Assembly: GCA_913056395.1 (NCBI GenBank)
Contig: CAJXMG010000019.1
Coordinates: forward strand, 1-50,858
Origin: an uncultured bacterium
GTDB lineage: Bacteria > Planctomycetota > UBA8108 > UBA1146
Direction: 5' to 3'
Length of the DNA stretch: 50,858 nucleotides
Shown: positions 1-50,858 of the stretch, piece after piece
Position numbering within the stretch: the first letter of the stretch is position 1
Layout: every line of letters starts with the position of its first letter
Position numbers and translations under genes: made by a program
The notes under the pieces: model-generated
Databases searched by the model: none
Told to the model about the DNA's origin: nothing
What the model saw: the letters and a program-made list of their open reading frames with translations, nothing else

Positions 1-1178
1 GTGAGATTGCCTCCCACCTTGCCAAAATGATCGGTAAAGGTTTTGAGACGATCGTGCAACTGGGACGATTCTTCCCAGATCTTTTGTGCATTTTCGGCCA
101 GCTCTTCCTGTTTCCAGTAGAGGGCCACTGTTTTCAGGAGCGCGATGAGAGTGACCGGCGTAGCGATAAGAATCTTGTTCTCCATCGCCTCCTCCTGAAG
201 ATTCGGTTGGGCAGCAAATGCGGCCGCAGCCACCGATTCGATCGGAATGAACATCACCGTAAAATCGACTTTGCCGCCTACCACAGAAGGATAGTCACGC
301 TTGGCCAGTTCCAGCATCGTCGTCCGCACCACTTTTCCATGGGCATCGAACTCTGCCTCGCGTTCAGCCGGATCGGTCGATTCCATCGCCCGGTTGTAAG
401 CAGCAAAGGGCACCTTGGCATCAATTGGAATCTTGCCTTTGCCAGGCATGTTGACCACCAGGTCAGGGCGCTTGCCTGTCCCCTCCTGATCCTGAAGCGT
501 GAAGTCACAATGCTTGGTCATTCCTGCAAGCTCGCAAATATTTTCGAGGGCCATTTCGCCCCAGCGACCGCGGGTTTGCCCCGATCCCTTGAGAGCGGTC
601 GAAAGCGATGCCGCCTCCGCCCCCACCTTGACCGTCTGTTCTGCGAGCAGTTTGACCTGTTGATCGAGAGCACTGAAAGATTCGTTTCTGGACTTCTCAA
701 TCTTCCGCTGCTGCTCCTCAAACTTTTCCATCTGCTCACGGAATGAGAGGAATTGCTTTTCGATGGATTCATGACGCTTTTCCAGCTCGGATGCATGCTT
801 GGACTCGGAAACACCCAGCCTCTCCTCGGCATGCTTCAAAAACTGATCGCGGTTCTTTTCCATTTGATCCGCCGAAAACGCCTGCATGCTCTCCTTCAGA
901 GACTCCCGATCCTCTCGCAATTGCTGCAACTGGGATTCTGCCGCTTCCTTTTCAGAGGTGGCGCGCACCAGGTTTTCCCGAGCCGTCATGACTTCTGCCT
1001 GCTGACCAGAGATTTCTTCCCGGAGACTCGCTGCCTCAGCCTGATGGTGAGAGACTTCCTCCCGGAGCCTTGCCACTTCTTCCTGCGCCGCGTCGACCTG
1101 TTTGGAAACAAGGCTGCGGGCGACGAAAAAGCCGACCAGAAGGGTTACCACCGAGATCAAGGGCCACACAAATTCCAC
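1..1178 (-). CDS. rmuC: DNA recombination protein RmuC, C-terminus cut off
   Basis: The frame stays open to the window edge, so only about 393 N-terminal codons are present; family members are usually about 450 or more residues. It opens with a single membrane anchor (EFVWPLISVVTLLVGFFVA), followed by a long Gln/Glu/Lys-rich coiled coil (about residues 25-215). The RmuC core then begins with 'GSGQTRGRWGEMALENI' and 'RPDLVVNMPGKGKIPIDAKVPF', both typical of the family. The start is a GTG at 1178, chosen because GGAGGAGG lies 4-5 bases upstream and the anchor begins at once. RmuC proteins are thought to limit inversions between repeats, probably through a nuclease-like core; the biochemistry is poorly known. 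It follows recQ on the same strand with a 93-base gap, so the two repair genes may be co-transcribed. Confidence 0.93.
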   Translation of the reverse strand, partial: MEFVWPLISVVTLLVGFFVARSLVSKQVDAAQEEVARLREEVSHHQAEAASLREEISGQQAEVMTARENLVRATSEKEAAESQLQQLREDRESLKESMQAFSADQMEKNRDQFLKHAEERLGVSESKHASELEKRHESIEKQFLSFREQMEKFEEQQRKIEKSRNESFSALDQQVKLLAEQTVKVGAEAASLSTALKGSGQTRGRWGEMALENICELAGMTKHCDFTLQDQEGTGKRPDLVVNMPGKGKIPIDAKVPFAAYNRAMESTDPAEREAEFDAHGKVVRTTMLELAKRDYPSVVGGKVDFTVMFIPIESVAAAAFAAQPNLQEEAMENKILIATPVTLIALLKTVALYWKQEELAENAQKIWEESSQLHDRLKTFTDHFGKVGGNL

Positions 1179-1271
1179 AGAGCCTCCTCCAACACCGGAT
1201 TCTCCCGGTTACCAGGGCGTACGATTCTTCAGACTAAGGTCTATACGGGGCGGGAACCACTCCCTGACAGA

Positions 1272-3143
1272 TCAGGCGAGGATGACGTCAAGAAAACCCT
1301 GACCCCACTTCTCCAGCTTTTTCTGGCCTACACCGGAGATCATCGCCAACTGGCTCATGGTTTGCGGTTTGAGCTGAGACATCTCAACCAGGGTGGAGTC
1401 GTGGAAGATGGTGTAGGGCGGCACTTCCAGCTGGCGGGACAGTTCCAGTCGGTGCTGACGCAGTCGTTCGAAGAGGCTTGCCTCCATGGCATCGAGGCCC
1501 ATCTCCTTCTTTTTGCGACGCTTGCGGGTGGCTTTTTTGACCAGGCGATCCTTGCGGAAGGAAAAGGTCTCTTCTCCCCGAAGGACCGCGCGGCAACGGG
1601 GATCCAGCGAGATGCCGTTATGACCCTCGAGATCGATGCGCACCATTCCTCGGGAAGCAAGTTGGCGAAACACCGAGTGCCAACCGGCTTCATCCAGCTC
1701 GGTGCCGATGCCGTAGACACTCAAGTGATCGTGACCAAATTTGGTGACTTTTTCTGTGGGGTTTCCCAGCAATACATCGATCACATGGGCTTTGCCGAAT
1801 CTCTGCCCCGTCTTGGAGATCGCTGACATCAACTTCTGGGCGAGCACCGTGCCATCGGTGACTTCTATCGAGCCGGAGCAATTGTCACAGGTCTGATCTG
1901 ATTCAGAACAGGAGTGCGCCTCTTCCCCGAAGAAGCGCAACAGGCTCGCCCGCCGACACTCGGAGGTTTCACAATAGGCGAGCATCGCATCGATCTGATG
2001 GCGGCGGATCTGCTTCTGTGCCTGATCGATCTCCGCTTCCGCCAATCGACGCTGGGCCATCATCACATCCTGCCAGCCGTAACAGAGCCAGCACTCAGCG
2101 GGCAGGCCATCCCGTCCGGCACGGCCCGATTCCTGACTGTAATGCTGGGGACTTTCCGGCATATCGAGGTGAGCCACATAGCGAACATTGGGTTTGTCGA
2201 TGCCCATGCCGAAAGCCACCGTTGCGACAACGACGACGCCTTCCTCGCGCTGGAACAGTTGTTGATTCTGTGAACGCTGCTGATTGTCCATGCCCGCATG
2301 GTAGGGAACCGCCCGGATCCCCTCCTTGCGCAACCAGACAGCAGTGTCCTCCACCTTTTTGCGTGAACCGCAATAGATGATGCCCGCTTCGCCGGCATGA
2401 CGATCCTTGATGAAGCGGAGCAGCTGTCGTTTGGGCTGGTCCTTCGGCTCCACCAGATAACGCAAATTGGGACGATTCATGGAGGTCGAAAAGAGATCCT
2501 CTTCCGACATATCCAACACACGAAGGATGTCCTTCAGGGTTTGCGGATCCGCTGTCGCCGTCAGGGCGATCACCGGAATCATCGGATAGCTTCTTCGAAG
2601 AACACCCAGTTGTTGGTATTCCGCCCTGAAATCGTGGCCCCACTGGCTGATGCAGTGGGCCTCATCGATGGCGAAAAGACCCGGGCGGAATTTTTCCAGA
2701 TCGCTCATGAATCCATCGAGCAACAGTCTCTCTGGTGCCAGATAGAGGATCTTGATCTCTCCCGCATGCAACTTCGCCCACACCCGACGCCGATCGTCCG
2801 GATCCATGGAAGAGTTCAGTGCTGCAGCTTTAACACCCGCCTGAGTCAGGGCGTCCACCTGATCCTGCATCAGTGAAATCGTTGGAGTGACGACGACGGT
2901 CAGTCCCTCGCGAATCAATCCAGGGATTTGGTAACAGAGGGATTTGCCTCCCCCGGTGGGCATCAGGACGAGAGCGTCTTTTCCGGTGACGACCCGTTCG
3001 ATCACCTTCTCCTGGGGACCGCGGAAGGAATCATAGCCAAAGACTTCCTGCAGAAGGATGGATGCGGCCTCACGGATGGCGTCGATGGGAAGATCGTCTT
3101 CGGAAGAGGAATCCGCTGGAATCTCTGTGACTGTCCCCGACAC
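1272..3143 (-). CDS. recQ: ATP-dependent DNA helicase RecQ
   Basis: A 3'-5' superfamily 2 helicase for recombination and replication-fork repair. The order is complete for a bacterial RecQ of 623 residues: Walker A MPTGGGKS (61-68), Walker B DEAH (160-163) followed by the RecQ loop CISQWGHDFR, motif III LTATA (194-198), and motif VI around QESGRAGRDG (337-346). The zinc-binding region has Cys396, Cys412, Cys419 and Cys422, with wider spacing than in E. coli. A winged helix and a C-terminal HRDC domain (about 553-620) follow. A very basic linker (KKATRKRRKKK, about 536-546) joins the winged helix to HRDC. The ATG at 3143 lies 61 bases after the DUF3293 gene on the same strand. Confidence 0.97.
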   Translation of the reverse strand: MSGTVTEIPADSSSEDDLPIDAIREAASILLQEVFGYDSFRGPQEKVIERVVTGKDALVLMPTGGGKSLCYQIPGLIREGLTVVVTPTISLMQDQVDALTQAGVKAAALNSSMDPDDRRRVWAKLHAGEIKILYLAPERLLLDGFMSDLEKFRPGLFAIDEAHCISQWGHDFRAEYQQLGVLRRSYPMIPVIALTATADPQTLKDILRVLDMSEEDLFSTSMNRPNLRYLVEPKDQPKRQLLRFIKDRHAGEAGIIYCGSRKKVEDTAVWLRKEGIRAVPYHAGMDNQQRSQNQQLFQREEGVVVVATVAFGMGIDKPNVRYVAHLDMPESPQHYSQESGRAGRDGLPAECWLCYGWQDVMMAQRRLAEAEIDQAQKQIRRHQIDAMLAYCETSECRRASLLRFFGEEAHSCSESDQTCDNCSGSIEVTDGTVLAQKLMSAISKTGQRFGKAHVIDVLLGNPTEKVTKFGHDHLSVYGIGTELDEAGWHSVFRQLASRGMVRIDLEGHNGISLDPRCRAVLRGEETFSFRKDRLVKKATRKRRKKKEMGLDAMEASLFERLRQHRLELSRQLEVPPYTIFHDSTLVEMSQLKPQTMSQLAMISGVGQKKLEKWGQGFLDVILA

Positions 3144-3204
3144 GCTGGGCCCCTTCCCCTGTGTTGCATAAGAGGTACCGGGATAGCCGAGGTTCTGACC
3201 CAGA

Positions 3205-3726
3205 TCAAGGTCGGGGCGGGTTCAGATCCGAATCAGGGTGATGAATCAGGCCCTCCCGATCATCGAAAGGGGCCCGCGAAGTCAGCGCTGCCAACACCCA
3301 GCCCCACTCATGTCGCCGACCACTTTCACACTCCACCGCAGCCAACCCCCGGGGGTGCCACTCCCAGATCGCGTCCTGCTGCCAATCAATTCCGATCCGG
3401 ATGGAAGAATCGAGACTGTGGCCAATCCGGGCAATTCCCTCTTCTGCCCAGGATCCATCGGCAGCGGAGCCGGTTCCCTCACAGATCTCTTCTCCAGCAG
3501 CCCTCAGTTGCCCAACCAATTGCTGATGCCGCTGAAGGTTCTCTGAGTAGTCCAAAGGTTGAGATCGGGGGTTCCATGCCGTGATGACATGTACCGGTGA
3601 ATCAAAGGGGAAAGGGCCCTCACAAACGCCGCGATCTGCAGGATGGACTGCCCATGCTTCTCCCGACGGGCTGACGATCCGCAACCATGTCTTTCTCCAG
3701 CCATCGACGGGGAATGAAACGTTCAT
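3205..3726 (-). CDS. DUF3293 domain protein
   Basis: A 173-residue soluble protein without signal peptide or membrane segment. The stretch HVITAWNPRSQPLDYSEN (about 46-63), followed by a query for WAEEG and a 'QDAIWEW' strand (about 117-123), matches my memory of the DUF3293 family, small proteins of unknown function with conserved 'T.WNP.s...s..eN' and 'fgQ.AI' motifs. The C-terminal 30 residues are proline- and charge-rich and probably disordered. It is the first gene of a leftward group with recQ and rmuC. The nearest rightward gene starts 216 bases away, so a divergent promoter region lies between 3727 and 3942. Function unknown. Confidence 0.75.
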   Translation of the reverse strand: MNVSFPVDGWRKTWLRIVSPSGEAWAVHPADRGVCEGPFPFDSPVHVITAWNPRSQPLDYSENLQRHQQLVGQLRAAGEEICEGTGSAADGSWAEEGIARIGHSLDSSIRIGIDWQQDAIWEWHPRGLAAVECESGRRHEWGWVLAALTSRAPFDDREGLIHHPDSDLNPPRP

Positions 3727-3942
3727 TCTTCTCCTTCATTCAGTTCCACGGGGCATTGTGGTGATCTTATTGCGAAATCTGCAACCCTTTGGAAAGGTCC
3801 CCTGCTGGAGGGGTTGCCGGGGAACCTCCCGAACCGTTACGATCTGGTTCGCTGATTTGGCTGAGTTCAGACGATTGTTGGTTCAGCCCTCACACTCTTT
3901 GATGCACTTGACCCCTGTAATACTGCCGACTGGAGGCCACCC

Positions 3943-5169
3943 ATGTCCGAAAACTCTCACCCCTGGCAACAGTCCATGCCTGAAGACCAGTTCACTCGCA
4001 TGCGCGATATCCTCGCCGCACCCAGCCCTGTGGGGCTTGAGGCCGCGATGACTGAAGGGGTCCTGGCTCCGATGTGCGAATCTTTCATGCCGGAAGGCTG
4101 GAAGCTGCATCGTTTCCGCGGCAACGCCGGTGTCGTCCTCGACACCTGGCCGGACGCCCCCGAAGGAACGTTGACGGTGATGGCCATCGGTCACGCCGAC
4201 AAGATCCGCATGCAGGTGAGAAGCATCGGCGAAGACGGCAAGATCTGGATCAACAGCGACTCCTTCCTGCCGATGACCCTGATCGGTCACGAGGTCACAC
4301 TCTTCAGTGAAGATCCCGACAACCCGGGCAGTTTCCGCAGCCTCACCGGAGGAACCGTCGAAGCCCTCGGAGCAATCCACTTTGCCGAACCCGCCATGCG
4401 CGATGGTTCCAAAGGCATCAAGGCCAACCAGCTTTACCTGGAGTTGCAGTTGAGTGGCGACGATCGCAAAAAGCAGGTCGAGTCCCTCGGCATTCGCTCC
4501 GGTGATCCCCTTCTGCTCGACCGTCCGATTCGCCGCGGCTTCGGCCCCGACAGTTTTGTGGGAGCCTATCTCGACAATGGTCTCGGTTGTTTTGTCGTCG
4601 AAGAAGCTGCACGCCTGATTGCTGCCGGGGATTCGCTGAAGAATGTCCGCTACCTCGCCGCCTTCGCCGCCTACGAAGAGATCGGCCGCTTCGGCAGCCG
4701 CGTCTTCGCCGGCGAAATGAAGCCGGACGTCATCATCGGCGTCGACGTCAACCACGATTACGATGCCGCACCGGGAATTGGTGATCGCCGCTATACCCCC
4801 CTGAAAATGTCATCTGGAATGACCCTTTCTGTGGGTGCCATCGCCACCGCCAGCCTCAATGCCATGATTCAGGAGGCTTGCAAAGACCAGGGAATTCCTT
4901 TCCAGGTAGATGTCTGCGGTCGCGACACCGGCACCGACGCCATGGCAGGTGTGCTCGCTTCCGTCGATGCCGCTGCCACCAGCATCGGCTTCCCGATTCG
5001 CAACATGCACACCATTTCGGAGAGTGCTCACACGGGAGATGTCCTCGCAGCGATTCACGCACTGGAAGCCACCCTGAGAAGGATGGATGCACAGGGCTAC
5101 TCTGCGGATGATTTCAGAAGCTCCCACCCGAGACTCGATCAGGTGACCCCGGTTTCCCACGGACAGTAA
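3943..5169 (+). CDS. M42 family metallo-aminopeptidase
   Basis: A cytoplasmic dinuclear-metal aminopeptidase of the M42 (TET/FrvX) family; such enzymes trim free peptides. All expected ligands are visible: His84 and Asp86 in GHADK, Asp211 in YLDNGLG, the Glu245-Glu246 pair in YEEIGRFG, Asp268 in GVDVNHD, and His356 in NMHTISES. Between about residues 105 and 195 lies the lid-type insertion domain common to M42. The length of 408 residues is slightly above the usual 340-370 because of the N-terminus and some loops. The ATG at 3943 follows 'ggaggccaccc', giving a good ribosome site. The barrel gene starts 27 bases after the stop, so the two may share a transcript although their roles look unrelated. 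Confidence 0.93.
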   Translation: MSENSHPWQQSMPEDQFTRMRDILAAPSPVGLEAAMTEGVLAPMCESFMPEGWKLHRFRGNAGVVLDTWPDAPEGTLTVMAIGHADKIRMQVRSIGEDGKIWINSDSFLPMTLIGHEVTLFSEDPDNPGSFRSLTGGTVEALGAIHFAEPAMRDGSKGIKANQLYLELQLSGDDRKKQVESLGIRSGDPLLLDRPIRRGFGPDSFVGAYLDNGLGCFVVEEAARLIAAGDSLKNVRYLAAFAAYEEIGRFGSRVFAGEMKPDVIIGVDVNHDYDAAPGIGDRRYTPLKMSSGMTLSVGAIATASLNAMIQEACKDQGIPFQVDVCGRDTGTDAMAGVLASVDAAATSIGFPIRNMHTISESAHTGDVLAAIHALEATLRRMDAQGYSADDFRSSHPRLDQVTPVSHGQ

Positions 5170-5196
5170 ACATCTCGACCCGGAACAGGATCTCCA

Positions 5197-6504
5197 TTGA
5201 CCTCCATCATCCTCATCCTCGCTATGTTCAGTGGAATCAACGAGGATGAGGGTGAGAGGTCTGCCGAGATTCGACCCGCAGATCTCCTGCAGAATCTCGA
5301 TCACCCCGACCGCTGGCGCTGGATCCCTGAGGACCGCATGCCGGAGGGGAATCTCGTCAAGCGCCTGTTGGTGACCTCCTTCGTTTCTCCCATCTTCTTC
5401 TTTGACAGCGATGTCGGAGCGGGAGGGGGATTCGGTGTTACCGATATCGATTTTGGCAACAAGCGTCGCCGTCAGTTCGCCAATACCTGGATCACCTACA
5501 CCACCGAGGGGCAGCAACGCTTTGCCTTCTCCTGGAGAAAATGGTTGGCTCACCAGGACTACCCTGGCCGGGGCAGCTTGCAGGGGGACCGCGATTTCTT
5601 TGGTATCTCTCTGGAGAGATCGAAAACCCTGACCAGCCGTTTTTTCGGTTTTGGTGCCGACACCCTTCTCGATCAGGAGTCCTCGTACAGCCGGGAGACC
5701 AATTCCCTCGGTCTGGGAATCCAGAAGTCTTTACCCAAGACCGGTGGCAACTGGATCTGGAACTTCAATCTCTTGCTGCAAACCGATGACATCTCTTCGG
5801 GAACGGTCGGTGACGCACTGGACATGACCGTGGCTTATCCGGAGGTGGCTGCCGGTTCCGACGATTTCGGTGCGGTATGGATTAAAGCGGGGATTCGCCA
5901 TGACACCCGTGATGCCCAGCACCTTCCCTATGAAGGCCACTCGGTGGGCATCTCATTCTTTGGCTGCCCCATCACTTCCCAGGATCTCGCAGGTGAAGAA
6001 TTGGATGGTGGAGTGGTGACCACTCTCTCTGGAACCTGGGTCAGTCCTGTCACCCCCCTCTTCCATTCGGGTGGAACTCCCACCGCTGACCACCCTTTGA
6101 TCGACTCGATCGCCACTTCCCTCAGCATCTCCGGAACTTCCGGTGAAATCCCCTTCTGGGCGTTACCTTCTATTGGTGGCAGTCAAATTCTTCGTGGAAG
6201 TATTGGTGGCCGCTGGCGTGATCGACACGCGTGGAATGCAGGGTTTGAGTGGCGGCCATGGATCTTTACGGATGAGATCCCCATCTATCGCAAGATTCGC
6301 CTCGAACGTTCTGGCATCGCCCTCTTCTTCGACGCAGGGTCTGTCGCCAACTCCTTCGATCAACTCTTCTCTGAAAAAGTTCACTACAGCTACGGAGTAG
6401 GCTTCCGCTTCACTTTTGAAAGACAGGCGCTGTTCCGTGCAGATCTTGGCCGATCAGATGAAGGCGAATTCAATATGAGCATCCGCTACGGTCTGCCCTT
6501 CTGA
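5197..6504 (+). CDS. Omp85-superfamily outer-membrane beta-barrel protein
   Basis: Alternating hydrophobic/polar strands fill the protein from about residue 60 to the end, with repeated Gly/aromatic girdles. The DVGAGGGFGVTDIDFGNKRR segment resembles the first barrel strands of BamA/TamA 'surface antigen' domains. Near the C-terminus 'GSQILRGS' resembles the conserved RG(Y/F)-type L6 motif, and the protein ends in Phe, as many barrel proteins do. There is no room for POTRA domains, so it is a barrel-only member. The start is a TTG at 5197 giving a short hydrophobic leader; ATG 5224 is the alternative but cuts into that leader. A short remnant resembling its 3' end lies at 8829-8873 next to aat. 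Substrate unknown. Confidence 0.75.
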   Translation: MTSIILILAMFSGINEDEGERSAEIRPADLLQNLDHPDRWRWIPEDRMPEGNLVKRLLVTSFVSPIFFFDSDVGAGGGFGVTDIDFGNKRRRQFANTWITYTTEGQQRFAFSWRKWLAHQDYPGRGSLQGDRDFFGISLERSKTLTSRFFGFGADTLLDQESSYSRETNSLGLGIQKSLPKTGGNWIWNFNLLLQTDDISSGTVGDALDMTVAYPEVAAGSDDFGAVWIKAGIRHDTRDAQHLPYEGHSVGISFFGCPITSQDLAGEELDGGVVTTLSGTWVSPVTPLFHSGGTPTADHPLIDSIATSLSISGTSGEIPFWALPSIGGSQILRGSIGGRWRDRHAWNAGFEWRPWIFTDEIPIYRKIRLERSGIALFFDAGSVANSFDQLFSEKVHYSYGVGFRFTFERQALFRADLGRSDEGEFNMSIRYGLPF

Positions 6505-6532
6505 TCAGGATACTTCCACTTCCATCTCTGAA

Positions 6533-6617
6533 TTATTGTTGTGGAAAAGGGCGACTTTGCCATTCTAGCGGAGGGGATGATTTCCACAGAAGGTTCAAAT
6601 AGCTATCAACGCTGATC
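6533..6617 (-). pseudogene. 3' remnant of a second aat gene
   Basis: Reading leftward, the last 27 codons before the stop at 6533-6535 give ISVDSYLNLLWKSSPPLEWQ then SRPFPQQ. The intact aat at 8875-9510 ends ISDENYSSLLSRSSPPLEWQ then SRPFPQQ. The reading frame, the stop and the last 15 residues agree while several third codon positions differ, so this is an aged copy rather than a fresh repeat. No other part of aat is present: the remnant begins about 20 bases after the stop of the broken lipoprotein gene. It lies in the 3' intergenic space behind the barrel gene, matching the position of the intact aat relative to the barrel-like remnant at 8829-8873. Confidence 0.88.
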
Positions 6618-6635
6618 AATATTTCAGCAATCAAC

Positions 6636-7726
6636 CTAGAAAGAACCACCTCTTATTCTTACTCCTTCTGTGCTGTAATCGATCGTCCTCCATCGAATAC
6701 TGAAAGTGTCCAAGTTTAGTAAAGCGTTCTTGATTTCGTTTATTTTCGAATAGGAATCCATCTCAAATTGAAGCCCCGGCATCGATGACCAGAAAATGGC
6801 ACTTGCTGCAACCCGGGAAATCACTTCTTCATTTGCTTTTCCTTCAGCAGAAGGTTGCCGATTGGAACTCCCCCGCTGTAGCTGTTTGGAGGCCTTGAGT
6901 TCCAAGTCAAAACCACTTTCTCACCGTGAAGTGACTGTAGTTTTTCCATTGTGAGAGCGGTGGATTCCCCTTCTTTTTTGATTTTTACCCTGGAAGGCAT
7001 TCCTGAAACCCAGCCAGTATCGGTGATTTTGAAAAGTTTTTCCCCGGCATACAAAATTTCGTCGGCGATTCCTTCACCAGAACCATCACCTGTTTGCAAC
7101 TGAGGTGGTCCAGGAAATCCTGCAGAATCTTTATCTTGCTTGCTCTTGATTTGCCGCACTTCAAATTCACCTCTTCGGGAATTGTAATCCCACTTTAAAT
7201 CATCAAAATTTTTCTGGATGAAAACGTAGTCAGGGTGGTCCAGCCAAGTTGTCTTCAGTGCGAATACCACTCGTTTATTATCAGTTTCTACAACCAGATA
7301 TACCTGCTTACCTGGGGCAAGATCTTAACTCTTGAGTCGCTCAAGAATGACATCCGCCTCCATACCCTTCACACCTTCACGATTCAAAAACAAAGTTGGC
7401 GGCAAATTGAGGGCTCTCTGTGGCCCAAGGCTTTCAATCGAAAAGTCCATAAAATGGGACAGACCAGCCTTCCCAAAATTTATTCCATTCATGTCACTAT
7501 CAAACTCAGCAGCAAGGAGTGGCTTTCCCAGATGAACGAGACCGATAGATTCTGTCTGTACAGAACTGCCCCCTTCAACAGGTTGATCCACTTTCGTCGC
7601 AACTGAAATTTTGAATGCACTTCCCGCAGAAGTAGGGACTAGCCAGGATATGTAGATCGTAAAAACTGCGGGGAATAACACCAAGCCGATGAAAATGACT
7701 GCTACGAGAGATATCCAAATTTTCAT
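6636..7726 (-). pseudogene. Broken third copy of the local lipoprotein family
   Basis: The start codon at 7726 overlaps the stop of the upstream paralogue as ATGA. The first 133 codons align with the intact 357-residue paralogue (VDQPVEGGSSVQTE, LVHLGKPLLAAEF, FSIESLGPQRALNLPP). A TAA at 7325-7327 then interrupts the frame exactly where the paralogue reads LRSDALAPG; the same frame continues with DLAPGKQVYLVVET and LKTTWLDHPDYVFIQ. Near 6830-6900 the match moves to another frame, ending AIFWSSMPGLQFEMD and RGGSF at 6636. One nonsense codon plus one frameshift make a pseudogene likely. The N-terminus has a membrane segment but no clear lipobox Cys. A sequencing error could explain one lesion, hardly both. 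Confidence 0.82.
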
Positions 7727-8691
7727 AATGTCCCTCCAGTGGAAGAGATCCCCTTCTTGGTAAAGCTGATGCGGTTCCAACTAATGTCATATCGAAAGCT
7801 CTCAAAACTGGTGAGATCTGCTTTGAGTTCATCGATGACTTCAGTCTTTCCCATATCTATATGCAAACCTGGCGCAGAAGGCCAAAGGTATGCCCTCTCA
7901 CCTACCCAATCTCCTGAGGAATCTTTCCAGGCGGCGATCGTTTCTTTGCAAAACCATCTATCTGAATAGATCTGACCCGCAGATAACCCATCTTCATTTT
8001 TATCAGGTCTTTCATTAGCGGTTTCTTTTGCTCGATTGAAAAATCCAGTCGACGAAGTCAACGTGGGTTGAAACACCAAAGCCCCTCCATAAAGCGTCTG
8101 ATTAGATTCAGAGTACCAAATTGGGATCTCCTTCACAGGCTCGTCAGAAGCCTCCAGCAGTTTCAAAAATTCAACCTGAGATCGCCTTGGGTTCGTCGTC
8201 CGGTAAGGGCTTGAGTATTGAATAAACAAGCCGGTGGGATCGTCTCTCTGTGAAATCTTCAATCGGTGTGCGACTCTTCTGCCTTCGCAATCTATCAATA
8301 AATAGATGGACCTCCCTGACTGCAGAAACTCACTACTCATACTCTCCAAATAATCCTCCATTGACATCCCGGAAGATTTACTCGATTTCTTTTCTGATTG
8401 AAGAAACATCTGAGGACTTAAACACAAAAAATAGTCTTCAAAATGCGGCAGCGAGAGCTCTGTGAATACGACTTCTTCGTCATCCACAAAACTGGCTTTC
8501 AATAATGGGGGACCCAAGTGAACGGTACCAAGTTTAGAAGTAGTGATCGTCGATCCGCCCTCAACAGGAGCGGGCGTTTCATAAGTGATCGAGATCATCA
8601 TCGACGAATCTTTTGAAGTACATCCACCAATCAAAAGTAAAATCGCCAGTGATGTAATCAGAAGAGATAGCGAACTGCGATTCATTCTCAT
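7723..8691 (-). CDS. Exported lipoprotein, paralogue B of a local family
   Basis: A 322-residue protein starting with a lipoprotein signal (SLAILLLIGGC; lipidated Cys near residue 24). I do not recognise the family. Shared features with the neighbouring copies are 'PVEGGSTITTSKLGTVHLGPPLL' near residues 42-64, a central 'SGRSIYLLIDCEGRRVAHRLK' segment, a 'LWPSAPGLHIDMG' segment, and a C-terminus ending ISSTGGTL. The middle part is divergent from paralogue A, which keeps 'LYAGDSLFTITKSGRIAGMPSW'. The stop codon overlaps the start of the next copy by four bases. Base composition is AT-richer than that of the flanking housekeeping genes. Probably a periplasm-facing or outer-membrane lipoprotein; function unknown. 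Confidence 0.75.
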   Translation of the reverse strand: MRMNRSSLSLLITSLAILLLIGGCTSKDSSMMISITYETPAPVEGGSTITTSKLGTVHLGPPLLKASFVDDEEVVFTELSLPHFEDYFLCLSPQMFLQSEKKSSKSSGMSMEDYLESMSSEFLQSGRSIYLLIDCEGRRVAHRLKISQRDDPTGLFIQYSSPYRTTNPRRSQVEFLKLLEASDEPVKEIPIWYSESNQTLYGGALVFQPTLTSSTGFFNRAKETANERPDKNEDGLSAGQIYSDRWFCKETIAAWKDSSGDWVGERAYLWPSAPGLHIDMGKTEVIDELKADLTSFESFRYDISWNRISFTKKGISSTGGTL

Positions 8692-8828
8692 CGACTCAAC
8701 CTCATCGGTACTCAGCTTCTTCGCTACTTATCGTCATAGGAAAGAGACTCAATGATGGCGGGGTTGCATTATTGTATCAGAACATGACTGGCAAATAAGA
8801 AGGAATCTATGATGGATGCTTCAGTCAA

Positions 8829-8873
8829 TCCGATGATGGCGAGTCCAATATGAGCGTCGACTTCATTACCTGA
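8829..8873 (+). pseudogene. Probable 3' remnant of a second barrel gene
   Basis: Read rightward this gives SDDGESNMSVDFIT and a TGA. The intact barrel gene ends SDEGEFNMSIRYGLPF and TGA (6454-6504). The frame is kept, 7 of the first 9 residues match, and in both places the stop is followed at once by the 3' end of an aat sequence on the other strand. The stretch is short, so chance similarity is possible, but the synteny makes a duplicated and eroded gene end the better explanation. No clear match to the barrel gene could be followed further upstream in 8700-8828. Confidence 0.55.
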
Positions 8874-8874
8874 A

Positions 8875-9510
8875 TTATTGCTGTGGGAAGGGGCGGCTTT
8901 GCCATTCAAGCGGAGGGGATGATCTCGACAGCAGGCTCGAATAGTTTTCGTCGCTGATCATCTGTGCACCAAAACGTTCCATATGGGGAGTCTGTTGCTG
9001 GCAATCGAGAATGGCATAGCCCAGATTTCTCAGGTGCTCGACCAAAGCAACGATGCACAACTTGCTCGCTCCGGTTTCCTTATGAAACATGCTCTCGCCG
9101 GCGAAAACACCGCCAACCGACAATCCATAAACTCCACCCACCAGACGACCGCGTTCATCCCAGGCTTCTATCGAATGGGCAAAGCCCAAAGCGTGCAACT
9201 GCACATAGAGTTCTTCGATGTCGTGACAAATCCACGTTTCACGGCGTTCCGCACATGCCTCGATCACAGCACGAAATGCCACATCTGTCGTCAGACGAAA
9301 CGGCTTTTTGTTGCGTAATTTTTTGAGAGAGGCTGGGATATGAAACTCTTCCAGATCGATGACCGCACGTTCGAAAGGACGAATCCAGAAGATCTGGCCA
9401 TCCCGATGATCCGCCATGGGGAAGCAGCGCTCTCCATAGGCACGAAGAACCCGCGCCGGACTGACCGGGATCCCCTCTTCATCTCGAATTCTTCGAATCG
9501 GCTTCAACAA
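8875..9510 (-). CDS. aat: Leucyl/phenylalanyl-tRNA--protein transferase
   Basis: Transfers Leu or Phe from aminoacyl-tRNA to proteins with N-terminal Lys or Arg, creating N-degrons read by ClpS. Recognisable family stretches are RCFPMAD (about 28-34), IFWIRPFERAVIDLEEFHIP (40-59), ETWICHDIEELYVQLHALGFAHSIEAW and the catalytic-core GGVYGLSVGGVFAGESMF. At 211 residues it is shorter than the 234 of E. coli and lacks the usual N-terminal 'GLLAVGGDL' segment. The start must be TTG at 9510 or the next codon: a TGA lies nine codons upstream in frame, no ATG intervenes, and AAGAAAGG sits just before. It lies 79 bases after lipoprotein copy A on the same strand. clpS is at 25671. Confidence 0.93.
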   Translation of the reverse strand: MLKPIRRIRDEEGIPVSPARVLRAYGERCFPMADHRDGQIFWIRPFERAVIDLEEFHIPASLKKLRNKKPFRLTTDVAFRAVIEACAERRETWICHDIEELYVQLHALGFAHSIEAWDERGRLVGGVYGLSVGGVFAGESMFHKETGASKLCIVALVEHLRNLGYAILDCQQQTPHMERFGAQMISDENYSSLLSRSSPPLEWQSRPFPQQ

Positions 9511-9589
9511 ACAGCCTTTCTTCGGTCTTCAACCAACCTTGCCAGACCTTCTGATTCTATCGCCAATCGGCGCCTTTGCAGAGGAGGTC

Positions 9590-10663
9590 TCATAGTGTCC
9601 CTCCGGAAATGGAAATTCCCCGCTCCATATAATCAAAACTGGACCACCCCAATCCGCTGATGCCCAGATTTCGGAGCCCTCTTTTGATCTCTTCCAGGCG
9701 CCATGGTTCATCCATCTCAAACTGGATTCCCGGGGGACTCGACCAGAAGATTACCCGGCTGGCATACACTTTTGAATCCCGGGGCTCCTTCCACGTCATG
9801 AGCATGTGCCGACCATGCATCACCTTAATCTCATCAAGGGAGGGACAGGTTTTGTTGGGATCCTTCCAAACGTGACGGTCGCTCAGGGATTCCAGATCTT
9901 CTTCAGAGAGACCCAAATCTTTCCCTTCCCGAATGATTTTGAACCAGGATGGCATGCCCGCAATCCTGCCACTTTTGGTGATGGTGAAGAGAGAATCTCC
10001 GGCATATAGGGATGTGCCCTGCAAAACAGGGGATCCGGCCTCGTCATACAAGGGAGTACGAATGTTGGAGAATTCGACCGCTTCGGGATCACCCGCATCT
10101 TTCAAGCTGTGAATTTCAAAGGAAGTGGCGCGTGCTATGTCAATCCACTTGGCCTTCTTGAGGTCTGTCTGTATGTACACATGATCAGGATGGTCAAGAC
10201 AGGTGGTTTTCAATTTGAAAGCCAGCCGCTTCTCAACGGTCTCAATGACGAGAAAAACCGAGCTGCCGGGAGCGAGAGCATCGCTCCGGAGTGCCTCGAG
10301 AATATCCTCCTCTTTCATCCCTGTTACTTCGGCACGCTGAAGAAAGAGCCTCGGTGACAGGTTGACGATCCTTTCAGGACCCAGTGATTCAAAAGAAATA
10401 TCCCTGTAGAGATTGCCGTCATCGACAATCGATTTCGTATCTGAAATCTCTGCCGCCAGCACCGGCTTCCCCAAATGCACCTGTCCCAAAGCTTCCGTCG
10501 CGACCGTCATTCCGCCTTCCACCGGCTCGTCTACCTCGGTCGAGATTGAAATCTTGTAAGAGGCCGTAGTCCCTGAAACAGATTGGGCCACGCATCCGGC
10601 GAGCACAAAAACTGTGGCGTTGAGGACAAGAAAGATGGATGTGAAATTCTTCAACAACTTCAT
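9590..10663 (-). CDS. Exported lipoprotein, paralogue A of a local family
   Basis: The longest intact member (357 residues) of the unrecognised family. The signal ends in a clear lipobox, VFVLAGC, with lipidated Cys near residue 23. Conserved landmarks, in order: VDEPVEGGMTVATEALGQVH (about 43-62), SFESLGPERIVNLSPRLFLQ, a segment SSVFLVIETVEKRLAFKLKT that looks like a beta-sheet core, DHPDHVYIQ, LYAGDSLFTITKSGRIAGMPSW, VIFWSSPPGIQFEMDEPW, and the terminal ISISGGTL. The family looks beta-rich and is probably periplasmic. It sits between a small membrane-protein gene (51 bases upstream) and aat (79 bases downstream), all leftward. The stop is contained in CTATGA, as in paralogue B, whose stop overlaps the next gene's ATG. 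Confidence 0.8.
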   Translation of the reverse strand: MKLLKNFTSIFLVLNATVFVLAGCVAQSVSGTTASYKISISTEVDEPVEGGMTVATEALGQVHLGKPVLAAEISDTKSIVDDGNLYRDISFESLGPERIVNLSPRLFLQRAEVTGMKEEDILEALRSDALAPGSSVFLVIETVEKRLAFKLKTTCLDHPDHVYIQTDLKKAKWIDIARATSFEIHSLKDAGDPEAVEFSNIRTPLYDEAGSPVLQGTSLYAGDSLFTITKSGRIAGMPSWFKIIREGKDLGLSEEDLESLSDRHVWKDPNKTCPSLDEIKVMHGRHMLMTWKEPRDSKVYASRVIFWSSPPGIQFEMDEPWRLEEIKRGLRNLGISGLGWSSFDYMERGISISGGTL

Positions 10664-10713
10664 CGCTCTCCAATAAATTGGGATTCATTTCAACTCGAAG
10701 GGCGGGAAGCTGA

Positions 10714-11091
10714 TTATAACAAACTGTAGGCGTAAAACAGTGCTCCACTGATCAGCAACTGGAGACACCCGATTCCCAAGTGGGCTCCCCTCAAGAATCT
10801 CAGGGACATTTGAATCAATCCTGCAGTCCAGAGAGCTCCAATCGCACACTTGATCATCGTCACCCACGCCAGAATGCTCAGAACACCGAGCAAATCCGCC
10901 GCAGGGTAGGGGTTTTCCTTGACCGCCAACGCTCCGATGAGCAGCCATGCTGACATCAACCAGCGGACTTTGGGGGCATCCTGAGTGAAACGTTCTACCC
11001 GGCTCAAAAAATCCTGCCGTTGAACCAGTAATGAGGTACCGAAGAGAAACTCCCAAATCGCAACCAGAAGACAAAAATGATCGGGGGCCAT
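10714..11091 (-). CDS. Small integral membrane protein, unknown
   Basis: A protein of about 125 residues with roughly four hydrophobic segments: FCLLVAIWEFLFGTSLLV, WLMSAWLLIGALAV, LLGVLSILAWVTMIKCAIGAL, and IGCLQLLISGALFYAYSLL. I do not recognise a family. The ATG at 11091 was preferred over a GTG nine codons upstream because AGGA precedes it and the first helix starts just after; the upstream GTG has no ribosome site. The gene begins only 51 bases from the divergent transporter gene, so any promoter must be in that gap or inside one of the two genes. Another reading frame over nearly the same bases lacks the hydrophobic pattern and was rejected. Confidence 0.6.
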   Translation of the reverse strand: MAPDHFCLLVAIWEFLFGTSLLVQRQDFLSRVERFTQDAPKVRWLMSAWLLIGALAVKENPYPAADLLGVLSILAWVTMIKCAIGALWTAGLIQMSLRFLRGAHLGIGCLQLLISGALFYAYSLL

Positions 11092-11142
11092 CTTCCTGCT
11101 TTCAGTGACAACGCCCACGGACGATGCGAGGATGTCAGCAAC

Positions 11143-12054
11143 ATGAAAGATAACTCGTCTCAGCCACTGGAAAAAGAACGGCTCACCGGGGTCCTGGAAG
11201 GACTCGGTGCCTATTTGTGGTGGGGCATGGTCACGACCTTTTATTTCCGCTGGGTACGCGAGGCGACCCCGCTCGAATTGCTGGCGTGGCGGGTTCTTGC
11301 CGGCCTTCCGGTGATTCTGCTGATCCTGTCCCTGCGTTCTGAAATCGGAAAACTGAGAGAGATACTGCGGTCTCCGAAGGCGATCGGACTGTTGCTCTGT
11401 TCCGCATTGCTGATCATGGGCAACTGGCTGACTTTTATCTATTCTGTCGTCGAAGCCCGAGTTTCAGAAGCAAGCCTGGGTTACTACATCAATCCTCTGG
11501 TCTCCGTCGGTTTGGGAGCACTCTTTCTCAATGAAAAGCTCCGACCCTTGCAATGGTTGGCTGTCATGGTCGCTGCCGGAGGCGTCGGTATCTTCACCGC
11601 ATTGGAAGGATCACTGCCGTGGATCAGTCTGGTCCTCGCATTTTCCTTCGCGCTATACGGTTTGATTCGCAAACAGGTGAAAGCCTCCGCAGAAGTCGGA
11701 CTGGCCGTGGAGATGATTCTGCTTTTCCTGCCAATGTTGTTCTTGCAAACCTATTTGACCCATGAGGGCACAACCCTCTTCATGAAATCAAATGAGATCA
11801 CATTTGGTTTGCTGGTTGGTGGTTTTGTGACAGTGGTGCCACTCTGGCTTTTTGCACGTGCCGCAAAAAAGTTGCAGTTAACCACGGTGGGCCTGATGCA
11901 ATACATCGCCCCCACTGCACAGTTGATGGTCGCCATCTTTTACATCGGAGAGAATCCGGGAACAAAGTGGATCCCTCTCACCTTGATTCTGGTGGCTCTG
12001 GCGATTTACAGTACCGATTCGATCCGCTTTCATCGCAAAAATGGAAATGGATAG
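11143..12054 (+). CDS. RarD/EamA-type membrane transporter
   Basis: A 303-residue drug/metabolite-transporter superfamily protein with about ten membrane helices in two EamA halves. The N-terminal half carries GLGAYLWWGMVTTFYFRWVREATPLELLAWRV, the typical RarD opening, and the 'LGYYINPLVSVGLGALFLNEKLRP' stretch is the end-of-domain motif of RarD. The second half ends similarly with 'LMQYIAPTAQLMVAIFYIGE'. RarD was named from chloramphenicol resistance, but the substrate is not settled. The ATG at 11143 is preferred over 11077 because it is preceded by GAGGA and begins a normal cytoplasmic lead before helix 1; the longer form would add 22 unconserved residues overlapping the divergent gene. 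Confidence 0.88.
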   Translation: MKDNSSQPLEKERLTGVLEGLGAYLWWGMVTTFYFRWVREATPLELLAWRVLAGLPVILLILSLRSEIGKLREILRSPKAIGLLLCSALLIMGNWLTFIYSVVEARVSEASLGYYINPLVSVGLGALFLNEKLRPLQWLAVMVAAGGVGIFTALEGSLPWISLVLAFSFALYGLIRKQVKASAEVGLAVEMILLFLPMLFLQTYLTHEGTTLFMKSNEITFGLLVGGFVTVVPLWLFARAAKKLQLTTVGLMQYIAPTAQLMVAIFYIGENPGTKWIPLTLILVALAIYSTDSIRFHRKNGNG

Positions 12055-12136
12055 CCCTGGGTACCTCTACTTGTAGAACCTTTCTGCAAAACCGGGATGT
12101 ACCTTGCCCCTGAACCCCACACGAAAGGGTTTCCCT

Positions 12137-13129
12137 TTGTCGGCACCCGAAAACACCCAAACCGCCCCCTCTCCCTTCGCAGATAAAGTCCGTGAGCATG
12201 TCCGCAAAACAGTGGTCGGTCAGGACGTTGTTCTCGAACGCGGGCTGATCTCACTGCTTACCGGAGGACACCTGTTGCTGGAGGGGGTTCCGGGAACTGC
12301 CAAAACTCTTCTGGTCCAGTCCCTCGCCCACGCCATCGAACTCCAATTCGGACGGGTGCAGTTCACCATCGACCTGCTGCCTTCCGATATCGTCGGATCC
12401 GAGATCCTCGACAAGGACAGTGGTGAGTTCCGGACACACAAGGGCCCCATCTTCACCAACCTGCTCCTTGCCGATGAGATCAACCGTGCCTCGCCGAAAG
12501 TGCAGTCCGCACTTCTCGAAGCGATGCAGGAACGGAAGGTCACCATCGGAGAGAGCACCTACTCTCTTCCGAGCCCGTTCCTGGTGATCGCTACCCAGAA
12601 CCCGGTCGAACAGGCGGGAACCTTCGAACTGCCCGAGGCGCAGCTGGACCGTTTCCTGATGCGCCATCGCCTCACCTACCTGGAAGCCGATGACGAATCG
12701 GAAGTTCTGAAGCGGGCGCTGAATCTGAAGCTTCGCCGCTCCGAAGACGGTGGAGCCATGCCGATGTCCGCCTTCGATGCCATCGACAAAAGCGCCCCTC
12801 TGGGAGTGACAGACTTGACTGCGGCCATGGAAAAAGTTCTCGAGGTGCATGTCAGCGATGTCTTCGTGCGTCATTGTGTCGATCTCGTCAACAAGACACG
12901 CAATCATCCTGATATCGAACTGGGTGGCTCACCCCGTGCCGGAATCTCTCTCGTGACCGCTTCCCGGGCACGTGCTTTCCTGCACGGTCGCGACTACGTC
13001 GTGCCGGAAGACATCTTTGCTCTTGCTGAAGATATTTTGCTGCACCGGATCCGCCTCTCCTACGAAGCGGTCGCACGTGGACGCAATGATGCGGATGTTC
13101 TCGCTGAAATCCTGGACCAGCTGGCCTGA
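12137..13129 (+). CDS. MoxR family AAA+ ATPase
   Basis: First gene of a Bat-type cluster. MoxR ATPases act as chaperones that, together with VWA proteins, are thought to mature or insert metal into envelope or redox complexes. Visible elements: Walker A GVPGTAKT (about 50-57), Walker B LLLADEINRA (about 109-118), sensor 1 IATQNP and the arginine-bearing 'LPEAQLDRFLMR' stretch typical of MoxR, then the lid domain with 'GSPRAGISLVTASRARAFL'. The start is taken as TTG 12137 with AAAGGG seven bases before it; TTG 12104 is in frame but lacks a ribosome site. The stop is 14 bases before the DUF58 start. Confidence 0.94.
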   Translation: MSAPENTQTAPSPFADKVREHVRKTVVGQDVVLERGLISLLTGGHLLLEGVPGTAKTLLVQSLAHAIELQFGRVQFTIDLLPSDIVGSEILDKDSGEFRTHKGPIFTNLLLADEINRASPKVQSALLEAMQERKVTIGESTYSLPSPFLVIATQNPVEQAGTFELPEAQLDRFLMRHRLTYLEADDESEVLKRALNLKLRRSEDGGAMPMSAFDAIDKSAPLGVTDLTAAMEKVLEVHVSDVFVRHCVDLVNKTRNHPDIELGGSPRAGISLVTASRARAFLHGRDYVVPEDIFALAEDILLHRIRLSYEAVARGRNDADVLAEILDQLA

Positions 13130-13143
13130 GGAAGGGATTGGAA

Positions 13144-14001
13144 ATGGGAACCGGAGTCTCCCTGCCTCCCCCGGAGGCGTTGGGTCACCACGAGTTTGAA
13201 ATGGTCGTGCGGAAGCTCGCCAACGATCTGGCCCACGGTGCTGACGAAAGCATCTTTGTGGGCAGCGGGCTCGAATATGCCCAATCGAGACCGTACGAAC
13301 CCGGGGACTCCATCGCTTCTCTGGATTGGAAAATCAGTGCCCGCACCGGCACTCCGTACGTCAAGGAATATGACACCCTGAAAAGGGTTCCGGTGCAGGT
13401 GGTGGTCGACACCTCCGGTTCGATGGTCACCAGCTCGGGGCCACTTTCCAAATACGCGCAAGCCACGTGGATTGCGGCGGCCATCGGCATGGTCGCCCAA
13501 AGGCGAATGAGCCCGACTCGCCTGATCGGGGGTGGAACCAGGCAACTCCCCTCGCAAACGAGTCTCTCTCGTGGTGCCCTGCAACAATCCATCGAGGCTC
13601 TGCGACATCCGGATCTTGAGGAAAAAACCCGTCTCGGTGAAGCCCTCGACTGGGTCCGGGCCACCACTCTTCAACGATCTGTCGTTTTCGTTCTCTCCGA
13701 TCTCCACGACCCCGATGCCATCGATGCCTGTCGGAGGCTCTCCCAGGGTCACGATGTGGCAGTACTGGAGTTTCAGGATCCGGTCGAAAGCGGGCTGAAT
13801 CGCGGAGGGTTCTACCGCGGAACAGAAGCGGAAACGGGCCGCTCTTTTCTGGGCAGCCCCCGAACCCAATGGGGAATCGACCCCGAGAAGGGCCGCAGGG
13901 GTGAACTCGCCGAGGGCGGTATCGATCACCTCTTGCTGAAAACCGATCAGGATTTCATTTCCCCTGTTCGAAGATTTCTCAGTGACAGGGGGCAAGGTTG
14001 A
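13144..14001 (+). CDS. DUF58 protein with VWA-like fold
   Basis: DUF58 proteins almost always follow moxR, as here. The family signature SRPYEPGDSIASLDWKISART (about 48-68) is present. A VWA-like region starts with DTSGSM (about 89-94), which keeps the DxSxS half of a MIDAS metal site, and 'FVLSDLHDP' follows in the second half. There is no membrane segment, so it is probably cytosolic and a direct partner of the ATPase. ATG 13144 is chosen because GAGGAAGGG sits eight bases upstream; a TTG two codons earlier is too close to that site. The stop overlaps the next start as TTGA. Confidence 0.92.
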   Translation: MGTGVSLPPPEALGHHEFEMVVRKLANDLAHGADESIFVGSGLEYAQSRPYEPGDSIASLDWKISARTGTPYVKEYDTLKRVPVQVVVDTSGSMVTSSGPLSKYAQATWIAAAIGMVAQRRMSPTRLIGGGTRQLPSQTSLSRGALQQSIEALRHPDLEEKTRLGEALDWVRATTLQRSVVFVLSDLHDPDAIDACRRLSQGHDVAVLEFQDPVESGLNRGGFYRGTEAETGRSFLGSPRTQWGIDPEKGRRGELAEGGIDHLLLKTDQDFISPVRRFLSDRGQG

Positions 14002-14837
14002 GTAGCGGTATTCCCTGCCTTCGGCAGATCACTCTGCTGTGTGTTTTCTTTCTTTGGGGTTCATCACTTCTTGCTCAGGAACCGCTCTCGCAAAGCAGTG
14101 TCGGTATCGAGGGACATTTTCATTTCGACTGGGCGGGAGATCCGCTGGAAGTGGCTCCGATCCCGGAGGATTCTCCTGTCTTGGTGCGTATCGCCCAGGT
14201 GAACCAGGGTGGCTCGGGTGAAGGTTCTTCCCAATACGACATCCGCTGGCTGGCACTGCTCCCCGGTAACCATGATCTCTCCGTCTTCTTTCGCCATGGG
14301 GAAAACCGCCCTGCGGAACTTCCACCGATGGTGGTGAACGCGGACTCACTCCTGGGATCGGATCACGAAGGCAACCTGGCCAACCTCCCCGGAACCCTGT
14401 CACCGGTCATCGATTTTCCTGCATGGGTACTGTGGGGAGTGGCTGGGTTCTGGCTGGTGCTGCCGCTACTGATTCTCGGGATCCTGCGCTGGATGAGACC
14501 TCCCCCACCTGCGCCGGTTGTGGAGGTGGTGCTGACCATTGCCGACAAACTCCGCCCCTACGTGGATCAGGCTCTGGCAGGAAACCTGGACTCGGAAGGC
14601 AAGGCAGCCCTCGAACGCCTGCTCCTCGCATTTTGGCGCGACGATTTGAATCTCGGATCCTTCCGTCATGCAGAAGCCCTGCAGGCGATGCGCCAGCACG
14701 AGGTGGCCGGTGAGTTAATCGTCACCGTCGAACGCTGGCTGCATTCTGGCAAAGAAACCGCGACCCACACCGAAGAGGTGGAAGCCCTGCTTCAACCCTA
14801 CAAGAGCATGCCTGCTGACAAGGTGGTCCCCGAGTGA
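13998..14837 (+). CDS. DUF4381-like membrane protein of the Bat cluster
   Basis: A 279-residue protein with an N-terminal signal (ITLLCVFFLWGSSLLAQ), an exported beta-type region of about 120 residues, one membrane helix (VLWGVAGFWLVLPLLILGIL, about 140-160), a proline hinge (PPPPAP) and a helical cytosolic tail. This single-helix, short-tail architecture and position between DUF58 and the first VWA gene match DUF4381-type or shortened BatD-like proteins. The start is a TTG overlapping the DUF58 stop by four bases, with GGGGGCAAGG before it; the stop likewise overlaps the next gene (GTGA). Translation is therefore probably coupled on both sides. The specific partner is unknown. Confidence 0.7.
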   Translation: MSSGIPCLRQITLLCVFFLWGSSLLAQEPLSQSSVGIEGHFHFDWAGDPLEVAPIPEDSPVLVRIAQVNQGGSGEGSSQYDIRWLALLPGNHDLSVFFRHGENRPAELPPMVVNADSLLGSDHEGNLANLPGTLSPVIDFPAWVLWGVAGFWLVLPLLILGILRWMRPPPPAPVVEVVLTIADKLRPYVDQALAGNLDSEGKAALERLLLAFWRDDLNLGSFRHAEALQAMRQHEVAGELIVTVERWLHSGKETATHTEEVEALLQPYKSMPADKVVPE

Positions 14838-15751
14838 GCTTCATGCATCCCTGGGTCCTGGTTTTCTGGCTGGTGCCGGTCTTTCTCCTGCTCTGGGAAT
14901 CCTTCAGAGAAGGCCAGAAGGTTGCGATTCCCGTCGATTATCGGGAACACACCAACCGTTTCTTCCTCGGCAAGTTTCTTTGGCTCAGCAATGCACTTCC
15001 CTGTCTTTTGCTCTTCATCGGCATCGCTGTGGTCGCCGGTCCCCAGTTCATGGGTGAACCTGAAAAGAAACGGGAGATCTCCAATATCGAAATCTGCCTC
15101 GACGTCTCCGGCTCCATGGGAGTCGACATGTCCGATGGCAAACTGCGCAGTGAAGCAGCGGTCGAAAGCATCCAGTACTTCTGTAAGATGCGCGAAGGCG
15201 ATGCCTGTGGCCTGACCATCTTCGGTGGAGAAACGATTCGCTGGACCCCCCTTACCCGAGACCTCTCAGCGATTTCGTTGGCCGCCCCTTTCATCGATCC
15301 GCAAAGACTCCCCCCGCATATGGGTTCGACACGCATCGGTCTTGCACTGGAATCGTGCCTGGCCACTCTTTCTCAGGTGGAAGAAGGCGACCGACTGATC
15401 GTTCTCGTTTCTGACGGATTCTCATCCGACCTTGGCGGTGGAGCCGCACGCCAGATCGGTCAGGAGCTCTCTGAGTACAACGTCGCTCTCTATGCCATCT
15501 TCATTGGCGATGGAGCGGCTCCTGGTCAACTGTATGAAGTCGTTTCGCAAACTGAAGGTGAAGTCTTTGCGGTTTCCGACACTGCCGGACTCGAACGGGT
15601 TTTCGCCCACATCGATGAAATGGAACCCGCCAAATTGAAACCGGCCGGTGCAAGGCCCATCGAGGACTTCTCACCCTTTGCCTGGAGCGGTATCGCACTG
15701 CTGGGTGTCCACCTGCTGCTCTTCCTGCGCTGGAGGATCACACCATGGTAG
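14834..15751 (+). CDS. BatA-like membrane VWA protein
   Basis: A 305-residue protein with two N-terminal membrane helices (about 6-22 and 52-70), a VWA domain facing the envelope side, and a C-terminal helix (FAWSGIALLGVHLLLFL), the classic BatA layout. The MIDAS site is intact: DVSGS (90-94), the Thr of 'STRIG' further on, and 'LVSDGFSS' as the second acidic loop. VWA domains in this setting bind partner proteins through the bound metal. The GTG start overlaps the previous stop by four bases, and its own stop overlaps the BatB-like start by seven bases. All six genes from moxR to the TPR gene therefore look like one operon. Confidence 0.9.
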   Translation: MSFMHPWVLVFWLVPVFLLLWESFREGQKVAIPVDYREHTNRFFLGKFLWLSNALPCLLLFIGIAVVAGPQFMGEPEKKREISNIEICLDVSGSMGVDMSDGKLRSEAAVESIQYFCKMREGDACGLTIFGGETIRWTPLTRDLSAISLAAPFIDPQRLPPHMGSTRIGLALESCLATLSQVEEGDRLIVLVSDGFSSDLGGGAARQIGQELSEYNVALYAIFIGDGAAPGQLYEVVSQTEGEVFAVSDTAGLERVFAHIDEMEPAKLKPAGARPIEDFSPFAWSGIALLGVHLLLFLRWRITPW

Positions 15752-16752
15752 AGACCGATCCCATTCAGGCATTGATCCATCAGGCGACCATCGTTGGCCT
15801 CCTGTGTGCGTTCGTGGCGGGTCTCGGAGAATGGCTGCACCAGCGGCGGATTAACGAAACACGTGCGCTGTCCTTCGGTCCCGAAGGACCCCGTGGCTGG
15901 ACCGCTCTCGTTCCTTTCCTGCGAACTGCAGCTGCGCTGATTCTCGGTTTCTCCCTTTGGGTTTTGGCGCACTTGGAATCCAAGCCTCCGGAGATCGACC
16001 CGACCCAGGAACCCTCGCAACACCTGCTGATTGCTCTCGACGTTTCCCCCAGCATGTACTTGGAAGATTCAGGACCCGAGAGAAATATCCGTCGTGGAAC
16101 CCGGGCTTCGGAAGTTCTGGAAGCGGTCTTCCAGCGTCTCGATATGTCACGGACGCGTGTATCGGTCGTCGCTTTCTACACCGATGCCTTTCCGGTGGTT
16201 CTCGAATCCTTCGACATCAACGTCGTCAACAATGTGCTCAATGGATTGCCGATGGAGTTTGCCTTTGAAGCGGGAAGCACCCAGCTCCAGCAGGGAGTGG
16301 AAAAAGCGCTCTCCTTTGCCAAGGCGTGGCCGAAGGGCAGCACGACCCTGATCGTCGTTTCTGATGGGGATACGGTCGGCGGATCACTTCCGGCGAGACT
16401 GCCACTCTCGATTTCCGATGTACTCGTTCTCGGTGTCGGAGATCCACACAAAGGATCATCGGTGGCAGGACGCACTTCGAGGCAAAACATTCAGGCCCTG
16501 CAAAGACTGGCAGTCCGCCTCGGGGGTCTCTATCACGATGCCAACACCAAGCACCTTCCCACTGAAGTGGTTCGCAATCTGGCGATGGCGGTACCCAGTG
16601 TCGAAGACCAGACGCTATTGCGAGATCTCTGCGTTGCCGGAACCGGAATCGGGACAGGGATTCTGGCACTGCTTCCACTTCTGCTCGCTCAATTTGGCCG
16701 TAGAAGCCCACGCAGTCGATCTGCAGTGCTGACAGGTCAGGCCAGCAAGTAA
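15745..16752 (+). CDS. BatB-like membrane VWA protein
   Basis: The second VWA protein of the cluster, 335 residues. Layout: membrane helix 1 (about 11-29), helix 2 (about 58-75), a VWA domain from about 92, and a C-terminal helix (GTGIGTGILALLPLLLAQF). The metal motif is DVSPS (99-103), which still satisfies DxSxS; later 'GSTQLQQG' and 'VVSDGDTVG' supply the remaining loops. BatA and BatB proteins are usually paired in this order. A gap of 66 bases, long for this cluster, separates it from the TPR gene; it contains TATCAT, a plausible -10 element, so the TPR gene could also have its own promoter. Confidence 0.88.
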   Translation: MVETDPIQALIHQATIVGLLCAFVAGLGEWLHQRRINETRALSFGPEGPRGWTALVPFLRTAAALILGFSLWVLAHLESKPPEIDPTQEPSQHLLIALDVSPSMYLEDSGPERNIRRGTRASEVLEAVFQRLDMSRTRVSVVAFYTDAFPVVLESFDINVVNNVLNGLPMEFAFEAGSTQLQQGVEKALSFAKAWPKGSTTLIVVSDGDTVGGSLPARLPLSISDVLVLGVGDPHKGSSVAGRTSRQNIQALQRLAVRLGGLYHDANTKHLPTEVVRNLAMAVPSVEDQTLLRDLCVAGTGIGTGILALLPLLLAQFGRRSPRSRSAVLTGQASK

Positions 16753-16818
16753 CGTCGAAACATGCCGTGATCCCTGCTATCATGAGGGAGTACACGTGCA
16801 CTTCCGAAAGGACACGTC

Positions 16819-17529
16819 ATGGATCGTAGAAAAACCCTGTGGACGCTGTGGGCGGTGATTCCCGTTCTCGTGGCGATCTGGTGGTTTGGGCCGGGACAGG
16901 ACCTGCAGGCCCGCACCCGGCTCTCTTCCATCGTGGAAGAAGCCAGACTCTCTTCTGAAGCCGAGGACTGGAAGAAGGCGGTCGAACTCTACCAGCAAGC
17001 CCTGGCCGATGTTCCCGACGACGATATGGAAGCGATCCTGTGGTTGCGTCTTCAGACCAGTCACGCCGATTTCATGAGTGGCAATACCTGGGCCGGCATT
17101 ACGGCGATGGAAGAAGTCATGAATGAAGCGGCAACAGAGCAGCCGGATCTGGCCGACGACGCCCGAGCCCGCATCGCTGCGGCCCAATATTTCGCTACCT
17201 GGAAACTTCGACTCGAAGGGGCCAAGCCAGAAGTCTGGAAACCGGAAGCAGAAAAGGCGCGCCAACACTTCCGACTTCTCGCCGAAGAAGCGGAAAAGAA
17301 GAATCTCGCCAATGCCGCCGATCTGAAAAAGAACGTCGAGTCGGTGATCTGGCTTGAGCGCATGGATCTGGCAGAACTCAAGGCATTGCCTCTGCCAGGG
17401 GGTTGCTGACAGGGTTCTGGGCTCCTCGGTTCGAAGGGCAAAAACGGTAAACCCAATATCAGTGACAGTCGCAGCAAAGCCAACAACGTCGGTGCTTCCA
17501 GAGCACGTGCTACGGGTGGCGGATCCTGA
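16819..17529 (+). CDS. TPR-like membrane protein of the Bat cluster, possible selenoprotein
   Basis: The BatE position of the cluster. An N-terminal membrane anchor (TLWALWAVIPVLVAIWW-like, residues 6-23) is followed by helical TPR-type repeats (about 35-185). If UGA at 17407-17409 is a stop, the protein is 196 residues and ends LPLPGGC. The same frame stays open for 39 more codons to TGA 17527-17529, giving a Gly/Lys/Ser/Asn-rich tail that starts QGSGLLGSKGKNGKP and ends TGGGS. If UGA is read as selenocysteine the protein has 236 residues and a vicinal Cys-Sec pair. Support: a SECIS-like hairpin just downstream and a terminator 29 bases after the extended stop rather than 149 after the first. 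The TPR core is secure; the extension is inference. Confidence 0.6.
17421..17439 (+). promoter_or_regulatory. Candidate bacterial SECIS-like hairpin
   Basis: Starting 11 bases after the in-frame UGA, GCTCCTCG pairs with CGAAGGGC: eight positions with one C-A mismatch and one G-U pair. The apical loop is GUU at 17429-17431. The loop opens 19 bases after the UGA, and its first base is G. Known bacterial SECIS elements lie directly 3' of the UGA, with the loop roughly 16-37 bases away and a G among the first two loop bases, so the geometry fits. The stem is modest, and hairpins this size occur by chance; conservation in relatives would be needed. Confidence 0.4.
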
Positions 17530-17558
17530 TCACGGATCACAAATCTTGAATCAACATT

Positions 17559-17595
17559 GACCCCTTCAACCGCTCCGGTTGAAGGGGTCTTTTGT
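17559..17595 (+). terminator. Rho-independent terminator of the Bat-type operon
   Basis: A perfect 14-base stem, GACCCCTTCAACCG with CGGTTGAAGGGGTC, loop CTC, then TTTTGTTG. It ends the moxR-to-TPR transcription unit and separates it from the large gene downstream. Confidence 0.93.
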
Positions 17596-17705
17596 TGCAT
17601 CGGTCACTATTGTCAGCGATGATGATTTATCTCTTTTCTTTCAACGAATGATTCATCTCGTTGAAAGTCAAGACCCCCCGGGATCCCTCTGCAGAAAGAA
17701 CTCTC

Positions 17706-20700
17706 ATGATGGCAAATCTGCGTTTCCACCTGATCTTCGCTTCTGTCTTTACTTCCTGCATTCTCACTGCTGCAGACCTGCCTGCCCAATGTGGCGGAGC
17801 CATCCGATTGCAACCGGTACAGCCGGCGAGAGGTGTGGTCGCTCCTGTGATCATTGCCCCGGGTGTTCCCATCCCCCCCAACATCATCCTTGGTGAAGAT
17901 GGCGAAGTATTGATGCTGGCCGAGGATCCCGCTGTTGTGATGGAAACCAAATCAGAGGGAGAATCCGCTTCAGCCGATGCCCAGTCGTTCAAGGATGCCG
18001 TCGCCCAAATGAGCCTCCCCCCCAAAACTGTCGACAGGGTGATCCAGGCGAGACAGAAGATGCTTCTCGATCCTCCAGTAAAGCCCGCTGAAGACGCAGA
18101 GGTTGGCGAAAAAATCGCCTATCTGACCCAATTGATCACGGCCTCTGACTGGCAGGGTGTCGCCTCCATGATTTCCGCAGAAGCGGACTGTGAACCCTGT
18201 TTTGATCAGGTGATTGGACACCTCGCGGCAAGGGATGAATCAGTGACACCCGGTGATGTCCTGATGCTGCTCTCTCTCCGAACCCAGCTTCCTAACAAGG
18301 ACACCCTGAGTCACCTTGGCCAGTTGCTGAGAAAATCCCAAGCCCGTGGCAATGTCTCTCACCTGGTCAAGAAGCTCTCGGAAGGCCTCCCATTTATCGG
18401 TGGCATCAATCCCACTGACAGAGGACTTGCTTGCGACCTGCTGATTGAAGCGGGCCTGCATAAGGAAACTGTGGACTTTATGGATCCTCTCCCTGCAAGT
18501 GGAGAGGCTCCTGCTGAGCTGAGGGTTCGCCATGCGATCTACAATGTGGCAGTGGCGATGGATTTTGAAACCCCTGAGTTGGAACGCAGGAATTCCCTGA
18601 TTGTTGCCGCTGATTTACTTCTGGGTCTGTTTCCGGATTCAGAAGTGGAATCGAGACAACGCGCTCGTGCTTTGGAAAAATTTGCGGAACTCATCATCAT
18701 GATGCCCGCTGAGTGGAAAGAGGAATGGTACGGCAGCGCATTCACAAACGATAATCCTGGCCGATTGCTGGTTCTGGAACTGCTTCACCGGCATGCACAG
18801 CTGGCCAAGGCGAGGAATATCAATCCTCTCGAACTCCTGAATGTTCTCGACTCTCTCAGTGAGTTGACAACCGCTTTGCTGAAGGACGCCAACAACAAGG
18901 ACCTTAAAAGAGCATTGATGGATGATATTGCCCGAGTCTTTGTCATGGAAATGGATCGCAGTCTCAACAAGTCAGGGCGCAGAAACTCGTGGATTGAAAC
19001 CGCCGATCTCTCCCGAATAGCCCCGACTGCCACCTGGCTCCCTGAAGTGTCACCTGAGATTCGCCAGCCATTGGCAGAAAAATCGATTCGGATCCTTGCG
19101 ACCCAGGACGACCCCCAAAACGCTCTCGCCTTCGTTCGTCAAAGCTGCTCCGACGAAGCCATGGATGCAGACTCCCTTTCGGCAGCGCTGATCCAATCCT
19201 GGTCACAGAACCTCGACCCCAACCGCCCCGACGAAAACTACTTTGAGAGAAGGACGGTGACCTCTTCGGGGGTTTACTACTATCCGGGAATGATGGGCGG
19301 ACAACCGAGTGCTCCGCTTACCCGCTCCAAACAAAGAAGAAGCCTGAGGCAGTTGGCTGACGTTCTCGTGGAGTTCAAGAGCCTCGGCCTCAAGGATCTG
19401 GATTGGCCCGGATTGGTCAATGCCTTCACGGTTAGCCACAGTCGCGCCGAAGTGTATAGGGTTGAGGATATCGAGAAGATCTTCGGCCCCGTCGCCGAAC
19501 TGGATCCGCAGATTTCCATCGAGATCGCCCGCAGTCTTTGGAAACGACTCCAGCGAAACTGGCGTGATCCCAATGTTCAAAAGTCCGCCGGAACCCGCAG
19601 AACGACCAAGGAAATTCAACAGGAGGTGGAGCGAGGCTACTCTCTCGGCCAGACCCTTCTCGAATCGGCCTTCACCCAGGATCCCGAGTCATGGGAAGCC
19701 CGCGTGGTCAGCGCAAACCTCTATTTTGATCTGGGAGAATACTGGCGTGAACTCGACCCGGATCTGGAGCGCTACATTCCCCAAAGGGAGGCCGCATTCT
19801 CCAACTATCGTGAAGCCAGTGACCTTTACATGAATCAGGTGCTCTCGGGCAGTCAGCCCATTGATACCAGTCTCTACCTTCAGTGGTTTACTACCGCCCT
19901 CGGCGCCAGTGAGCTGAGTTTTCTGACGGTGACCACGCGACCGGAGAATGATCAGGTCATGAGAATTCTGGAAATCTTCAATGAACTCGATTCCCTGAAG
20001 AAATCCGCCCATCTCGAACAATTTTCCGTAGGAGTCGAATCTGCCATTGGAAACGTTCCCGCAGATCTCCGGTCAAGATTTGTTCGCCACGCCATGCGCA
20101 TCATTGAGGATCACCCCGCAGGAATGGGGACCCGCAGATTGGCGATGCTCTATGAAGACCTTGAAGCGGAAGTCGAATTCCATTGCAAGGTCGACGGCGG
20201 CACCGATGTCGGAACGGATCCATTCGGTCTTCACTTGTCACTGCGTTACACCGATGCCCTCGAGCGTGAATCCAAGGGTTTCGACATCTACCTCCACAAT
20301 CAGGTGTACACGCCGCTCGCCCAGCAGCCGATGGATTACAAGGACGATCTTGAAAGCCGAATTCGCGAAGCGTTCTCCGAGCACTTCGAAATCGTCGCCA
20401 TTCAATTCAACGATCCAGACTTCAAGCCCTTCTCCTTCAACCGTCCCGGCTGGATGGAAAAGTCATTCGCCTATGTGATCATGAAGGCGAAGGACGCTTC
20501 GGTAGACCTCATCCCTGAAGTCCGCATCGATCTGGATTTTGAAGATGGCACCAACGGATCCGTAAGAATCCCGGTAGTCACACCCGTGATTCCCATCGTC
20601 GCTTCCACCAATAGCACCCCACGACCCAAACACGGCTCAGCAAAAATCGAGCTCACCCTCGATGATCGTGAATTGGAAAATGGAACTCTGGGAATGGAGA

Positions 20701-21386
20701 TTCTTGCGGATGGTCTTGGGGTTCTGCCTCCATTGAATCAATTGGTTCCCAATTGGAAAAAAGCATTTGCGGATTCAGGATTCCAACTCGCAGAGGTCGA
20801 TGGCTTTCTCGATAACGGTCTGAACATTACCGAGATGCACGACGAGCTGATCGCGTCCAATCCAATGGCGACTCCGATCGTTGCCAAAACAGAGAGATCC
20901 TGGACGCTGCGATTCCAGAGAGATCTCACCGCCACAGGCGCCGCTGTTTTTCAGTTTCCGGAGGTTGCAGAAGGAAGTGACAGAGTCTGCAAACAATACA
21001 CGGACTTTGACATCGTCACTTTGGATTCTCCCACTGCCGAATTGTCATTGGCTAAATCCAGTGGGCTCGAGGTGTGGCAGATCGCTGCAGGTTTAATTGC
21101 ACTCTTGCTCGGTTTCAGATTTTTGAGAAGCAGTCCAGAGACCGCAGAGCACATCGACCCATGGAAGGTTCCCGAAACCCTCAGTGGTTTGAGCCTTTTG
21201 CAGTACTTGCAGAAAATTGAAAATTCAAATTCAATCGGAGACGAAGCCCTGGTCAAACTTCTTCAGGATGACATCCGTACAGTTGAATCTGCATTCTTCT
21301 CAGGAAACACAGATTCTCAGCCCGTTGAAATCGATCTGGGACAGCTGGCCAATGACTGGAAGAAGAGGGTCAGCGGAACAAAGTAA
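17706..21386 (+). CDS. Large exported, membrane-anchored protein of unknown function
   Basis: A 1226-residue protein with a signal peptide (MMANLRFHLIFASVFTSCIL, cleavage likely near 'LPAQ') and one C-terminal membrane helix (LEVWQIAAGLIALLLGFRF, about 1121-1139) followed by about 85 cytosolic residues. The exported part begins with a Pro/Val-rich stretch, then a long mainly helical repeat-like region (about 60-830), then a beta-rich part (about 840-1110) with paired segments such as FGLHLSLRYTDALERESKGF and SAKIELTLDDRELENGTLG. I do not recognise a family; the topology resembles an outsized BatD-like protein, and it follows the Bat operon directly, but the terminator at 17559 separates transcription. 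ATG 17706 is preferred to an in-frame TTG at 17661 because it opens the signal peptide. Confidence 0.8.
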   Translation: MMANLRFHLIFASVFTSCILTAADLPAQCGGAIRLQPVQPARGVVAPVIIAPGVPIPPNIILGEDGEVLMLAEDPAVVMETKSEGESASADAQSFKDAVAQMSLPPKTVDRVIQARQKMLLDPPVKPAEDAEVGEKIAYLTQLITASDWQGVASMISAEADCEPCFDQVIGHLAARDESVTPGDVLMLLSLRTQLPNKDTLSHLGQLLRKSQARGNVSHLVKKLSEGLPFIGGINPTDRGLACDLLIEAGLHKETVDFMDPLPASGEAPAELRVRHAIYNVAVAMDFETPELERRNSLIVAADLLLGLFPDSEVESRQRARALEKFAELIIMMPAEWKEEWYGSAFTNDNPGRLLVLELLHRHAQLAKARNINPLELLNVLDSLSELTTALLKDANNKDLKRALMDDIARVFVMEMDRSLNKSGRRNSWIETADLSRIAPTATWLPEVSPEIRQPLAEKSIRILATQDDPQNALAFVRQSCSDEAMDADSLSAALIQSWSQNLDPNRPDENYFERRTVTSSGVYYYPGMMGGQPSAPLTRSKQRRSLRQLADVLVEFKSLGLKDLDWPGLVNAFTVSHSRAEVYRVEDIEKIFGPVAELDPQISIEIARSLWKRLQRNWRDPNVQKSAGTRRTTKEIQQEVERGYSLGQTLLESAFTQDPESWEARVVSANLYFDLGEYWRELDPDLERYIPQREAAFSNYREASDLYMNQVLSGSQPIDTSLYLQWFTTALGASELSFLTVTTRPENDQVMRILEIFNELDSLKKSAHLEQFSVGVESAIGNVPADLRSRFVRHAMRIIEDHPAGMGTRRLAMLYEDLEAEVEFHCKVDGGTDVGTDPFGLHLSLRYTDALERESKGFDIYLHNQVYTPLAQQPMDYKDDLESRIREAFSEHFEIVAIQFNDPDFKPFSFNRPGWMEKSFAYVIMKAKDASVDLIPEVRIDLDFEDGTNGSVRIPVVTPVIPIVASTNSTPRPKHGSAKIELTLDDRELENGTLGMEILADGLGVLPPLNQLVPNWKKAFADSGFQLAEVDGFLDNGLNITEMHDELIASNPMATPIVAKTERSWTLRFQRDLTATGAAVFQFPEVAEGSDRVCKQYTDFDIVTLDSPTAELSLAKSSGLEVWQIAAGLIALLLGFRFLRSSPETAEHIDPWKVPETLSGLSLLQYLQKIENSNSIGDEALVKLLQDDIRTVESAFFSGNTDSQPVEIDLGQLANDWKKRVSGTK

Positions 21387-21891
21387 GTTGAAATTTTCAC
21401 CAATATTTCAGCCCACTGCTGCCCCAGAAATCGTCAGATATGTCATACCTGACTTACGTCTATTGCCTTTCATTTGTTTATTAACATTCTGATGGGACGA
21501 TATTGGGCAAGTTAGGGAAGTATAATTTTTGTATTCCCAGCTACCTGACTCTTCCTATCTATTATAGAGAAGCGCCTATTGCCGAATTACTGCTGCTAGA
21601 GACGTCTAAATCCTAAATTCAGCCTTGCTTGGCCTGTTCACAACTAATCTCGGTATTGTCCCGATAGTTCTATTACAAAAACTTTTGTTAGTGCATCGCA
21701 CATAACAACAGTATTGTTGTCGGTGTTGAGGATCTCTGAAGTAGGAATCCCGGTCATCACATTCTGTTTGAGACACCGGTCCGCTGTGAAGAGTCTTCAG
21801 CCGTAGTTTTTGTTGGTGTGTGTTTATTCCATTTCGTCAGGTTGTCCCAAAAGAGTTGGGCAACTGGCATATTTGCGAGAGGGTTATACCT
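21387..21891 (+). other. Long AT-rich leader region before the secreted protein
   Basis: These 505 bases hold no convincing gene and are clearly AT-richer than their surroundings. Small inverted repeats occur (ACAACA/TTGTTGT near 21706-21721, and the stronger hairpin at 21841-21864). The promoter of the secreted-protein gene must lie here, and the transcript probably has a long 5' leader. I could not place a -35/-10 pair with confidence and see no known riboswitch. Confidence 0.5.
21841..21864 (+). promoter_or_regulatory. Leader hairpin upstream of the ribosome site
   Basis: GTTGTCCCAA pairs with TTGGGCAAC: nine base pairs with a single bulged T, loop AAGAG. It ends 11 bases before the GAGAGGG ribosome site of the gene at 21892. 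It could stabilise the mRNA 5' end or bind a regulator; it does not cover the ribosome site. Confidence 0.5.
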
Positions 21892-23352
21892 ATGAGCAAC
21901 CTTTTTAGAGTGTCGGCAGTATTACTCGCCGTTCTGTTTACAAGCCCTGTGCTGGCTCAAACTGCAAAAATCAAGCACCCCGGTGCTGACGGAGTCTGGG
22001 GAACCGCTGATGACGAATTGCGCATGATTCAGCGTGATCCGGCTCTTCGCTTCTACAACACCGAAGGTCCTACCTGGGACATCGATCTTGAGGCCTGGAC
22101 CTGCACCGCTGTGGGTAAGGTTGTGACGATTCCTCTGGAGATCGACGGTGCACCTTACGCATTCGATGCCACCGAGATGATCGAGATTGGTCTCAATGGT
22201 GAGCTGACCCATGCCCCGATTGCGACTTCCCAGTTTGATCGAATGGCTGACATCAACGCCATGCCAGGTTCTCCTTACCTCAATCTTGGAGGAACTGAAC
22301 TGGCTCTCCTCTCGGGTGTGACCGAAGGTGTCGGTGGACCGCTTCGCTCAGGAGCTACTCGTTCGCTTTTCTCCACTCAGGAAGCCTTCCTGACCACCGG
22401 TTTTGAAGGTGTTACCACCCGTGGAGAGCGTGATGTGGCCAACACAATCGAGAAGATTGCAGCCAACCACTTCTCTTTGGTTGAAAACGCCTTGAATCTT
22501 CCGGGTGTTGCAGACGTCCTTCCTGCCGACTTCCGTGCTCGTAATGGAATCATCGACAATGAGGACGGCACTACCACTTACATTTACCCCATGCAAACTG
22601 CTGGCGTTTACAAGAGTGCCGGTCACGTCTACATCGATCCTCAGGACGGAGCCGAGTACCTGATTCCGGACCTGGTCAACGTTTACGAGCTTGCTGAAAA
22701 CACCGCTGCCGGTGAAGTCAGCTTCGTTGCTCCGGGAACCCCTTCCCATCTTGATGGTGATGGCAACCTCGTCACCGGAACCCCAGACTGCTTCGTGGTC
22801 GATGGTCTTCTGTGCATGTTCAACCAGGATCCCCGTTTCCCCGCAGAAGTGTTTGGTGCTTTCGAGCAAGCCATTCCGCGCGAAATGTTCATGCAGAACA
22901 TGCAGGGACAGGGCATTGACATGGTTGGATTCATGGTGGGTGACCACGTGATGTACGCCATGGAAGTCTTCACCACCCTGGTAAACCTTGACGGAATCGT
23001 TGAGGTTTCTGTTGAGCGCTGGCGCTACAACGACAACGGTAATGAGATCCGTTTCCGTGGAGGCGTTGATGAGCCCGACGGCATCACGCTGGTCGCGATC
23101 ATTCACACCGATAACGGTGGTTCCCTGGAGTTCAACATTCCGCTGGCGCCTGCCGTTGACGAAAACGGCGCTCCGGCTCCGGGTGCCCAGTTCGGTGCTC
23201 GCATTGAGTTCGACCTGATCCCGACTGCCAATGCAGCCAACGTGACCGGAATCACCCTTGAAGCCCGTCACGCAACAGAGGGCGTCAAGTTCTCAGAGCT
23301 GTTTGACCGTTGTGAGAACGATCCGGACAGCTGCATTCCTGACGCTGGATAA
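21892..23352 (+). CDS. Secreted protein of unknown function, probably highly expressed
   Basis: A 486-residue protein with a standard signal peptide (NLFRVSAVLLAVLFTSPVLAQ, cleavage after AQ). The mature part starts with HPGADGVWGTADDELRM, a motif style seen in planctomycete secreted proteins, and is acidic, rich in Gly, Ala and Asn, with no membrane helix, catalytic motif or repeat I can name. A Met-rich patch (AIPREMFMQNMQGQGIDMVGF) lies around residues 325-345. Arginine is written almost only as CGT/CGC, and GCT/GGT/CTT codons are common, unlike neighbours, which suggests strong expression. The AT-rich leader with hairpin and the strong terminator right after the gene point the same way. 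The ATG at 21892 has GAGAGGG eight bases upstream. A structural or surface-layer role is possible but unproven. Confidence 0.82.
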   Translation: MSNLFRVSAVLLAVLFTSPVLAQTAKIKHPGADGVWGTADDELRMIQRDPALRFYNTEGPTWDIDLEAWTCTAVGKVVTIPLEIDGAPYAFDATEMIEIGLNGELTHAPIATSQFDRMADINAMPGSPYLNLGGTELALLSGVTEGVGGPLRSGATRSLFSTQEAFLTTGFEGVTTRGERDVANTIEKIAANHFSLVENALNLPGVADVLPADFRARNGIIDNEDGTTTYIYPMQTAGVYKSAGHVYIDPQDGAEYLIPDLVNVYELAENTAAGEVSFVAPGTPSHLDGDGNLVTGTPDCFVVDGLLCMFNQDPRFPAEVFGAFEQAIPREMFMQNMQGQGIDMVGFMVGDHVMYAMEVFTTLVNLDGIVEVSVERWRYNDNGNEIRFRGGVDEPDGITLVAIIHTDNGGSLEFNIPLAPAVDENGAPAPGAQFGARIEFDLIPTANAANVTGITLEARHATEGVKFSELFDRCENDPDSCIPDAG

Positions 23353-23395
23353 ACCAAAATTTCCGAAGAGCGCTTACCGTGCTCAAGTGAAATCA

Positions 23396-23436
23396 AAATG
23401 GGTCTCGGTGATAGAATCACCGGGACCCATTTTTTC
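23396..23436 (+). terminator. Rho-independent terminator of the secreted-protein gene
   Basis: A 17-base stem (AAATGGGTCTCGGTGAT with ATCACCGGGACCCATTT, one U-G pair), loop AGA, and a run of six T. It starts 43 bases after the stop at 23352 and makes the gene a one-cistron unit. Confidence 0.95.
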
Positions 23437-23476
23437 TTATCTGGAAACGAATCCTCCTACACTTCATGCTGTAATC

Positions 23477-24151
23477 ATGACCTCGAAAACAACGATTCAC
23501 AGTTATCACCTACTCAGTGAAATATATGACCCCCTCGCTGCGATATGGTCGTTGGGTCATATATCCAAATCGAGAAACGAAGCCATTAAAAGAATTCTGA
23601 ACTTCCCTGATGTCCTGGTTATAGGGCCTGGAACGTGCACGGGGTTTCACGATTTCGAAAAGGGGAAGTGCAAATTGACCCTGATCGATTCCTCATCTGA
23701 AATGCTCGCGAAGAACGAAAATGCGTGGAGTGAAGAGTTCAAAAACAAACTGACAACGCATACTTGCGATATTCGATCTTTCAAACCCCAAAAACTCTAT
23801 GACTGTATCTGGTTACCCTATTTCCTGAATGTCTTCTCCCGTGAAGAGGTCGTTTCGCTTCTTTCCACCTTCAAATCATGGCTCAAAAAGGACGGAGAAA
23901 TCCATATCAGTGACTTTATGGCACCTGATCCACGAAGGATTCACCGCTTGTTGCAGGAAGTGTGGCATGGCTTGCCGATGGCATTTTTTCATGTTGTCAC
24001 AGGGAATGCGTGGCACTCGATTCATGACCTTCCCAAATTAGCTTCTGCCGCAGGACTAAAAGAAATTGAGATCAGACCTACTGGCTTTGGCCCCAAGGAT
24101 TACCCATGGATCGGAAACTTCGTGTGCAGAACGCCATCGACAAATTTCTGA
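23477..24151 (+). CDS. Class I SAM-dependent methyltransferase
   Basis: A 224-residue protein. SAM-binding motif I reads VLVIGPGTCTGF (about 45-56), motif II has LTLIDSSSEML with the acidic residue that contacts the SAM ribose, and later LYDCIWLPYFLNVFSREEVVSLL and LKKDGEIHISDF correspond to post-motif strands of the fold. The general layout is close to UbiE/COQ5-type enzymes, but the substrate cannot be read from sequence. The start ATG at 23477 has no clear Shine-Dalgarno site; the in-frame longer form would run through the terminator and was rejected. Its 3' end overlaps the next gene by 46 bases, which suggests the two are expressed and work together. The region is AT-richer than average. 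Confidence 0.85.
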   Translation: MTSKTTIHSYHLLSEIYDPLAAIWSLGHISKSRNEAIKRILNFPDVLVIGPGTCTGFHDFEKGKCKLTLIDSSSEMLAKNENAWSEEFKNKLTTHTCDIRSFKPQKLYDCIWLPYFLNVFSREEVVSLLSTFKSWLKKDGEIHISDFMAPDPRRIHRLLQEVWHGLPMAFFHVVTGNAWHSIHDLPKLASAAGLKEIEIRPTGFGPKDYPWIGNFVCRTPSTNF

Positions 24152-24957
24152 AACACACACTCTCTTATCGCTGGAGCTCTGCCCTTGCAGTACTGGGTGT
24201 GGGAGGATTAGCCCGATATGGATTTGATAACAGAGCTCAAGAGATCCTGCCGTATGACACTGCCGTTACGACTTTGGTGAGCTTTACTCTGGTTGTCTAT
24301 CAATGGGATTCATTAAAAGATTTGCTCGCTAATGGTTCCGAAGAAGGCAAGAAACCGGTTTCGCGACGACTTCTCATCTGTTTATGTTGCGCAATCCTTG
24401 GATGTTTTTATTCCGTTAAGCTACTTCCATTAAGCCTGTATGCGGAAATGCTTCTCGGTTGCAGCCTGATTGCTTTTTACTTTCTCCCCCTAAAAATTGT
24501 TCGCCGTCTACTGGACCGTATTTTGATCGTTCGCTGGGTGTTTCTCTCTACTTTGATTGGGGGAGCAGGAGTGTTGATCGGCGGGTCCGGTGAACAGATT
24601 TCAGCGAAGTTGCCACTCTTGATTCCAATGATTTGCGGAAACCTGGTGGTCTGCGATTACAGGGACCGCAGTGAAGACCTTCAAAATCCCAATAGAACCG
24701 GATATTCAGGGGATCGAAAACATGTGTTTCGGGATTTGACGCTACTGTTTGTCATTTCCCTGGTGGCACTCTTTGGAATCTCATACTTCCATGACTTGGC
24801 AATAAAGCCGTGGATTTTTGCAAACATGCTCTCATTTGGTTTGCTGATTGTAGCGAGCGGGCTGGATCGGTGGCCATGGAGGTTGACCCTGATCGCAGAT
24901 CTCGCATTATTCGCCGCAGCCATCACTCTTGCAGTGAATCAACCTTCTTCAGTCTGA
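24106..24957 (+). CDS. UbiA-like membrane prenyltransferase-family protein
   Basis: A 283-residue protein with about eight or nine membrane helices. Between helices, CDYRDRSED (near residues 184-192) resembles the second Asp-rich motif (DxxDxxxD) of UbiA prenyltransferases. In the expected place of the first motif (usually NDxxDxxxD) there is only YQWDSLKD (about 64-71), so that site is degenerate or diverged. UbiA enzymes attach prenyl chains to aromatic rings in quinone, haem or lipid synthesis. Overlap with a methyltransferase gene fits a small lipid- or quinone-modifying module. If the first motif is truly lost it may not be catalytic. The gene end overlaps the convergent coiled-coil gene by nine bases. 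Confidence 0.5.
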   Translation: MDRKLRVQNAIDKFLKHTLSYRWSSALAVLGVGGLARYGFDNRAQEILPYDTAVTTLVSFTLVVYQWDSLKDLLANGSEEGKKPVSRRLLICLCCAILGCFYSVKLLPLSLYAEMLLGCSLIAFYFLPLKIVRRLLDRILIVRWVFLSTLIGGAGVLIGGSGEQISAKLPLLIPMICGNLVVCDYRDRSEDLQNPNRTGYSGDRKHVFRDLTLLFVISLVALFGISYFHDLAIKPWIFANMLSFGLLIVASGLDRWPWRLTLIADLALFAAAITLAVNQPSSV

Positions 24958-25644
24958 ATAGGCAGTCCAGTAGAGTTCCTCGCCATTCTCCGCAGCCACC
25001 GCCTCGACTCCCGATCCACCCTCTACGAAAACCCTGACGGACTCCGTCATGGGAGCCCCTGGACACTCGATCCAGGTTTCGGATACTGGCTGACCTGAAG
25101 GAGAATTCTGGGTGTACACCTCAACCCAGTTACCATGACGATCCATCACTTCAACAAAAATCGGATGGCCGGCATCGTTCCCCTGAATCAAAACCAAAGC
25201 TTCAGGGACGACCGGACCCTCAAAGGAAAACACCTGTTCATGAATCACGGAGTTCATCGTGTCTTCAACAGGGAACTCAGCTTCTGTCGTCACCGCTGGA
25301 GAATCCTCCGCATAAGAGGATTCCACTGATGCTTGCTGGTTGGAGTGATTTTCCCTGAACTCTTCAATCTCTGATTTGAAGCCCTCCAACATCGCCATCA
25401 TTTGGGGCTGCTGGGAACTGTTCTGAACCCGGTTCAGTTCTCCCTCGAGACGCTCGATTCGATGGATGAGATCCTGAATCAGGATCTCTTCTCCGGAAGC
25501 ATAGGCAGGCTCCACGGCCGCAGGAACCGGTCCAGAGTCGCCAATTGCCTCCCCCGGCATTCCGATCAGAAAAAATGCGGCCCCAACGATGACCGCAGTC
25601 AAAAGGACAGCCGGAAACAGCGGATTTTTACTCAATATTGACAT
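24949..25644 (-). CDS. Membrane-anchored coiled-coil protein, unknown
   Basis: A 231-residue protein: one N-terminal helix (FPAVLLTAVIVGAAFFLIG, about 10-28), an acidic linker, a coiled coil (ILIQDLIHRIERLEGELNRV, about 55-74, continuing with heptads to about 105), a Ser/Glu/Thr-rich spacer, then a compact beta-rich C-terminal domain of about 85 residues (VPEALVLIQGNDAGHPIFVE... to the end). The C-terminal part looks like a small sandwich of the galactose-binding type, a weak guess. The ATG at 25644 has GGAGGA seven bases before it and lies only 26 bases from the divergent clpS start, so the two genes share a very short promoter space. Confidence 0.7.
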   Translation of the reverse strand: MSILSKNPLFPAVLLTAVIVGAAFFLIGMPGEAIGDSGPVPAAVEPAYASGEEILIQDLIHRIERLEGELNRVQNSSQQPQMMAMLEGFKSEIEEFRENHSNQQASVESSYAEDSPAVTTEAEFPVEDTMNSVIHEQVFSFEGPVVPEALVLIQGNDAGHPIFVEVMDRHGNWVEVYTQNSPSGQPVSETWIECPGAPMTESVRVFVEGGSGVEAVAAENGEELYWTAYSD

Positions 25645-25670
25645 CGTTGAATCCTCCATTGAAGGATACG

Positions 25671-26105
25671 ATGTCCTGCGATTCCTGCCCAAAGGGCGAG
25701 GGGAAACGCTTCAGTGCCAGAACAGGAAACAGACGAAGATTGCGTACCGAACCAGAATTTCACGACATCAGCAGTGATGATTCATGGCTGACCCCGATCC
25801 GGGGAAGTTATTTTCCAGAGGGTGCTCCAGAGGAAGAACGAGAGTCCTCCGTTGCTCTGGAAGAGGAATTGGACCACCTTTGGAAGGTCATCGTCTGGAA
25901 CGATCCGGTCAATCTCATGAGCTATGTCGTCTACGTGTTGCAGAAAATCTTTGGCCACTCCAAGGAAACTGCCACTCGACATATGCTGGAAGTTCACCAC
26001 GATGGTAAATCCATCGTCTGCACGACAGAGCAGGAAAAAGGGGAGCGATACGTCTCTCAACTTCACGCTTTCGGCTTGCAGGCAACCCTCGAGAAAGACG
26101 GTTAG
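25671..26105 (+). CDS. clpS: ATP-dependent Clp protease adaptor ClpS
   Basis: ClpS binds proteins with N-terminal Leu, Phe, Tyr or Trp and hands them to ClpAP. The core (about 70-144) is complete: WKVIVWNDPVNLMSYVVYVL contains the pocket residues Asn77 and Asp78, and 'LEVHHDGKS' provides the pocket His109. The N-terminal 65 residues are an unusually long extension with Cys3 and Cys6, a basic patch (RRRLR) and an acidic run; E. coli ClpS has about 25 residues there, and that arm is what engages the ClpA pore. ATG 25671 has GAAGGA four bases upstream. The cyclase gene starts 27 bases after the stop. aat, the enzyme that makes ClpS substrates, is at 8875-9510. Confidence 0.93.
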   Translation: MSCDSCPKGEGKRFSARTGNRRRLRTEPEFHDISSDDSWLTPIRGSYFPEGAPEEERESSVALEEELDHLWKVIVWNDPVNLMSYVVYVLQKIFGHSKETATRHMLEVHHDGKSIVCTTEQEKGERYVSQLHAFGLQATLEKDG

Positions 26106-26132
26106 AGTGACCTCTCGCCGAGTTGATTTGAG

Positions 26133-28253
26133 ATGAAAAAGACCTATTCCATCCGATCCGTGATCCTCACGTTGATGATCAGCGAGGTGCTTGTCGCCAT
26201 TCTGGTCACAGGATTCCTTTGGTATAGCAACGGCAAATCCGCAGTCGATACCCTCTCAAGGCAGCTCAGTTCTGAAATTGAACTGCGAATAGAGGAAAGA
26301 ATCCTGACGGTTCTTGAATCCGCAAAATCACATTCTGCAAATCAAGCCAATGTCTTTTCCAGCCAACTCATTCCACTCGGCTCGGAGAATCAGCGAGAGC
26401 TGACTTACTCCTATCAAAAAGGCGTCCTCGAGCGAAACTCCCATATCGCGACTCTCTTTACTTGTTCTCCTGAAGGAGAACTTTTCGGAATTCAGCGCTC
26501 CGATTCCGGTCAGTATCTGAAATTGCAAAGCACCCCAGGGAAACCGGGGCTCACGGAAACCTCTCCAGAAGGAAAGGTTTCCTTGATCGCTAATTTTGAC
26601 GCCACCGTTCGCCCCTGGTTCACTGAAGCGATGTCGAAAAAGAAATCGGGATGGACCCCTGTCTATCACTTCTCAGGGGTTCCCCAACTGGGCATCACCC
26701 ACTTCGAGGTCAACACCAACAATGATGGTGTGAGTTTGATCAGCGCCTGCGATTTGACCCTCGGCCCTCTTAACCAGTTTCTCTCCAATTTGGATACCAC
26801 GGAACATGGAGAAATCGTCCTTCTCGATTCAAATGGCATTCTGGTCGCATCCAGTGCCCTCGATTCTTTCCAGTTACAAAAGTCCACCAGCGGAGAAGAG
26901 GCGACCTACCGCAGGGTTCGTGGTGTGGATTCTCCCACCGCCCTTATTCGTGAGGCTGTTCAACACCTGACACAAATCCACTCCGATTCTCCCGACATCT
27001 GGCCGGCGAGTGGCACAGTGGAGATGCCTTCAGAAAAGGGTGACGTTTTTCTTTCGTGGCTGATGGTCGAGCTCGATGAAGATCAGAAGTGGGTCAGTCT
27101 CTTGGCTATTCCCCGATCAGACCTGACGATGGAAATCAGTGAACGCACCCGCTTCACCGCCATCGCTTTTCTGATCCTGATTTTGATCACCGCACCCCTC
27201 GTCTGGAGAACCGCGGAAGGCATCACTCGACCCGTGATGGAACTGAACAAGGGTATGGACCAGATCGCCCAGTTCAAAATTGCGGAGTCGGATCGAGAGC
27301 ACCCCCCACGCCCTTCAAGATTGCGAGAACTGAACGAGATGCAATCGCGGATGGAATTGATGCGTCACGCACTGACATCTTTCGAAAAATATGTTCCTTC
27401 ACGAGTCGTACGAAAACTGGTAATGGAAGACAAGATCGCTGTTCCTGGCATGGAAGAAGCCAAAGCCTGTATCTTCTTCTCCGACATCATCGGTTTCACC
27501 GAAGTCGCTGAATCTCTCGACCCCGATCAACTGGTGCAATTGGGCGGTGAATATCTCGAAGGAATGAGTCAGCAGATTCATCGTCAGTCAGGAATTCTCG
27601 ACAAGTTCATCGGGGACGCCATCATGGCCTTCTGGATCGCTGAGGTCGATGGACGCCGAGTCACCTCCAAAGCCTGCCATGCAGCCCTGCAATCCCAACA
27701 AAGTCTGAAAGAGCTCCGAACCGACTGGCGTCAGCGAAATCTCCCCGCCCTGCGAGCCAGAATAGGATTACACACCGGTCCCGTCAGGGTTGGAAACATC
27801 GGTTCCTCAACACGGCTGAACTACACCATTCTGGGAGATTCTGTCAATCTCGCCAGTCGCCTGGAGGGCCTCAACAAAGTCTATGGCACCAGCATCATCA
27901 CCAGCGAAGAGGTTCAGAGGATCGCCGCAGAAGATTTCCACTTCCGAATCCTCGATCGGGTGGCAGTCAAAGGCCGACGTCAGGGGGGAACTATCTACGA
28001 GTTGGTTTGCCCTGTTGAAGAGGTCTCAAAGGAACAAATCGAACTGGCTCAAATGTACGAAGCGGCATTGGCTGAATACATTCAGGGAAATTTTGACCAG
28101 GCCATCAAGTCGTTCAACAGCATCCGCTCCCTCGCACCGGAAGATGCTCCCTCTCAAACCCTTGTTTCCCGCTGTGAAGATTTGATCGCTCACCCCCCGA
28201 CCGAATGGGATGGCGTGATCTCCATCGATCGCAATATCCGGGACAATGGGTAG
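26133..28253 (+). CDS. Receptor-type class III adenylate cyclase
   Basis: A 706-residue transmembrane cyclase. Helix 1 (about 9-31) is followed by an extracytoplasmic Cache-like sensor (about 35-335, with the 'VRPWFTEAMSKKKSGWTPVY' signature of dCache domains), helix 2 (341-358), a HAMP-type linker and the cyclase domain (about 440-625). Metal-binding Asp451 (FFSDIIGFT) and Asp495 (IGDAIMAF) are present, as are Lys491 and Asp569, the pair expected for ATP rather than GTP, and transition-state Asn572 and Arg576. The last 80 residues are helical and TPR-like (YIQGNFDQAIKSFNSIRSLAPED). It should make cAMP in response to a periplasmic ligand. It lies between clpS (27 bases) and a methyltransferase gene (12 bases). 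Confidence 0.93.
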   Translation: MKKTYSIRSVILTLMISEVLVAILVTGFLWYSNGKSAVDTLSRQLSSEIELRIEERILTVLESAKSHSANQANVFSSQLIPLGSENQRELTYSYQKGVLERNSHIATLFTCSPEGELFGIQRSDSGQYLKLQSTPGKPGLTETSPEGKVSLIANFDATVRPWFTEAMSKKKSGWTPVYHFSGVPQLGITHFEVNTNNDGVSLISACDLTLGPLNQFLSNLDTTEHGEIVLLDSNGILVASSALDSFQLQKSTSGEEATYRRVRGVDSPTALIREAVQHLTQIHSDSPDIWPASGTVEMPSEKGDVFLSWLMVELDEDQKWVSLLAIPRSDLTMEISERTRFTAIAFLILILITAPLVWRTAEGITRPVMELNKGMDQIAQFKIAESDREHPPRPSRLRELNEMQSRMELMRHALTSFEKYVPSRVVRKLVMEDKIAVPGMEEAKACIFFSDIIGFTEVAESLDPDQLVQLGGEYLEGMSQQIHRQSGILDKFIGDAIMAFWIAEVDGRRVTSKACHAALQSQQSLKELRTDWRQRNLPALRARIGLHTGPVRVGNIGSSTRLNYTILGDSVNLASRLEGLNKVYGTSIITSEEVQRIAAEDFHFRILDRVAVKGRRQGGTIYELVCPVEEVSKEQIELAQMYEAALAEYIQGNFDQAIKSFNSIRSLAPEDAPSQTLVSRCEDLIAHPPTEWDGVISIDRNIRDNG

Positions 28254-28265
28254 ACGGAGCAGGTG

Positions 28266-28868
28266 ATGGCGCGCCGGTTTGGAATCTCCTGGCCCTATCG
28301 ATCCCGAACTGAATACCACCATCACGATGACCGGGATCTCACCGACGAGTGGCAAAAGGAGGTCTACGAGCACGCGGCGAATCTGGCTTACTCCAGTGGA
28401 TATCAAAACATTCTCGATGTCGGCTGCGGGTCCGGTTTCAAGCTGGTTCAATTCTTTGAGGGCTTCAACACCCTCGGCCTGGAGCTCGCCTGTAATCTCG
28501 ATTTCCTGAAATCCAAATACCCCCAACGAAATTGGGGGCTCAGTGATTTACAGGCGACTCCGGACTTTCAACCCGATCTGGTGATCTGTGCCGACGTCAT
28601 CGAACACCTGACGGATCCCGACGAATTGTTGTCTTTTCTCGTGCGATTGAATGCCGGACACATCGTTCTCTCTACTCCGGATCGTTCTCTCCTCTATCGA
28701 CCCTGGCAGAAGCGCTACTGGGGCCCTCCCAGAAACCCGAGCCACCAGAGAGAATGGACTTCGAGGGAGTTTTTTCGCTACATTTCGGTTACATTTGAGG
28801 TGGTGGAGCACGTCATCACCCGCAAAGATCAGGCGACACAGATGATCGTATGCAAACCCGGGAGATAA
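28266..28868 (+). CDS. Class I SAM-dependent methyltransferase
   Basis: A 200-residue protein. Motif I is NILDVGCGSGFKLVQFF (about 48-64) and motif II LGLELACN. 'PDLVICADVIEHLTDPDELL' is the Methyltransf_11/23-type 'aDviEH' segment, followed by HIVLSTPDRSLLY, a pattern frequent in methyltransferases beside glycan or natural-product genes. The N-terminus with HHHDDRDLTDEWQKEVYEHA may be the substrate-facing cap. The start is ATG 28266 (a GTG directly before it is equally possible). It lies 12 bases after the cyclase stop, so it is probably co-transcribed. Substrate not predictable. Confidence 0.88.
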   Translation: MARRFGISWPYRSRTEYHHHDDRDLTDEWQKEVYEHAANLAYSSGYQNILDVGCGSGFKLVQFFEGFNTLGLELACNLDFLKSKYPQRNWGLSDLQATPDFQPDLVICADVIEHLTDPDELLSFLVRLNAGHIVLSTPDRSLLYRPWQKRYWGPPRNPSHQREWTSREFFRYISVTFEVVEHVITRKDQATQMIVCKPGR

Positions 28869-28902
28869 ACTCCCCGCAGAGTTCAGGGAAACGGACTTCT
28901 TC

Positions 28903-29424
28903 ATGCTGCACGCGGAAAGATCAGAGGATGGTTCATTCAGGCTGACCGGTCACCCCGGCATCCTCAATGCCCTGTGGTCTGTTCCCAGTACTCTCAGGGG
29001 AGTGATTCAGAACCCTGAAGATCACCCTGAAGCTTTCCAGCGACTTTTCCCTTCCACCTATCTGGACGAGAAGAAGGAGAAGGAGCATCGCCGCCTGATC
29101 GGCGAGGCGATGCAGGAGCGGCAAATGGCCAAGATCGCTCTCTTCGAAAGAATCCTCACCGACAGTGGAGAAGGAATGGGCGTCCTGCGCATTCGCGAAA
29201 GGGACTTCGATGCGTTTGTCGCCCTGCTGACAGATATGCGTCTGGTTCTGGCTGAGATGCTCGGGATTGAAGACGAAGAGTGGGAAGACCAGCTCGATGA
29301 AGAACAGATGCTTCAGGATCCCAGAGTTCAGCTGCTCCACCTGATGTCCGGTGTCCAGCAACTGTTGCTCGACGCCACCGGAATGGTCTCCGACCTGGAG
29401 ATCGACCCTGAGAATGATCTCTAG
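28903..29424 (+). CDS. DUF2017-like protein
   Basis: A 173-residue soluble, mostly helical, acidic protein. The segments RLFPSTYLDEKKEKEHRRLI (about 47-66) and 'RDFDAFVALLTDMRLVLAEMLG' (about 100-121), with a Trp/Glu-rich turn EDEEWED, fit my memory of DUF2017, a family first noted beside clpS in actinobacteria. That memory is supported here by clpS lying upstream in the same run of genes (25671), so it may belong to the ClpS/Clp pathway. No catalytic residues stand out. The gene follows the methyltransferase by 34 bases and ends three bases before the convergent PqqB-like gene. Confidence 0.6.
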   Translation: MLHAERSEDGSFRLTGHPGILNALWSVPSTLRGVIQNPEDHPEAFQRLFPSTYLDEKKEKEHRRLIGEAMQERQMAKIALFERILTDSGEGMGVLRIRERDFDAFVALLTDMRLVLAEMLGIEDEEWEDQLDEEQMLQDPRVQLLHLMSGVQQLLLDATGMVSDLEIDPENDL

Positions 29425-29427
29425 GAA

Positions 29428-30471
29428 CTACCAGAGATAAAAAGACTCCCCCACCTCAGCGATGCCAAATCCACGTTCGATGACGGAACGACGGATCTCT
29501 TCATCATGAAGAGCGGGATTGGTGTGGTTGAGGTGAATGAAGCGGAAGCGACCGGGGTGCTTTTTTGCCAGATCCTGTAAGCGGTCCATCGTTTCCACCA
29601 TCGGCGGGTGGGGAATCTTGGACATGTCCCGTCCGGGAAGCTCGCGCCCGTCGTAAAAGGTGGCATCCAGATAACAGACATCTGCTCCCTCGATCAGCGT
29701 CTCCAGAATGTCATCATTCCAGCGATCGATGTCGGGACAGAAGACCACCGTGCGGCTGGGAGATTCAATTCTCCATGCGACCGTATCGGCGTATTCATTA
29801 CGGTGCTTGACGGCAATCGGTGTTACTTTCAGCCCGAAACCGAAATCTTCGAAAGTGATGGCCTGACCGGGTTCGCTCTTCTTCAGATCAATCTGTTCGA
29901 GTTTGACCAGTTGATCCCAGGGGCCATTCTCCTCCAGAAACCCCGCCATTTTCGGTGTGCAGTAAACGGGCATAGATTGGGTCGAAGCCACCTCTCGACC
30001 AAAGTGCATCAAGCCGGTGTAGTGACCGATGTGGGCGTGAGTCAGCAGCACCGCTTCGACCGGCTTTCTCGGTCGGCCGGCGAAACTGATCATCGCCAGC
30101 TGCTCTTCGATGGCCGGAGTCGCCTCTACCAGAATCGCTTTCTTTTGCACCATGTCGACGATGGCCAGACAGGAGGGGCCCAGCCTCTGACCGTTTCTGC
30201 GCGCCGATTCGCAACACTCTTTCAGGCAACCGACGTGAGGCACTCCACCATCCTGGGCATTGCCGAGAACAATGATTTTGCCACCCTGATTGGCCCAGTT
30301 TCGCCCACCCCCGTTTTCGTCCGTATTTTCAGGCCAGCCGGGAGGCAGGACGATGCCATGGGGCTGCAGATCCGCGCTCTGCTGACCGAACGGACCCTTC
30401 GAGATTCCAGCGCAACCACTGAGCAGGAGTGTAACTGCGCCAATCAACAGACCGGAGAACGTGCGGGACAT
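29428..30471 (-). CDS. PqqB-like metallo-beta-lactamase-fold lipoprotein
   Basis: A 347-residue protein with a lipoprotein signal (LLIGAVTLLLSGC, lipidated Cys near residue 20). The fold opens with IIVLGNAQDGGVPHVGC, followed by LKECCESAR: the PqqB-type start with extra cysteines. The metal motif is LTHAHIGHYTGL (HxHxGH type), then IAVKHRNEYADT, CPDIDRW and a late FIHLNHTNP. PqqB-like hydrolases appear in many bacteria without other pqq genes; none is seen here, so PQQ synthesis should not be assumed. Lipidation puts it in the periplasm or outer membrane, unlike cytosolic PqqB. The next leftward gene begins upstream, with only 15 bases between the two coding regions. Confidence 0.85.
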   Translation of the reverse strand: MSRTFSGLLIGAVTLLLSGCAGISKGPFGQQSADLQPHGIVLPPGWPENTDENGGGRNWANQGGKIIVLGNAQDGGVPHVGCLKECCESARRNGQRLGPSCLAIVDMVQKKAILVEATPAIEEQLAMISFAGRPRKPVEAVLLTHAHIGHYTGLMHFGREVASTQSMPVYCTPKMAGFLEENGPWDQLVKLEQIDLKKSEPGQAITFEDFGFGLKVTPIAVKHRNEYADTVAWRIESPSRTVVFCPDIDRWNDDILETLIEGADVCYLDATFYDGRELPGRDMSKIPHPPMVETMDRLQDLAKKHPGRFRFIHLNHTNPALHDEEIRRSVIERGFGIAEVGESFYLW

Positions 30472-30486
30472 GGTGACCTTTCCGAA

Positions 30487-31269
30487 TTAGCAACCGGCTG
30501 CTGGAGAAAGACTGAGATTCTGCAATCGAACTCTGTATTCGACATCTGAATAGTCAGCCTCAGGACCATTGTCCACATTTTGTTGAAAGACTCTGCCAAC
30601 CTGCACAGTGAAAAGCATCGATCGGTACCCGAAGATCGTTCCAAATGAGATCGGGTTTTCGAAAGAGTTGGGTTCACAAAAATCGATGACTTCCGGCTCA
30701 TTCACACTGATCAGAACTCCATTGGAGTGGACATCCAACACCGTCACAGCAAGCCTGGAAAAAGAATGGGGCCACGGACCTTCTATTTTTCGGGGACGCT
30801 GCCTGTTTATTTGGCCATTCCGACGATGCTTTTCGAGAATATCGATGTATTGACTGGCAGATTTATGAAACGGTCGATCATAAGACCAATGAACTGCTTG
30901 GTCATTATCGGTGATGTACTGATCAAAGTTATGAAGAACCTGCCCCTCCGGATGCCAGTCCTTCCTGGCCTCTGCGAAATTGCCGCTGTAAAGATGGTTG
31001 ATCTGGTCACGAACGAGATTCACTGCAAGCCCGGTGTATTTGGCCGCATTGTTGTATTTCTGAAGATATTCTTTGGCGTTCTCCGTCAGGCGAACAAAGG
31101 GTGGAAAGGTCTCGGCAGATTCCAGATCTCCAAACTCTGCCCTATCTCGCGTTGCTTTAACCTGTGGAGGCTGGGAGTGAAACGCCATAGCCTCTGAGGC
31201 GATGGTTATTGCGGTCGCCATCAACCAGACTGAGGTCAGGACGATCAGCAGCTTTCGGGTAAAATTCAT
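30487..31269 (-). CDS. Exported protein of unknown function
   Basis: A 260-residue protein with a signal peptide (TRKLLIVLTSVWLMATAITI, cleavage near 'AMA'). The mature part is basic, with aromatic-rich stretches such as DQAVHWSYDRPFHKSASQYID (about 125-145) and a C-terminal beta part ending LQNLSLSPAAGC, with an extreme C-terminal Cys. I do not recognise a family. The ATG at 31269 has AAAGGAGA seven bases upstream. It probably forms a unit with the PqqB-like gene, 15 bases beyond its stop. Its upstream region (31270-31469) is shared with the divergent thiC riboswitch region. Confidence 0.7.
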   Translation of the reverse strand: MNFTRKLLIVLTSVWLMATAITIASEAMAFHSQPPQVKATRDRAEFGDLESAETFPPFVRLTENAKEYLQKYNNAAKYTGLAVNLVRDQINHLYSGNFAEARKDWHPEGQVLHNFDQYITDNDQAVHWSYDRPFHKSASQYIDILEKHRRNGQINRQRPRKIEGPWPHSFSRLAVTVLDVHSNGVLISVNEPEVIDFCEPNSFENPISFGTIFGYRSMLFTVQVGRVFQQNVDNGPEADYSDVEYRVRLQNLSLSPAAGC

Positions 31270-31469
31270 CGTGCTCTCCTTTAAATGCAGCCAGAGAGAA
31301 AGAGTTTCCCACATTCAAAACTGCAGAATTTCGGATCCACAGGTATTGTATCGGATCCACGGGCTGATTCGGAATCTCCCCCTTCCTCCGCTGACAAACC
31401 TCACAGGCAATCAGCGGCAAGCCCGTTCCTTTCCTCGCCTGAGCCCCAATTCTCGCCTATATTGAGCAT

Positions 31470-31550
31470 CTGCTCGGGGCGTACCTCTTTTGAAGTACTG
31501 AGAAGTACCCGTGGAACCTGATCCGGATCATGCCGGCGGAGGGAAAGCAG
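31470..31550 (+). ncRNA. TPP riboswitch (THI element)
   Basis: The conserved core is plain: CTGAGA at 31498-31503, ACCTGATCCGGATCATGCCG around 31516-31535, then GCGGAGGGA. The closing stem P1 can form between CTGCT (31470-31474) and AGCAG (31546-31550). It binds thiamine pyrophosphate and lies 94 bases before the thiC start, where it is expected. A second small hairpin (31604-31620) lies between it and the ribosome site; a U-rich terminator is not visible, so control of translation seems more likely. Confidence 0.95.
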
Positions 31551-31643
31551 CGGCTCGCCCCGACTGCCCTCTCCCTGTCCTGATTCACCTTCTGACTGCA
31601 AGACCCATGAATTCCATGGGCCACCGAACAAGGAGTGACTTCG

Positions 31644-33464
31644 ATGTCTTCAAATCAGGACTGGTCCCTGCCCCTGCGGGGTGCCGCCAACCCCTCCACT
31701 CAAAAAGAGGGCACCAACCCCGGCTCTTTCGCCAATGCCGCTCAAGTCGGTGGACCCCTTGCTTACTCCTCCCCGGATACTCCCGGAATGCCGCAACCTT
31801 CCGACCTGACCGCATGGGATTTCCTTCCGGCGGATTGGAGTCTTGAAGCGTCTTCCGCCGAGCAGGGATGTGCCGGCCACAATCATCCGGAGATCGGCGA
31901 GTTCATTCGCGCCGTTGCTCCCGAAGGGTTCGAACCGATCACCCAGTTGGAAAGTGCCCGTTTGGGAATTGTCACTCCCGAGATGAAACGGGTCGCCGAG
32001 CGCGAACCCCACCTCACTCCGGAGCAGATCCGCGATGAGATCGCTGCCGGCCGCCTGATCATTCCCGCCAATGTGCATCACCTGGCCCACCAGCTCGATC
32101 CGATGGCCATCGGTCGTGCCAGCAAAACCAAGATCAATGCCAACATGGGAGCCTCCCCTGTCTCTTCCGGAACCGATGAAGAAGTAGAGAAGCTGAAGTG
32201 GTCCCAGCGTTGGGGCGCAGACACGGCGATGGATCTCTCCACCGGTGGAGATCTGGATGCCTGCCGGGAAGCCCTCGTCCGCGAAAGCACCGTGCCCATC
32301 GGAACCGTGCCGATTTACTCGATGATCATCGGCCGCCGCATCGAGGATCTCGATGAGGCCATCATTCTGGAGACCCTCGAACATCAGGCGGCTCAGGGGG
32401 TCGACTATTTCACGATTCACGCCGGCGTTCGCCCCTGGCACCTGCCCGCCATCGAGAAACGCCTGATCGGCATCGTCAGCCGTGGAGGATCCCTCCTCGC
32501 CAAATGGATGATCACCCATGACGACGACAACCCGATGGTGACCTGCTTCGATAAGATCTGTGAAATCATGCGTCGCCACGACGTCAGCTTCTCACTGGGT
32601 GACGGACTTCGTCCCGGTGGCCTGGCGGATGCCTCCGATGAGGCTCAACTGGGTGAACTCTCCGAGATCGCCAAGTTGACCGAGATCGCCTGGACCCACG
32701 GAGTGCAGGTAATGGTCGAGGGCCCCGGTCACGTGCCCTTCGATCAGATCGAGTTCAACATGAAGCTACAGCGGCGCCTCTGTCATGGCGCCCCCTTCTA
32801 CGTCCTCGGCCCTCTGGTCACCGATATCTTCCCGGGCTACGACCACATCACTTCCTGCATCGGCGCCACCGCCGCTGGCTACCACGGCGCTTCGATGCTG
32901 TGCTATGTCACCCCCAAGGAACATCTGGGACTGCCGAAAGCGGATGACGTCAAACAAGGTTGTATCGCCTATAAGATTGCGGCCCATGCCGCGGATGTCG
33001 CTCTGGGAATCCCTGGCACCCGCGACCGCGATGACGAGTTGACCAAGGCGCGCGCCGCCCTCAACTGGCAGAAGCACTTTGATCTCTCCTTCGATCCCGA
33101 CACCGCCCGTGCACTCCATGACGAGGATCTCGATGTGGATACCGACTTCTGTGCCATGTGCGGTCACGACTGGTGCAGTGTGCGCATCTCCAAGGAGATC
33201 CAGCAGTTTGCCAGCGGCAAGGCGGAAGGGTTTGAGCGGGCTGGAACGATCCGCAGTGACGCCCTCACTCCGGAACAGCAGGAGATCCTCGAAAAACGGG
33301 GAGTCCTCGACCCTGCGGAGATTCACAAATTGGCCAGCAAGACCCGCAAGGCCACTGGGGCAGACAGCGACAAGGCTTCCTGCCACAGTGACTTCGTCTC
33401 AGAGGATCAGGCCAAGAAGCTGCAGGCGGTGGAATCTGCCGAGGAAGAAATCAGCGCTCCCTGA
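31644..33464 (+). CDS. thiC: Phosphomethylpyrimidine synthase ThiC
   Basis: A radical-SAM-type enzyme that turns aminoimidazole ribotide into HMP phosphate, the pyrimidine half of thiamine. Landmarks of the 606-residue protein: KINANMGAS, the barrel signature [36 protein letters not shown], and the C-terminal [4Fe-4S] motif CAMCGHDWC with Cys503, Cys506 and Cys511. The N-terminal 60 residues and the Lys/Ser/Glu-rich C-terminal tail are poorly conserved additions. ATG 31644 has AAGGAG eight bases before it; an in-frame GTG at 31635 overlaps that site and is unlikely. Regulated by the TPP riboswitch upstream. Confidence 0.98.
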
Positions 33465-33481
33465 TCTGAGACCCGATGCCT

Positions 33482-33507
33482 CCCTCAGTTCTTCAGTGAA
33501 CTGAGGG
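33482..33507. terminator. Hairpin between convergent thiC and PhoD-like genes
   Basis: A perfect ten-base stem, CCCTCAGTTC with GAACTGAGGG, loop TTCAGT, 17 bases after the thiC stop. It overlaps the last codons of the opposite gene. It lacks a T run on either strand, so it may be a bidirectional mRNA-end structure rather than an efficient intrinsic terminator. Confidence 0.55.
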
Positions 33508-34567
33508 GGACATCGACGGCATGTAACACTTTGCCCGTATCCGCATTTCGCAGAGACAAGCGGATGGCCGCCCCTCCCTTGGCATCCCAGTCGAGATCGA
33601 TGGTACCAAAGTTGACCTCTCCAAAACGTGAGCCATCTCTGAAACGATTGGGCTCGTCGCCAATTCCAAAGGAAGCATTCAGGGAACTCGAAGTCAGTTC
33701 ATAAAGCGGATACTTCAGGCCGCTGTCTGACTCGGGAAGAGCCATGATCTCGCCAGCATGACGATCTCCACTGATCACGATCAGGCCTTCGGCCTCAGAA
33801 GTTCGCAAAAGTGAAATCAGTCGTGCCCGTTCCAGCGGCATTTGAGCCCAGCTCTCCCATGAATGCTCATCGGGGATCAGCTGAATGCTGGTTACGAGGA
33901 GACGCACTTCTGCGGGCTCAGCGAGGACATTCTCCAGCCACTTCCACTGGGCCTCCCCCAACATCTGCTGCTGGCGATCTGGAGACGGAACATAAGGGCC
34001 ATTCCAGTTCGGAACATCTTTTCGACGCAGACCCGACTTGGTCAGTGCCGATCGGTGGTATCGGGTATCGAGGAGGATGATCTGCACCCGCTGTCCATCC
34101 GGCCCCATCATGTAAGATTCATAAACGCCCTCCCGATTTCGACGGGGTGAATCCTCAGGCTCACCCAGCCAGTCAAGGAAGACTTTCTGTGACTCTTTTT
34201 TGACGGGATATTCACGCCCCGCATCATTTTCTCCATAATCATGGTCATCCCATGTAGCCAGAAGGGTCGATTCTTTCCGCAATTTCGCAAAGTCTGGCTG
34301 AGCAGACAGAGTTGCCCAATCCCTCGCCAGTTTTGAAACGTCCCGTGAATCCCCATAGATGTTGTCGCCGCATAGAATCAGGACATCCGGCTGATACTTG
34401 AGGATCGGCTTCCAGCAGGGCTGGGGTTTATCCTGTTTAAGGCACGAGCCGACAACCAGTCGCTGGACCGGGTCGGTTTCTGACTCGTGACCTCCCAAAT
34501 CAAAACAGAAAAGTCCAGCCAGGATCAAGACAGACAGCAGCGGGATCAAACGGTTTCTCTGAGTCAT
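33485..34567 (-). CDS. PhoD-like metallophosphatase, exported
   Basis: A 360-residue protein with an N-terminal hydrophobic signal (RLIPLLSVLILAGLFCF). Metal-binding features of the PhoD/purple-acid-like group are visible in order: VVGSCLKQ, LILCGDNIYGD, LATWDDHDYGEND, then IQLIPD and VISGDRHAGEI. It hydrolyses phosphomonoesters or diesters at the cell surface; the exact substrate is unknown. The ATG at 34567 overlaps the TGA of the upstream metallopeptidase gene (ATGA) and has GGAAGGA five bases before it, so translation is probably coupled. Its 3' end forms part of the hairpin shared with thiC. Confidence 0.88.
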   Translation of the reverse strand: MTQRNRLIPLLSVLILAGLFCFDLGGHESETDPVQRLVVGSCLKQDKPQPCWKPILKYQPDVLILCGDNIYGDSRDVSKLARDWATLSAQPDFAKLRKESTLLATWDDHDYGENDAGREYPVKKESQKVFLDWLGEPEDSPRRNREGVYESYMMGPDGQRVQIILLDTRYHRSALTKSGLRRKDVPNWNGPYVPSPDRQQQMLGEAQWKWLENVLAEPAEVRLLVTSIQLIPDEHSWESWAQMPLERARLISLLRTSEAEGLIVISGDRHAGEIMALPESDSGLKYPLYELTSSSLNASFGIGDEPNRFRDGSRFGEVNFGTIDLDWDAKGGAAIRLSLRNADTGKVLHAVDVPLSSLKN

Positions 34568-35304
34568 TTCAATCCTTCCTTCCGGACCTGTGGAGGCCCA
34601 TTCCACAACTTTTCAATCAAACCAAACAGCTCAGGATCATGCAATTTCAGCTGGGGCTTCACAAACGGATGAAAATCATTGGTACCAAAATAGGCTTCAC
34701 ACCCCTCTGCAAAATACTCCTTGGCGTCGGTCAGGGCGTAGTGACGGGTGGTGTTGCCATTCATGTGCATCACCTTTTCATAATTGCCCTTCTTCACCGC
34801 CTTGTCGAAGGCCGCATTGATGCCCGCATGATCAAAGCCCAGGAACTGGTGATGCCAGGCGTGAGCCATTTCGTGAAGCATCACCCACGGCTGAATGTTG
34901 GAACGCTTCAGTGAGACGAAGGAGCGCACCTGGGGGATGTGCACACACAGAGCCAGATCTTCCGCATGACCATTGTTCTTCAGCCACTGACGGCTGGGGT
35001 GATACTGCATGCCCTTGAGTTTCGGATGGTCGAGATCGAGAACGATCACCACCTGCCTCAACTCTTCGACCCGCTTCTCGGGCAGGACCCAGGTCAGATC
35101 CCGGAGCTGCATTTCAGCTAGAGACAGCGCCTCTTTTGCCAACTCGGGCTCCTGCTCCAACAGCGATTTATCCACACGGATCTTCCACCCTTCCACCATT
35201 TGAATTTCGTGGGTTTCAGCAGGTGGAAGAGCGACGAGGCATAGGGTCATGATCAGGGTCAGCACTGCGGTCTCCTTGAATCTCTGGATTTGAGTCCATT
35301 TCAA
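34564..35304 (-). CDS. Exported zinc metallopeptidase (HExxH)
   Basis: A 246-residue protein with a signal peptide (TAVLTLIMTLCLVALPPAE). The zinc motif HEMAH (His144, Glu145, His148) sits in a helix, VMLHEMAHAWHHQFLGFDH, and a downstream AKEYFAEGCEAYF (about 194-206) offers Glu200 or Glu203 as third ligand, making a gluzincin-type site. I recall similar proteins beside sulfatases and phosphatases in planctomycetes, but cannot name a characterised member. The gene overlaps the PhoD-like start by four bases. The divergent DUF1080 protein gene begins 87 bases away, so the two divergent units share a promoter region around 35305-35391. Confidence 0.78.
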   Translation of the reverse strand: MKWTQIQRFKETAVLTLIMTLCLVALPPAETHEIQMVEGWKIRVDKSLLEQEPELAKEALSLAEMQLRDLTWVLPEKRVEELRQVVIVLDLDHPKLKGMQYHPSRQWLKNNGHAEDLALCVHIPQVRSFVSLKRSNIQPWVMLHEMAHAWHHQFLGFDHAGINAAFDKAVKKGNYEKVMHMNGNTTRHYALTDAKEYFAEGCEAYFGTNDFHPFVKPQLKLHDPELFGLIEKLWNGPPQVRKEGLK

Positions 35305-35391
35305 GCCCTCAGAGAGGCCGGGTCAAATCCGCTATCCCCGATTGACCAAGGAAGATCGCCGATTACCTTGGAGATCGGCTCATATCAGGAA

Positions 35392-36693
35392 ATGGGGACT
35401 CTCATGCTCCTTCGTCTTTCAATCTCGACCTTTCTTTCCGTGCTTCTTCCCATTGTTGCCATCGCCGAGGAGCCCAATGCGCTCACGCCTTCGCAGTCCG
35501 CTGCGGGCTGGGTCAGTCTCTTCGATGGAGAATCCCCCCGGGGCTGGAGGGGCTACCGCAAGGATGCCTTCCCCAAGCAGGGCTGGTTTGTGGAAGATGG
35601 CTGGCTGAGGGTGATCAAGGCGGGCGGCGGCGGCGATATCGTGACCGTCGACCAGTTCGATGATTTCATTCTCGAAATGGAATGGAAAGCCGGCAAAGGT
35701 GCCAACAGCGGCATCATGTACCTGACCAACGAGAACAACGGAGCACCCTACGAATCGGCACCGGAATACCAGGTGCTCGACATCGATGACCTGACCAGTT
35801 CAGACAGCACTTCTGCGGGAGGTCTCTATGGCCTTTACTCGCCAATGAACAAGAAACAGAACCCCACCGGTGAAATCAATCACACCCGCATCGTCCATTG
35901 CGGGGGCTATGTCGAGCACTGGCTCAATGGCGTTCGGGTTTTGACCGCCAAAATTGGCTCTCTCGACTGGAACCGTCGCGTGGCCAACAGCAAGTTTGCC
36001 GCATGGAAAGATTTCGGAACCGTCAAAAAAGGTCACATCTGCCTTCAGGATCACAACGACAGTGATCTCTGGTACCGCTCCATCAAGATCCGTGAAATCC
36101 CGGCCACCGAACGCTGGAGATTCACCGGTGAAGGCGAACTACTCTTCAACGGCCGCAACCTGGACGGCTGGGATGCGTTCCTCAACGGCAGTGAAACCAA
36201 AGATCAGGTCTGGTCTGTTAAAGACGGCATCCTGACTTGCAAGGGGACTCCCGCCGGATACATCTACACCCAGAAGGATTACCAGGATTTCGTTCTCGAA
36301 CTCGACTGGCGCTGGGATCCGGTCACCAAAAAAGAGGGCAACTCCGGGGTTCTCTTCCGGAAGATCGGCGAACACAAGGTGTGGCCGCGCAGCATCGAGG
36401 CGCAACTGATGTCCAAAAATGCCGGCGACTTCTGGAATATCGAGAAGTTCGTCATGACCACCGATCCCGATCGAACCAATGGCAGGAACACCAAAAAGAC
36501 GGAGATGGCGGAGTATCCAGTCGGTGAGTGGAACCGTTATGAGATTCACTGCATCGGTGGAGATGTGACGCTGATCGTCAACGGCAAGGTCGTCAACAAG
36601 GCAACAGGTTGTGAACAGGTCGCCGGTCCCATCTGTCTGCAGTCGGAGGGAACTCCGATTCAGTTCCGGGACATCCGCATCCACGCACCCTAG
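35392..36693 (+). CDS. Secreted protein with two DUF1080 domains
   Basis: A 433-residue protein with a signal peptide (LRLSISTFLSVLLPIVAIA). Two tandem DUF1080 (3-keto-disaccharide hydrolase) domains follow. The first (about 30-235) reads GWVSLFDGESPRGWRGY, ILEMEWKAGKGANSGIMYL and EYQVLD; the second (about 245-430) reads LLFNGRNLDGWDAF, LELDWRWDPV, GNSGVLFRK and a C-terminal ICLQSEGTPIQFRDIRI. Concanavalin-like domains of this family occur in great numbers in planctomycetes, and some act on 3-keto-glycosides. The two copies differ enough to be old. ATG 35392 has AGGA directly before it; ATG 35404 is the alternative start of the same signal peptide. No neighbour suggests a particular sugar. 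Confidence 0.9.
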   Translation: MGTLMLLRLSISTFLSVLLPIVAIAEEPNALTPSQSAAGWVSLFDGESPRGWRGYRKDAFPKQGWFVEDGWLRVIKAGGGGDIVTVDQFDDFILEMEWKAGKGANSGIMYLTNENNGAPYESAPEYQVLDIDDLTSSDSTSAGGLYGLYSPMNKKQNPTGEINHTRIVHCGGYVEHWLNGVRVLTAKIGSLDWNRRVANSKFAAWKDFGTVKKGHICLQDHNDSDLWYRSIKIREIPATERWRFTGEGELLFNGRNLDGWDAFLNGSETKDQVWSVKDGILTCKGTPAGYIYTQKDYQDFVLELDWRWDPVTKKEGNSGVLFRKIGEHKVWPRSIEAQLMSKNAGDFWNIEKFVMTTDPDRTNGRNTKKTEMAEYPVGEWNRYEIHCIGGDVTLIVNGKVVNKATGCEQVAGPICLQSEGTPIQFRDIRIHAP

Positions 36694-36999
36694 AGGTCGG
36701 CGGTAGCTCTTCAGCATCTGGTCGATGTTACGGATCTCTCCTGAGTTTGCTGAACGGCTTCTCACTGCGATCTCGCAGAACGGCTCACAAATCAATCCCG
36801 TAAACAACGGGCTTCTAGCTGATAGACCTCCTCTTCAGGAGTGATCTCTTACCCATTCCCTATCACCGAACTCTCACGAATTTAATCGAGGTTTCGCGAA
36901 GGGAGAGACGAGAAGAAGGATCATGAAAGAGGAAGGACCGTATGCACAACGGTTCCAACTACGACAGGATATCGCCGATCCAATAAGATTGAAAAGCGC
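36694..36999. other. Intergenic region between two convergent genes
   Basis: 306 bases without a convincing gene. It contains a small hairpin (CCCGT, loop AAACA, ACGGG at 36797-36811) and a weaker one (CTCCT/AGGAG near 36829-36841), neither with a clear T run. The bases 36880-36950 are purine-rich. I see nothing else in it. Confidence 0.5.
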
Positions 37000-38367
37000 T
37001 CACTCGTCGGTTCCCTCAACCGGTTGGGCCCATTGAAAAATGGGCCGGGCCGCAAGGACGATCAAAATCAGTCCGACCGCAAGAGGGGCATGATATGGGT
37101 CTTTGATCACAAAACTGTAACCGGCATAAACCGCCAGAAGCACTCTCACGAGAGGCACCCATGGATACCAGGGCACCCTGAAGGGTCGCGGTGTCTTCGG
37201 TTCTTTTCTTCGCAGCAGAAAAATGGTGATCGCTGTCGGAAAATCCATGATCAGCACACACATGCCGTTGAGGAGCAACAGGTATTCTTTTTCAACAGCA
37301 CTGACCGCAACCATCAGCAACAGGGCCTGCAAGATCAACGCCGGACGCGGAGTTCCACTCTCTGAAGTCGTCCCCAATTTTGTCGGCAATTCCCTGTCTC
37401 TGGCCAATCTCCAAATGACTCTAGAAGAAACCTGCAGGCAACTGCTCAGGGTCGGAATCAGCACCAGTACGAAGACCGCATCAAACATCAATGCCGCAGA
37501 ATCACCGAAGAGCACCCGGGCAGTGTGGGTCCCCAGATCCGGGATCTTCTCCCCATCGGGCCCCAGCATTTGTGCCGCCGGAGTCGCCCAGACAAAGACG
37601 GTATTGACGAGAAGATAGAGGACCGTGATGACCCCCAGACCAACGATCAGCGCTCGTGGAATATTGCGCTCTGGCTGATCCACATCCCCTGCCATCAAAA
37701 CGATGGCGTTGTATCCGGAAAATGCGAATCCGGCGATGATGCTGGCGAAGAAGATCTGCTCGAGCCAATGGGCAACCGAGCCCCCTGTTTCACTCTCTGA
37801 TGACGAAAACAGGGCTTCTGAAAGGGTCGTCGACGTCTCTTCGCCAAAGCCCAATGCAGTCAACCCGGCGAGGATAAAAACCAGAATCAGGGCTACCTTG
37901 ATCACGGTCATGAAATTGTTGAAGAGCACTCCCGTCTTCAACCCTCGCAGGTGAATGCCGAGGATTACGACAATCGACAACAAGGCCGCCCATTTTTCAT
38001 CGATCATCGGAAACAGATTGGAGAGGTGCTTCCCCAAGGTTCCGGCGACAAACGCACTGCCTACCGTCCATGCACAGGGTCCGGAGATGATGCCAAAGAC
38101 GTAACTCGCTGTTGGGCCCAGAGCCCTTCGCAGATAGACGACCTCACCCCCACTGCTGGGAATCATCGCTCCCAACTCTGCGGTGGTCAGCGCCGAGGCG
38201 AATGCCAGCAGTCCAGCCAGAAGCACGGCAGCCAGAACCGCCCAGCCCTCGCCCAGACCCGGAGCAAAATAGCCACTGGTGGTGAACACTCCGGCTCCGA
38301 CGACGGTGGTGAAAACCACCACCGACGATGAAAAGAAACCCAACTTGTTTTTTTGCGGGCTGGACAT
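37000..38367 (-). CDS. APC-family amino acid permease
   Basis: A 455-residue membrane protein with about twelve helices. The N-terminal segment VVVFTTVVGAGVFTTSGY is the 'G[AS]G.F' unwound-helix motif that contacts the substrate backbone in amino-acid/polyamine/organocation transporters. FAFSGYNAIVLMAGDVDQPERNIPRAL is the typical helix 6-7 region of this group. The C-terminus is short (AQPVEGTDE). The substrate cannot be told from sequence. It begins 59 bases from the divergent kinase gene. The longer of the possible starts, ATG 38367, directly precedes the basic residues before helix 1. Confidence 0.93.
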   Translation of the reverse strand: MSSPQKNKLGFFSSSVVVFTTVVGAGVFTTSGYFAPGLGEGWAVLAAVLLAGLLAFASALTTAELGAMIPSSGGEVVYLRRALGPTASYVFGIISGPCAWTVGSAFVAGTLGKHLSNLFPMIDEKWAALLSIVVILGIHLRGLKTGVLFNNFMTVIKVALILVFILAGLTALGFGEETSTTLSEALFSSSESETGGSVAHWLEQIFFASIIAGFAFSGYNAIVLMAGDVDQPERNIPRALIVGLGVITVLYLLVNTVFVWATPAAQMLGPDGEKIPDLGTHTARVLFGDSAALMFDAVFVLVLIPTLSSCLQVSSRVIWRLARDRELPTKLGTTSESGTPRPALILQALLLMVAVSAVEKEYLLLLNGMCVLIMDFPTAITIFLLRRKEPKTPRPFRVPWYPWVPLVRVLLAVYAGYSFVIKDPYHAPLAVGLILIVLAARPIFQWAQPVEGTDE

Positions 38368-38426
38368 GAATCCCCTGTGGTCACGCTGATGGCTGGAGGT
38401 AAAATTCGCTCAGTTCAGGAGGACGA

Positions 38427-39242
38427 TTGGACACACCCGAATACCCGGGATTTTGCCCCCAAAAACACCTGGGGGGTACCGCCGGCTGCTCAGTCTGGTC
38501 AGGAATATGGCAGGAGGGCACTCCTGCCATTCTCAAGGCTTATTCACCGGGCCGTGGCTGGCAGCAGGAAAAAGACGCTCTGGATCGGGTCCAACAGTTG
38601 GATCTTCCCCCGAGTGTCGTTACTCCAATGATTCTGGACAGCAGGTCTTCTCCCCCGGCTCTGATCCTGACTCCCGTCACCGGGATCAACATGGCCCACC
38701 ACTCTTTCTCCATGGCAGATTGGTCTCAGGCCCAGCGCCTCGCGGCCCGTTTTCTGAAAAGATGGCAAAGCCAACCCTTCGAAGACAACGACCCTCTGCC
38801 TCTGGACCAGGCCTTGTTGCAAAGACTGGAAAACTGGATTTCAAAAGGTTCCGACTGTCTTTCAAAGTCAGAGATTGCGGTCGCTCGCGGTCGGCTTGGT
38901 GATGGCAGTCTCTTTCGCGGTCACAGCAGGGTTCCCTGTCATATTGACTTCCAGCCTCGCAACTGGCTTTGGAATGGCCAACAGTTGGGGGTCATCGATT
39001 TTGAACATGCTCGCCCCGATCATCCCGCCTTCGACTGGGTGCGACTCGAGCTGGGGCTGTGGCAAAAAATGCCAGAACTGCGGGATGAATTTGTCGACGA
39101 ATGGGGAGGACTCCCCGATTGGGCCAGCCGGGAAGTGATCGATGCTGTCATCGGGATTCATGCAATCGGCTCCATCGTCTGGGGCCATGCTCATAATGAT
39201 CGTGAGTTTGTCTTCGAAGGACGCAGGGTTCTCGACGAATGA
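38427..39242 (+). CDS. APH-family phosphotransferase
   Basis: A 271-residue kinase-fold protein of the aminoglycoside/choline-kinase superfamily. The catalytic loop is CHIDFQPRNWLW (HxDxxxxN), the metal motif is VIDFEHARPDHPAFDWVRLE (DFE in place of DFG). The N-terminal lobe is short and the ATP lysine is likely the one in 'TPAILKAYSPG' near residue 37. Such proteins phosphorylate small molecules such as sugars, choline or amino sugars; resistance should not be inferred. The start is TTG 38427 with AGGAGG four bases upstream. It lies alone between leftward genes. Confidence 0.85.
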   Translation: MDTPEYPGFCPQKHLGGTAGCSVWSGIWQEGTPAILKAYSPGRGWQQEKDALDRVQQLDLPPSVVTPMILDSRSSPPALILTPVTGINMAHHSFSMADWSQAQRLAARFLKRWQSQPFEDNDPLPLDQALLQRLENWISKGSDCLSKSEIAVARGRLGDGSLFRGHSRVPCHIDFQPRNWLWNGQQLGVIDFEHARPDHPAFDWVRLELGLWQKMPELRDEFVDEWGGLPDWASREVIDAVIGIHAIGSIVWGHAHNDREFVFEGRRVLDE

Positions 39243-39254
39243 ATCACCACTGGC

Positions 39255-40211
39255 TCAGCGGTCGTCGGAAGTCTCCATCTGATCAAGCAATTCCAGTTCC
39301 CGCTGTGCACTGGCATATCCCGGCGACCTCTTGAGAACATCCTGCAGCTGCTTGCGTGCTTCATCAGTACGCCCCAGCAATCTCAAAACCCGGGCACGGG
39401 TCACCTGATGAATCGGTACCGGCCTTCTTTTGAAAATTCCATCCAGTTCCTCGAGCGCTTTTTCCAAATCGGAAACCGCACGGGACTCTTCTCCCTTGGC
39501 CCGATAGATCTCAGCCCTGCGCTGATACCAGGGCGCCTTGAGGGAAGCCTCGAGCAACTTCTCATCGACCAGATTCATGGCAATGTCATAACCACCACTT
39601 GCGGTTTCGGAACGTATCCGCGCAATCACCAGCAGCGAACTGTCGATCCCCGCGTCCATCCCCTGACGGTAAATTGCAGCAGCAAGGCCATGGGCACCGC
39701 GACGTTCGTAAAGGTCACCGAGACGCAAAGTCTTCGCCAAATCCGGCTCCAGTGAATGGACCCGTACCAAATCAATGATGGCTCCATCGATCTTCCCCAA
39801 ACGGAGCCGCAGGTCCGACCGCTCATCGAGCGCTTCCACCAACAGTTTTCCCGAAAGCCCGACAACCTGATCGAGCATCTTCAGAGCCTTCTGCTCCTTG
39901 CCGGAATCACGCAGGCACAAAGCCCGCTCCAGTAGCTCTTCCTCCGGATCGATTCCCAAACCCCGCGCCCAATTCAGATCCTGTAACGCAAGGTCAGGTC
40001 GACCGTGCTTGCGGCACAACTTGGCACGAATCAGATAGAGAGGACCCGGGTCATTACTGATTTCGATCTGCTTGTTGACCCGATCCACATCGACGTGAAC
40101 CCCGTCATGGGCGATGAGTCCTCCGGTGGGCAGACCCAGTGCCCACACGAGAGCCCACCCCCAAAGGTGAAGGCCCGGATTCTGCCTGCGGTGATCGTTC
40201 GCCGAGTTCAT
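39255..40211 (-). CDS. Exported TPR protein
   Basis: A 318-residue protein with a signal or anchor (LWGWALVWALGLPTGGLIAH, about 16-35), then about six or seven helix pairs of TPR type (GPLYLIRAKLCRKHGRPDLALQDL, RALCLRDSGKEQKALKMLDQV, TLRLGDLYERRGAHGLAAAIY, ARVLRLLGRTDEARKQLQDV). TPR proteins serve as binding scaffolds; no enzyme motif is present. The ATG at 40211 overlaps the glycosyltransferase stop (ATGA) and has AAGGA six bases before it. It is therefore likely translated together with the glycosyltransferase and may assist it. Confidence 0.82.
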   Translation of the reverse strand: MNSANDHRRQNPGLHLWGWALVWALGLPTGGLIAHDGVHVDVDRVNKQIEISNDPGPLYLIRAKLCRKHGRPDLALQDLNWARGLGIDPEEELLERALCLRDSGKEQKALKMLDQVVGLSGKLLVEALDERSDLRLRLGKIDGAIIDLVRVHSLEPDLAKTLRLGDLYERRGAHGLAAAIYRQGMDAGIDSSLLVIARIRSETASGGYDIAMNLVDEKLLEASLKAPWYQRRAEIYRAKGEESRAVSDLEKALEELDGIFKRRPVPIHQVTRARVLRLLGRTDEARKQLQDVLKRSPGYASAQRELELLDQMETSDDR

Positions 40212-41785
40212 TTCGATCCTTCTTGGGTCCATGGTTTCAGGGAAACCCACTTGTTCTTCAGACGCCAGGAATCCTGATTTCGGTTGTCCGGAACCTCTTC
40301 AAGAATCCAGCCGCCTGCCCCTTCTGCCGGAGCCAGAGATCTCCCCCTGAGGGAACGCTGAATCGTCGCCAATTCGTTCCAATGGTCCTCAACGGCCACC
40401 CACACCGTTTCCGATTCGGGAACCCGTTCCTCCACCCAACCGGCGAAATCTCCCGCAGGAGTCTCCGCTGTACGAATGGGCACAATCCAGACCAGCTGGA
40501 TCACCGAGACACTGAACAACAGTAAAAGGATTCGCGACAACGCACCGGCAGACAAGACCCTGCAACGGTTTTCCGGGATCAGGGCGATCCCCAGCGTCGC
40601 CAGCGTCCACACTGTGATTCCCCACGCAGCCGAGAGAGTCACAACCGCCTCATAGGCCCCCCACCAGACTTCGTAAAAAACCCCCACCGCGCCCAGGCAC
40701 AGAAGGGTTCTCAACAGGAAACTGAAAATGCGAATTCCCAGACCCCCCTGCTGAGAAACCAGATAGATACCCGCCCAGAAACAGAGGATGGGCATCAGCG
40801 GCAGCAGATATCGCGGCTGGGTATCGGGCCAGAAGAAAAAGATCAACGAGGGAACACCGAGGCTCGCCAAAATCGCCGCTTTCGGCCAGTGCTTCTCTCG
40901 CCAGCTGGAGAGCCAGCGCTTCGGTTCGAGCAGAACCAGTACGGCGGGAATCATGCCAAGGACAGAACCGAGCGCAAACTCCAGCATATGTCGGGAGCTG
41001 AAGAGAGCCGGATCGCCTTTGCGATTTCTCAACGTCTCCGATTGCCAGTAAGTGAGGACATCTATCTCCGCAAGCCGATTCTGCACCAGCAAATACCAGA
41101 GGCCGAGGGATGCACCCATGAAGATGGGAGGCCCCACTGAAAAGACCAGTCCGCGAAGGCTGTAACCATCCCGCAGAAAACGACACAGAATCAATCCCGC
41201 CACAAAAGGCAGCGCTGCGGGCCCCTTGGCAAAACCGGCGATCAACAGCCCTCCACAGGCGAGAAAGAGATGCCGAACTTTCCACTCCCGGTCCAGCATT
41301 GCCAGGGCATAGACGGCGATGCCCAGAGTCAGCATCAGATCGGTTTCCCCGATCATCGCTTTCTTCTGCATTTCGATGGAGGAGACGAACAGAAATGAAG
41401 TCAGAAGTCCGCCCTCATTGCCGCCCCACCGACGACCGAGGAAAAACAGCACGACCGCAAGACCCACAAAGGAAAGGTAGGCCGGGATCCTCACTGTCAG
41501 CGGATTGACTTCGCCGGTCACAATAGTGGATGCCGCTACTGCCCACGGGTATCCGGGGGGCTTGTTCAAATAAGGCTCACCCCAAACTGTTGGCACTACT
41601 CCATCGCCACTGGAGATCATTTCGCGGGCAGCGATGGCTCGACGACCTTCTTCCCCCTTGAACTCACCGAGGCCGAGACGCCATGCGGTGCCGATCAGGA
41701 TCAAGACCATCAAAATCAACAATGCTGGCACGCCGTTCAGGCGTGCCAGCATTGCTTTCTCATCTGCAGTGCCCACAGGTTGCAT
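40208..41785 (-). CDS. GT39/ArnT-like membrane glycosyltransferase
   Basis: A 525-residue protein with an N-terminal core of about 12 helices and a C-terminal soluble part. The first periplasmic loop reads GLGEFKGEEGRRAIAAREMI, whose acidic residue and Arg pattern matches the catalytic loop of ArnT/PMT-type (GT-C) enzymes, and 'YLNKPPGYPW' is the family 'NKPPL.yW' motif. 'WPDTQPRYLLPLMP' is another ArnT-type landmark. Such enzymes move sugars from polyprenyl phosphate to lipids or proteins. The start at 41785 has AAAGG five bases before it. A 15-base inverted repeat (41720-41754) lies in codons 11-22. Confidence 0.88.
   Translation of the reverse strand: MQPVGTADEKAMLARLNGVPALLILMVLILIGTAWRLGLGEFKGEEGRRAIAAREMISSGDGVVPTVWGEPYLNKPPGYPWAVAASTIVTGEVNPLTVRIPAYLSFVGLAVVLFFLGRRWGGNEGGLLTSFLFVSSIEMQKKAMIGETDLMLTLGIAVYALAMLDREWKVRHLFLACGGLLIAGFAKGPAALPFVAGLILCRFLRDGYSLRGLVFSVGPPIFMGASLGLWYLLVQNRLAEIDVLTYWQSETLRNRKGDPALFSSRHMLEFALGSVLGMIPAVLVLLEPKRWLSSWREKHWPKAAILASLGVPSLIFFFWPDTQPRYLLPLMPILCFWAGIYLVSQQGGLGIRIFSFLLRTLLCLGAVGVFYEVWWGAYEAVVTLSAAWGITVWTLATLGIALIPENRCRVLSAGALSRILLLLFSVSVIQLVWIVPIRTAETPAGDFAGWVEERVPESETVWVAVEDHWNELATIQRSLRGRSLAPAEGAGGWILEEVPDNRNQDSWRLKNKWVSLKPWTQEGSK
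41720..41754. repeat. Perfect 15-base inverted repeat inside a coding start
   Basis: CAATGCTGGCACGCC and its exact complement GGCGTGCCAGCATTG flank a 5-base spacer (GTTCA). It lies in the first 22 codons of the glycosyltransferase and would fold into a strong mRNA hairpin containing the second in-frame ATG. A role in limiting translation or as a protein-binding palindrome is possible. Confidence 0.75.
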
Positions 41786-41804
41786 CGAAACCTTTCAGGA
41801 AAAA

Positions 41805-43064
41805 TCAGCGTGCGATATCGCTGACCACTTCTCCTTCGATCACGGTTCCCAGGCAGTGGCTGGTGTATTCGAACGGGTCTCCATCAAAGAGAGCCACGTC
41901 TCCATCCTTGCCAACCTCGAGTGAGCCGACACGGTCGCCGATCCCCAAAAGGGCGGCGGCAGAATGGGTGATCAATCCCAGTGCATCACGGAACTCACAA
42001 CCATAGGCACAGGCGATGGCTGCTTCCCAAAGAACCACACGGGTTTTGGGAACGTAGGATTCGTAGCCACTGCCCATCGCGACCGGTACTCCCGCAGCGA
42101 TCAGCTTGGCAGCGGTCTCCATGCTGGCATTCTTGCCGGCCCCGGAAGAGCGCATCATCGTCGGATGCAAAATCACCGGAATTCCCTGAGCTTTCAGTGG
42201 CTCGATGAAGTCGTAACACTCCGCTCCCCCCTGAAGGATCACCGGAATCTGCCACTCCTTCTGCAATCTCAGGACATTCTGGATATCCACCGAAGAATGG
42301 GCATTGATCATCAATGGCATTTCCCCATCGAGAATCTGACCCATCGCTTCCTTGCGCAGGTCGCGGGCAGGAGCATCCTTCTCTTCATCCGCTGCGGCTT
42401 TGGCCACCTTTTCCTGGTATGCCTTCGCCTCGATGAACTTCTGCCTGAGCATCGACATCTGCTTGGCACGGGTTCCAGGGCTTTCCTTGCCACTGCGCAG
42501 TGCATCCGATCCCAGAGTGGCCGCCACCATCGACTGTCTCTGAACCACCGCATCATCGACGCTGTTGCCCCGGGTCTTGACGATGAAGGTTTGCCCGGAA
42601 ATCAGCTGCCCGGGAGCATGCCCGGTGTGGAGGGTGGTGACTCCGAAGGATCGCACCCAATCGATCAGCGGCTCGCGCGGGTTGTAGGCATCCAGAGCAG
42701 CCAGCTCCGGTTGCATCGGCGAAGAGCGTTCGATGTGATCGGAGTCGTGATCGATGTTGAGCCAGCCGGCGAGACCCACCACAGAGCGGGCATCGATGAG
42801 GCCCGGAGTCACAACCTTGCAGCGCTTCTCCGGGGTTCCTTCCGGAACTTCCACAGCAGAAGCGGGTCCGACAGCACTGATCTTGCCATCGATGATCAGG
42901 ACGACCCCATTCTCGATGGGGTCTTGCCATTGGCCCTCGGCAGTCTTCGCCATGGTGTGAACGGTATCTCCATAGATGGCGATGTTTTGTGCCTGCAACT
43001 CAGGAGTCCCTGCCACGAGCAGGATCAGTGCCAGAAATTGAATCAGGGTTGTTGGGGTTTTCAT
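41805..43064 (-). CDS. Amidohydrolase-like protein lacking metal ligands
   Basis: A 419-residue exported protein (signal TLIQFLALILLVAGTPELQAQ) with the amidohydrolase fold: N-terminal beta part NGVVLIIDGKISAVGPASAV, then VVTPGLIDARSVVGLAG where active enzymes have HxH after 'PGLID'. Later, NAHSSVD keeps one His (it would be the metal-binding His of the next strand), but the usual HxDD/'D' end motif reads HPTMMRSS, and the C-terminal region LGIGDRVGSLEVGKDGDVALFDGDPF is normal. The loss of HxH implies weak or no hydrolase activity. The ATG overlaps the upstream stop by one base (TAATG), so it is coupled to the intact homologue. Confidence 0.85.
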   Translation of the reverse strand: MKTPTTLIQFLALILLVAGTPELQAQNIAIYGDTVHTMAKTAEGQWQDPIENGVVLIIDGKISAVGPASAVEVPEGTPEKRCKVVTPGLIDARSVVGLAGWLNIDHDSDHIERSSPMQPELAALDAYNPREPLIDWVRSFGVTTLHTGHAPGQLISGQTFIVKTRGNSVDDAVVQRQSMVAATLGSDALRSGKESPGTRAKQMSMLRQKFIEAKAYQEKVAKAAADEEKDAPARDLRKEAMGQILDGEMPLMINAHSSVDIQNVLRLQKEWQIPVILQGGAECYDFIEPLKAQGIPVILHPTMMRSSGAGKNASMETAAKLIAAGVPVAMGSGYESYVPKTRVVLWEAAIACAYGCEFRDALGLITHSAAALLGIGDRVGSLEVGKDGDVALFDGDPFEYTSHCLGTVIEGEVVSDIAR

Positions 43065-44389
43065 TAGTGATCCTCCCCGCCACAACAGTTGTAGGCGGTA
43101 TCGTCACCCGCTCCGCGGCCACCGATGGCAAAGAGAAGATGCTCGGGGTTTGTACGATCAAACACCTGCTTTCCCTCCACCCATGTTTGGAGGATCTGGG
43201 TGTATACACTGAACGGGTCTCCGGAAAGAACTGCAAAGTCTGCGTCTTTACCCACCGCAAGGGAACCGGTTCGATCCGCAAGCCCGAGCATTTCGGCCCC
43301 GGAAAGGGTCAGGGCACGCAGTGCCCCTTCACGGGACATTCCCGCCCGGACTCCGAGAGCAGCCGATCGCAAAAAGAGGCGGCTGTCCGTAATCCAGTCG
43401 TCGGTGTGGAAGGCGACGTTGACCCCTTCCTCCTCCAGCACGGCTCCGTTTTCCAGTTTGATATCCCGCGCTTCCAGTTTTCCACCCGGTGAATCAACGA
43501 CGATCAGCGAGCAGGCCGCATCGGCGGCGGCGATCTCCTTGGCGACTTTCCAGGCATCGCTGACATGGTGCAGCACCACTTCAAAACCGAACTCCTTCTT
43601 GAGTCGCAGAACGGTGAGGATGTCGTCATGGCGATGGGTGTGGTGATGAACGATGCGCTTGCCCTCGAGAGCCTCAACCAGCGCTTCCATGCGCAAGTCC
43701 CGTTCGGGCATCTTCTCAGGATCTCCCTCGGCGCGGGCGATCTTGGCCTGATACTCCTGAGCCTTGACGTAAGCCTGACGTACCAGTGATGCGGACTTGG
43801 CCCGGGTTCCAGGGAATGGAGCAGAACGCTGGGAGTTGGTTCCATTGGCCATCTTGAGGCCACCCATCGGCCAGCCACTGGCGTCGTGGACCAGAAGGTC
43901 TTCGACGGTGCCCCCATCCCGAAGTTTCAGGTACGTGGTGCGACCACTGATCAGGTGTCCCGATCCCGGCATCTGATTGACGAGAGTCAGACCACCTGCG
44001 CGTGCGCGCATAAAACTGGCGGACCGGACGTCGACCGAATCGAGGGTATGGCACTCGGGCTGGATCGGCTCGGAGCTGTCGCCACCCCCTCCCCAACCGA
44101 TATGGCTGTGGGTGCAGATCAACCCGGGGATGATGGTCTTGCCGGTGACATCGATGCGCATGGCCCCGTCCGGGATAATGACATCCTTCACCGGTCCGAC
44201 TTGTTCGATCTTTCCATCACGAACGAGAAGAGTTCCTTCCTCGATCACCTCAGAGGAAACTGGAACGATGCGTGCGCCAACAAAGGCCTGGACATCCGCA
44301 GCACTGATCGAGGCGGAGAAAGTTAAACACAGCATCAACAGGAAGCATTGCAGGAAGGTCCTGTTTTGAACTCGAAAATGGAGTGACAT
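43064..44389 (-). CDS. Amidohydrolase family protein, exported
   Basis: A 441-residue protein with a signal peptide (LQCFLLMLCLTFSASISA). The metal site is intact: ICTHSHIGW (HxH after PGL), HHHTHRHDD (about 245-253), VVLHHVSD, and AFHTDDWITDSR as the last acidic motif. The C-terminal part is LGLADRTGSLAVGKDADFAVLSGDPF. The C-terminus ends in a Cys/His-bearing tail, YNCCGGEDH. Members of this group are imidazolonepropionase- or prolidase-like; the substrate is not clear. The next gene is a homologue without the HxH site, translated in overlap; both have nearly the same layout, so the pair may form a heteromer. The ATG at 44389 starts the signal; a GTG seven codons upstream is possible. Confidence 0.88.
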   Translation of the reverse strand: MSLHFRVQNRTFLQCFLLMLCLTFSASISAADVQAFVGARIVPVSSEVIEEGTLLVRDGKIEQVGPVKDVIIPDGAMRIDVTGKTIIPGLICTHSHIGWGGGGDSSEPIQPECHTLDSVDVRSASFMRARAGGLTLVNQMPGSGHLISGRTTYLKLRDGGTVEDLLVHDASGWPMGGLKMANGTNSQRSAPFPGTRAKSASLVRQAYVKAQEYQAKIARAEGDPEKMPERDLRMEALVEALEGKRIVHHHTHRHDDILTVLRLKKEFGFEVVLHHVSDAWKVAKEIAAADAACSLIVVDSPGGKLEARDIKLENGAVLEEEGVNVAFHTDDWITDSRLFLRSAALGVRAGMSREGALRALTLSGAEMLGLADRTGSLAVGKDADFAVLSGDPFSVYTQILQTWVEGKQVFDRTNPEHLLFAIGGRGAGDDTAYNCCGGEDH

Positions 44390-44578
44390 GGGCACCCTTT
44401 CGAGAACCACCTGGGTTCTGTTTACTTGAATGAAACGTCAACAATGACACTGTTTGAAGATATCCGAGGGGCCTTCTGGAAGGAAGCATCGTCAGCGATT
44501 CAGGGTTATAATCGATGCTGGTTCTGATCAGCGATAATTCGAAGCGATGATGCGAAAATGCATTGGGAGGTGCTTCAG

Positions 44579-45565
44579 ATGCAACAGGCATGGAAACTGA
44601 CCCTATTCCTGATCGTCCTGTGCTGTACCCCCACCCCTGCCAGGGCTGATTTCGATTACCCCGACTTCACCGATTTGACAGGCTTGACCACTGTCGGCGA
44701 CGCCAGCCAATTCATCGATCGTGTACGCCTCACCGTCTCTGCCATCTCACAGGTCGGTGCGCTCTACACCTCCGAACCCCAATCGGTTGGTCAGGGATTT
44801 GATACCACTTTCCAGTATGCAATTTCACCGATCACCGGCGGAGCGGATGGCATGGCCTTTGTCATCCAGAATGATTCGGCAACGGCCCTCTTTTCCAATG
44901 GAGGTCAATTGGGTTATCACGGGATGGCCCGCTCTCTTGTGGTCGAAATCGATAACTACACCAATGGAAACTGGGCAGACCCCGCCGGCCAACACCTTTC
45001 CATTCACGGCTTGATCGGACAGCCCAACTCCGCCGACGAAATCACTGCCAGCCTCGGTGTCGTCAGCGTCAGCGTGACCGGCCTCCACACCATGCGAGTC
45101 CGATACGACGGCACCACCTTTGAGGTTTACCTCGACGACCTCGACAATCCCCTGATGTCCGTGGATCTGAATCTTTCAGAGTACCTGGAGGGTGACGATG
45201 CCTGGGTCGGCTTTACCGGAGCCACCGGCGGATTGACCCAGGCTCATGAAGTCTTCAGTTGGTCGATGACGACTTCCGGCCAGGTGGGAACACCCTTCAC
45301 CCGCGGCGATCTCAATCTCGATGGATCGGTCAACCTCCCCGATGCCATCTATGGATTGAGTTCCCTCTTCGTCCCCGGATCACCCTTCCCGGGTTGTGCA
45401 GACTCTGCAGACTGCAACGACGACGGCAGTTTCAATCTTCCCGATGCGGTATTTCTGCTGAGCGCACTCTTCGTCCCGGGCTCCCCACCGATCCCCGAAC
45501 CATCGAACTGCAGCATCGATGCCAGCGACGACACTCTCGACTGTCAGGTCACAGTCTGTCCGTAA
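44579..45565 (+). CDS. Secreted lectin-like protein with two dockerin-like repeats
   Basis: A 328-residue protein with a signal peptide (WKLTLFLIVLCCTPTPARA). The N-terminal domain (about 25-225) has the L-type lectin pattern: FQYAISPITGGADGMAFVIQ, 'ARSLVVEIDNYTNGNWADP' (carbohydrate/metal loop of legume lectin-like domains) and VRYDGTTFEVYLD. Two EF-hand-like repeats follow: RGDLNLDGSVNLPDAIYGLS and NDDGSFNLPDAVFLLSALF, each ending 'LFVPGSP'. Such repeats end many secreted planctomycete proteins and probably bind calcium. A Cys-containing tail closes the protein. ATG 44579 has GGGAGG nine bases upstream. It ends 13 bases from the convergent mfd stop. Confidence 0.82.
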   Translation: MQQAWKLTLFLIVLCCTPTPARADFDYPDFTDLTGLTTVGDASQFIDRVRLTVSAISQVGALYTSEPQSVGQGFDTTFQYAISPITGGADGMAFVIQNDSATALFSNGGQLGYHGMARSLVVEIDNYTNGNWADPAGQHLSIHGLIGQPNSADEITASLGVVSVSVTGLHTMRVRYDGTTFEVYLDDLDNPLMSVDLNLSEYLEGDDAWVGFTGATGGLTQAHEVFSWSMTTSGQVGTPFTRGDLNLDGSVNLPDAIYGLSSLFVPGSPFPGCADSADCNDDGSFNLPDAVFLLSALFVPGSPPIPEPSNCSIDASDDTLDCQVTVCP

Positions 45566-45578
45566 AGATTGGGCAGAC

Positions 45579-48500
45579 CTAGGTCGAAGCCCCCGCCGCC
45601 TGCTGAAGTTTCCAGGCGACAAGAATTCCATCGAGGTCATCCGGAGCCAAGCCTGCTGGTGGTCGACCCGCGATCGTGCCGTCCGGCAACGGGCGGACTT
45701 CCCAACCGAAACCACGGAAGCCCCGTTCGATTCCGTCGCGGTTGCCGCGGAGAATGATCCAGCCATCTTCGGCGGCGATGCGATTGACGCCCCATGAACC
45801 GAGAGTGATGCGCAATCGCTGCTGACCGATGAGTCGCAGCGTCTCGCTGGGGATCGGTCCGAACTGATCTTCCAGATCCTCGGTGATGACATCGAGCTGC
45901 CCCGATCGCAGCGCTGTAGCGATCTGTCGATAGTGGCGCAATCGCTGACGGGTATCGGGCAGATAGCTGTCGGGAATCAGGCACAACCCTGGCAATGTCA
46001 TCTCGACGTCCGGCGGCTCCTCGGAAGCGGTTCCCCGCAGATGGGCGACCGCCTTCTCCAGCAAACGGCAGAAGAGATCGTAGCCCACCGCACCGATGTG
46101 ACCGGACTGTTCCTTGCCGAGGATGTTACCCGCTCCGCGAATCTCCAGATCGCGCATGGCGATCTGGAAACCACTGCCCAGATCAGAATACTCTTCGATC
46201 GCCTGCAAACGGGTGCGCGCCTCGGGACGGATCGGTTGGTCATCGGGCACCACCAGATAGCAGTAAGCCTTGTGATGACTGCGACCCACCCTTCCGCGCA
46301 ACTGGTGCAGCTGGGCCAGACCAAAGCGGTCTGCCCGCTCAACGATCAGCGTGTTGGCGCTGGGGATATCGAGACCACTTTCGATGATCGTCGTCGAGAT
46401 CAGCACATTGGCGCGCTTGTCGATGAACTCGATCATCTTCTCTTCCAATTCGAGTTCATCCATCTGCCCGTGTGCGACCGTGACCTTCGCCTCCGGCAGC
46501 AGGGTCTCCACCCGGTTCTTGCATTCGTTGATGCTGGTCACCCGATTGTGGAGCCAGTAGATCTGCCCATCGCGATTGATCTCCCGCAGGGCGATCTGCC
46601 GAAATCGACGTTCGTCGAAGGCGGTCACTTCTGTCTGGACCGGAGCCCGGCCCTCCGGCGCTTCATGAAGACTTGAGATGTCTTTCACACCGACCAGTGA
46701 CATGTGCAGGGTTCGCGGGATCGGCGTTGCGGTCATCGTCAACACATCGACGAGACGCCGCAGCTGTTTGAGTTTCTCTTTATGGGCGACACCGAAGCGC
46801 TGCTCCTCGTCGATGACGATCAGACCCAGATCTTCAAAGTGTACGTCTCCTGAGAGCAGACGGTGGGTGCCGATGAGGATATCGACCTCACCCTGGGACA
46901 CCTTCTCCAGAATCTCGTTCTGCTTTCTGCGACCCTGAAAGCGGCTGATCGATTCGATTCTGATGGGCCACTCCGCCATCCGTTCACGGAAAGTGACCAG
47001 ATGCTGTTGGGCGAGAACCGTGGTCGGCACCAACACCGCGACCTGCTTGCCCCCTTGGACCGCCTTGAAAGCGGCCCGCATCGCCAGCTCGGTTTTTCCG
47101 TAACCGACATCTCCGCAAACGAGACGGTCCATCGGCTTCGGTTTTTCCATGTCACCCTTGATCGCTTCCATGGCGTGAAGCTGATCGCCGGTCTCGTCGT
47201 AGGGAAACGCTTCGTCAAAGGCGGTGACAGCGGTGTTGTCCTCTGGAAAGGGATGGCCCGGTCTCTCCGCGCGAATCGCCTGCACCTCGAGCAGTTCCGC
47301 CGCCAGATCGTGGACCGATTCCTCGGCACGGGCCTTCTTCTTCGACCACAGCGTGCCGCCGACCTTGTCGAGCTTACCTGCGGCACGACCGCCACCCACA
47401 TACTTCTGTACCAGATCGATCCGGTCCACCGGCACCAGCAGGGTGACACCCTCGGCAAATTCGAGAACCAGAAAGTCTCCCTGGCGTGCTCCGTCCCGGA
47501 CCGCGCGCAATCCCTGATAGCGAGCGATACCGTGGGTCACATGGACGACCAGTTGTCCTTCCTCCAACTCGAGGAAGTTGTCGACCGCCCGACCTTCGAC
47601 CCGCTTGCGGGTTTCCTTCTTTTCGACACTGCGTCGGCGACCGAGAGCGGCATGTCCACTGACAAAGATACCGCCGCCATCTTCATGCCAGCGGAAACCG
47701 GTGGAGAGCTGGCCCATTCGGACGCGCACTCCAGGCCCCACATTGGCTTCTGCCAGAACTTCCCGGAATCGCTCCCCCTCCGCTTCCTGTCTGAGGAAGA
47801 CGATGACGTCTTCACCGCGATCAGAGACTTCTGCCAAGGCAGAAACGGTACCTTCCAGAGAGCCCTGATAACGATCGGCGGAAACCACCGGCAGTTGAAG
47901 GGGTCGATGCCCCGCTTCGGGAATCAGCGGATCCAGTTGCAGGCGGATATGTCGTCCGGCTCTTTCCCAGAATCCCTCGCACAGTTTCTGGCGGTCACGG
48001 GCTGCCCACTGTCCGACAAGAAAGTGAACCCGCTCTTCCACCTCTTTGGGATTCCACACCGCAACGATGGATCCCTCGGGCAAGGCGTCAAAGAGCAGAC
48101 TCTGGGTCCCGGTCCAACCACGGATAAACCATGACTCCCTCGGGGCCATCGACAGAACGACCATGTCGAGATCGCCGCTGACCTTTTGATCGCGGGGAGA
48201 GATGGTTTGAATGGCATCAATTTCGTCATCGAAGAAATCGATGCGATAGGGCACAGGACTCTCCCGGGGCCACACATCAAAGAGGCTTCCACGGATAGCA
48301 AAGTCACCGGGACGGGCAACTTGGGGAAAGCGACGATAACCCGCCTCCACCAGACTTCGGGAAAGATCACCGCGCTCCCGGCGATCTCCCACCCTGAGCA
48401 CCACACGGTGGTCCCCATCCATTTCCTGACTGATCGGCTGCAACACTGCCTGCACCGGAGCGATTACCGTTTTCAGCTGACCCGACTCCAGGGATCTCAG

Positions 48501-48917
48501 TGTTTCAAAGCGGTCACGGAAGGTATCGAGGTCCGGCTCCGAGTCCTCTTCAAAGAGACTTTCCCACATCGGAAAGTCGCCGATGGGTTGTCCGGTAAAG
48601 GTGGTGATGTCCTGTCGCAATTGTTGGGCAGCATCGGGGCTGGAGGTCAGCACCAGAAGGGGGCGACTCTGGTTCTCGGTAAGGGCGGTCAGCAGCAGAC
48701 CGACAGCCCCTTCAGAACAGCGACCGACATGAACCACAGTTTCAGTCCTGAGACGGGCACAGACCTCCCCCAGGACCGATGAGTCGCAGAGGACCCTTTC
48801 GATCAATGGATCACGATCTGTTTCGGCACTCCCTTTAGAGGCAGTCACCGCTTCTCCGCTCAGTTCCGGCAAAGTCCGAAAGCCGAAATGGCTTCCCTGA
48901 ACCGTCCGGAGATCCAC
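45579..48917 (-). CDS. mfd: Transcription-repair coupling factor Mfd
   Basis: Removes RNA polymerase stalled at lesions and recruits UvrA. The 1112-residue protein has all parts: the UvrB-like N-terminal region, the RNA-polymerase-interacting domain after the '[23 protein letters not shown]' start (about 455-510), the RecG-like translocase with Walker [12 protein letters not shown] near residue 600, Walker B DEEQRFG near 702, [16 protein letters not shown], and '[10 protein letters not shown]', then the TRCF C-terminal domain. E. coli Mfd has 1148 residues. The start is a GTG at 48917 with only a weak ribosome site. Antisense open frames of up to 423 codons over it are composition artefacts. 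Confidence 0.97.
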
Positions 48918-49007
48918 AGGATAGCCGCTGGGGGCAAAAATTCATCTGAAGCAGGGAATCAGACAGGCAGAAGTTGTCAGTTTGTGAAGAAAAAACCGGG
49001 AGTGGCT

Positions 49008-49745
49008 TCAACTCTGGGTCGGATCGACCCCGAGTTTGTCGAGAGCGGCCTTGGCCGCAGCCTGTTCCGCCTCTTTCTTGGTCGTGCCTTCACCGACGCC
49101 GAGGATGTCCTTTTTCAGCATCGCCTGAACGACAAATTCCTTGGCGTGATCAGGACCACTCTCGCTCTTGACCCGATAGTTGGGGGTCGAGCCATCCTCC
49201 TTCTGCAGATGCTGCTGCAGGATGGATTTGTAATTCACCGAGTGCTCTTTCTGGTGAACAGCGAGGACCTGGTGGTAGAGGTTGCGAACGATGAATTCCT
49301 TCGCCTGATCGATGCCCCCGTCGAGGTAGATGGCAGCGATCACGGCTTCGAAAACGTTGGCAAGCAAACTGTTTGGCAACTTGCGACGGCTGGTCACACC
49401 CTTGCCGACGGCGTAGGCCTCATCGAGACCGAGACGCATACTCTCTTCCGCCAGCGTGTTGGTGGAGACCACTGCAGATTTGATCTGCGTCAGCTCACCT
49501 TCCGGTCGCTCGGGGAAGAAGTTGAAGAGGAACTCGGTCATGACCATTCCCAACACCGAGTCGCCGAGGAATTCCATGCGCTCGTTGCAGGGGTTGTCGA
49601 TGGTTTTCAGGGAAGAATGGGTCAGGGCCTGAACCAGATGGTTCGGGTCCTTGAAGTGGTAACCGATCCGTTTCTCACACGCCTCCAGGCGCTTGAGATC
49701 GGAAGGGGCAATATTTTCGTGTTCAAATCCGCGAGGACCGACCAT
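49008..49745 (-). CDS. rnc: Ribonuclease III
   Basis: Cleaves double-stranded RNA in rRNA and mRNA processing. The catalytic signature NERMEFLGDSVLGM (about 54-67) carries Glu55, Glu58 and Asp62; Glu133 in NVFEAVIAAIYLDGG is the other metal ligand, while the residue matching E. coli Asp114 is Asn130, a change also found in other lineages by my memory. The C-terminal double-stranded-RNA-binding domain (about 165-238) reads NYKSILQQHLQKEDGSTPNYRV and KKEAEQAAAKAAL. Length 245 residues. The gene lies 90 bases upstream of mfd on the same strand; the divergent PilT gene begins 331 bases away. Confidence 0.96.
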   Translation of the reverse strand: MVGPRGFEHENIAPSDLKRLEACEKRIGYHFKDPNHLVQALTHSSLKTIDNPCNERMEFLGDSVLGMVMTEFLFNFFPERPEGELTQIKSAVVSTNTLAEESMRLGLDEAYAVGKGVTSRRKLPNSLLANVFEAVIAAIYLDGGIDQAKEFIVRNLYHQVLAVHQKEHSVNYKSILQQHLQKEDGSTPNYRVKSESGPDHAKEFVVQAMLKKDILGVGEGTTKKEAEQAAAKAALDKLGVDPTQS

Positions 49746-50076
49746 GACTCTTGATTTCCAGGAACGATCGCGGGCTTGGATGCGTCCCCCGGGGGGCGTA
49801 CTTCCCGGAGGTCACGCATACGAGCCGGCCACCGGCCAACACTGGATACTTCGGCACTGTTTGCTGTCCGCCTTACGAAATTCCTGAAGAATCCCGCAAA
49901 AGCCCGGAAAACCCGGTCTCTCTCCCTGAAAACGACCCGGAAACCACATTTCCGGACCTGACCCCTTCAGGGACAGCGGTCGACGGAGCCTTCCTGACAT
50001 CTATATTGTCGAGGATAAGACTCGATTTCGGGGCCTGCAACCGGCCCTGACTTTGTTCCCCTGAAAAGAGTGTCTC
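49746..50076. other. Intergenic region between divergent rnc and PilT-type gene
   Basis: 331 bases without a convincing gene; a rightward open frame of about 100 codons covers much of it but is Pro/Thr-rich and starts inside rnc, so I do not call it. Promoters for both flanking genes must lie here. A G/C tract (CCCCCGGGGGG near 49786-49796) is present. No RNA gene was recognised. Confidence 0.45.
49994..50021 (+). promoter_or_regulatory. Possible sigma-70-type promoter for the PilT-type gene
   Basis: CTGACA (49994-49999) and TAAGAC (50016-50021) are spaced 16 bases apart, 55 bases before the ATG at 50077. Both are only partial matches to consensus, so this is a tentative placement. Confidence 0.25.
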
Positions 50077-50858
50077 ATGAGTGCCACCGACCGATTCCGT
50101 CCCGTCTATGGCGTCAAGGAACAGCGCTGGAGCCTGCTCGATCTCCTCGAGCGCTTTGCCGATCCCGGCTTCTTCTCCGGGGGAGTCCTGCGGATCAGCG
50201 ATCTGCATCTGCGACCGGGCAAACCGGCCCACTACCGTTTCGATGGGGAGCTGATTCCCCTGCCGGGCGGTGCCGACCTCGACGACGACACGGTTCAGGC
50301 TCTCATCAAACCCGCCCTGCGCGATGACACCCTCGAACGGGTTCAACAAGGGGAGGATGTGGATGCTTCCTGGGAGTGGCCGGAGAAGGATCTCTCCTTC
50401 CGCATCAATGTCTTCCGCGCCCGCGAAGGTACCTGCGTCGCCCTGCGTGTTCTCGCACGCAAGATTCCCCCACCGGAAGAGATCGGTTTCCCCTTCGACA
50501 GCACGTGGAAAGAGTTCATGGCGATGGACCAGGGCCTCGTCATCGTCACCGGCATCACCGGCAGCGGCAAATCGACCACCGTCTCGAGCCTGCTGACAAG
50601 AAGAGCCAAGGAACGGGGTGAACGGGTCATCACTCTGGAAGATCCCATCGAATACATCCTCGAAGGAGACAAGGCCCTCGTCTCACAACGGGAACTGGGC
50701 CAACATCTGACATCCTTCAGTGGAGGATTGCGCAGTGCCCTGCGGGAGGATCCGGATGTGATCTTCGTCGGTGAGGTGCGCGATCCGGAAACCGCCGCCC
50801 TCGCCCTGACCGCCGCGGAAACAGGTCACGTGGTGATCACTACCCTGCACACCAAGGA
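50077..50858 (+). CDS. PilT-type twitching ATPase, C-terminus cut off
   Basis: The reading frame runs off the right edge after 260 codons. The N-terminal domain has ISDLHLRPGKPAHYRFDGEL (about 48-67), the 'SDiHl.pG.pp..R..G.l' start of PilT/PilU proteins. Then come Walker A GITGSGKSTT (about 160-169), the Asp box ITLEDPIEYI (about 188-197), Walker B DVIFVGEVRDPETA and the His box TGHVVITTLHT. It should power retraction of type IV pili at the inner membrane, or related secretion. GEVRD stands where many PilT proteins have GE(M/L)RD, a conservative change. The ATG at 50077 has AAAAGAG upstream. Confidence 0.93.
   Translation, partial: MSATDRFRPVYGVKEQRWSLLDLLERFADPGFFSGGVLRISDLHLRPGKPAHYRFDGELIPLPGGADLDDDTVQALIKPALRDDTLERVQQGEDVDASWEWPEKDLSFRINVFRAREGTCVALRVLARKIPPPEEIGFPFDSTWKEFMAMDQGLVIVTGITGSGKSTTVSSLLTRRAKERGERVITLEDPIEYILEGDKALVSQRELGQHLTSFSGGLRSALREDPDVIFVGEVRDPETAALALTAAETGHVVITTLHTK

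Follow-up and report, generated by a model that had tools for sequence, protein, structure and literature searches.

Introduction

Gene-gain hotspots are sites at which variable genes lie between conserved core neighbours. Tandem duplication-random loss (TDRL) is described as a standard model of gene-order change in mitochondrial genomes (PMC5975268, PMC3283314), and in Streptococcus pneumoniae transformation-linked unequal crossing-over is reported to produce tandem duplications and merodiploidy (PMC3784515). Here we analyze a locus of an uncultured marine planctomycete that an earlier note on this DNA had read as a decayed tandem duplication around aat, and we compare it with such systems.

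Materials and Methods

The genome under study (G000) is a 2.77-Mb assembly, and the window covers positions 1-50,858 of its contig CAJXMG010000019.1. Six congeners (G001-G006) were compared, of which G002, G003, and G004 are the three nearest sister species; the congener records that carry titles are marine Planctomycetota metagenome bins. Other family members in which aat was found are G007, G008, G009, G011, G013, G014, and G015, and in G010 and G012 the same search of family genomes found no aat. G000 is nested among G004, G002, and G003, with a dS to these sisters of ~0.1-0.3. The MoxR gene of G003 was left out of the dS comparison because its values were frame-shifted, and because NG86 dS was saturated or infinite for several genes between G000 and G006, fractions of fourfold-site differences were used instead. 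The three paralogous lipoprotein genes at the locus are called lipoA, lipoB, and lipoC (A, B, and C).

Results

The barrel gene (5197-6504, plus strand) is intact, encodes an Omp85-like protein of 435 aa, and lies beside aat throughout the family. Its product matches the NCBIfam model Omp85_fam with E=5e-16 and scores 59.1 bits over residues 229-424 against a curated cut-off of 200 for NF047779, which suggests a relationship to the Omp85 family, and we do not file it as a member. The intact aat gene (8875-9510, minus strand) encodes a leucyl/phenylalanyl-tRNA--protein transferase of 211 aa that belongs to TIGR00667 (175.3 bits; curated cut-off, 143.55) and matches Pfam PF03588 (206.8 bits, 2e-61). 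One intact copy of the barrel gene and one full aat gene plus a ghost are present in the G000 assembly, where the order is barrel gene, ghost aat end, A, B, ghost barrel end, aat, and C.

That an intact barrel end is followed by a ghost aat, and a ghost barrel end by the intact aat, was the central observation of the earlier note, and alignments within the window bear out both halves of it. Positions 6515-6618 match 8857-8960 with 82% identity over 104 nt without gaps (blastn E=1.9e-24), and the barrel ends at 6453-6483 and 8828-8858 match with 84% identity over 31 nt (blastn E=7.9e-4), the two repeated junction ends being spaced 2.34 kb apart. When one junction was aligned against the other, as the note had proposed, the similarity was far above chance: the local score is 113, and the best of 1000 dinucleotide shuffles reached 28. 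For the barrel piece by itself the score is 37, and 5000 shuffles gave at most 31. The duplicated gene ends are real and were correctly spotted, and a direct repeat of one ancestral junction flanks the rearranged genes on both sides. A search of the whole 2.77-Mb assembly located the junction repeat in two places, with no third site. Both copies lie at gene ends, as a shared terminator or attachment site might, but the repeat consists of coding sequence from two genes, no terminator-like site was found at either junction and no excess of such sites in the region, and the genomic places are two only; we reject a functional element in place of a remnant.

The ghost aat end (6533-6619, minus strand) comprises 28 codons and a TAA stop, so that the note had identified the remnant rightly and miscounted it at 27 codons. 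No full-length open frame is left, only residues 183/184-211 beside the lipoA stop, so that ~183 codons of aat are missing along with the intergenic sequence, up to that stop. Its identity to residues 183-211 of the intact protein is 69-71% (E=7.7e-7 when the whole genome was searched, 1.6e-7 in a second comparison). The last 15 codons are conserved, with five synonymous and no nonsynonymous changes from the intact gene, and here the note's description of a kept protein sequence with third-position differences holds; it fails for the 13 codons before, which are eroded, nine being changed (eight nonsynonymous, one synonymous). The ghost differs at 14-15 of 84 sites from the aat of G000 and G002-G004 and at 31 of 84 from that of G006. 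Because it agrees at two sites with G004 and G003 and not with the resident G000 gene, it did not arise by recent copying of the latter, which upholds in part the note's alternative of an origin from a divergent relative, although the ghost is still nearer to the G000-G004 group than to G006. Both the ghost and the intact G000 gene end in TAA and the aat genes of G002-G004 in TGA, a small point that hints at local copying. The spacer between the barrel stop and the ghost aat stop (6505-6532), delimited by alignment, resembles the spacer that separates the barrel gene and aat in G002, G003, and G004.

The ghost barrel 3' end (8821-8858, plus strand) consists of ~10 codons (SDDGESNMSV versus SDEGEFNMSI) and lacks the final codons together with most of the spacer. 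The barrel remnant is as the note had it, but the full second barrel gene from which it was supposed to have eroded need not have existed: the ghost begins directly after the conserved region upstream of lipoB, at ~8812, and because of this direct contact the duplication boundary may simply fall inside the barrel gene.

The gene order of relatives, which the note had suggested comparing, shows aat and the barrel gene as direct neighbours in all six congeners and in the seven other family members examined, and the junction is tail-to-tail in the three nearest sister species; the short segments in G000 are remnants of these two genes. Since the two genes are neighbours in all those relatives, the junction is ancestral and the separated arrangement in G000 is derived, the undisturbed ancestral order being preserved in the relatives. 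G003 and G004 share the order barrel gene, aat, C, a small membrane-protein gene, and an EamA transporter, with no insertion, and in G002 the locus is split over two contigs with the same neighbours. A and B are absent from all three. The order in G006 is barrel gene, aat, A, B, and a third lipoprotein gene, and aat is followed by one lipoprotein gene in G005 and by two in G001; among the genomes compared, it is only in G000 that lipoprotein genes lie between aat and the barrel gene. Because G006 has barrel-aat-A-B, the ghost aat end, A, and B represent an old collinear unit. As judged from the sequence, the extra block in G000 is the stretch at 6.5-8.87 kb, with the ghost aat end, lipoA, lipoB, and the ghost barrel end.

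In G002, two contig ends carry aat (L030:8646-9236 and L031:11098-11681) and overlap by 546 nt with 97% identity, which would reflect either mixed strains or a genuine second copy of aat.

An overlap of contig ends at 97% identity is a typical sign of strain mixture, and with the titled congeners being metagenome bins one might take the G000 arrangement for an assembly chimera of two strains in such a bin. We consider this very improbable: the joins of ghost aat to lipoA and of lipoB to ghost barrel consist of decayed sequence, which requires a real molecule, and the two junctions, at 82% identity, lack a long exact word in common.

The extra block holds two of the three lipoprotein paralogs. 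The lipoA gene (6636-7726, minus strand) is a pseudogene with an in-frame TAA at 7325-7327, a frameshift near 6884-6914, and a ~39-nt gap relative to its G006 counterpart, which is intact. The lipoB gene (7723-8691, minus strand) is intact, and its 322-aa product shares 66% of its amino acids with G006 lipoB. Positions 6633-8693 show 74% identity when aligned to A-B of G006, and beyond them the homology extends through the lipoB upstream region (8692-8812, minus strand) to ~8812, with 73% identity at 8733-8809. The lipoC gene (9590-10663, minus strand; 357 aa) is intact and highly variable between sister species. Amino acid identity is ~44% between A and C and 26% between B and C; these homologous genes are the copies of one lipoprotein family that the note had placed before each aat 3' end on its own strand. 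Between lipoC and the EamA gene lies a small membrane-protein gene (10714-11118) that has no Pfam or NCBIfam match and, as called, overlaps the start region of EamA on the opposite strand.

A profile search across the phylum found the lipoprotein family in 7 of 98 genomes, all of this genus, always at the aat-adjacent locus and in one to three copies per genome. Two copies are broken, lipoA of G000 and one of G001. The latter (L034:6568-7620), with an in-frame TAG, lies beside an intact copy, in parallel to lipoA. The lipoproteins match no Pfam family and no PDB sequence, and against NCBIfam they gave a single weak match below threshold. A fold search with a predicted structure of moderate confidence (pLDDT 66) returned nothing significant (best E 0.025, TM below 0.2). 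As regards carriage by mobile elements, no relatives were detected among IMG/VR viral contigs or in plasmids. A surface role, suggested by the lipobox, is only a guess.

The lipoC proteins of G000 and G004 are 99% identical, whereas identity to those of G002 and G003 is 72-74% where the neighbours reach 96-99%, and dS in that comparison is ~0.6 for lipoC versus ~0.25 for the neighbours. At the DNA level, lipoC of G000 is nearly identical to that of G004 and diverges from those of G002 and G003 by ~20%, with sharp edges approximately at the gene ends (9516-10719) and a divergence of a few percent in the flanking genes. Allelic exchange or strong diversification would leave such a pattern, the gene having been replaced allelically or being hypervariable.

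The composition of A and B sets them apart from their surroundings, with GC3 values of 0.41-0.45 against 0.588 for lipoC and 0.51-0.71 for resident genes, and it equals that of the lipoproteins of lower-GC congeners (0.44-0.47). Between G000 and G006, fourfold sites differ at 69 of 175 positions in A-B (0.39) and at 1325 of 2226 in resident genes (0.60; Fisher p=3e-7), a contrast part of which may come from the GC shift of this clade. The aat gene to the right of the block looks native, and on the barrel side there is an excess of G000-private substitutions: 28 private differences fall in 750 bp (5700-6449), whereas the 1800 bp ahead of this stretch hold 17 (Fisher p=7e-6). By this count the 3' half of the barrel gene (5700-6500, plus strand) is a possible donor tract of recombination, and a recombinant tract from ~5700 to ~8870 would fit. 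Against G004, the private substitutions in 5700-6500 are mostly synonymous.

These data bear on whether the duplication arose in the G000 lineage. Under such a history, barrel-aat-A-B-C would have been duplicated in tandem, followed by complementary loss of aat from copy 1 and of the barrel gene from copy 2, and the sisters would later have lost A-B, for instance by recombination between two junction repeats. This history accounts for the topology exactly, finds its required ancestral order (barrel-aat-A-B) in G006, and agrees with the grouping of the ghost aat with the G000-G004 genes and with the TAA stop common to both G000 copies. It requires, however, repeated loss of A-B, G000 being nested among G004, G002, and G003, and it leaves A-B without the GC3 rise seen in lipoC (0.588) and with a synonymous divergence from G006 below that of resident genes; we regard it as rather unlikely. 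Import is favored over it because A-B are absent from the three sisters, have a low GC3, and show the lower synonymous divergence from G006, and also because of the private-substitution tract in the barrel gene. The note's tandem duplication of an ancestral unit keeps its topology and complementary loss, but it was probably not a recent event in this lineage.

Another form of import would be a Campbell-type integration. Here a circular or re-ligated fragment carrying barrel end, aat end, and A-B would enter by a single crossover and produce two half-native, half-foreign junctions, and the locus has this appearance: a resident barrel gene with a divergent aat end on the left, a divergent barrel end with native aat on the right, and a ghost barrel joined directly to the lipoB upstream region. 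Yet no plasmid or phage relative of the lipoproteins was found, and the private substitutions extend ~0.8 kb into the barrel gene, which a double crossover explains better, so that we judge this route improbable.

Discussion

We interpret the block as a scar that tandem duplication of the barrel-aat junction left behind, in an allele that had probably been rearranged before homologous recombination brought it into this genome (probability roughly 0.6). In the history that we infer, a unit with the barrel end, aat, A, and B would have been duplicated in tandem, a deletion reaching the lipoA stop would then have left one aat copy with only its final 28 codons, and lipoA would have become a pseudogene. 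The duplicated and partly decayed allele would have entered G000 from a related lineage by homologous recombination near the barrel-aat junction, so that an import, and not a duplication after the split from the sister species, would account for its presence. No donor genome of the block was found among the genomes compared. As the barrel 3' tract is not AT-rich, a close lineage of high GC, itself a recipient of A-B, would be needed as the immediate donor; A-B may have entered such a lineage first and then spread. The aat ghost end and A-B may have come from different donors, since by its aat differences the ghost stands closer to the G000-G004 group than to G006.

The event would be one rearrangement of a genus-specific lipoprotein hotspot where, between core neighbours that stay fixed, copy number (one to three) and alleles change rapidly. 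We tentatively suggest, at somewhat less than even odds, that the aat-adjacent locus is a genus-specific diversification hotspot where sister species swap whole divergent lipoprotein alleles and blocks of genes by homologous recombination, and that the ghosts are footprints of one such swap; surface-antigen or phage-receptor loci swap alleles in this way. The variable lipoprotein locus is a more interesting lead than the scar itself. The scar is a clear small-scale record of gene-order change by duplication, complementary decay, and recombination. It also draws attention to a lipoprotein family of uncultured marine planctomycetes that is restricted to one genus and evolves far faster than the neighbouring genes; apart from these two points, no general view is changed.

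As an evolutionary scar of duplication and recombination, the block is ordinary in kind. It differs from general gene-gain hotspots in that the variable genes are paralogs of one genus-specific family for which no mobile relatives were found. The duplications described for S. pneumoniae measure ~100-900 kb and are bordered by repeats such as IS remnants (PMC3784515), whereas the G000 block is 2.3 kb, shows no IS, and is known here from sequence alone. Borrelia lipoprotein loci are likewise described as diversified by recombination and selection (PMC11389397); the organism is a different one and no host interaction is known for G000, and the likeness is one between loci. The parallel with TDRL, as that model is described, is that a segment is copied in tandem and complementary copies are lost, with short remnants and an altered gene order as the outcome (PMC5975268, PMC3283314); unlike its mitochondrial counterparts, the G000 case lies in a bacterial chromosome, in a fast-changing lipoprotein cluster, and was probably spread by recombination.
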